Assembly: GCA_029255365.1 (NCBI GenBank)
Contig: JAPFQF010000055.1
Coordinates: forward strand, 1 to 33,248
Source: Candidatus Nitrosopumilus sp.
GTDB taxonomy: Archaea; Thermoproteota; Nitrososphaeria; Nitrososphaerales; Nitrosopumilaceae
Length of the DNA stretch: 33,248 nucleotides
Direction of reading: 5' to 3'
In this document: positions 1 to 33,248 of the stretch, piece after piece
Numbering within the stretch: the stretch's first letter is position 1
Layout of the letters: every line of letters begins with the position of its first letter
The notes under the pieces: generated by a model
Databases searched by the model: none
What the model saw: the letters and a program-made list of their open reading frames with translations, nothing else
Told to the model about the DNA's origin: nothing
Translations under genes and position numbers: made by a program

Positions 1-111
1 AGAGATTCTCCAAGAAGAGACAGCGGAGATAGAAGAGAAGGCGGAAGCTTTAGAGATTCTCCAAGAAGAGACAGCGGAAGTTCCAGAGATTCTCCAAGAA
101 GAGACAGCGGA
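1..111 (+). repeat. Three copies of a 27-base direct repeat within coding sequence
   Basis: Identical 27-base units lie at 1-27, 52-78 and 85-111, separated by 24 and 6 bases. Each is a whole number of codons and encodes RDSPRRDSG in the upstream gene's frame. The next frame, the one used by fibrillarin, is also open and would read EILQEETAE. This is a coding tandem expansion, and further copies may lie to the left of the window. Confidence 0.9.
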
Positions 112-168
112 AGAAACGATGAAAGAAGAGATTCGAATAAAAAGAGAAAGAGTTTTGGAAGAAGATAA
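1..168 (+). CDS. C-terminal tail of a probable Nop5/Nop56-family protein (5' end outside window)
   Basis: The frame is open from the window edge to a TAA at 166-168 and encodes a strongly basic, low-complexity tail. Three copies of the nonapeptide RDSPRRDSG are followed by an Arg/Lys-rich end (KKRKSFGRR). This resembles the charged C-terminal extensions of Nop56/Nop58-type box C/D RNP proteins. In many archaea nop5 lies directly upstream of fibrillarin, which is what follows here. The identity is inferred from that synteny and the tail composition only, since no folded domain is in the window. The last 50 bases overlap the start of the fibrillarin gene in another frame. Another protein with an RS/RGG-like tail cannot be excluded. 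Confidence 0.55.
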   Translation, partial: RDSPRRDSGDRREGGSFRDSPRRDSGSSRDSPRRDSGRNDERRDSNKKRKSFGRR

Positions 169-829
169 CCAGTCATTTTTTTGGATCAAATCAGAAGGAC
201 AAAAAAAATTAGCTACAGAAAACATGGTGCCTGGAAATCAGGTTTACAAAGAAAAATTAATCATCAAAAGAGGAATTGAATACAGGCTATGGGATCCGTT
301 TCGAAGCAAATTGGCAGCATCAATAATGAACGGGCTGGATTATTTTCCTTTTGAAAATAAAAGCATAATTTTGTATTTAGGAGCATCCACTGGAACCACA
401 GTTAGTCACATTTCAGACATTGTAGGACCCAGCGGAATTGTTTTCAGCGTAGAGCATGCAAGTAGGGTTGCAAGGGATTTTTTAGACAGGGTTGCAACGT
501 ACAGATCAAACGTCGTTCCAATTCTAAAAGATGCAAGAAAGCCAAAAGAATACTTTTCAGTGTTTGGAAAAGTGGATGTCGTGTATGTGGACATCGCACA
601 GCCTGATCAAACGCAAATTGCAATCGACAATTGTGAAATGTTTCTGAAAAAAGGAGGCTATTTCTTTCTGGTCATCAAGACAAGGAGTATCGACGTTACA
701 AAAGCGCCAAAAAAAATCATTGAAGAAGAGATAGAGAAATTAAAAACAAGATTCGAGGTTTTGCAGTCCATAGATCTGCACCCCTATGACAAAGATCACG
801 CGATGGTGATTGCAAAATTCAACCATTAG
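119..829 (+). CDS. flpA: Fibrillarin-like rRNA/tRNA 2'-O-methyltransferase
   Basis: This is the catalytic subunit of the archaeal box C/D sRNP. It transfers a methyl group from S-adenosylmethionine to the ribose 2'-OH of rRNA and tRNA at guide-selected sites, working with Nop5 and L7Ae. The 236 residues match the usual archaeal length. Visible marks are the RLWDPFRSKLAA segment (56-67), the SAM-binding loop LGASTGTT (87-94), the acidic VDIAQP (157-162) and IKTRSIDVTK (186-195) carrying the catalytic lysine. The ATG at 119 is chosen because the N-terminal beta domain aligns with other archaeal fibrillarins from about that residue. It lies inside the preceding gene's last 50 bases, so the two are probably translationally coupled. 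The gene ends tail-to-tail with rnhB, overlapping by 4 bases. Confidence 0.95.
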   Translation: MKEEIRIKRERVLEEDNQSFFWIKSEGQKKLATENMVPGNQVYKEKLIIKRGIEYRLWDPFRSKLAASIMNGLDYFPFENKSIILYLGASTGTTVSHISDIVGPSGIVFSVEHASRVARDFLDRVATYRSNVVPILKDARKPKEYFSVFGKVDVVYVDIAQPDQTQIAIDNCEMFLKKGGYFFLVIKTRSIDVTKAPKKIIEEEIEKLKTRFEVLQSIDLHPYDKDHAMVIAKFNH

Positions 830-1446
830 TCATTTTCCATGATTTTCTGAACTGGCTTCCAACTTTTGCGCACAAATTTAGGCATCTCATGATTTTTTTT
901 ATAATATTTTTTTACAAATTTCACAGTCACAGGATCAGACGGATACCCGCTGCCCAAATCATGATCCTTTCTTAACTTCATAATCGCTCTGTCTCTACTG
1001 ACTTTAGCAAGAATGGATGCGGCAGATACTACGACAAACCTGCTATCAGCGTGATGGTATGATTTAATTTTGTGGTTATCGGATAGCCTAGAAATTTCTT
1101 TCCCAAATCTGGTCGGATTCACATCACATGAATCGACATATGAAATGTCCGGATTCAGCTTTGAAACAACTTTTGCCATGTATTTTGCCTCCAAGCCATT
1201 CAGGCAGTGTTTCCTTACACTTGCATCGATTGCTTTAGGAGAAATTTTTGCAATGTAATAGTCGTCCACAATTTCAATGATTTTCTTGTAAAGATGCTCG
1301 CGCAGTTTAGGGGTGAGTTTTTTTGAATCTTTCACACCCAATGCGCTTAATTTTTTTATGTTTTTTTTGTCCAAAGATATCCCAGCTATTACCAGTGGGC
1401 CCAGCATAGGACCGCGTCCAGCATCGTCAATCCCACATATTTGCAC
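826..1446 (-). CDS. rnhB: Ribonuclease HII
   Basis: It cleaves the RNA strand of RNA/DNA hybrids and single ribonucleotides in duplex DNA, removing primers and misincorporated ribonucleotides. The 206 residues are typical. The N-terminal signature reads GIDDAGRGPMLGPLV. The metal-binding acids are visible at D7, D105 (YVDS) and D134 (in HHADSRFVVVSAASILAKVS), with D152 following. The second canonical acid of the DEDD set, usually Glu at position 8, is Asp here. The start is a GTG, and an AT-rich box centred near 1472 lies about 26 bases upstream. The gene is divergent from trm1 and convergent with fibrillarin. Confidence 0.95.
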   Translation of the reverse strand: MQICGIDDAGRGPMLGPLVIAGISLDKKNIKKLSALGVKDSKKLTPKLREHLYKKIIEIVDDYYIAKISPKAIDASVRKHCLNGLEAKYMAKVVSKLNPDISYVDSCDVNPTRFGKEISRLSDNHKIKSYHHADSRFVVVSAASILAKVSRDRAIMKLRKDHDLGSGYPSDPVTVKFVKKYYKKNHEMPKFVRKSWKPVQKIMEND

Positions 1447-1465
1447 AAATTTTCTCCCAAAGCAG

Positions 1466-1477
1466 AAGTATTAAACC
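1466..1477. promoter_or_regulatory. Probable shared TATA box for divergent rnhB and trm1
   Basis: The 50-base gap between the two start codons contains the AT-rich run gtattaaacc. Its centre is about 26 bases from the GTG of rnhB on one side and about 25 from the TTG of trm1 on the other. That is the archaeal TBP-site spacing for leaderless transcripts in both directions. Inferred from spacing only. Confidence 0.4.
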
Positions 1478-1496
1478 GTTATACGTTTAAAAAAAA

Positions 1497-2654
1497 TTGA
1501 AAAAAATGGAAATTCCAGATGAAACTTTTCAAGAAATAGTCGAAGGAACCACAAAACTTCTTGTCCCGAAGAAATCACTTACCGACAAAGTGCCGCCAAA
1601 AAAACCTGCATTTTTCAATCCAAAAGCGAAGCTCAACAGAGATTTTTCCATAATTGCATACGCTGCATTTCTAAACAGGTTTGATGGCCCAAAAATTCTC
1701 CTGGAAGGCCTTTCAGGAATTGGCGCCAGGGGGTTGCGCGCTGCAAATGAATTGAAAATTGACAAGGTTGTGATAAACGATCTAAACCCGTCGGCTCTTA
1801 AAATTGCAGAATATTCCGCGAATCTAAACGGAATAAAAAACATGGAATTTTCTGAAAATGAAGCATGCAGATTTTTCAGCAGTCATTCAAAAAAAGGCGA
1901 GCGGGGCTCGATTGTAGACATAGATCCGTTTGGATCACCTGCGGCATTTTTTGACTGCGGGATCAGGGCGACCATGCACGGAGGCTTGTTGTCCATCGCA
2001 GCCACCGATCTCCAGGTCCTAAACGGGCTCTTTCAGGATGCATGTAAGAGAAAATACGGAGGAGTTCCGGTCAGAACAAAGTATGGAAACGAAATTGCAA
2101 TCAGATTGGTTCTAGGCTCGCTCAGGGCAGTAGCTGCAAGACTAGGAGTTGAGATAGTTCCGATGTTTGTCGAGAGTGAAATGCACTACTACAGGACATA
2201 CGTCAAAGTCAGAAACAGGCCAGACCAGCAAGAAAACCTAGGATACATTCTGCATTGTAAAAATTGCGGACACAGGAAAATTACCCTTGAACAAGAACAA
2301 GAATGTGAATTATGTAAATTCAAAATAAGTGCTGCCGGACCTTTATGGATAGGAAAAATTTTTGATAGAGAGTTTGTACAGAACATGTTGCTAGAAAATT
2401 CCAAGTTGGAAACTGACAAAGATTGTGAAAAGATACTTGGCAAATGCCTAGAAGAGGCGGAAATGCCGGGAACATACTACACGATAGATGAAATTGCATC
2501 GATGATGAAGGCATCCCCGCCAAAATTAGAAAAAGCAATTGCAAGTTTGCGTGAAAATAACTTTTTGTCTAGCGCCACAGTATTCAATCCGACCGGATTC
2601 AGGACGGATGCCAACATTGGCGAAATAATAAAAATTTTTGGAACTATCCAGTAA
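1497..2654 (+). CDS. trm1: tRNA (guanine26-N2)-dimethyltransferase Trm1
   Basis: It makes m2G/m2,2G at position 26 of tRNA using S-adenosylmethionine. The 385 residues are normal for archaeal Trm1. Family marks are FFNPKAKLNRDFS (39-51), the SAM-binding segment LLEGLSGIGARGLRAA (68-83), the catalytic DIDPFGSP (141-148) and a zinc-binding C-terminal module with C254, C257, C270 and C273 followed by AGPLWIGK. The first start is TTG at 1497, with a TATA-like box about 25 bases upstream. An ATG three codons later (1506) is the alternative. The 3' end overlaps the convergent rrmJ gene by 11 bases. Confidence 0.95.
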   Translation: MKKMEIPDETFQEIVEGTTKLLVPKKSLTDKVPPKKPAFFNPKAKLNRDFSIIAYAAFLNRFDGPKILLEGLSGIGARGLRAANELKIDKVVINDLNPSALKIAEYSANLNGIKNMEFSENEACRFFSSHSKKGERGSIVDIDPFGSPAAFFDCGIRATMHGGLLSIAATDLQVLNGLFQDACKRKYGGVPVRTKYGNEIAIRLVLGSLRAVAARLGVEIVPMFVESEMHYYRTYVKVRNRPDQQENLGYILHCKNCGHRKITLEQEQECELCKFKISAAGPLWIGKIFDREFVQNMLLENSKLETDKDCEKILGKCLEEAEMPGTYYTIDEIASMMKASPPKLEKAIASLRENNFLSSATVFNPTGFRTDANIGEIIKIFGTIQ

Positions 2655-3237
2655 AACCCAAACAAACCATGTACAATTCACTGCTCTGCTTCCTGCTAGC
2701 ATCGGGCTTTGTAAGATTGATTCTAACGAATTTTTTCTTGATGTAGTCTTTAAACTCCATTGAAAATTCGCCGTCAAAAATTTTGAATACAGCATTTCCT
2801 TTATGTGCCAGAACTTTGTCCATGATCTTTGCACAATCGTAATTTAGCGAGATTTGCTTTGCATGGTCAACAGTCCAATTTCCACTGACTTGGGGAGAAA
2901 GATCACAGATTACAGCATTGACTTTGCGTCCAAAATAAGACATCACTTCATCCACCACATGCTCGTCTTCGATATTTTCCCGAATAATATGCGCGTTAGG
3001 AATTTCTTCAACATATGCCAAATCTACCCCCATTACATGTCCTTGATTTCCAACCAATTTTACCGCCATCTGAGTCCAGCCACCAGGAGCACACCCAAGA
3101 TCCAGCACGTTAAAGCCAGGGCCTATGAGCCTGTATGATTTATTCAGTTCCTGCAGTTTGAATGCGGCCCTACTTCGAAATCCTTGCTCATGAGCTAATC
3201 TACGATAGTGATCTTTGCGTGCATCTGCTAGTTTCAT
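2644..3237 (-). CDS. rlmE: FtsJ/RrmJ-like ribosomal RNA 2'-O-methyltransferase
   Basis: This is a SAM-dependent ribose 2'-O-methyltransferase of the FtsJ family, whose bacterial member methylates U2552 of 23S rRNA. The 197 residues form a single methyltransferase domain. The SAM loop is LDLGCAPGGWTQ (45-56) and the K-D-K-E catalytic tetrad is complete: K27 (AAFKLQEL), D112 (CDLSP), K152 (FKIFDG) and E187 (SSELYMV). Its start abuts the stop of the upstream tfeB gene on the same strand with a 4-base overlap, so the two are probably cotranscribed. The exact target, rRNA or tRNA, cannot be told from sequence. Confidence 0.92.
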   Translation of the reverse strand: MKLADARKDHYRRLAHEQGFRSRAAFKLQELNKSYRLIGPGFNVLDLGCAPGGWTQMAVKLVGNQGHVMGVDLAYVEEIPNAHIIRENIEDEHVVDEVMSYFGRKVNAVICDLSPQVSGNWTVDHAKQISLNYDCAKIMDKVLAHKGNAVFKIFDGEFSMEFKDYIKKKFVRINLTKPDASRKQSSELYMVCLGFTG

Positions 3238-3932
3238 TTGGCCTTCACAGGTTTTTTCAATTCAGCAATCACCCAATCTTCAATGAACTGACAAGTTGTG
3301 GGGCTGATCTCACCTTCAAGCGAACATTTCTGCTCCACATTGCAAACTAAACACGGCGCATTTACGATTGACTCTGTACTAATCGGAGTCTTCTTCAAAA
3401 TTAGTTTGTAAGTCCAACGATTACTCTCAAGAAGTTTTTCTCTTGTAATCGTACCCATTCTTTCAAGTTTCAACGCCAAACGGGAGCCAATCTGATTTGT
3501 AAGCTTGAGTTTTTTCCACAGCTCCCCCTGGAACATCCCGTCAGATTCCTTCTCAGCTAGAATATCGCAAACCTTGTTTGTCAGTCTTTCCATGTCGACT
3601 TTTTCAATTTGGAAATTTTCAATCTCTTCATCAGAGAGTTGCTCTTCCAATTCTTCTTCCAGTGTAAGCTCGGCAATTCTTTTGACTTCCTCTAATTCTT
3701 TTTTAGTTAATTTTTTTACTTTTACAGGTTTTTCTTCAGATTTCTTTGCAGGCTTTGCATCGTCCTTCTTTGCCGCCTTCTTTGTAGGCTTTACTGCATC
3801 CTTCTTTGCCGCCTTCTTTGCAGGCTTTGCATCGTCCTTCTTTGCGGACGGAGTTTTCTTTTTCTTTTTTATCTCGTCAGGATCAGCTTTAATTTTTTCT
3901 GCCTCAGCCAGAGTATCTTTTTTCTTTGCCAT
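3234..3932 (-). CDS. TFE-beta / RPC34-like transcription factor with lysine-rich N-terminal tail
   Basis: It resembles the archaeal orthologue of eukaryotic RNA polymerase III subunit RPC34/hRPC39 (TFE-beta), which helps TFE-alpha open promoters. Residues 1-75 are a lysine/alanine-rich tail with imperfect KKAAKKDDAKPAKK repeats. Residues 76-115 are acidic and helical, and 115-180 fit a winged helix. The C-terminus has C194, C197, C203 and C214 in the order CxxC-x5-C-x10-C, followed by FIEDWV. This is the Fe-S cluster signature of the family, including the GEISP motif before the last cysteine. An ATG at 3932 preceded by GGTGA is preferred over a TTG one codon upstream. It is likely cotranscribed with rrmJ. 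The tail looks histone-H1-like and may bind DNA. That role is inference. Confidence 0.8.
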   Translation of the reverse strand: MAKKKDTLAEAEKIKADPDEIKKKKKTPSAKKDDAKPAKKAAKKDAVKPTKKAAKKDDAKPAKKSEEKPVKVKKLTKKELEEVKRIAELTLEEELEEQLSDEEIENFQIEKVDMERLTNKVCDILAEKESDGMFQGELWKKLKLTNQIGSRLALKLERMGTITREKLLESNRWTYKLILKKTPISTESIVNAPCLVCNVEQKCSLEGEISPTTCQFIEDWVIAELKKPVKAK

Positions 3933-3986
3933 CAAATCACCTTGCTTTTTAAATCCAATTTCTTATTTATCAACAAGATTTCATTC

Positions 3987-4445
3987 CTATTTAATGGTAA
4001 ATGTTCCTCTTGCAGAGATGTTTTGGAGTTGTTTTGAGACCATTTCCACGACTACCTCGTACGAGCCAGGGGTGTCAATTATCTTGGAAAATATGTCTCC
4101 GACAGGGGCGATATTACTTCCAGATTCAAGGCATTGATCAAAGAATCCTCCTTGCGTGATCACGTCACTTTTTCCCGACGAATAAATTGTGATGTAAAGG
4201 TCCCCACAGCTAAACGAAGAGTCACTGATTTTTACCTGAATCTCTACAGGCTCTGTGGCAGCATACTGTTTGGACAGACCAATAATTTCAATTGAAGAAT
4301 GAGAGCCCCCTTCAGAATAAGACATCGGCCACATGTTTAGCTCCCTGCCAGGTTGCTGAAGGACGTCAGACAGTACGGCTGAGCCGACTATTATTGAAAA
4401 AATTACAGGTAAAACAAACACAATGAGAACTCGCCTAGCAACCAT
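3987..4445 (-). CDS. Membrane-anchored or secreted protein, unknown function
   Basis: The 152-residue protein begins with a basic start (MVARR) and one hydrophobic segment (about residues 6-26), reading as a signal peptide or membrane anchor. The rest is a probable beta-rich extracellular domain with two cysteines (in SFSCGDLY and FDQCLESG) that could form a disulfide. The C-terminus (GSYEVVVEMVSK...GTFTIK) looks like the last strands of an immunoglobulin-like fold. I recognise no named family. It is divergent from the OLD-like gene at 4550 across a 104-base gap. Confidence 0.7.
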   Translation of the reverse strand: MVARRVLIVFVLPVIFSIIVGSAVLSDVLQQPGRELNMWPMSYSEGGSHSSIEIIGLSKQYAATEPVEIQVKISDSSFSCGDLYITIYSSGKSDVITQGGFFDQCLESGSNIAPVGDIFSKIIDTPGSYEVVVEMVSKQLQNISARGTFTIK

Positions 4446-4549
4446 TTTGTTTTAAAAACTGCAATTCCCTTATATCTATTTAGCAAAATTGCAAAGGTTA
4501 AGATCACTTTGACGAATGAGTTAAATCGTAGCCAACTAAATATCGCTAG

Positions 4550-6643
4550 ATGCGACTTAGAAAATTCAGAGTTAGAGCATATCGTTGCATTCATGATTCT
4601 GGAGAAATAACAGTTGGCGATTTGGCAGCTTTTGTAGGAAGAAACGAGAGTGGAAAAACCACAATTCTCCAAGCTTTGACATTGTTGAACAGAGACGAGA
4701 TAGTTTCTGAATTGGATCTTTGTGATGAAATGAATGAGGAGTTGAAAGAGGAGATGAGGCTAGTCGAAGGCGAATTTAATTTAAACCAACATGAAATCAG
4801 CATTATTAGAGAAAAATTTCCAGGATTGCCAGAAATTAAAAAAATAAAACTGTTCAGAACAAATCAAAACCCCAGGGTGCAGTACGAGTTTGAAGACATT
4901 GAGCTCAGCGAAGATTCCAACAAAGGGATTAACTCGTGGGAAAACTTTTCAAGACAGATATTTGGATTTTTAGACACCATTCCAAACCACCTAAGAATAC
5001 AAATCGATACAAGGTTCTTTGAGGAAGACGTACCCAAAAACCAAGAAACTTTTGACAGCGGAATGGCAGAGTTTAGCAATCAATTCCACGTAATAGCCAT
5101 CCAGGAACCCAAAGTGATTGAGGAGTGGGAAAAAATCTACGAGAGTCCAGGAAACCAGTTTTCAAATCTTCTAAGCGGCGAAAGCGAAAAATCAGCGCTG
5201 CAGAACTTTATTGCGGCGGAATTACATCCAAGATTCGTATACTTTTCAGACTATAAAAAAATCTACGGCAACATCAACCTCAACGAATACCTGAAGGAGG
5301 AAAGAGGGGAGCGAGCGGATTCGATTGAGTTTGTCGAAGAGTTTGACAAGGCCGAGACAGTAAGGAATCTGTTCTACCTGGCAGAACTGGACATGATAGC
5401 ATTAGATAAGGTGAAAGAAAGCCCTTCAAAGTGCATCAAGCTTCTCAACGCGGCAAGCAACAGGCTGACTAGAAAATTAAACCCCGCATGGAAAGGCGAT
5501 CCAATTCACGTTGACTTGAGATACAGCCCTGGAAACATCATGAGTGTTGTAATTTCAGACGTCCACAAAGACGGGACGATTACCAATACAGGATTGCTAA
5601 ACAGAAGGGCGGAAGGTTTCAAATGGACATTTTCATTCATCGTAAACTTTGCAGCTGAAACACAGAGGGCGGAATTGAAAGAGGCAATATTGCTTTTAGA
5701 CGAACCTGCAAGGAATCTTCACCCGACCCAGCAAATGGGAATTTCGGATTTGTTGAAAAATTTGGCAGGATCAAACCAGGTACTGTACGCAACACATTCA
5801 CCGTTCATGATATTTGACTACACTCCGGGCAACCTGCTGGTTGTTGAATTGGACAAGAGGAAGCACCTCAGTAAAATCTTTTATGATTATTGGAATGCAG
5901 ACGATAAAACGCTGACACCTATTTTGTACGGACTTTGCAGGGGTCAAGTTGAATCAATAGTGGACAGAGAAATAGGAACAAACTCCAGACCCATCATCAT
6001 CGTGGAGACAATGTCAGATGCCATGTATCTTAACGCATTTGACAAGTTCTTGCAGGATCCAAACATCTCAATGAATCCCCTTAACGTGATTGCAGCATAT
6101 AACAAAAATTCAGTGCTGCCATTAGCGATATTTTATAGAAATCACGGATACAGGACATTTGTTTTGCTGGACAATTCAGAAGAGTCCAAGCAAATCTCAT
6201 CCCAGCTAGTATCAAACGAATTTTCATCAGTTCAGACCATCTTTTTTGAAAGAGAAGGAAAGAAGCTCGAATCAATTGAGGATTACATCGCCTTGGAAGA
6301 TTATTTGTATCCGGTCAATCAAACGTACGAAATAAAGCTAAGACGGGAAGGATTTTCAAATCTTACGCCTCAAGACACCGAATCCAAAGAAGGTAAGGGA
6401 GTTCTAGAGAAATTAAGAAAGATATGGCAAGAGCACCGAGATGACGACTGGGGGGAATTTAACAACGAGGAGATCACAAGATACATTTGTGAGAAGATCA
6501 CCCTTGAAGAGACTAGCTTCCTGTCAGACAAAACCAAAGACCAGTTCAGGTCACTATACAGACTAATCGCCGAGCGAATCAGACAATATCAAAACGTGGT
6601 AACAAAAAAAGACCTGGATAGGTTCCAAAAGGCAAAAGCCTGA
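4550..6643 (+). CDS. OLD-like AAA ATPase with C-terminal Toprim domain
   Basis: The 697-residue protein has an ABC/SMC-type ATPase head: Walker A GRNESGKTT (30-38), a signature-like segment NRRAEGFKWTFSF, Walker B LLLDEPARNLHP with D384 and E385, and a switch histidine in YATHSPF. A Toprim-like nuclease region follows, with IIIVETMSDAMYL (E486) and FVLLDNSEES (D541), then SIEDYIALEDY. This is the plan of OLD-family nucleases, several of which act in anti-phage defence or DNA repair. The usual DxD of Toprim reads DNS, so nuclease activity is uncertain. No UvrD/GajB-type partner is adjacent. The ATG at 4550 starts directly on the ATPase beta strand. Function here is unknown. Confidence 0.8.
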   Translation: MRLRKFRVRAYRCIHDSGEITVGDLAAFVGRNESGKTTILQALTLLNRDEIVSELDLCDEMNEELKEEMRLVEGEFNLNQHEISIIREKFPGLPEIKKIKLFRTNQNPRVQYEFEDIELSEDSNKGINSWENFSRQIFGFLDTIPNHLRIQIDTRFFEEDVPKNQETFDSGMAEFSNQFHVIAIQEPKVIEEWEKIYESPGNQFSNLLSGESEKSALQNFIAAELHPRFVYFSDYKKIYGNINLNEYLKEERGERADSIEFVEEFDKAETVRNLFYLAELDMIALDKVKESPSKCIKLLNAASNRLTRKLNPAWKGDPIHVDLRYSPGNIMSVVISDVHKDGTITNTGLLNRRAEGFKWTFSFIVNFAAETQRAELKEAILLLDEPARNLHPTQQMGISDLLKNLAGSNQVLYATHSPFMIFDYTPGNLLVVELDKRKHLSKIFYDYWNADDKTLTPILYGLCRGQVESIVDREIGTNSRPIIIVETMSDAMYLNAFDKFLQDPNISMNPLNVIAAYNKNSVLPLAIFYRNHGYRTFVLLDNSEESKQISSQLVSNEFSSVQTIFFEREGKKLESIEDYIALEDYLYPVNQTYEIKLRREGFSNLTPQDTESKEGKGVLEKLRKIWQEHRDDDWGEFNNEEITRYICEKITLEETSFLSDKTKDQFRSLYRLIAERIRQYQNVVTKKDLDRFQKAKA

Positions 6644-6708
6644 GATTTAAGAAGTTTGCTCATGAAAAACACTAAATTAAGAAATAGGGAAAATGGTTTA
6701 AGGGATAG

Positions 6709-8865
6709 ATGATGGAATTAAATTGCATGAGTAGATCCTCCACCAGAGGAATTTTCCTTTCAGTCGCATTGTTATTTTCAGTTGTGCTAGTCATGTTTCC
6801 ATCAGATGCCCATGGCGAAGAAATTTCAGTTACAAGTATCGCATTAGAGGAAACAACCGTACTGGAATTGACAAATGATTCAACGGAGGAGATCAGCACT
6901 CTAAGAATCTGGCTTGGAAGCGATTTTAATTTTAAATCTTTTAAAACTGAAAAAGGATGGACCGGTGAGAAAAATGCACAGGGGGTCATCATTTTCACAT
7001 CATCCAAAGTCATCAAACCAGGCGAGTCTGTAAAATTTGGAGTGAAAACCGACAAACCAAATGAAGGGATCAATTGGAAAGTGCTTGACAAAAAAGATAC
7101 GCAGATAGACACTGGAAAATCCATTGCAAAAGACTTGCCACCAGTCAAAAATCTGGACCAAATCCAAAGTTCAGAAAATACAGGGAAAAGCATGCTAACA
7201 GAATCAACGTTCAGGGTAGTTCCAGAAAAACCAAATTCAGGTTCAACAATCAGAGTGACAGGGGATAATTTTGGCTCATCGCAAGAGTTTGATTTTTTCA
7301 TAGACACGAAAAAAATAGGCAGTTTTGAGACAGACAAAGACGGTCATTTTATCACTACGATGAAAATTCCAGAAAACCAGGATGCAGACAGAGTCGATTT
7401 TAAAATAGTAGGTAAAAACGGCGAGGAGAAAAAAATCAGCATCAGGTTGGGTGTGATTGATAACAGAATTCCCGCATCATCAGACATCCCACTCACGGTT
7501 AAAGGAATTCCAGGCACGATCCACAGAGGGGACTTTTTAGAGATTTTTGGAACTGCAACGCCAGGCAGCGGAGTCACAATAGAGATTTACGGACTGGACG
7601 GCGAGATAATCAGGACAAGGGCGGCAGAAACAGACAGCAAGGGAAATTGGAAATTGGAACCACTGCTGGTCCCGTTGGATAGGCCATTTGGAAAATACAC
7701 AGGAATTATTTCAGACGGAAGAGCAAACGAATCAGTCTACTGGGAATTGTCGTCAGATAAAAAAATCATCATAGTTCCAACAAGTTTGAAATTTGATCAG
7801 GGGGAGACAATGAAGTTTAACGGCACCGCCTTGCCAAACATTCCAGTAGAATTTGTTTTGGAAGATCCGCTTGGAAAAGAAATTGCTTCAGACATTATCC
7901 AGGTTGACGGCTCTGGAAATGTAAAGTACGAGCACCCAACCACACAAAATACGCTAAAAGGAACATACACGCTGATTGCAACTCAAGAAGAAAACAAAGA
8001 ATTCATCTATGCAGGAGTTGGACAACTGCCTACAATTCCAGTCAACTTGAAATTTGACAAGTTAAATTACAAAACAAGCGAATCCGCAGTCATCACATTG
8101 TCAGGAAAGGCATCCGAAATCATCAGTTTGCTAATCATTGATCCTTCGGATAAACAAAAAGGGGAATCACTGTCAATCACACTGCAGCCAGACGGAAGAG
8201 GTACACATACTCTAGATCTGCAAGGGTATTCCTCAGGGATATACACGGCAGTGGCCAGTAAGGGAAACGTCAAGAGTACGGAAATTTTCACAGTAGGTCT
8301 GCAAATTGGTTCTGGTTCAATTGACATCAACACTACAAAAGTGGCATATAGCCCAGGAGATCCAATATTGGTTTTGGGCGACGCGGGTTCCAATGTTCTT
8401 CTAACTCTGACACTTTTGGACGAAGACGGAAAAGTGATCAAAGTCAAAGAGACGTTTTCAAACAAAGATGGAAGAATTTTCGAAAGTGAGTTTAGAATTC
8501 CATCAGATGCCGAACCAGGAACCTGGACATTAAACGCAAAAAGCGGTTCAAATTATGACAATGTGAAGATCGATATCGTGACATCGGCAGTTGAAGGGAT
8601 GGGTGTGTCAGTAGAACAGGGGGAGAAGATTGCAAGTACGGGAACAGAAACTCTCCAAATCAAAGTATTCGGGGCAGAACAAAATGTAAAAATTGTGGTT
8701 GTGTCAGAATCCGGAGAGGTCATCGGCGAAATGAACGGCATAATTGCGGACGATGGAAGAATCGACATGGTTTGGCCAATTCCAAATGATACAGAGCCCG
8801 GGACATATACGATCAGGGCGTCAACCGCATCGGATTCGGCAGAAACCACGTATGAATTGCAATAA
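6709..8865 (+). CDS. Large secreted surface protein with about six tandem immunoglobulin-like domains
   Basis: The 718-residue protein opens with a signal peptide (hydrophobic core around residues 15-32, likely cut after SDAHG). The first beta domain (about 40-140) is followed by roughly six repeats of 80-90 residues. Each starts with a 'gd.i.i.G.a..' strand and ends with 'GtYt....', as in PFGKYTG, LKGTYTL, SSGIYTA, EPGTWTL and EPGTYTI. This is the pattern of MG2/Ig-like stalk domains in archaeal cell-surface proteins. No C-terminal membrane segment or sorting signal is visible, so it may attach to the S-layer or be released. It has its own TATA-like box (ctaaattaag, 6670-6679). The start could be the ATG at 6709 or 6727. 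The binding partner is unknown. Confidence 0.8.
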   Translation: MMELNCMSRSSTRGIFLSVALLFSVVLVMFPSDAHGEEISVTSIALEETTVLELTNDSTEEISTLRIWLGSDFNFKSFKTEKGWTGEKNAQGVIIFTSSKVIKPGESVKFGVKTDKPNEGINWKVLDKKDTQIDTGKSIAKDLPPVKNLDQIQSSENTGKSMLTESTFRVVPEKPNSGSTIRVTGDNFGSSQEFDFFIDTKKIGSFETDKDGHFITTMKIPENQDADRVDFKIVGKNGEEKKISIRLGVIDNRIPASSDIPLTVKGIPGTIHRGDFLEIFGTATPGSGVTIEIYGLDGEIIRTRAAETDSKGNWKLEPLLVPLDRPFGKYTGIISDGRANESVYWELSSDKKIIIVPTSLKFDQGETMKFNGTALPNIPVEFVLEDPLGKEIASDIIQVDGSGNVKYEHPTTQNTLKGTYTLIATQEENKEFIYAGVGQLPTIPVNLKFDKLNYKTSESAVITLSGKASEIISLLIIDPSDKQKGESLSITLQPDGRGTHTLDLQGYSSGIYTAVASKGNVKSTEIFTVGLQIGSGSIDINTTKVAYSPGDPILVLGDAGSNVLLTLTLLDEDGKVIKVKETFSNKDGRIFESEFRIPSDAEPGTWTLNAKSGSNYDNVKIDIVTSAVEGMGVSVEQGEKIASTGTETLQIKVFGAEQNVKIVVVSESGEVIGEMNGIIADDGRIDMVWPIPNDTEPGTYTIRASTASDSAETTYELQ

Positions 8866-8907
8866 TAATTTCAAACAATTTTATTTCACCTAATATGCCT
8901 GAACATT

Positions 8908-9420
8908 ATGAATCTTAAAGACAAAATAGCAGATTTTCCAAATTTCCCTAAAAAAGGAATTTTATTCAGAGACTTTAGTCCGATTTTGAAAGATCCGTCA
9001 GCATTATCTTATGTGGCAGACGAATTCTCAAAGCATTTCCACCCAAAAGACATCGATGTTTTTGCAGGGATTGAATCAAGAGGGTTCGTTCTGGCCTCAA
9101 TTCTGGCCTCAAGATACAACAAAGGCATGATAATGATTAGAAAAGCAGGAAAACTGCCGGGAAAGACTGCAAAATTGGCATATACGATTGAATATGGAAA
9201 AGACACCATAGAGATACAGAAAGACATCGTCAAAGAGGGAGAAAAAATACTCATTTGTGATGATTTGCTTGCGACAGGCGGAACAGCAAAGGCATCCGCA
9301 AAACTGATTGAAAAAGTAGGCGGAAAAATTGTAGGATTCGCATTCATCATCGAGCTAGTTGATCTCGGCGGAATCAAAGGGATTAGCAAATACAATTGCA
9401 AGTCACTGGTGAAGTACTAA
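8908..9420 (+). CDS. apt: Adenine phosphoribosyltransferase
   Basis: It converts adenine and PRPP to AMP and pyrophosphate in purine salvage. The 170 residues show the family opening ([14 protein letters not shown]), the substrate segment ESRGFVLAS, the flexible-loop region [10 protein letters not shown] and the PRPP-binding motif [19 protein letters not shown]-like attttatttc box lies about 26 bases upstream of the ATG. The stop codon overlaps the ATG of mtnP by one base. The pair forms a salvage route: the phosphorylase releases adenine from methylthioadenosine and this enzyme recaptures it. Confidence 0.95.
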
Positions 9421-10211
9421 TGGAAAGAGATGTCGAAATAGGAATTTTTGGGGGAACCGGAATTTATGATTCAGGCCTGCTTGAAAATGCAAAAGAAGTG
9501 GACATTGATACCCCCTACGGCAAACCTTCAGATACAATTACGGTTGGAACTTTCAAGGGAAGAAAGATTGCGTTTCTTCCAAGACACGGGAAAAAACACA
9601 CCATCCCGCCACATAAAATTAATTTTAAAGCAAACATCTGGGCATTCAAAGAATTGGGAGTTACAAGAATCATTGCACCGTCAGCAGTCGGAAGCCTGAA
9701 GGAGGAATTGGCACCAGGCCACTTTGCATTGCCAACACAGTTCATAGACTTTACAAAATCCAGAGACGGCTCGTTTTCAGAAAATGGAAGGGTAATACAC
9801 ATCTCAGTGGCTGATCCGTTTTGTCCAGAACTACAGTCATCAATCATCCAGGTGACTGACAGACAGGGTTTGAACATCCACAAAGATTGCACATATGTCT
9901 GCATAGAAGGGCCGCGTTTTTCAACCAAAGCCGAATCAAAATTCTATAGAACTACGGGGGCAGACATCATTGGAATGACGCTTGTTCCAGAATGTCAGCT
10001 GGCAAGAGAGGCACAGATGTGTTATGCTTCAATTTCCACAGTTACAGATTACGATGTCTGGGCCGACAAGCCAGTTACAGCAAAAGAAGTGATGGAGACA
10101 CTTTCAAAGAACGTGGAGAAAACAAAAAAAATACTGGCAGAGTTAATTGATCAAATTCCTAAAACAAGAAGTTGTTCTTGTGCAAAGGCATTAGAAGAAG
10201 CCGAATTTTAG
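9420..10211 (+). CDS. mtnP: 5'-methylthioadenosine phosphorylase
   Basis: It splits methylthioadenosine into adenine and methylthioribose-1-phosphate. The 263 residues contain GGTGIYDSG, the phosphate loop [31 protein letters not shown] and [17 protein letters not shown], then TDYDVWAD. This pattern is close to archaeal MTAP enzymes. The C-terminal SCSC resembles the CxC disulfide motif described in Sulfolobus MTAPII. The ATG at 9420 overlaps the apt stop (TAATG), and a GGTGA lies about 7 bases upstream. This is preferred over a start at 9396 inside apt. It is in an operon with apt and convergent with the small gene at 10208. Confidence 0.93.
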
Positions 10212-10492
10212 TCATCAACGAAGGACTCTTTTGTAAGTCCCTCTGGGAGTGTCAAATCGCCCTGAAGCAGACTTCTCTGAAGCAAGTCTATCACCTCATC
10301 AACATCATAGCCCAATCTTTCCAACTCTTTCTCTGTAATTTGAGAAAGTTTTGCGCCGACATTTTGCCCGCCTATCCTGCCAAAGGCAATAGCCGTAAAA
10401 CGAAATTCATTTTCACCTATTGTGAATTTGCCGGTGATCTTTGCAGCCATCTGGCTTCCGTGAATGTTGTTAATGTGAACTTTAAGGTCCAT
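10208..10492 (-). CDS. Conserved small protein, unknown function
   Basis: The 94-residue protein has an N-terminal beta-rich half ([27 protein letters not shown], with the usual GRIGGQNVG turn) and a C-terminal helical half rich in acidic residues. There are no cysteines, membrane segments or signal peptide. It starts at ATG 8 bases after the stop of the zinc-binding gene upstream on the same strand, and probably belongs to the same transcript (10208-10899). I do not recognise the family. Confidence 0.65.
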
Positions 10493-10500
10493 TGCAAGAA

Positions 10501-10899
10501 TTAAATTTCTACAGCTTTGTTGACATTGTCATCAATCAGAAAGCTCCAATGCCTGTCATCTTCGACTTTGAAATCATTAACCTTGAGTGGAATCACCTGT
10601 TCGTCAAGACATTCGTGTTTAATTTCATCCTTTTCTTTTAGTTTGACTAATTTCCATTTGCTTTTTCCTTGCTGTAACTTACACACGGTCACTGCCCATT
10701 TTGCATCAGCGTCGATTTTTGGCATCCCCACTATTTCTGCAATTTCTTCAATTCCAAGTTGTTTTTCCTCACAGAATTTCTTTTTACAAACCCCACACCT
10801 CCAAACATCGACAGACCCAATGGTTCTTTCATCGACGTTGATGTTTATCACGCCAAAATAGACTGGCTGATGCTTGCAGGTTTCAGTATCAGTGCTCAA
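10501..10899 (-). CDS. Small zinc-binding protein, unknown function
   Basis: The 132-residue soluble protein carries CKH near the N-terminus and RCGVCKKKFC (about residues 34-43), consistent with one zinc site. The rest mixes strands and helices and ends in DRHWSFLIDDNVNKAVEI. The start is a TTG at 10899, supported by a GGTGA Shine-Dalgarno-like sequence about 6 bases upstream. It sits between a winged-helix gene and the 94-residue unknown, all on the minus strand, so cotranscription is plausible. No named family recognised. Confidence 0.65.
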   Translation of the reverse strand: MSTDTETCKHQPVYFGVININVDERTIGSVDVWRCGVCKKKFCEEKQLGIEEIAEIVGMPKIDADAKWAVTVCKLQQGKSKWKLVKLKEKDEIKHECLDEQVIPLKVNDFKVEDDRHWSFLIDDNVNKAVEI

Positions 10900-10921
10900 T
10901 GTTGTTCACCAAGTTTTGGTA

Positions 10922-11278
10922 TTATTTAGTTCTTGCATCATCATATGGTTTTTCCAAAACTACACCAATATTATCGACAATTTTGTTTCGCTTAAATTCG
11001 ATATTCTCTCGCTCGCACATCTTTCTATACATGTTTACTGCCGTAAATCGAGGATGCATGGCCTCAAATTCGATAGGAGTGATGTCAATAAAGGCGCCAA
11101 GTGCCATTAGATCTTTTGATGCTTTTTTTGCCTCGTCAGCAGATATTTTTAATTTTTCAGCTATGGTTTCTGATGACATTTTCCCATAACATGTCACTAA
11201 CAAAAAAACTCGGGCCTGAATGGACTCCAAGTGGATTTCAGATACAAGATCATTTTCAAGTCCGGAATAAGACATCAT
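10922..11278 (-). CDS. Winged-helix DNA-binding protein (TrmB/MarR-like)
   Basis: The 118-residue protein has a helix-turn-helix core: QARVFLLVTCYGKMSSETIAE, then KLKISADEAKKASKDLMALGAF, and a following wing-like strand (IDITPIEFEAMHPRF). This arrangement matches TrmB- or IclR-like winged helices. No effector domain is present. ATGs at 11278 and 11275 are equivalent choices. It heads the minus-strand group running down to 10208. It is likely a local regulator or chromatin-associated factor, with unknown targets. Confidence 0.65.
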   Translation of the reverse strand: MMSYSGLENDLVSEIHLESIQARVFLLVTCYGKMSSETIAEKLKISADEAKKASKDLMALGAFIDITPIEFEAMHPRFTAVNMYRKMCERENIEFKRNKIVDNIGVVLEKPYDDARTK

Positions 11279-11320
11279 TATTAAAATAAATTACAACGAC
11301 ATAAAACATGATCTATGCAT

Positions 11321-11539
11321 CTATTTTTTGACTAGAATCTTTTTAGAAATTTTCAAGGAAAACCCCATGGCAATGAAATGAATTACCGCCCCTAAAATTG
11401 CAGCATAAATCAAATTGTCCAAAACAGTCCAGGAAATGAGAAATGCCAGGACAGACGGAACCGTGATTATGATTGCGATGACTGTCCCCTTTATAGCAAT
11501 TTCGCGAATTGAAAGTTTGGATTGTTTGTCATCAGACAA
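11321..11539 (-). CDS. Small two-helix membrane protein
   Basis: A 72-residue protein starting at TTG 11539 (reading MSDDKQSKLSIREIAIKG) has two hydrophobic helices (VIAIIITVPSVLAFLISW and LIYAAILGAVIHFIAMGF) and a basic C-terminus (LKISKKILVKK). A longer version from 11650 would run into the divergent Hsp20-like gene and its promoter, so I prefer the short form. A TATA-like tttttatta lies 22-30 bases upstream of the TTG. Function unknown. Confidence 0.55.
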   Translation of the reverse strand: MSDDKQSKLSIREIAIKGTVIAIIITVPSVLAFLISWTVLDNLIYAAILGAVIHFIAMGFSLKISKKILVKK

Positions 11540-11610
11540 TAGATAAAATTTTAAAAATGCTAATAAAAACCAAAGATACTTTATATTTGGTAGACTGTAA
11601 TTTCCACTGT

Positions 11611-12069
11611 TTGGCAAGCTATAAGGGAGCATATTCAAATGAACAGTCATTAAATTTTGTGATTCCCATAATTGTTATTTTGTTTTTAGGAATTATCTAC
11701 ATAATGACACAAAGAGCAGATTCTGGATTTGTGAGTTTTATTCTAATCGGCGCAGCCGCTCTTACAATGTTTTACTGGGTGAAAGTTCTAAAGAAAATGG
11801 CAAAAAACCAAAAACCCGCATATACTCAAGCAAGAGAGCAAGAAACAAAGAACTGGGTGTATGATTTGATCAAAGGTGAAGAAGAGTTTGTTTTCGTTGC
11901 AGAAGTTCCAGGTCCTGAAGACAAAATTACAGTAAGGTTAGTTGACGGGATTTTATACATACGTGGAACGTCCGGATTCTCAAAAGAAATTCCGATAGAA
12001 GGGGTCAAAGAGATGCAGATATTTGATTTCAAATATAAAAACGGCGTACTAACACTAAGAATAAAGTAA
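11611..12069 (+). CDS. Membrane-anchored Hsp20/alpha-crystallin-like protein
   Basis: Two hydrophobic helices (FVIPIIVILFLGIIYIM and FVSFILIGAAALTMFYW) precede a basic linker. A C-terminal domain of about 75 residues follows, reading EFVFVAEVPGPEDKITVRL, DGILYIRG, FSKEIPIEG and FKYKNGVLTLRIK. These are the strand order and closing motif of the alpha-crystallin domain of small heat-shock proteins. The usual C-terminal IxI tail is missing. The start is uncertain: TTG at 11611 fits a TATA box (tttatattt, about 11579) with a leaderless start, and GTG at 11659 is the alternative just before the first helix. It is a possible membrane-bound chaperone or scaffold. The gene ends directly against the top6A stop. 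Confidence 0.65.
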   Translation: MASYKGAYSNEQSLNFVIPIIVILFLGIIYIMTQRADSGFVSFILIGAAALTMFYWVKVLKKMAKNQKPAYTQAREQETKNWVYDLIKGEEEFVFVAEVPGPEDKITVRLVDGILYIRGTSGFSKEIPIEGVKEMQIFDFKYKNGVLTLRIK

Positions 12070-13197
12070 CTAGAGACTTTTTGCCAGTTCCAATTTTTGT
12101 GGCAAATATTTATCCGTAATGTTTGTCAATCCATATTTTGAGAAAGCCTCGAGCTCTGCTTTCCTTTTCAATCTTAAAAATACATCAAGCTCTTTTTTCC
12201 ACACTCCGTCCTGATATCTAGGATCTTTTTGCAAATCATAGCATCTCTTGATATCAGATTCGGTCATGGGTATTGTCGGCAACTTGTATTTTTCAATATC
12301 AGTAGCCCACACGCCTACCCATTTTGCATCAGGAACTGTCAGGTCTCTAAGATGTGCAGCGTTGGCAGAGCCTGATTTTATAACCATTGCGATGTGTTCC
12401 CCGTACACGTCCCCGTCAGTTAAAACAATTACGGGCAAGTTCATTTCCTCGTGTAGTCTTTTCAACAACGTTCTGGTTGAACGCGGCGCTTGTCCGCCGG
12501 TATTGATGATGATTGATTTGAATTTTTTGTCAACTTGTTCCTCAACAAATCTTGTAAAAAGACCGCCCTTTTCAATCGCAATGACGATTTCTGCACTGGT
12601 ATCAACCAGTTCGGCAGTTGTTAAACTGGGACCTATGGAATATCCGTCAGGGTGATTTGACAGGTTCATTTTTTTTCCCTCATATCCAGGAATAGTATAT
12701 TCAATGGTCAAATCCCCGAAAATTGAACTTCTCTCTTCAGGGAATATGTGAAAATCTTCTCGAGGTTTTGAAGTTACGGCCTCCAAATCGACAATGATGT
12801 TATCGGATTCGGACTGGTCCTCAAATTCAATAGCGAAAGCTTGTGATGAGTAATAAATATCTCTCAGCGTGGATGATTTTCTTTCTTTGGTCAATCTGTT
12901 TGCAAAAAATGCCAACCACATCAATTGTGTAAAAGATCTTAGCTGTGCAGAATTTCTCGAGCTTCTTACTGCGGCATTGCTTCCTAGAATGTACTGTCGG
13001 AGTTTTTTATCATAAACAATGTTATTTACGGATCTGCTGGGAATGGAGAATTTTGGAAACTGGCCGTTGTCCAGGTCATCGTATATTTTTGCACCGTGAC
13101 TTTTAAGCATCTCAAGAATATTCTTTTGCTTTACATCAGCTTTGTTGCTTCGTGCATCAATCTTTGCTTGCTCTTTCTTAGTTGTCGCCAATTTCAT
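12070..13197 (-). CDS. top6A: DNA topoisomerase VI subunit A
   Basis: This is the Spo11-like cleaving subunit of the type IIB topoisomerase, which relaxes and decatenates DNA with an ATP-driven double-strand break. The 375 residues show the catalytic tyrosine in LRDIYYSS (Y115/Y116) and a Toprim domain with E209 (IAIEKGG) and D261/D263 (LTDGDVYG). RQYILGSNAAVRSSRNSAQ fits the winged-helix region. The gene overlaps the end of top6B by 20 bases, consistent with stoichiometric co-translation of the A2B2 enzyme. Confidence 0.95.
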   Translation of the reverse strand: MKLATTKKEQAKIDARSNKADVKQKNILEMLKSHGAKIYDDLDNGQFPKFSIPSRSVNNIVYDKKLRQYILGSNAAVRSSRNSAQLRSFTQLMWLAFFANRLTKERKSSTLRDIYYSSQAFAIEFEDQSESDNIIVDLEAVTSKPREDFHIFPEERSSIFGDLTIEYTIPGYEGKKMNLSNHPDGYSIGPSLTTAELVDTSAEIVIAIEKGGLFTRFVEEQVDKKFKSIIINTGGQAPRSTRTLLKRLHEEMNLPVIVLTDGDVYGEHIAMVIKSGSANAAHLRDLTVPDAKWVGVWATDIEKYKLPTIPMTESDIKRCYDLQKDPRYQDGVWKKELDVFLRLKRKAELEAFSKYGLTNITDKYLPQKLELAKSL

Positions 13198-15049
13198 TTT
13201 CCTCCTCTACTGTTTGTTTAGATTCAATTACATTTTCATTTATAATTTTCTTATAATTAGGTTCTTTCTTTTTTCCAGCAAGTTCCGTGCAAAATTCTGC
13301 TATCAACGGAATATATTTTGCATAAAGATTTGCCCTCTTTTTTGCCATGTCAGCCTGGCCTCTTTTTGACATGTATGCAGCCAATTTTCTAGACAGCAAT
13401 TGCAGAGCCAATTTCAGCTCCCGTTCAATTTCCGGTCTGTCTGCCACATTTTCTTTTCCAGCGGTTTTATACGGAATTCTGGTAGAGCAAATGTGAGAAA
13501 CGATAATGAATGGCGGTTCGCCTTTTACTTTGTACCTGCCCCAGTCAGTTTCATTAACAACTTTGAGAACCACATCACTGCCTTCATCGTATAGTAGCGG
13601 GATTCTATTGGCATATCGGTACACATGTGGTCCACCTGTTTTTATATCGCCACCGTAGGCGATACCCATCTCAATGATGAATGGGAATCCGGAATATGCG
13701 GATGCCGGACGTTGCACAACGGCGGCAAAGTCAGGATTAAAGAATTTTTTAATTCCTTTTTCCAACGGTTCTGCGCCTAGAGGTGCCAGGCAAGTGGAAT
13801 CAGGGGCCATGAAATCTTCAAATTTTTGAAGCGCGTCACTAAGATCCACCAATTCCTGGTTTGACAAAGTACCCATTCTTTTTTCAGGCTTGAATCCGGC
13901 GTATTCTGCAAATTTGACAGCGGTGGTAGGCCCTATTCTTTGGAATCGTTTTGTCAGAAATGTTGTAAGCGGCTCTCCTTGCACGGTATTGGTAAGTTGT
14001 TTGTAATACTGACTTTCAGGATCCATGTCTACAGATTTTGATTGTGAATCACCAAAATCCCAATAATACAGTTTTTTGTTTGGCATGTCAATGTCTTCAA
14101 TCTTAATTTTGTTTAACTTTTCAAAATCCATTTTTAAAAATGACATTAAAGATATTACCACCCTAACTTGACGCGGAAGTGTCTTCCACTTTTTCTTTGC
14201 CTTTTCCATGATTGCAGCAAAGGTGAAACTTTTTACAGACAACCCTAAATCTTTTCTAACTTTTTCTATCATCGCATCATCGATAGTGGGAATTTCAAAT
14301 TGGGATTCAACAATCATCCTTCTAATTCTCTCCACATCAATCCCGTGCGGATGAGGTCGAATAATAGTTGGAGGCGGCGGAATCTCTTTTACAAATCTAG
14401 GATGGCTGAATTTTTCCCCCTTTGGATCATCAAAAGTTATTGAAGCATATGGGGTGATCAAAGAAGTTTCATAAACATAATCCCTAATCTTGTTTCCTGC
14501 TTTTGAATAATCTCCCTCCAAACAGATACTTACAGAGAGTCCTTTTTTTGAAACTTCCTTAGTAGTGTGCTGAACAATTACAGGTTTATTTTTTTGAATG
14601 TCAAGTAACAATTCAAATACATCCTGTGTAACACCGTCCACAGAACTTTTGACTGTAACTGGTTGGTTGGTTGTAATTTGCCCGTAAAGAATTGCCATGG
14701 TCGCTCCTAGTCCAAACATTCCCCTTGCTTGCTTTAATCCGAATTTGGAACCATAAAGTACAGTTCCAAAAGCAAGCGGAATATGGTCTGCATCTATTCC
14801 AGGACCGTTATCCTTTACAGTCAGTATGTACGGTTTGGGATCCGGCTTGTCAGGATCTACTGCTTTTATGATCAAATGAACGTCTGGAAGAATGCCCTTT
14901 TGGTCACATGCATCTAATGCATTTTCAACAAATTCTCTTACAGCAGTGTAAAGAGATCTTGTAGGATTACTAAATCCGGCTAAATCACGATTACTGTAAA
15001 AGAATTCACTCGGGGAAATTTGATTGAATTGTTCTTTAATAGAAGACAT
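13178..15049 (-). CDS. top6B: DNA topoisomerase VI subunit B
   Basis: This is the ATPase subunit, with an N-terminal GHKL fold: REFVENALDACD (Bergerat N-box), DNGPGIDADHIP and GMFGLGAT. A helix-two-turn-helix region and the transducer domain with its switch-lysine region follow. At 623 residues the length is slightly above many archaeal forms. The C-terminal end (about 590-623) is charged and low complexity. It lies between the KH-protein gene (14-base overlap) and top6A (20-base overlap), so the genes are translationally coupled. Confidence 0.95.
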   Translation of the reverse strand: MSSIKEQFNQISPSEFFYSNRDLAGFSNPTRSLYTAVREFVENALDACDQKGILPDVHLIIKAVDPDKPDPKPYILTVKDNGPGIDADHIPLAFGTVLYGSKFGLKQARGMFGLGATMAILYGQITTNQPVTVKSSVDGVTQDVFELLLDIQKNKPVIVQHTTKEVSKKGLSVSICLEGDYSKAGNKIRDYVYETSLITPYASITFDDPKGEKFSHPRFVKEIPPPPTIIRPHPHGIDVERIRRMIVESQFEIPTIDDAMIEKVRKDLGLSVKSFTFAAIMEKAKKKWKTLPRQVRVVISLMSFLKMDFEKLNKIKIEDIDMPNKKLYYWDFGDSQSKSVDMDPESQYYKQLTNTVQGEPLTTFLTKRFQRIGPTTAVKFAEYAGFKPEKRMGTLSNQELVDLSDALQKFEDFMAPDSTCLAPLGAEPLEKGIKKFFNPDFAAVVQRPASAYSGFPFIIEMGIAYGGDIKTGGPHVYRYANRIPLLYDEGSDVVLKVVNETDWGRYKVKGEPPFIIVSHICSTRIPYKTAGKENVADRPEIERELKLALQLLSRKLAAYMSKRGQADMAKKRANLYAKYIPLIAEFCTELAGKKKEPNYKKIINENVIESKQTVEEENEIGDN

Positions 15050-15608
15050 CTTGATCTTCCCATAATTGCATTCTTTCTATTTTTTCTTTTCTGTTAACAG
15101 CTTCTAACTTTGTATAAACAGCTCCATGCATACTTCCACTTGAAATAGCAGATATTGCATCAACGGCTACACGCAATTTACTTGAATCGCCAATAATTGA
15201 AACAGTTCTTCCGTAAACTGAGATATGAGTACCACTAAGATTTTCCATATTTCGTCTTGCTCTACCACCCTCTCCGATAATCCTCCCTTTTATCCTTTCA
15301 ACATTTGCACTGGATTTTCCTGCAAACTCTCTAAGATCTATTACATGTAATGCGTTTTCATCCTCCAGCAAAGTCATTGCGTGTTCAGGAGAAAAACCCC
15401 TGCCAATTGCAGTTACAATCTCCATAGCTTTGAACGGTTGAATTTTTTCAACATCACCTTGAGATCTTATAAAGACTTCACCGTTGTCGCCGTCAATCTC
15501 TAAAGAAACATAGCAAGCCTCTTCAATTTTTAATTTTACATTTCCAGCCTTTCCAATCAAGGCCCCGACTCGATCGTTTGGAATGCGAATTAGTTTTTCA
15601 AAGCTCAT
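15036..15608 (-). CDS. KH-domain RNA-binding protein, Dim2/Pno1-like
   Basis: The 190 residues hold two KH-type domains. The first has IPNDRVGALIGKAGNVKLKIEE (GxxG loop GKAG). The second has RIKGRIIGEGGRARRNMENL (GEGG), followed by VSIIG and the family's end MHGAVYTKLEAVNR. This matches archaeal Dim2/Pno1, which binds the 3' end of 16S rRNA during small-subunit maturation. It overlaps the RIO1 gene by 4 bases, and RIO1 and Pno1/Dim2 act at the same step in ribosome biogenesis. The coupling supports that role. Confidence 0.88.
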   Translation of the reverse strand: MSFEKLIRIPNDRVGALIGKAGNVKLKIEEACYVSLEIDGDNGEVFIRSQGDVEKIQPFKAMEIVTAIGRGFSPEHAMTLLEDENALHVIDLREFAGKSSANVERIKGRIIGEGGRARRNMENLSGTHISVYGRTVSIIGDSSKLRVAVDAISAISSGSMHGAVYTKLEAVNRKEKIERMQLWEDQDVFY

Positions 15609-16384
15609 TTTACAATATCCTCAAATATCTCATCTGAATCTTCAACAGGAATTCCTCTTTTATTGAAGAATCTTCCAATATTATTAATATCACGTTTAAG
15701 AAATTCTTGAGCGTTTGGATGTCTTATATCAACTCCAGAACCAAGATCAAAAACAACCAAACCTTTTTCCGTCTTAAAAATATTATATTCTGAAAAATCA
15801 CCATGAACCAGTTTTGCCTTTTTGTAAAGATCCCCAAGGATGGAAATGGCCTGCGCGTAATCATTCTCGTCAACTTCCGAAGTTAGTAATTGCTTTGCAG
15901 GTGCGCCACCGTCACCTATGAATTCCATGGCAAGAACATTGTTTGTGACATAGTACGGCCTAGGAACTGGGATTCCAGCCCGATAGCATTGGGTTAGATT
16001 TCGATGCTCCTTTCTTGCCCACAGATAGACAAGATTTTTTGTTCCTTTTTTGAGATGGGAGAATCTAGGATCTCCAAGGATGTAGGGCTCACGTTTTTTA
16101 AAATTTGCAGTACTCACCAAATAAATTTTCAATGCAACGCTGGCGCCATCGTCGTCAACGCCCCAAAAAAGAACGGATTCCTTTCCTGCACTTACTGTGC
16201 CATTAACATATGCAATAACATGATCAGTGATCATTTTGTAAAGAGTCATGACAGTCGGCTTATCCAGAACTTCGTTGATCACTTTCCCTTTTTTGAATCC
16301 GTCTTCCAGAGGCGATCGTTTTCGTTTTGAATTAAGCTTATTATCCAGTTTAGATTCCAGTTTTTTGCTAATCGTATCAGTCAA
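15605..16384 (-). CDS. rio1: RIO1-type serine protein kinase
   Basis: This is an atypical kinase/ATPase of late 30S subunit maturation. The 259 residues begin with a lysine-rich tail (1-35). The ATP-binding part has ALKIYLVSTANFK (catalytic lysine and the RIO1 flexible loop) and RKEHRNLTQCYRAGIPVP. The catalytic loop is LVHGDFSEYNIF, and the metal-binding segment is VFDLGSGVDIRHPNA. The start is a TTG at 16384, and homologues could support a later start because the tail is low complexity. The RIO1, KH, top6B and top6A genes overlap serially, forming one transcription unit. Confidence 0.93.
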   Translation of the reverse strand: MTDTISKKLESKLDNKLNSKRKRSPLEDGFKKGKVINEVLDKPTVMTLYKMITDHVIAYVNGTVSAGKESVLFWGVDDDGASVALKIYLVSTANFKKREPYILGDPRFSHLKKGTKNLVYLWARKEHRNLTQCYRAGIPVPRPYYVTNNVLAMEFIGDGGAPAKQLLTSEVDENDYAQAISILGDLYKKAKLVHGDFSEYNIFKTEKGLVVFDLGSGVDIRHPNAQEFLKRDINNIGRFFNKRGIPVEDSDEIFEDIVK

Positions 16385-16463
16385 CAGGAAGAGGTACTCC
16401 TACTAGATAAAAGGGGTTGCTGTCAGAAACTAAAAAAGTTTGCAAAGTAAAAATCAAACAGCT

Positions 16464-16760
16464 TTATATTTGAAATATAACCAAAAACGGAACATCTGAA
16501 ATTATCTTTACAGCGTTTTCAGAACCAATTCCCAATTTCAGAGATAAAGAGACAGTTTCTTTTCCTGCCATGTTTATTATTGATGAATTTTTCAGCAGAG
16601 ATTCTGCTTCATCTTTTTCAACAAATCGGTCTCCGTAATAATTTTCGCTAATGTGGATAGTCAAGTCATTTTGAATGATTTTTTTCCCCAGCAGATTGGC
16701 ATCGCAGATATTTAGCATTGATTGATTTTGATAGTTGTTAGTTCGAACCGAGAATTGCAT
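16464..16760 (-). CDS. DUF424 family protein
   Basis: The 98-residue protein (start MQFSVRTNN) reads MLNICDANLLGKKI early and later HISENYYGDRFVEKDEAESLL. This is the DUF424 pattern, a small archaeal family often encoded beside aIF2-beta. Its ATG shares a base with the stop of aIF2-beta (TAATG), so the two are coupled. The function is not established. Its neighbour suggests a translation-related role, which is inference. Confidence 0.8.
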   Translation of the reverse strand: MQFSVRTNNYQNQSMLNICDANLLGKKIIQNDLTIHISENYYGDRFVEKDEAESLLKNSSIINMAGKETVSLSLKLGIGSENAVKIISDVPFLVIFQI

Positions 16761-17182
16761 TACGCATATTTGCCTTTCAGAGTAGATTTTGCACCACATG
16801 CTTCGCAAATCAAAAACGATATCCTGTTTTCTTTAAGGATTTTTGTATCAGGGCTTTTACATGTTGTGCATTCAAGATAGTCTTTCACATAAATTTGAAA
16901 CAATCTTGTGAAATCATCGGGGGCCCTTCGGCCAACAAACATTGCCTTATCTCCCTGCATTTCTGCAGGAACTGCAAATTCTTTTGAAAGATATTGTAAA
17001 ACTTTTTGAGGATCTCTACGTAAAATCTTTGGAAATTCTGAAAAATTTCTCAAAAAGGTCTTTTGTCCTTCCCACATCACATCCACAACAGGAAGTTCAA
17101 ATCTAGTTTGTGATTCCTTGTTAGTGTCACCTAGCTTATCCTTAATACGATCGAGTAAATTTTCATAGTCTGACTTAGTCAC
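16760..17182 (-). CDS. Translation initiation factor aIF2 subunit beta
   Basis: This is the beta subunit of the heterotrimeric aIF2 that delivers initiator Met-tRNA to the ribosome. The 140 residues include the core alpha/beta domain (ILRRDPQKVLQYLSKEF, MFVGRRAPDDFTRLF) and a C-terminal zinc ribbon with CTTC and CEAC pairs (YLECTTCKSPDT...LICEACGAK). The start is a GTG at 17182. It is upstream of and coupled to the DUF424 gene. The next gene upstream on the same strand is the 50-residue zinc-ribbon protein. Confidence 0.93.
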   Translation of the reverse strand: MTKSDYENLLDRIKDKLGDTNKESQTRFELPVVDVMWEGQKTFLRNFSEFPKILRRDPQKVLQYLSKEFAVPAEMQGDKAMFVGRRAPDDFTRLFQIYVKDYLECTTCKSPDTKILKENRISFLICEACGAKSTLKGKYA

Positions 17183-17251
17183 TAAAAAATGGTGCAGGGT
17201 TGACCCTATATTGGTTTTGAAAAAGAGAAATCGTGTGTACCTTGTGTGAGG

Positions 17252-17404
17252 TTATTCTTTTGGCATTGCACCAATACGGAATACGTTAGTACCACATGTT
17301 GGACATGTACCTTTTACGGCAGGACGTCCGTTCTTTAGAGTAGTTTCTTTGGGATCTTTGATATCCCTTTTTGCTCTGCATTTTACGCAATATGCTTGAA
17401 CCAT
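17252..17404 (-). CDS. Short zinc-ribbon protein (DUF5679-like)
   Basis: A 50-residue reading frame, short enough to be missed by gene callers, encodes MVQAYCVKCRAKRDIKDPK, then a GRPAVKG segment, CPTCG, and ends FRIGAMPKE. Two CxxC pairs make a compact zinc ribbon. It matches the DUF5679 pattern (YCVKCR...GRPA..G.CP.CG). It lies upstream of aIF2-beta on the same strand. Coordinates may be off by one base, because the 3' end was placed by counting codons. Function unknown. Confidence 0.75.
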   Translation of the reverse strand: MVQAYCVKCRAKRDIKDPKETTLKNGRPAVKGTCPTCGTNVFRIGAMPKE

Positions 17405-17623
17405 TATGAAATTTGTCAAACTTTGTGGTATTTAGGCAGAGGCTGTGAAAATTATTTCACTATAGGCTAGATGTACGTAAATTTTTTTAGGCATCAAAAA
17501 AACAATTTTGTGAATATTTACAAAAAAATACCGTTATTTTAAAAAAAATCTTAACGACACATTAGAAAATCATATTTTTTCCAATATTTGTTTAAAAAAT
17601 CAGGATTTTGCCAGTTATTAGCA

Positions 17624-17632
17624 ATTATAAAC
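17624..17632 (+). promoter_or_regulatory. TATA box before the 17655 gene
   Basis: The sequence attataaac is centred about 27 bases before the ATG at 17655, the spacing expected for a leaderless archaeal transcript. The rest of the gap 17405-17654 is AT-rich and shows no convincing gene. Confidence 0.5.
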
Positions 17633-17654
17633 TCCTCATCAGTAAAATTACTAA

Positions 17655-18155
17655 ATGGCATCAAAAAAAGGAATTGTAATAACAGCCATAATTTTAGCTG
17701 CAATTACAGGTGCAAGTTTTTTGTTATGGATTGTCCCTCAAGATGTCAAAACAACTTTCGTTGTATCAGATTACGAGAATTATTTGGACGGTGTAAAAAA
17801 CATCCACGAAGTTTTAGAAGAATCAATAGGCATTGAATATGACAATCTACGAACAGGAAAAATTTCTCCACAAGACTATGTCAGAGTAGCTGAAGCAACA
17901 TCATCGCAAGTAACTACACAGATAAGTGAATTCGTCACATCAAAACCATCTGAAGAATGGCAAACAAGCTACATCAATTACATGGATGCTTTAAAATCAT
18001 TTAATTCATATATTTTAGAAACCAAGGTTTTAGCCAACATGATTGAAAATGGGAATACGGAAGAGGAGATGGATGAAACTTTGGAAAGAATAAACATGTT
18101 AAAGTCTGAATCTGAAGAATTTGTCAAAATGTCTGACCAGTCAAGACCAGAATAG
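17655..18155 (+). CDS. Membrane-anchored helical protein, unknown function
   Basis: The 166-residue protein has one N-terminal hydrophobic helix (IVITAIILAAITGASFLLWIV, about residues 7-27). A mostly helical extracytoplasmic domain follows, with no cysteines and repeated acidic residues (GNTEEEMDETLERINMLK). The helix is probably an uncleaved anchor. No named family recognised. The downstream DUF373 gene starts 71 bases later and has its own TATA-like sequence, so the two may be separate transcripts. Confidence 0.7.
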   Translation: MASKKGIVITAIILAAITGASFLLWIVPQDVKTTFVVSDYENYLDGVKNIHEVLEESIGIEYDNLRTGKISPQDYVRVAEATSSQVTTQISEFVTSKPSEEWQTSYINYMDALKSFNSYILETKVLANMIENGNTEEEMDETLERINMLKSESEEFVKMSDQSRPE

Positions 18156-18226
18156 CCTCAAGACCAAATTGCACTATTCGTGGTAGTTAGAAATCATTAA
18201 AAAGCAATCCTGTAAGAAAGATTTGA

Positions 18227-19372
18227 ATGTCTCAGCAAACAGGGAAAATTGAAAAAGACGTTAATGCGTCAACGTCTAACAGGTTACTAGTAATTTGTGT
18301 TGACAGAGATAATGACGTAGGTGATAAGGCAGGCATCACCACACCTGTGATCGGCAGAGATGCATGTATTGAGGCAGCCAAGAGATTAGCTTTAGCGGAT
18401 CCTGAAGATGCAGATTCAAACTCCATTTTTGCAGCAATTAAAACATATGAAGACTTGATCAGTAAGGGATACCAGGTAGAAGTCGTAATTGTCGCTGGAA
18501 ATGAAAACAGAGGGGTTCAAGCTGACGAAAAAATTTTGTTAGAAACAAGAAAAGTTTTAGAAAAATTTTCTGCAAACGGCGCAATCATTGTTTCTGACGG
18601 TGAAGACGATGAAAGTGTAATACCGGTGATTCAAAACGTGCTTCCAATAGTATCTGTGCAACGTGTAGTAATGAAAGTCAGTAGAAGTGTAGAATATTCT
18701 TACGCGGTTTTTGGGAAATATCTCAAAATGCTTGCATATGATTCAAAATATTCAAAATTCTTTTTAGGAGTTCCAGGAATTCTTTTGTTAATTGGAGGAG
18801 GGGCAACCATATTCGGTTATACCGCAGAAATATTTGCAGTGCTTGTAAGTATTTTGGGTGCCGCATTTTTAATCAGGGCATTTGATATAGATAGAATATT
18901 GTCAAGGTGGTCAAAGCCAACGCCGATGGGTTTTATCAGAATGTTCACAATGGTTGCAGGGGTTTTGCTAATTCTTTCATCAGTGCCAGCCGGTATCAGT
19001 GCCGTAGATCCAGAATTGGCTAAGGCAGATGCCGAATTCATTTCAATAATCACCGACAAAATAATTATAGGTCAATTTGTGTCAGGGGCAATGCCAATGT
19101 TATGGATTGGTATTGGTTCGATATCTGCGGGGATACTACTGAGCAATTGGATGGGCGGAATTCCAAGGCAAATCAGCGATATTTTAAGAATGATTGTGTT
19201 GGGAGCGATCTACCCAACAGTATTGCAGTTTACTAAGATTATGATTGATGATGAGCCTTCCCTTACTTTGATCCCACCACTACTAGGCGGATTGGCAGCA
19301 ACGCTGATCTCAGCTACAATACTCTTTAAAAAATACAGAAAACAGAAAGATCAAGAAATGATTTCAGACTGA
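18227..19372 (+). CDS. DUF373 family membrane protein
   Basis: The 381 residues split in two. The soluble N-terminal half contains VICVDRDNDVGDKAGITTPVIGRD, KTYEDL, VVIVAGNENRG and IIVSDGEDDE, typical of DUF373. The C-terminal half has about five to six membrane segments starting at FFLGVPGILLLIGGGATIFGY. The family is widespread in archaea with no assigned function. The acidic DRDND and SDGEDDE motifs suggest a metal- or nucleotide-binding site, which is inference. A TATA-like cattaaaaag lies about 26 bases before the ATG. Confidence 0.85.
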   Translation: MSQQTGKIEKDVNASTSNRLLVICVDRDNDVGDKAGITTPVIGRDACIEAAKRLALADPEDADSNSIFAAIKTYEDLISKGYQVEVVIVAGNENRGVQADEKILLETRKVLEKFSANGAIIVSDGEDDESVIPVIQNVLPIVSVQRVVMKVSRSVEYSYAVFGKYLKMLAYDSKYSKFFLGVPGILLLIGGGATIFGYTAEIFAVLVSILGAAFLIRAFDIDRILSRWSKPTPMGFIRMFTMVAGVLLILSSVPAGISAVDPELAKADAEFISIITDKIIIGQFVSGAMPMLWIGIGSISAGILLSNWMGGIPRQISDILRMIVLGAIYPTVLQFTKIMIDDEPSLTLIPPLLGGLAATLISATILFKKYRKQKDQEMISD

Positions 19373-19448
19373 ATTCATTCTAAAATGTATCAATAAACCC
19401 AATTTCTGAAAAACACTGATATCTTCTATCAAGTATGAATTATCAAAT

Positions 19449-19462
19449 GGTGATCAAACATT
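19449..19462 (+). promoter_or_regulatory. Shine-Dalgarno GGTGATC and ATT start of uppS
   Basis: GGTGATC (19449-19455) is a perfect complement of the GATCACC near the 3' end of archaeal 16S rRNA. It ends 4 bases before ATT at 19460, which is in frame with the prenyltransferase. There is no ATG, GTG or TTG in frame between the upstream stop (19451-19453) and 19649, and starting at 19649 would delete the catalytic motif. The site therefore points to AUU initiation. Confidence 0.6.
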
Positions 19463-20251
19463 AGCAAAATCAGGGATTTAGTTTTTAAATTATCAGGCCT
19501 CTACAAGATATACGGTAAAAGGTTAGAAAGCGAAATTCAAAACGGAGACATTCCAAATCATGTCGCCGTAATTTTAGACGGCAACAGAAGGTGGGCAAAA
19601 AGACACCTGTCAATTCCAAAAAAAGGTCATTGGAAAGGAGCTGATGCAGTGGAAAATCTTCTTGACTGGTGTGAGGAATTCGATATTAAAATTGTCACAC
19701 TTTATGCCCTTTCGGCAGAAAATCTCGAAAGAGAGGATGAGGAATTAGAGTACCTCTATGAATTAATCCAGATGAGACTGGAGAAGTTATTGAACGACCC
19801 AAGAATTCACAGATGTAAAATGAGAGTGAAAGGAATAGGAAGAATAGATCTTCTCCCAGAATCCATTAAAGAGGTTTTGAGACAGTTAGATGAGGCTACA
19901 AAGAATTACAGTAATCATTTTCTAAATATTGCGCTTGCATATGGGGGGCAGGACGAACTAGTAGATGCAGTGAAAAAAATTGGAAGTAAAATAAAAGATG
20001 GCTCCCTTAATGTAGAGGACATCGACAAAAAAGAGATCGAGTTAAATCTTTACACATCACATTTACCACAATCGTCACCAGACATGGTGTTAAGGACTTC
20101 GGGTGAGAAGAGATTGAGCGGGTTTTTAATCTGGCAAAGTGCCTACAGTGAATTAATATTCATGGATATTTTTTGGCCTGAATTTAGAAAAATAGATTTA
20201 ATGAGAGCTATTAGAACATATCAAGTGAGGAAGAGGAGATTAGGAAAATGA
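19460..20251 (+). CDS. uppS: Cis-polyprenyl (undecaprenyl-type) diphosphate synthase
   Basis: It condenses isopentenyl diphosphate units into the long cis-polyprenyl diphosphate that becomes the archaeal glycan carrier lipid (dolichol type). With the ATT start the product is 263 residues, normal for the family. The catalytic VAVILDGNRRWAK lies at about 35-47 with D40, followed by KKGHWKGADAVENLL, TLYALSAENLER, LNIALAYGGQDEL, DMVLRTSGEKRLSGFLIWQSAYSE (in pieces) and FWPEFRKIDL. An in-frame ATG at 19649 would remove the catalytic aspartate and cannot be the real start. The stop overlaps the Nudix ATG (ATGA). Confidence 0.9.
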   Translation: MSKIRDLVFKLSGLYKIYGKRLESEIQNGDIPNHVAVILDGNRRWAKRHLSIPKKGHWKGADAVENLLDWCEEFDIKIVTLYALSAENLEREDEELEYLYELIQMRLEKLLNDPRIHRCKMRVKGIGRIDLLPESIKEVLRQLDEATKNYSNHFLNIALAYGGQDELVDAVKKIGSKIKDGSLNVEDIDKKEIELNLYTSHLPQSSPDMVLRTSGEKRLSGFLIWQSAYSELIFMDIFWPEFRKIDLMRAIRTYQVRKRRLGK

Positions 20252-20673
20252 TTGAAGAAACATCTGCAGGAATTGTGCTATTTAGAAAAGAGGAATCCAA
20301 AAATTTATTTTTGCTTTTACATTACCCTTCAGGACATTGGGACTTTGTAAAAGGCAAAATGGAGAAAGGTGAATCAATCCATGAAACAGCCATAAGAGAA
20401 ACAAAAGAAGAGACTGGAATTACGGATGTAGCATTTTTAGATAATTTTGAAGAGTGGATCCAATATAATTTTCAATATCAAGGCGAATTAGTCAATAAGA
20501 AAGTTGTATTTTTCCTGGCTGAAACAAATACTAAAGATGTGGAAATTTCTCATGAACATTCAGATTATATATGGGTGGATTATTACACCGCAATGGAAAA
20601 AACCACTTTTGACAATGCAAAGACTGTTTTAACAAAAGCACAAATGTTACTTTCCAAAACTCTGCAGCTGTAA
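20248..20673 (+). CDS. Nudix hydrolase, diadenosine-tetraphosphatase-like
   Basis: The 141-residue protein carries a complete Nudix box at 36-58 (G-x5-E-x7-RETKEETGI). The opening EETSAGIVLFR and HWDFVKGKMEKGE are typical of Ap4A-hydrolase-like archaeal members, which degrade dinucleoside polyphosphates. It is translationally coupled to uppS by a 4-base overlap. Its last 27 bases overlap pyrF on the other strand. A role as a house-cleaning enzyme acting on other nucleotides, or on prenyl diphosphates given its neighbour, cannot be ruled out. Confidence 0.88.
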   Translation: MIEETSAGIVLFRKEESKNLFLLLHYPSGHWDFVKGKMEKGESIHETAIRETKEETGITDVAFLDNFEEWIQYNFQYQGELVNKKVVFFLAETNTKDVEISHEHSDYIWVDYYTAMEKTTFDNAKTVLTKAQMLLSKTLQL

Positions 20674-21387
20674 TTCTTTTGCAGATTGTATCGGATTTTT
20701 AGAATTCAAAATCATCCTACCCACAATCAGATAGTTTGTTCCAGATGAAATTACTTCGCTTGCACTACCGCCCTGAGTACCTACGCCAGGAGAAAAGATG
20801 CTCAAATTTTTTCCTGCTTTTTTAGAACAGTACTGAATAATTTTTGGAAATGTAGCTCCTACCACAATTCCGTCAACCTTTGCGGCAAGTGCCCAATTCA
20901 GAAACAACTCGTACAATTGTTGATTTTTTCCCATTTTGATTTCCATATCATATGACAGTTTAGCCTCAGGCGCGCTCATATGACATAGTGTGATCACCCC
21001 CTTTCCATTTTTGTGAGCAGATTGTACTAAATTTTTTAGGCTGTCAAGACCCATAATCGGATTTGCAATCACTGCGTCAAACCCTAAATTCCATAAATGT
21101 TCAGTAGTCACTCTATTTGTATTTCCAATATCGTTGAGTTTGATGTCAGCTATAGTTTGCAATCCATACTTGTGGGCTGTTTCGTTAATTTTTAGAATTT
21201 CTTTGCCGCTCAGTGGAAGAAGCAAATGGAAATTTAGTTTGATTCCACACAGGAACGGATGTAATTGCTTTATGTTTTGAATTGTTTTTGATTCTAAATT
21301 TTTTACAGAAAAATCATAATCGTTGGCAAGAATGACTCTGCCATTAATTTTTGAGATCTGTGAAAGTCTAGTTTTGAAGGTGGCCAT
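20647..21387 (-). CDS. pyrF: Orotidine 5'-phosphate decarboxylase
   Basis: It catalyses the last step of UMP synthesis. The 246 residues form one TIM barrel with the catalytic network K50 (CGIKLN), D81, K83 and D86 (ADIKLNDIGNTN), plus SPGVGTQGG and YLIVGRMIL for phosphate binding. It overlaps the unknown upstream gene (21368-22048) by 20 bases, so the two are coupled. It is convergent with the Nudix gene. Confidence 0.93.
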   Translation of the reverse strand: MATFKTRLSQISKINGRVILANDYDFSVKNLESKTIQNIKQLHPFLCGIKLNFHLLLPLSGKEILKINETAHKYGLQTIADIKLNDIGNTNRVTTEHLWNLGFDAVIANPIMGLDSLKNLVQSAHKNGKGVITLCHMSAPEAKLSYDMEIKMGKNQQLYELFLNWALAAKVDGIVVGATFPKIIQYCSKKAGKNLSIFSPGVGTQGGSASEVISSGTNYLIVGRMILNSKNPIQSAKELQLQSFGK

Positions 21388-22048
21388 AATCTACTAGTGG
21401 ATGAGTGTCTTTCAATTTTATTATTTTGATATAAGAATAACCGTGTTCCGAAGGATTTTCTACGAATACAGGTTGGGTGCCATCCACTGTGGAAAATTTC
21501 AAAAAGGGTTTTTGTGGATCTGAATCCAGTACGACATGACAAAAATACGATGTTCCCTCATCATTAAAATTCATGAAAACGCCAATTAGCCATTTATCAT
21601 TATGCGGAAACAGGAATAATGGAAATGGGATTTCCTCCATGCCCCAAGTGAGTTTTGCCAGACTTGACATGTCTTCCAATTCAATAGGCTGATACCTGTC
21701 AAGCGTGCCATTCCCAGGTTGCAATGTTTTTGGCAGTGATTTTATTCTAACAATTGGGGAATAAAGCTTGCTGGCGTCAGAAGTGGTATCGACAATTTTA
21801 GATTCTTCTTTGCCTCCCTTTAATCCATAACAAAGGTAATGTCCTTGGTTTTCCAGATGCGTGTAGTATACAATCGGTTTTTCTTTCAAAACATCCATTT
21901 GCACAGATAAAATTTTCTTTCCAAGGTAATCGTGCAAAAATGAAACACGTGGGGCACGTTCTAATGCGCAAACGAGTCGAGTAAATTCCAAAGTGGAATG
22001 AACTTGAATGTAGCGTGGTAACTTATCAGTAATTTGTAACTTTTCCAC
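21368..22048 (-). CDS. Conserved protein of unknown function upstream of pyrF
   Basis: The 226-residue soluble protein has no signal peptide or membrane segment. It is rich in aromatic residues and prolines, with a predicted beta-rich core (PVFVENPSEHGYSYIKIIKLKD near the end). The LHDYLGKKILSVQMDVLKEK and YYTHLENQGHYLCYGLKGG stretches could be useful search seeds. No catalytic motif is evident. It overlaps pyrF by 20 bases, so it may belong to pyrimidine metabolism or merely share the transcript. I do not recognise the family. Confidence 0.7.
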   Translation of the reverse strand: MEKLQITDKLPRYIQVHSTLEFTRLVCALERAPRVSFLHDYLGKKILSVQMDVLKEKPIVYYTHLENQGHYLCYGLKGGKEESKIVDTTSDASKLYSPIVRIKSLPKTLQPGNGTLDRYQPIELEDMSSLAKLTWGMEEIPFPLFLFPHNDKWLIGVFMNFNDEGTSYFCHVVLDSDPQKPFLKFSTVDGTQPVFVENPSEHGYSYIKIIKLKDTHPLVDYGHLQN

Positions 22049-22097
22049 AGGGATTAGCTGTTTGTTATCAAATTAAACTTATCCAAAATAAAGGAGC

Positions 22098-23099
22098 CTA
22101 GCTTCTTCTATCAATGACATCGTTGACATCTGGACCGGTTCCAATAATTGTAACAGGCGTGTTTAATTCTTTTTCAATATTTGCAATGAATGATTTTGCA
22201 TCGTCAGACAATTCATCGTAAGAAGTTTTTCCTGCACAGTCAGTAAAGAGCACATCTAATTTTGTTATTGAAATTTGTGTTGCGCCATTGAGCATGATTG
22301 CACGCCTGGCTAAATCAAAATCAAAATCTGCGGCCCTTCGTTGGCGACCAGTGACTGTACCAAATTCAGACCAACCTTTCTTCTCTGCATCTTCAAGAGA
22401 AAGTTCTTTGTCAAGAGGTCCCGTTCCAACACGCGTAACATATGATTTGAAAACAACGATTACCTCATCAACCCTAGTGGGTCCAAGACCAACATCAGCG
22501 CAAATCCCTGAGGCAGTGACATCTTTAGAGGTAACAAACGGATATGTCCCATGCCATAGTGAAAGAAACGTTCCTTGTGTACCCTCTACCAGGACATTTT
22601 CATTTGCGTCAAGTGCGGAATTAATCTCCAAAGGAACATCCACGATTAATGAGGATAGAGAATCGAAATCTTTTGCCAGTTTTAAAACCCTCATAGCACG
22701 GTCAGCGTTGGCAGGGCCAGTGCCCGAACCAGTACTACCAATTTTTTCTTTTAACTCCCCTTTCGAGTCCCTAACCAGATGAGTCTCTTCAATGATTCCA
22801 CAGTGTTTATCAATAAATGCACGCCCTGTGACATCAAAATCTTGAATTTCCTTGTTGAGAACGTCAGGATTAATTACAACTCCAGGTCCAATCATCACTT
22901 TAGCATTTTTATTTAGAAATCCACTCGGGAGCATTCTTACTTTATACACTTTGTCTCCGTCTCTAATTGTATGACCAGCGTTTGGACCAGCACCGCCACG
23001 TACGATTATTTTTGGATTATCTTTAATTGCCAAATATGAGATGATCTTTCCTTTACCTTCATCACCAAAAAATCCGCCAACAACTATAGTGGATGTCAT
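22098..23099 (-). CDS. purA: Adenylosuccinate synthetase
   Basis: It makes adenylosuccinate from IMP, aspartate and GTP, the first committed step to AMP. The 333-residue form is the shorter archaeal type. The P-loop is GGFFGDEGKGK near the N-terminus. Other marks are GAGPNAGHTIR, GSTGSGTGPANADRAMR, LVEGTQGTFLSLWHGTYPFVT (in pieces), TGRQRRAADFD and SITKLDVL. The ATG at 23099 fits a TATA-like box about 26 bases upstream (23120-23129). A TTG at 23114 is less likely. Confidence 0.95.
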   Translation of the reverse strand: MTSTIVVGGFFGDEGKGKIISYLAIKDNPKIIVRGGAGPNAGHTIRDGDKVYKVRMLPSGFLNKNAKVMIGPGVVINPDVLNKEIQDFDVTGRAFIDKHCGIIEETHLVRDSKGELKEKIGSTGSGTGPANADRAMRVLKLAKDFDSLSSLIVDVPLEINSALDANENVLVEGTQGTFLSLWHGTYPFVTSKDVTASGICADVGLGPTRVDEVIVVFKSYVTRVGTGPLDKELSLEDAEKKGWSEFGTVTGRQRRAADFDFDLARRAIMLNGATQISITKLDVLFTDCAGKTSYDELSDDAKSFIANIEKELNTPVTIIGTGPDVNDVIDRRS

Positions 23100-23119
23100 A
23101 TTGCTAAACTTCAATTTCG

Positions 23120-23129
23120 TTTATTTAAG
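23120..23129 (-). promoter_or_regulatory. TATA box of purA
   Basis: On the minus strand the sequence cttaaataaa lies about 26 bases upstream of the purA ATG at 23099. This supports a leaderless transcript and selects that start codon over the upstream TTG. Confidence 0.5.
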
Positions 23130-23178
23130 CTAAAGTATTTTCCATGATTTTATATTCAACAGTGGTTAGTTTAGATCG

Positions 23179-23640
23179 ATGGTAGGCGAAAATTTTGCAG
23201 GAAATATAATCATCAACTTGGCAAATTTGCCAGATTTTTTAAGAAATCCAATTTTGAAAAAGAGAATGATAGAATTCTTCTCATTGCCTGATTCTGAAAA
23301 AATGGAAGTTATCAATAATGCGCTAGAAGCAGGCCCCACCATTCCTTTTCCCAACTTTGCAAAACTTTTCAAAACATGGCTTAAAATTTTAACAACATTG
23401 TCTGAAGAACAAAGGGAAGGGTTATTTTCAGCATATATCACAGAGATTGCACGGTCGCCACAAAAACTGATTGAATTCAATGTTGACGGGATTCTGGAGA
23501 TATTTTTGACATTGGAAGAAAATGAAAGAGAAATTCTTGCGATTACAATCAAAAAAATAATCAATAATCTGGATGAAAATTCAAAAAGACGAATTTTGAT
23601 AGTTGTACCAGAAAATGCTAAAAAGCACTTAAAATTTTAG
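23179..23640 (+). CDS. Helical protein of unknown function
   Basis: The 153-residue protein is predicted almost entirely helical, with repeated short segments of the form 'LPDFLRNP.LKKRM', 'LPDSEKMEVINNALE', 'LSEEQREGLFSAYI' and 'LEENEREILAITIKKI'. This is suggestive of a small helical-repeat fold. No cysteines, signal peptide or membrane segment. It overlaps the YggX-like gene tail-to-tail by 4 bases. I do not recognise the family. Confidence 0.65.
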   Translation: MVGENFAGNIIINLANLPDFLRNPILKKRMIEFFSLPDSEKMEVINNALEAGPTIPFPNFAKLFKTWLKILTTLSEEQREGLFSAYITEIARSPQKLIEFNVDGILEIFLTLEENEREILAITIKKIINNLDENSKRRILIVVPENAKKHLKF

Positions 23641-23918
23641 GCGCCTGGTCGTTCTTCAGGTTTTCTGTTATCTTCATTGGTATAATCAATTATTTCCCCT
23701 TCTGGAGACAAAACACCCACAAAGATCTTCTCGTGTTTTTTCAATAATTTTCTGTGATCCAGCATTGACATGTCAAGCTTCATCTCATTCATCACCATGA
23801 TTTGGTATTCTTTCCACTCAGCCCAACATTTGTTACATGTAGGGTATTTTGCTGCGACAACTCCCAGTTCTTCGCCATCAGGAATAGAATTCTTACATTT
23901 TGTGCAGGTGCGACTCAT
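23637..23918 (-). CDS. YggX-like protein with an N-terminal zinc ribbon
   Basis: The 93-residue protein (start MSRTCTKCKN at 23918) has two CxxC pairs, C5/C8 and C28/C31. The second half aligns by eye with bacterial YggX (Fe(2+)-trafficking/oxidative damage protection): CWAEWKEYQIMVMNEMKLDM and DHRKLLKKHEKIF match the YggX pattern WxxWxxxQxMxxNExxLxM...HRKLL. In proteobacteria YggX protects Fe-S proteins. Here the N-terminal part is a probable zinc or iron ribbon instead. A longer reading frame from 24119 adds a non-conserved, unlikely extension overlapping the next gene's promoter. Confidence 0.7.
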   Translation of the reverse strand: MSRTCTKCKNSIPDGEELGVVAAKYPTCNKCWAEWKEYQIMVMNEMKLDMSMLDHRKLLKKHEKIFVGVLSPEGEIIDYTNEDNRKPEERPGA

Positions 23919-23996
23919 AAAAATTAAGAATAATGAACTCCTTTTATCTTTTATTGAATGTAAAGCAATAATAATTATCAAAGAGACGTAAGGGGC

Positions 23997-24206
23997 ATGA
24001 AGATAAAATGCCCAAAATGCAAAGAAAATGCGGAATTGGCAATGGATTACTCTGAAGTAAAATGTGGTTCTTGTGATTTGGATATGAGCTATGGAGAATA
24101 TGTAAAATTTGTGGCCCATAATGAACCAAAATATTCAGATATTTTAGGAGATTATGCAAGCAGCACCGAAGGACAGACGGCAGGTTCTCTGGATGAATGG
24201 GATTAA
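23997..24206 (+). CDS. Small zinc-ribbon protein
   Basis: The 69-residue protein starts MKIKCPKCKENAEL and continues VKCGSCDLDMSYGEYV. The two CxxC pairs form a minimal zinc ribbon, followed by an acidic disordered tail. It is divergent from the YggX-like zinc-ribbon gene. The function is unknown. Compositionally similar proteins act as nucleic-acid-binding or RNA-polymerase-associated factors, but nothing here shows that. Confidence 0.7.
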   Translation: MKIKCPKCKENAELAMDYSEVKCGSCDLDMSYGEYVKFVAHNEPKYSDILGDYASSTEGQTAGSLDEWD

Positions 24207-24266
24207 CAAGATAGTGTAATCATTCATCAGATTAAAATAATTAGCTAAACGTAATTCTATTCATCA

Positions 24267-24905
24267 TTGGAATTCTTATTAGAAAATATTCTCAACATGG
24301 TAGGATTTTTGGTAGGACTTGCAATAGGAATAATGTCACATATTGGATTTAGAAATACAGGAAGTCCAACATTATTTAGATTGTCGATTGCATTTTTCTC
24401 AATTAGTGCAGGGTTTTTTATCATATGGTCCGGATACATGTTGGAAGATTTTGTCACAAAAACAGGAAGCATTGAAAGATGGATTCAGACTTTAGGAATT
24501 GCAATTCAGACAGCAGGGTATTTTTTTATCGCATTTTCACATAGCATAAAATCATTTTTTCCAAAATCCAGTTATTTTAGATCAGTTGGAATAATACCAT
24601 TGTTTCTGGTCTCCTCTGTTCAGCTAGAGCACATTTTCCGATCTGTCTCATTTATTTTGTTAGCATATGGCGCGATCGAAACAATGTTATCGTACTTTGA
24701 AAACAGAAACAAAGGAGCAATTTCAGTTGCTGTAGGATTAGGACTTTTAGCATTGGGGGAATTTGTAGGATGGTACTCATTTGTATTCCCAGAATCAATC
24801 CTATATCCGGTATCAATGATAATCAAAATTGGAGGATTAGTTGCATTATTCATTCCAGTAAGCAAGGTACCATTAACCAAAATGAAATTTGATGATTTAG
24901 AATGA
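24267..24905 (+). CDS. Multi-spanning membrane protein, unknown function
   Basis: The 212-residue protein has about six to seven hydrophobic helices beginning MVGFLVGLAIGIMSHIGF and ending IIKIGGLVALFIPV. The arrangement is regular, with short loops and an acidic C-terminus (KFDDLE). The start may be TTG 24267 or ATG 24297 (MVGFLVGL). Similar multi-spanning proteins are common in Nitrososphaerota near cupredoxin or regulator genes, but no family is recognised. The next gene encodes a winged-helix regulator. Confidence 0.7.
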   Translation: MEFLLENILNMVGFLVGLAIGIMSHIGFRNTGSPTLFRLSIAFFSISAGFFIIWSGYMLEDFVTKTGSIERWIQTLGIAIQTAGYFFIAFSHSIKSFFPKSSYFRSVGIIPLFLVSSVQLEHIFRSVSFILLAYGAIETMLSYFENRNKGAISVAVGLGLLALGEFVGWYSFVFPESILYPVSMIIKIGGLVALFIPVSKVPLTKMKFDDLE

Positions 24906-25025
24906 TTGCCGGTCAGGCTCAAAATTCAGATGAATTTGGAATTTGTCAAATTCTTTTATCTTTTTAGTATATTGAAAAATATCAGCGCTCTCTCATAGAA
25001 ATTTGAATAACCATCAATAGACAAA

Positions 25026-25313
25026 ATGGCCGAATACCGAACACATATGAAAATCATTGGGGACATACTGGCAACAACAAGGGATGACCTGCAAGATGAA
25101 GACGGTGCATCAGTTACTTATCTGATTAGAAAGGCAAACATTTCACATTCCAGAATTTCAACAATACTGAAAACGTTGGTATCACAGGGACTGTTGGAGA
25201 AAGTAGACAATCAAGGTTTCAACAAATATAAAATTAGCCAGCCAGGAAGAGAATTCTTAGAGGCATATTACACATTTACAAACTTTGCAGACAATTTTGG
25301 ATTAAGCATCTAG
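25026..25313 (+). CDS. Winged-helix transcription regulator (HTH_45-like), paralogue 1
   Basis: The 95-residue protein is a single winged helix: RTHMKIIGDILATTRDD, TYLIRKANISHSRISTILKTL with the recognition helix around SHSRIST, then LLEKVDNQGFNKYKISQPGREFL as the wing. It ends FADNFGLSI. It is closely related to the protein at 32162-32443, sharing the start, the 'KAN.SHSR.S' core and the C-terminal 'GLS/EL' end. Single-domain proteins of this kind are abundant in Nitrososphaerota. Targets unknown. Confidence 0.8.
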   Translation: MAEYRTHMKIIGDILATTRDDLQDEDGASVTYLIRKANISHSRISTILKTLVSQGLLEKVDNQGFNKYKISQPGREFLEAYYTFTNFADNFGLSI

Positions 25314-25393
25314 TCATTTGCTTTATCGGATTCATCTAGATTGTCATCAAAATCATCTTCAAAATCATTGTCTTCGTAATCTTCAGACGACAT
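25310..25393 (-). CDS. Candidate 27-residue acidic microprotein
   Basis: Antisense to the wHTH 3' end, a short frame encodes MSSEDYEDNDFEDDF, then DDNLDESDKAND. More than half of the residues are acidic. It has an ATG start at 25393 and its stop overlaps the end of the regulator gene. It is too short for reliable gene-finding, and coding status rests only on the coherent composition and position. Conservation in related genomes would decide. Confidence 0.35.
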   Translation of the reverse strand: MSSEDYEDNDFEDDFDDNLDESDKAND

Positions 25394-25471
25394 ACTTTCC
25401 AAAGTAGGTATGAACTGTTAAAAATGTACTCAAATGTAAATGATAATTAAAGAAAAAAACAAGGAAAAGTA

Positions 25472-26068
25472 TTGAAAGTGAGTTGTGACAAGGAAGGGAT
25501 TGAGAATGCCTCTAAAATAATCAGCCAGGGAGGAATTGTAATTTTTCCAACAGATACTGTTTATGGCATAGGATGTGATCCGTACAATAAAGAGGCAGTA
25601 GAAAAAATCTACAAAATAAAATCCAGAGACATTATAAAATCGGTTCCGATTTTAACATATTCTACAGAGGCAGCTGAAAGAATAGCCCAGTTTGATCAAC
25701 TTGCTAAAAAAATTGTTAAGAAGTTTTGGCCCGGTCCACTAACATTAATTCTAAAAGTTACAGATCAAAAAATGAAAAAATCCCTGAATCTAGAAAACAA
25801 AATTGCCGTCAGAGTTCCCAATCACAGATGCACGTTAGAATTATTAAAAAAATGCAATTATCTTGTTGGTACTAGTGCAAACATTTCTGGAGATCTGCCA
25901 CATACAAATCCAGAAGAATGTTTGGAAAAAATGCAAAATTACGATATTTTTGTGGACGGTGGCATAATTACAAGTAATGGAGAATCGACAATCATTGAAA
26001 TAGAAAATGAAGAAATCAAAATTATCCGGGAAGGTTCTTTAACTAAAGAAGAAATTTTACAATCATGA
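25472..26068 (+). CDS. L-threonylcarbamoyladenylate synthase (Sua5/YrdC family)
   Basis: It makes threonylcarbamoyl-AMP from threonine, bicarbonate and ATP, the activated intermediate of tRNA t6A37. The 198 residues are a single YrdC-type domain without the C-terminal Sua5 extension. Seen are IVIFPTDTVYGIGCD, KIKSRDIIKSVPI (catalytic KxR), FWPGPLTLIL, IAVRVPNH and LVGTSANISG. The start is TTG at 25472. It overlaps the Tan1 gene by 4 bases. The product is consumed by KEOPS, whose subunit Cgi121 is encoded next door. Confidence 0.92.
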   Translation: MKVSCDKEGIENASKIISQGGIVIFPTDTVYGIGCDPYNKEAVEKIYKIKSRDIIKSVPILTYSTEAAERIAQFDQLAKKIVKKFWPGPLTLILKVTDQKMKKSLNLENKIAVRVPNHRCTLELLKKCNYLVGTSANISGDLPHTNPEECLEKMQNYDIFVDGGIITSNGESTIIEIENEEIKIIREGSLTKEEILQS

Positions 26069-26586
26069 ACCTCATAATTACTTGTCCCAGGCATTTTGAA
26101 CCAGAAACGGAGGGGGAATTAATCGACATTTTGGAAGAACTTGGAGATTCTGATGCCAAAATTACAATCACAAACATGTCAGGAATTCTAACAGCAGAAA
26201 CAAAACTTGATCCAATAGAAACTGTAAGGAAAATCAAAGAAATGCTTCTTGATGAACCATGGAGTGTCAGATATTGTAAAAGGATCATACCGATACAAAA
26301 AGTCATTGAATCAAAAATTGAAGAAATAGAAAAAAGTGTAGAAGAGATGTCCAATCAAATTTTAGATGAGGAAACATATAGAATATCAGTTGAAAAAAGA
26401 AATTCAGAGTTATCAAGTAAAGAGATAATCACAAAAATAGCAAATAAAATAAAAAACAAAGTATCACTTGAATTTCCAGATAAAGTTCTATTGATTGAAA
26501 TCCTAGGCAATAAAACAGGAGTGTCTATTCTAAAAAAATCAGACATACTAAGTACAGAAAAGACAAAACGAAGTATGTCAGAGTAA
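26065..26586 (+). CDS. THUMP-domain protein, Tan1-like tRNA acetylation adaptor
   Basis: The 173 residues open NLIITCPRHFEPETEGELIDIL and include LDEPWSVRYCKRIIPIQKVIE. The later portion (TYRISVEKRNSELSSKEIITKIANKI, with VSLEFPDKVLLIEILG) is the THUMP RNA-binding fold. In yeast Tan1 and human THUMPD1, this domain helps make ac4C on tRNA. It is coupled to Sua5 (4-base overlap) and convergent with the Cgi121 fusion (9-base overlap). Whether it works with a Kre33/TmcA acetyltransferase in this organism cannot be told from the window. Confidence 0.85.
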   Translation: MNLIITCPRHFEPETEGELIDILEELGDSDAKITITNMSGILTAETKLDPIETVRKIKEMLLDEPWSVRYCKRIIPIQKVIESKIEEIEKSVEEMSNQILDEETYRISVEKRNSELSSKEIITKIANKIKNKVSLEFPDKVLLIEILGNKTGVSILKKSDILSTEKTKRSMSE

Positions 26587-27351
26587 TACTGCAGCTTTCT
26601 CAATCAACAGATCAGCCAGAGGGTTTTTGGAACAGATCGAATCAGTGTGCCTCTTTGTTATTTTGAAATGTTTTTTTAAATACATCTCATTGTTTTTCGA
26701 GAAGATATTTGTAGAAATTGGAAGCAATTCAAGGTACAGGGAGTGTAGGGTTTTTCTATTTCCCATAGCAATGATGAAAAAATTAATTCCAGATTTTATT
26801 CCAACTGTACTTATCGCATCGGAAATTTGTTTAGTTAAAGCAAATCTCATCAAAATGTCAGTTTCAAGTTTATTTGAAAGCAAAATATTATTTTTTTGCG
26901 ATTCAATTGATAGCGAAATAATTTTTTTCAAATGGTAGTTATTTAAAACAAAATCACACGATACAGCCTGAAGTGCCAGTCCAGGATATTTTTTTCTGAG
27001 ATCGTCAATAAATTTTACATCGATTGACTTTTGACCTTTAATCTCTAGGATTTGTATTATTTTTTTAGAATATTCAAAAGTAATTTTTTTGGACAAACCG
27101 CCATGAATGACAGGGATTATACTTACAACATCATTGTCTTTTATTTCTGTTAATTTTCCATCCATGGCAGAGGAATCAGCCCCGTTGACTGCGATTAAAA
27201 CATTGTCAGTATCAAGTTTAGGAGTATCCAGAGGTTTTAGTTCCAAGAGCAAAGCGATTAGTTCTTGAATTGTTACATTTGACTTGTCAATTTTTAAAAG
27301 TTCAATTGGAAAAGACTTTTTCGCACCGCCGACAAATTTTACAGTAAACAT
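26578..27351 (-). CDS. Ubiquitin-like (MoaD/Urm1) domain fused to KEOPS subunit Cgi121
   Basis: Residues 1-85 are a beta-grasp domain: MFTVKFVGGAKKSFPIEL, VTIQELIALLLEL, VLIAVNGADSS, then DVVSIIPVIHGG with G84-G85. This is the MoaD/ThiS/Urm1 pattern, but the diglycine is internal and is followed by LSKK. Residues from about 120 to 257 match Cgi121 (the small KEOPS subunit that helps bind tRNA): AVSCDFVLNNYHLKKIISLS, ILLSNKLETDILMRFALTKQ, ISDAISTVGIKSGINFFIIA, and LADLLIEKAAVLL at the end. The segment 85-120 (KKITFEYSKKIIQILE) is a linker or KEOPS N-terminal strand. It starts with ATG at 27351. The fusion links sulfur-carrier-type ubiquitin proteins with t6A synthesis. Confidence 0.8.
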   Translation of the reverse strand: MFTVKFVGGAKKSFPIELLKIDKSNVTIQELIALLLELKPLDTPKLDTDNVLIAVNGADSSAMDGKLTEIKDNDVVSIIPVIHGGLSKKITFEYSKKIIQILEIKGQKSIDVKFIDDLRKKYPGLALQAVSCDFVLNNYHLKKIISLSIESQKNNILLSNKLETDILMRFALTKQISDAISTVGIKSGINFFIIAMGNRKTLHSLYLELLPISTNIFSKNNEMYLKKHFKITKRHTDSICSKNPLADLLIEKAAVLL

Positions 27352-27389
27352 ATCTATCTAATTAAAATTGAGAAATGGTATTTAATTTA

Positions 27390-27704
27390 TTATTCAGTTT
27401 CGTCTTCGGCAGTTTCGTCCTCGTCTTCAGCAGTTTCGTCCTCGTCTTGACCAAGTTCTACTTCAGATCGTTTTTCAAATTGTTGTTCAGATTTTGATGC
27501 TTCAATTCGGGCTTGTTTCTCTTTGGCCTCGCGGATTTCTTTTTTAATGAATTTTGTGATATAGCCCGCAATTTTATTTTTCAAGCTTTTAGAACGCACA
27601 ATTGAAACTTCGTTCAGGGCTTTTTTATTATCGGTAAAATCTGAACCAAATTTTGCTTTGTGATCTACAAGAACTTCATATGAAAGTCGCTTTATTCTAT
27701 CCAC
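27390..27704 (-). CDS. 30S ribosomal protein S17e with acidic repeat tail
   Basis: The 104 residues begin MDRIKRLSYEVLVDHKAKFG and continue NKKALNEVSIVRSKSLKNKIAGYIT. This is the S17e core, normally about 60-70 residues. A lysine-rich helix and an acidic tail with repeated EDEDETA units follow (about 85-104). The tail probably lies outside the fold. Its DNA shows an imperfect repeat of gtttcgtcctcgtcttcagc. The start is GTG at 27704. Acidic extensions are a known trait of some archaeal ribosomal proteins. The role of this one is unknown. Confidence 0.85.
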   Translation of the reverse strand: MDRIKRLSYEVLVDHKAKFGSDFTDNKKALNEVSIVRSKSLKNKIAGYITKFIKKEIREAKEKQARIEASKSEQQFEKRSEVELGQDEDETAEDEDETAEDETE

Positions 27705-27736
27705 TATGCGTCTAAAACAAGGGGGGTATTTTATAC

Positions 27737-28492
27737 CTATATTCCAAGATATGAATTTGAATTCATTTCTAGCAAATATGCCATTTCATCAAAAGATTTA
27801 CCCAAAATTTTCGAAGCACAAAAAATTACACTGGGGATAAAGCTGACTTGCCCAGACTTCATTTCAAAACATCTGGAAAATCTCACCGGACCGTCAGTTT
27901 CAACAAGGATTTGGGATTCGTCAGTTTTAGACAATAAAGTTTGCTTGTCATTTGCATAGATTGCTACAGGCCCATAGGATACAAAAAATCCCATATCCAT
28001 TGCTTTTTGAAGTTGTTTTTTGCTTCCATCAAACCAATGTAACAGCGCATGTTTTGTATCATATGAAGTCATGATTTCAAAAACATCGTCAAGGCTTTTT
28101 CTTGAATGGATGGATACGGGTTTGTTGAATTTTTCTGCAAAGGATAACAGCGTTTCAAATACTTTATTTTGCTTTTTTGCATCTTCATCTTGTTTAACAT
28201 ATGTGGGATCCAATCCAATTTCCCCTATTCCAGAAATATGTTCGTGGTGTTCTTCAATCAGTTTAGAAATATTTTCAAGTTCTTCATTTGCACATTCAGG
28301 GTGAATTCCGATAAAAGGCAGTATCAAATTACTTTTTTTTGCAAGTTCCAAAGTTTGTAACGAGTTATCGTAATTCATGGAAACGCAGCACGCTTTGATT
28401 TTCAAACATTCCATTTGCTTCAAGATAAATTCCATGTCAGAAACATATTCAGGATCTGACAAGTGTACATGAGAATCAAAATACCACGTCAT
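27737..28492 (-). CDS. TatD-family metal-dependent deoxyribonuclease
   Basis: The 251-residue metal-dependent amidohydrolase-fold protein shows the metal ligands FDSHVHLSD (H8, H10), IGEIGLDPTYV, SIHSRKSLDDVFEIM, LLHWFDGSK and LVETDGPV. TatD enzymes are exo-/endonucleases linked to DNA repair and turnover. An upstream GTG at 28555 would add 21 residues. The ATG at 28492 is preferred because it sits just before the conserved opening, with a TATA-like tttata upstream. It is divergent from the histone gene. Confidence 0.88.
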   Translation of the reverse strand: MTWYFDSHVHLSDPEYVSDMEFILKQMECLKIKACCVSMNYDNSLQTLELAKKSNLILPFIGIHPECANEELENISKLIEEHHEHISGIGEIGLDPTYVKQDEDAKKQNKVFETLLSFAEKFNKPVSIHSRKSLDDVFEIMTSYDTKHALLHWFDGSKKQLQKAMDMGFFVSYGPVAIYANDKQTLLSKTDESQILVETDGPVRFSRCFEMKSGQVSFIPSVIFCASKILGKSFDEMAYLLEMNSNSYLGI

Positions 28493-28588
28493 TTCTTTGT
28501 CAATTGTTGAAATAGTCTGTATAAATCGATTCCTTAGTGATATTTTTTCACTCACTATCTTTTTTCGGAAAAAATTAAAAGAAAATCC

Positions 28589-28810
28589 ATGAAATCATCG
28601 GAATTGGGGCTATCTGCAATGTATAGAATTCTAAAAAAGGCAGGTGCAGAGAGAGTGAGCGACGAATCAGCAGATGAGCTGAGAAGAGTGGTTGAAGAGA
28701 TTGCAGACAGTATTGCTAAAAGTGCAGTCGACATGGCGTCCCATGCGAGTAGAAAAACGGTTAAAGGTGAGGATGTGAAGCTGGCTTCAAAATCATTTAA
28801 CAAATTCTAA
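28589..28810 (+). CDS. Archaeal histone (HMfB-like)
   Basis: The 73-residue protein is a single histone fold without tails: [55 protein letters not shown]. It dimerises and wraps DNA in hypernucleosome-like polymers. Marks are the RVSDES entry, the long central helix and the final [10 protein letters not shown] loop-helix. It is divergent from tatD, and tRNA-Cys follows 39 bases downstream on the same strand. Confidence 0.93.
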
Positions 28811-28849
28811 TCTAAAGAGTTTAATTATTCATTTTGTGTTTTTTAAAAT

Positions 28850-28920
28850 GGTACTCTGGCAGAACGGTTATGCGTGAGCCTGCAAAGCTTATACAAGGGG
28901 GTTCGACTCCCTCGGGTACC
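28850..28920 (+). tRNA. tRNA-Cys (GCA)
   Basis: A full 71-base cloverleaf: acceptor GGTACTC pairs with GGGTACC, a three-pair D stem (GCA/TGC), anticodon stem TGAGC/GCTTA with loop CTGCAAA (anticodon GCA), T-arm GGGGG-TTCGACT-CCCTC. No intron and no encoded CCA. An AT-rich box near 28820-28827 lies at archaeal promoter distance. The cupredoxin gene's stop codon, on the other strand, begins directly after it. Confidence 0.9.
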
Positions 28921-29331
28921 TTATTCTACTATCACTTGGCCCTTCATCCAAGGATGAAGCGTACAAAAAAAATCATAGGTGCCTTTTTCATCAAAATCCA
29001 CAGTAAACGACTCATACGGATCTAAATGCCCGCTATCAAATAATTCAGAAGGTTCGCCGTAAAATCCTGAAGTCACACTGTGAAATGCAGAATCTTCATT
29101 CACCCAGGTAACTCGATTCCCTGAATCGATGACAATTGCAGATGGTATGTAACATCTGTCAATCTCTTCACATCCAGGGCGAGAAGATTTTGTAGGCATG
29201 ATGATATCGCCTTTAACAACCACTTCAGATTCTTCAGAGTTTTTACCAATAGAAGAATCAGAAACAATCAAACCAATCATCACAATCACAGCAACTGCAA
29301 TAATTCCAGCCATTGTTATTTTTTTTATCAA
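28921..29331 (-). CDS. Membrane-anchored cupredoxin (plastocyanin-like)
   Basis: The 136 residues start with an N-terminal anchor (ITMAGIIAVAVIVMIGLIV, 5-23), a short linker, and a blue-copper domain with ligands H84 (AFHSV), C123, H126 and M129 (FFCTLHPWMKG). Two more cysteines (C54, C60) could form a disulfide. Proteins of this type are abundant in ammonia-oxidising archaea, where they are thought to carry electrons between copper enzymes. Which partner this one serves is unknown. The stop lies flush against tRNA-Cys. Confidence 0.9.
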   Translation of the reverse strand: MIKKITMAGIIAVAVIVMIGLIVSDSSIGKNSEESEVVVKGDIIMPTKSSRPGCEEIDRCYIPSAIVIDSGNRVTWVNEDSAFHSVTSGFYGEPSELFDSGHLDPYESFTVDFDEKGTYDFFCTLHPWMKGQVIVE

Positions 29332-29378
29332 ATCACGTCATTTCCTTTTCAGAGTTATTACATAGTTACCCAATTCTC

Positions 29379-29390
29379 TAAATATATAAC
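29379..29390 (+). promoter_or_regulatory. TATA box before the AIPR gene
   Basis: The sequence taaatatataac is centred about 23 bases before the TTG at 29407, close to the spacing of a leaderless archaeal promoter. It supports TTG as the start codon. Confidence 0.5.
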
Positions 29391-29406
29391 ATACTAGAAG
29401 ACATAA

Positions 29407-31158
29407 TTGTCTAAAAACGGAAATGGGTTATTGGAATACATACCTGGCTCACACGCATTGCTAGTTCAAAAAAATTCCAGTCTGCCTCTAGAAGGATTTG
29501 CAGAAAACATCCAGGAAAGCATCCATGAATATGCAGAAAATTCCAAAAACGAAGTGGAGAAAGGAAACAATTTTCTTCAGTGGATTTTAACAAGGGTTTT
29601 TGAGGCTACTGAAGACGATGCAGCGGATGCAATTGTGGACGGAGCAAATGATCTTGGGATTGATGCCTATCTTCCTGTAGATTTTTCAGACAACACCATC
29701 AGATTATTTCAATCAAAATACGGAACATCGCACTCTCTGGAAGCTATTGCAAAATTCAAAGAAGACGCGCAAAGATTGCTTGCAAAAGATGTGGTGAAAA
29801 TGAGGCCCGAACTTGCACAACTTGTCACAAAAATCAAAGAAAAAAATCTAAAAATAAAATGCTGTTATGTAACAGATCAAAATGTGGACTATACAGATGA
29901 TCTGGTAGAAATCATCGACCAAAAAGTGATAATTCAAAAATTATGGGATAGGATAAAAAAACCAGCGGCGGGAAAAAAGTCGTCTATAAAATTAGAAAGG
30001 ATGCTAAGGCATGAAAATACCATTCTGGGAATTTTGAAGTTACGTGAACTGACTGAATTTGTAAGTAAGAATAAAGACTATGTCTTTGAATCCAATATCA
30101 GGCAATGGATGCAGTTTAAGACTACGGTCAACAAAGGATTACGAGAAACATTGCAAAGTAATCCAAGCAAATTTTTCTTTTACAACAATGGAATAACAAT
30201 TGTAGTCAGTGATTTTGCAGAATTAGGCGAGAATGTGATTGAACTTCATGCTCCTCAAATTGTCAACGGGGCACAAACATCAAACTCCATTCTTGATCAT
30301 TCAAAGAGAACAAAAAATATGGATGGTTCAATGACGGTTACAATAATCAAAGCAGACGATGAGCAAGAACAAAATAACATTACAAAATATAGAAATTCCC
30401 AAAACTCAGTTAGAGGAAAAGATCTAGTTTCATTAATGGATTTTCATAAATCGGTGAAATCACAGTTGAAAAATTGTGGTTATTTTTACGAGATTCAAGC
30501 AGGTTCTTTCGATACAAAATCTAAATCAAAGCAATCTGAGTATGACGGGGATGCAATATACAACAATTATCTTCCAGACAATCATAAGAAAGTCATTGTT
30601 GCAAAAGATGCAATACAAGCACTAGTTGCAGGAATCGAGCAAAGACCTACAGAAGCATATAGTTCACCTGCCCAATTTCTTCCAAGAGGAAGCAAGTATG
30701 ACGACATATTCAATGAGAATCTCAAAGATGATTACAGGATTCTGCTTTACCCGTACCTTGTGAAAGAATTTGCAAAAAAATCATTAAAATATGGAAAGCA
30801 GGGAGGCCATAAAACAAAAAGATATGCAACGTTATTTTATGTTGCAGTATATTTCAGAATACTTCATAAAAAAATTCTCGAATCAAAGGGTGACTTTAAA
30901 GGGGATGTAAGAAAATTGGAACCTATTTTCCGTAGTTTCAAACTCAATTCTAGAATTTTAAAGATTGCAGATGTAGTCGTAACCAAATTTCTTGAAGATA
31001 CGGCAGTTGATGATGAGATTGAATTAGCAAATACCAAGCACAATTTCTTCTCTCAACATGTTTGGAATGATGCAATGCTTCGGGTGGTTGATAAAAAAAT
31101 AAGACAGGAAGAAGATGAAATTCTAACATTGAAAAAAATCACAAGCAGTTTATTTTAA
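29407..31158 (+). CDS. AIPR-family protein with N-terminal nuclease-like domain
   Basis: The 583-residue protein has an N-terminal restriction-endonuclease-like segment: EATEDDAADAIVDGANDLGI, then DAYLPVD and IRLFQSKYG. The GIDA...QSK arrangement (D86, Q102, K104) is the PD-(D/E)xK pattern. The AIPR domain follows, with FFFYNNGITIV (256-266), QIVNGAQTSNSI (284-295) and ITKYRNSQNSV (325-335). AIPR (abortive phage resistance) proteins are defence-linked. No other defence gene is adjacent and there is no sign of transfer. The start is TTG at 29407. A strong hairpin lies just after the stop. Confidence 0.82.
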   Translation: MSKNGNGLLEYIPGSHALLVQKNSSLPLEGFAENIQESIHEYAENSKNEVEKGNNFLQWILTRVFEATEDDAADAIVDGANDLGIDAYLPVDFSDNTIRLFQSKYGTSHSLEAIAKFKEDAQRLLAKDVVKMRPELAQLVTKIKEKNLKIKCCYVTDQNVDYTDDLVEIIDQKVIIQKLWDRIKKPAAGKKSSIKLERMLRHENTILGILKLRELTEFVSKNKDYVFESNIRQWMQFKTTVNKGLRETLQSNPSKFFFYNNGITIVVSDFAELGENVIELHAPQIVNGAQTSNSILDHSKRTKNMDGSMTVTIIKADDEQEQNNITKYRNSQNSVRGKDLVSLMDFHKSVKSQLKNCGYFYEIQAGSFDTKSKSKQSEYDGDAIYNNYLPDNHKKVIVAKDAIQALVAGIEQRPTEAYSSPAQFLPRGSKYDDIFNENLKDDYRILLYPYLVKEFAKKSLKYGKQGGHKTKRYATLFYVAVYFRILHKKILESKGDFKGDVRKLEPIFRSFKLNSRILKIADVVVTKFLEDTAVDDEIELANTKHNFFSQHVWNDAMLRVVDKKIRQEEDEILTLKKITSSLF

Positions 31159-31165
31159 TTTCAAA

Positions 31166-31225
31166 GGTAGAAGTCCAACCAAGTAAAAATCTTGCAGGAG
31201 GTTCACATTGGTCAGACTGCCTACC
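31166..31225. other. Long imperfect hairpin after the AIPR gene
   Basis: The arm 31166-31182 pairs with 31208-31225 on the same strand. The pairs are ggtag/ctacc, then agtc/gact, then accaa/ttggt, separated by a small bulge and a two-base internal mismatch, around a 25-base loop. It starts 8 bases after the AIPR stop and has no T-run of the usual archaeal terminator. It could be an RNA processing or regulatory hairpin, or a structured small RNA. Stability was judged by eye only. Confidence 0.4.
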
Positions 31226-31274
31226 TAAATTGAGTATAAACCAGTAATATTTAACATAATTTTTCAAAGCAGGG

Positions 31275-31490
31275 TTGTATTCCAGAATGTTTTTTATAAC
31301 GAATAAAAAGAGCATTGTCACTTTGGGGGAAAAAGAAAAATGTGCAATTTGTAGCGAATCTATAGAACTTCATTTCAAGGCCATGGAAGAATGGAAGATT
31401 GAAGGCACATTATGCGGTAAATGTTATTCAAAAAAACTCGGTGAGCATTATCCAGGCGAACACGTCAGAGTAAACAAGCATTTAGATTAA
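31275..31490 (+). CDS. Small CxxC protein, unknown function
   Basis: A 71-residue protein (67 if the ATG at 31287 is used) carries KCAICSESIELHF and TLCGKCYSKKLGEHYPGEHV. The two CxxC pairs form one zinc ribbon. TTG at 31275 fits a TATA-like aatatttaa about 25 bases upstream, while the ATG gives MFFITNKKS. Downstream of AIPR but separated by the hairpin. Function unknown. Confidence 0.65.
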   Translation: MYSRMFFITNKKSIVTLGEKEKCAICSESIELHFKAMEEWKIEGTLCGKCYSKKLGEHYPGEHVRVNKHLD

Positions 31491-31492
31491 TT

Positions 31493-32077
31493 TCATCCTA
31501 ATTCTGAAATCTTGTTCAAATTAATACAATTCCAAACAAGCGGATCACTTTTTACATCTTTTTCCTCTAAAAATTTAATGTCAGTGATTATTTTTTTCTT
31601 TTTCAGTAGATTAACCTGAAAACTTGAAAATTTCTTACAATCACATTTGTTGAACAAACAAACATCTCCGTCACCATCGTCATGATCCTGAGCTTCATGA
31701 CTACAATTACACACAGCGTCTTTCTTCACATCACCGAGTAATTTTTCTGCATACACACCCAGTCTGAGATATGCTTCTCCGTCATGGCCTTTTTTGAATC
31801 GTTCATAATTTTCAGATTTTGGCAATTCCTTGAAAAAAGATAGATTTGTGTCAGGTTTTTGTGAATCCGAACCCATGATAAACCAGTATTTGTCATCAAT
31901 CTCCAAAAATCGGATTTTAATTGATGGATCTACCCAAGAATGGATTGTGTCATGCCAGATGGAAGCTGCCTCTTTTCGATCGGTAAATAACGGTACAACG
32001 TTCATTCGCAAATCATAGTATCTATACGCAACACCTACAAAGTCGTCAAACCAAGGAATTGGTGAATGTGAAGACAT
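31493..32077 (-). CDS. Soluble protein with a C-x-C-x-H zinc-binding cluster, unknown function
   Basis: The 194-residue protein has an N-terminal domain with aromatic-rich strands (FVGVAYRYYDLRM, DDKYWFIMGSDSQ). A compact cluster C123, C125, H127, H132, C140, C145 and C147 follows (CNCSHEAQDHDD ... CLFNKCDCKKF). This CxCxHxxxxH...C....CxC order occurs as a zinc-binding motif in unrelated proteins, so it tells little about function. The gene is convergent with the 71-residue CxxC protein and divergent from the winged-helix paralogue. Confidence 0.7.
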   Translation of the reverse strand: MSSHSPIPWFDDFVGVAYRYYDLRMNVVPLFTDRKEAASIWHDTIHSWVDPSIKIRFLEIDDKYWFIMGSDSQKPDTNLSFFKELPKSENYERFKKGHDGEAYLRLGVYAEKLLGDVKKDAVCNCSHEAQDHDDGDGDVCLFNKCDCKKFSSFQVNLLKKKKIITDIKFLEEKDVKSDPLVWNCINLNKISELG

Positions 32078-32132
32078 CGCACGGAAATCAAGTCAGAGCT
32101 TATTTATCTGATCTGAATTAGTGGTAATACCC

Positions 32133-32139
32133 TTATATC
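32133..32139 (+). promoter_or_regulatory. TATA box of the second winged-helix gene
   Basis: ttatatc at 32133-32139 is 26 bases before the ATG at 32162, typical of a leaderless archaeal promoter. Confidence 0.55.
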
Positions 32140-32161
32140 AGAGTTTGAGATTTAGGAACGT

Positions 32162-32443
32162 ATGGCGTCCTATAGAACCAGCATGCAGATTGTTGCAGAT
32201 TTGCTAGATGCAACTCAGCAGTCAGGTCAAGAGGGTATCAAAACAACGTCACTTCTTACAAAGGCAAACCTGTCACATTCAAGATTATCAAAATTCCTAA
32301 CAAATTTGACAGGAGCAGGTCTAATCAACAAGATAGAATTCGACGGCAAGAATACTTTTGTAATTACTTCAAAAGGTAGACAGTATTTGGACTCTTACAT
32401 AAACTTCTCAAGTATTGCAGGATCATTCGGATTAGAACTTTAA
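32162..32443 (+). CDS. Winged-helix transcription regulator (HTH_45-like), paralogue 2
   Basis: The 93-residue protein matches the one at 25026-25313 along its length: YRTSMQIVADLLDATQQS, SLLTKANLSHSRLSKFLTNL and ITSKGRQYLDSYINFSS, ending FGLEL. The shared KAN.SHSR core is the recognition region of a winged helix. It has its own leaderless promoter. It is divergent from the 194-residue Cys-rich gene and convergent with the small membrane protein at 32450. Targets unknown. Confidence 0.8.
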   Translation: MASYRTSMQIVADLLDATQQSGQEGIKTTSLLTKANLSHSRLSKFLTNLTGAGLINKIEFDGKNTFVITSKGRQYLDSYINFSSIAGSFGLEL

Positions 32444-32449
32444 AATTTA

Positions 32450-32659
32450 TTATCTAGATCTTCTTTTCATATTAGCTGCCTGTCGCTCCTTTCTGTCTTT
32501 GTAGGAACTGTAAAGCAAGATGATGATTATTCCGCCTATGGCGGCATAAAATAACGGAATAAGAGGCTGATCTCGAAATTCTCCTGATGAGGGCTCAACA
32601 AAAGCTATTGGAATAGTCACAACCATGAAAATCAAAATTACCAACAGATACTTGTCCAC
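32450..32659 (-). CDS. Small two-helix membrane protein
   Basis: The 69-residue protein has two hydrophobic helices (YLLVILIFMVVTIPIAFV and LFYAAIGGIIIILLY) joined by a short polar loop, and a basic C-terminus (KDRKERQAANMKRRSR). The start is GTG at 32659. It is divergent from the next small membrane protein at 32717. Function unknown. Confidence 0.6.
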   Translation of the reverse strand: MDKYLLVILIFMVVTIPIAFVEPSSGEFRDQPLIPLFYAAIGGIIIILLYSSYKDRKERQAANMKRRSR

Positions 32660-32716
32660 AGATTCCTTGTTTTACAAAACCATATATCTTTTTGATTTGA
32701 GAAAATCAGTAGAGAA

Positions 32717-32902
32717 ATGGCAAAATCACTGGAAATAATTGGACTAGTTCTTGTGGCAATAATGTCGTTAGGCTTTATGGGAATATTACAGCCGGCCATT
32801 AATCCAGGACTATCACCATTGTTTTGGGGATGTGCAGGTGCGACATTAATGATAATCATCTACAGGAAGATGAAAAACAAGAAAGAAGAAAAGGAAAATT
32901 AG
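32717..32902 (+). CDS. Small two-helix membrane protein
   Basis: The 61-residue protein has two hydrophobic helices (IIGLVLVAIMSLGFMGIL and LFWGCAGATLMIIIYR) around a PAINPGLSP loop, and a highly charged C-terminal tail (KMKNKKEEKEN). The ATG start at 32717 is clean. It is divergent from a similar-sized membrane protein at 32450. No function can be assigned. Confidence 0.65.
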   Translation: MAKSLEIIGLVLVAIMSLGFMGILQPAINPGLSPLFWGCAGATLMIIIYRKMKNKKEEKEN

Positions 32903-32993
32903 AATTCTTTTAGAAATTGTTAGCGATTGATCAACAGTCAATCAACCGACAGATCTATAAAGGACAATTTCAGGTAAACTGTAAGGGAATTAT

Positions 32994-33077
32994 TTGGAAG
33001 ATCAAACAAAACAATGGTGGGAAGGTTTAGCAAAAGAACTGGAAACCGACATTGAAACAGTCATTGAACTAAAGTAG
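32994..33077 (+). CDS. Candidate 27-residue microprotein
   Basis: A short frame from TTG 32994 encodes MEDQTKQWWEGLAKELETD then IETVIELK. It has a tryptophan pair and an amphipathic helix pattern, and a TATA-like ctataaag lies about 36 bases upstream (near 32955-32962). The length is too short for confident calling. Conservation in related genomes would decide. Confidence 0.35.
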   Translation: MEDQTKQWWEGLAKELETDIETVIELK

Positions 33078-33108
33078 CAATTATCTAAAATTTTAAAAAT
33101 GTAACAGA

Positions 33109-33181
33109 GCCTTGGGAGGGACTCGATCTCTCGACCTAACGCTTACGAGGCGTTCGCTCTACCAGGCTGAGCTACCAAGGC
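33109..33181 (-). tRNA. tRNA-Thr (CGT) with a deviant T-arm
   Basis: The 73-base cloverleaf on the minus strand has acceptor GCCTTGG/CCAAGGC, D stem GCTC/GAGC, anticodon stem AACGC/GCGTT and loop CTCGTAA (anticodon CGT). The T stem GAGAG does not pair fully with CCCTC (A52 faces C62). The T-loop reads ATCGAGT, with A instead of the near-universal T at position 54. No CCA is encoded and no intron is visible. A TATA-like tttttattaa lies upstream (about 33203-33213). Confidence 0.88.
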
Positions 33182-33248
33182 ACGTTTGGATAAATCCATC
33201 AGAGTTAATAAAAAGCCTTTCCGAAATGGACTGAATGAAAAAGACAAT

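Follow-up and report, generated by a model that had tools for sequence, protein, structure and literature searches.

A conserved internal HGG motif between a Urm1-like domain and Cgi121 in Nitrosopumilaceae as the candidate processing site of a proposed two-in-one precursor

What can a ubiquitin-like protein do when the diglycine through which it should act is buried within a longer polypeptide? This question is raised by a gene in the window analyzed here, a stretch of 33,248 nucleotides of Candidatus Nitrosopumilus sp. (assembly GCA_029255365.1, contig JAPFQF010000055.1). A single frame of 257 amino acids (minus strand, 27351-26578) encodes a ubiquitin-like (Ubl) domain followed by Cgi121, a subunit of KEOPS. 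ThiS/Urm1/MoaD Ubls are recognized by a C-terminal Gly-Gly, and as encoded the pair is internal here (residues 84-85 of 257). From established Ubl chemistry, an internal GG cannot be adenylated, and the Ubl must therefore either be inert as a carrier or be released. The relevant features are the following.

26578..27351, minus strand: Ubl-Cgi121 fusion gene, 257 aa (open reading frame and translation; Pfam ThiS and CGI-121)
27097..27351, minus strand: ThiS/Urm1-like beta-grasp domain, residues 1-85
27097..27105, minus strand: HGG motif (residues 83-85) at the junction, where cleavage is predicted (321/321 rows; pLDDT <50)
26581..27090, minus strand: Cgi121 domain, residues 88-257
27390..27704, minus strand: ribosomal protein S17e, in the same orientation as the fusion gene and 38 bases upstream of it (Pfam Ribosomal_S17e)
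27737..28555, minus strand: TatD-type hydrolase, at the head of the probable operon (Pfam TatD_DNase)
26065..26586, plus strand: THUMP-domain protein, presumably Tan1-like, convergent with the fusion gene with a 9-base end overlap (Pfam THUMP)
25472..26068, plus strand: Sua5/TsaC, L-threonylcarbamoyladenylate synthase (TIGR00057, 175 bits; cut-off, 123)

An earlier note, made from the DNA letters, had read the gene as a MoaD/Urm1-type domain joined within one protein to Cgi121 through an internal GG, and all of this holds. The Pfam ThiS match covers residues 14-85 and is above its cut-off, while the CGI-121 match covers residues 125-239 (PF08617, 26.9; cut-off, 25). By NCBIfam the whole protein is a Cgi121 (NF011465, 154 bits; cut-off, 40), and database names reflect both parts. 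The AlphaFold model contains two well-folded domains (mean pLDDT, 92.2; pTM, 0.74), of which the C-terminal one matches the Cgi121/TPRKB fold by Foldseek and VIA-align and the N-terminal one the Urm1/MoaD fold, with MoaD and Urm1 in a tie. The latter fold is that of Urm1 from yeast, Chaetomium, Trypanosoma, and Sulfolobus, and HGG is common to the fusion and the aligned Urm1 chains of Trypanosoma and Sulfolobus. Native Urm1 ends in GG; the residues past GG in the aligned chains are presumably a tag. What sets the Ubl half apart from Urm1 is that it scores under the family cut-offs (PF09138, 17.8 versus 21.8; NF053661, 24.8 versus 70), and hence we call it Urm1-like only.

The two halves are close together. 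Residue 1 of human TPRKB falls at residue 88 of the model in two entries (6wqx_A and 3enp_B), so that the linker would consist of HGG plus two or three residues only. The Cgi121 half can be compared with MjCgi121, for which Phe21, Lys56, Met60, Gln71, Ile72, and Gly80 were mutated as residues contacting the tRNA CCA end (PMC7718258; this and the other published sources are cited from partial texts). By eye, Gln71, Ile72, and Gly80 correspond to Q175, I176, and G184 of the fusion, which are invariant in both of our alignments (A1 and A2), whereas Lys56 is offset by one (K161) and Met60 is lost. Judging from these invariant equivalents, the Cgi121 half looks functional.

The junction itself is the most constrained part of the protein. 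HGG was kept in all 321 fused rows, 318 of them different, a sample biased to close relatives that consists of 241 proteins (P0001 to P0241, being the query with the best 120 of 1557 and the best 120 of 1318 matches) and 80 named loci chosen from 178 relatives. It was also invariant among the 22 diverse proteins of A1, with identities down to 38%, and was present in genomes G061, G147, and G148. Directly after HGG, 13 different residues occur among the 321 rows (best 120 of each search plus the 80 loci). In the 84-row alignment A2, mean column entropy was 0 for HGG and 2.24 bits for linker residues 86-93, compared with 1.27 for the Ubl core and 1.45 for Cgi121, making the Ubl core the better conserved of the two domains. 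Across 115 loci, all four Gly codons were found at each glycine and both codons at the histidine; since synonymous codons vary, the invariance of HGG is held by selection.

The AlphaFold model has a single segment of three or more residues with a pLDDT below 50, residues 83-85, so that HGG is dispensable for either fold, and the motif is predicted to be unordered rather than docked on Cgi121. Recognition in trans is the best explanation for a motif that stays invariant although it is unordered and unneeded by the folds. Taken together, sequence and model show two complete domains joined at an invariant GG where the chain is predicted to be flexible, the arrangement expected of a precursor fusion processed by JAMM.

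We consider it probable, from sequence, model, and analogy, that the protein is a precursor cut after HGG, presumably by a JAMM protease, which would separate a Urm1-like carrier from an otherwise normal Cgi121. The gene would be translated as Ubl-HGG-Cgi121, a two-in-one precursor. Cleavage would follow the second glycine, and the likeliest enzyme for it is either of the two JAMM metalloproteases of the genome. The freed 85-residue Urm1-like protein, with its HGG end exposed, would then be activated by the E1 of the cell and act as a sulfur carrier, with tRNA thiolation as the likeliest client, or as a protein modifier. The freed Cgi121 would begin near the usual Cgi121 start, join KEOPS, and bind the tRNA CCA end. 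Cleavage, its enzyme, the activation of the released domain, and its client are the steps that we infer, and we propose the feeding of tRNA thiolation less firmly than precursor processing as such.

Processing is favored, with moderate confidence, because JAMM-mediated release has direct precedents. HvJAMM1 cuts a linear SAMP1-MoaE fusion exactly behind its last Gly, and cleavage of SAMP1-MoaE lacking GG went undetected in vivo; the internal GG of this fusion is likewise stated not to be adenylatable (PMC4443979). Similarly, a natural MoaD-MoaE fusion is a substrate of DRJAMM (PMC8832034), as SAMP precursors are of the Caldiarchaeum enzyme CsJAMM (PMC6043591). The GG is weakened as a JAMM signature by the citation of HvJAMM1 as not needing a diglycine for linear fusions (PMC8832034), and HGG could also be kept for contact with another part of KEOPS. 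The Haloferax construct (PMC4443979) and the natural Deinococcus protein (PMC8832034) resemble the present fusion in having an N-terminal Ubl, a GG junction, and a second functional subunit, with a JAMM protease and an E1 in the genome. They differ in that the partner here is a KEOPS subunit instead of MoaE and that the cleavage is a prediction. The earlier note had named both a structural module and release by cleavage after GG; the second fits the evidence better.

Among the sampled genomes, the fusion is a property of one family. We surveyed 61 Nitrososphaeria genomes, that of the window (86% complete) and 60 others at least 95% complete, of which 49 belong to a family (f1) taken as Nitrosopumilaceae. 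In 48 of these 49 a single frame carries both the ThiS and the CGI-121 match, compared with two frames in G014, and the fusion is absent from all 12 sampled genomes outside the family. In the three genomes of f2 (probably Nitrosocaldaceae) the Ubl gene lies directly upstream of that for Cgi121, as it does in two of the three of f3 (probably Nitrososphaeraceae), the third having them apart. One gene separates them in both f4 genomes, they are adjacent in one f5 genome, the other having no CGI-121 match, and the two f6 genomes have neither a ThiS nor a CGI-121 match. Overall, the two are at most one gene apart in eight of the nine non-family genomes having both, some of these matches being under the Pfam cut-offs (CGI-121 in G003 and G004; ThiS in G001 and G003). 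The free Ubls of these families end in HGG*, HGGS*, HGGCL*, or HGGCLRYDGEVE*, that is, HGG plus up to nine residues. In both f4 genomes, the intervening gene looks by eye like a phosphoribosyltransferase (L060 3439-4029 and L061 3311-3880, both minus strand).

Within Nitrosopumilaceae, a wider survey of 137 genomes, all at least 90% complete save that of the window, found the Ubl in 135. In 132 it lies within a single frame 245 codons or more in length; of these, 48 plus 4 (G061, G137, G147, and G148) were checked for Cgi121 in the same frame, and for the rest its presence is inferred from frame length. The remaining matches are split genes (G014 and G128) or cut by a contig end (G118), and no Ubl match was obtained in G067 and G146. 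The earlier note had suggested surveying separate against fused copies, and for the genomes drawn the answer is: fused in Nitrosopumilaceae and separate, usually neighboring, in the other sampled families.

A tree of 40 Ubl domains, from which the last three residues (the motif) and the very long row OTH_f4_G001c were left out, bears on the origin of the fused domain. A branch with 99/95 support separates every one of the 20 HGG rows, which are either fused or drawn from the S17e/Cgi121 neighborhood, from MoaD-like and E1-associated Ubls (AGG, SGG, CGG, and DGG). Fused and free rows are not cleanly separated within the tree (FUS, 3 changes; ADJ, 2); two f4 rows fall among the fused ones, and ADJ_f5_G003 forms a long branch. 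Because the HGG rows group together, the fused domain most likely derives from a free Urm1-like gene of the same neighborhood.

The tether has also been lost again. In G014 the gene reads HGGA, then TGA, then an in-frame TTG; this split is real, given that an identical 86-aa protein is listed with five contigs (P0242) and that related proteins end in the same way (P0243 to P0247). Among 57 short homologues, 16 end zero to two residues past HGG and the other 41 end 4 to 66 residues past it. We counted only the 16 as likely splits, several being near-copies, since some of the 41 are contig ends or sequencing errors, as exemplified by P0251 of Nitrosotenuis chungbukensis, which breaks 19 residues past HGG. 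In G128 a frame shift follows seven residues past HGG, with Cgi121 in another frame, and the protein clusters P0283 and P0294 have nearly the same end. Cgi121 was seen downstream in both split loci read (G014 and G128). A tree computed from 82 columns, with many weakly supported forks, comprised 38 fused rows, 10 split rows, and 5 outgroup rows. In it, split rows lie among fused ones and require four changes, at least two of them forced by well-supported branches. The recurrence of splits within the fused family implies that the tether is dispensable. The place of the stops near HGG is partly to be expected, as a stop would be tolerable only in the short linker, and the splits thus show only a dispensable tether and the retention of both domains. 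All but one (P0249) of the 16 likely splits carry one or two residues past HGG, and another group carries seven, so that split Ubls too would need trimming.

A separate feature of the junction concerns its reading frames. In the window, the His codon CAT followed by GG creates an ATG in the +1 frame (C-ATG-G, within 27097-27105), and in the split gene of G128 (L183) the Cgi121 frame seems to pass through the ATG of the +1 frame at HGG. A slip in the linker could, as read from these codons, give a Ubl plus a restarted Cgi121.

The main alternative to a processed precursor is that the protein stays intact and the Ubl acts as a built-in regulator of KEOPS. This would amount to SAMPylation in a permanent or reversible form; the domain may guide Sua5, tRNA, or another partner, with HGG as a contact site. 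The Ubl is indeed within one long frame in 132 of the 135 family genomes with a match, the invariance of Q175, I176, and G184 makes the Cgi121 part look functional, KEOPS SAMPylation has been proposed by Makarova and Koonin (PMC2948915), and in Haloferax the linkage of SAMP1 to MoaE is inhibitory to the enzyme (PMC4443979). Such a regulator is nonetheless hard to reconcile with a tether that was lost more than once while the Ubl was retained and that is absent in the other sampled families, or with an HGG predicted to be unordered and not docked on Cgi121, and we regard it as unlikely, if the strongest of the competing readings.

Gene order bears on a second alternative. Among 48 family loci (L005-L052, including G014, fetched as short stretches), S17e is upstream of the fusion in 47 and the convergent THUMP gene downstream in all 48; within these short stretches TatD was seen at 45 loci and Sua5 at 36. 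By these counts Sua5, to whose proximity the earlier note had rightly drawn attention, is a conserved neighbor, though on the opposite strand. Much of the same gene block exists outside Nitrosopumilaceae, with Ubl and Cgi121 as separate genes. Conceivably, the two parts have no functional tie, a stop between operon neighbors having been lost by chance in the Nitrosopumilaceae ancestor and the Ubl being freed for a pathway of its own. Adjacency without fusion in other families fits this, as does G039, a natural break between the parts in which the Ubl is still with TatD and S17e and Cgi121 is elsewhere with THUMP and Sua5. Against it, at most one gene separates the two in eight of nine non-family genomes having both, and a fusion of no use to either half ought to have come apart more frequently; we consider chance joining improbable. 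Ubiquitin-type domains can help folding, and a degenerate Ubl that merely aids Cgi121 folding or solubility is thus imaginable, but a Ubl core conserved above Cgi121, an invariant HGG, and the survival of split Ubls as separate proteins make this very improbable. In G039, a KH-type-looking protein follows the Ubl in place of Cgi121 (L059 2319-2897, minus strand; L058).

A processed precursor requires partners, and the genome of the window, which carries the fusion, holds both a JAMM protease and an E1. Its two JAMM genes, at L003 1435-1872 and L004 1447-1845, are on contigs other than that of the fusion and carry HSHP...S..D, which we take to be the JAMM motif. Both have a haloarchaeal desampylase as best NCBIfam match, below the cut-off (54.9 and 24.8 bits versus 130). 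These scores and the separate contigs count against the proposed processing. At least two Prok-JAB (JAMM) matches occur in each of the 49 family genomes, and a JAMM gene adjoins the E1 gene in two non-family genomes, G010 (Ubl-E1) and G004 (E1 without Ubl) (L153 and L154). TIGR00269, presumably a family of Ncs6/TtuA-type tRNA thiolases, has a match in all but one of the 61 genomes (missing in G020), and its protein is a plausible client of the released Ubl.

The two ThiS matches in the genome of the window are the Ubl-Cgi121 fusion and a 443-aa Ubl-E1, and the only ThiS matches in the 49 family genomes are the Cgi121 fusion (split in G014) and, in 43, Ubl-E1. No standalone ThiS-type Ubl was found at E values up to 0.01 in 48 of them, the 49th (G014) having the split. 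With TIGR01687 (E up to 1), the weak matches in family genomes that reach GG are all in frames of at least 249 codons, among the matches listed (to about E 0.3); a free Ubl of very divergent sequence could have escaped at this limit. We propose, tentatively and at slightly less than even odds, that most Nitrosopumilaceae have no Ubl with a free tail and that both Ubls, on Cgi121 and on E1, are freed by JAMM proteases, which would tie carrier supply one-to-one to a t6A subunit and make the fusion an archaeal counterpart of ubiquitin-ribosomal protein fusions.

The absence of E1 from some genomes requires comment. ThiF is missing from 32 of the 137 family genomes, and from 6 of the 49 of the smaller draw, with HGG retained. 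We considered this as evidence against E1 use and dropped it, since contigs break at this place and single-contig genomes all have E1, so that the absence is mostly an assembly effect. The E1 gene follows his-like genes and adjoins an S-layer-like gene. We tested 23 of the E1-less genomes, and from 13 the hisF-like gene (E up to 1e-80) is missing as well; among the other 10, nine have contigs that end within about 3 kb past the hisF-like gene, the E1 start being visible in G100 and G111. Only G037 continues into other genes without E1 and may represent a true loss. E1 is present in 24 of 24 single-contig genomes, and all 32 E1-less genomes are multi-contig.

The eukaryotic ubiquitin-ribosomal protein fusions of the UBA52/RPS27A type also place an N-terminal Ubl on a translation-related protein, although the partner is unrelated, there is no sign of common origin, and processing is here predicted only. 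Caldiarchaeum is an archaeal lineage related to that of the window. Its SAMP precursors are likewise Ubl precursors, cut by a JAMM protease there where a cut is predicted here, but they are not described as fused to an enzyme subunit in the available text (PMC6043591).

The fusion itself is not new. The earlier note had thought a link between a Ubl and t6A synthesis to be novel; in fact, Makarova and Koonin described the Ubl-Cgi121 fusion and its S17e neighbor in 2010, from all Thaumarchaea then available, and proposed KEOPS regulation by SAMPylation (PMC2948915). Theirs is the same protein family with the same S17e neighbor, found in Nitrosopumilus, and differs in distribution, the fusion being absent here from the other sampled families. 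The conserved internal GG, the splits, and processing are not treated in the portion of that paper at hand, and in the open-licence literature we found no other paper whose available text names the fusion. We add its distribution, the conservation of HGG, the recurrent splits, and the inventory of Ubls and JAMM proteases. The conserved hinge and the recurrent splits make the 2010 observation simply testable, the questions being whether a cut follows HGG and which JAMM makes it. Should cleavage occur, the Ubl of these ammonia oxidizers would depend for its function on proteolytic release and, provided that it serves as a sulfur carrier, t6A formation by KEOPS and tRNA thiolation would be fed from one gene.

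Some observations on the E1 region deserve mention in their own right. The Ubl-E1 fusion has been published (PMC2948915; PMC11237513). In the genome of the window, this second fused Ubl has AGG followed by SEEL (L002 424-1755, minus strand), and a threonine-synthase-like gene (L002 1755-2969, minus strand; TIGR00260, 287 bits) has one base in common with it. A threonine-synthase-like gene is beside E1 in 13 of 15 E1 loci; we assume that the pair may form a CysO/HcyS-like protein-thiocarboxylate route to an amino acid. The E1 pair lies by his-like genes at L145 to L152, L155, L156, L159, and L160 to L169, with an S-layer-like gene in several. Many metagenome-assembled contigs break at this region, and E1 and hisF-like genes consequently seem absent from near-complete genomes. 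In G036 the E1-associated Ubl is separate (L158 7371-7673, minus strand), ends eight residues past AGG, and overlaps the E1 frame (6242-7408, minus strand); in G046 and G049, of the same genus, Ubl and E1 are in one frame, so the second Ubl fusion is also found split.
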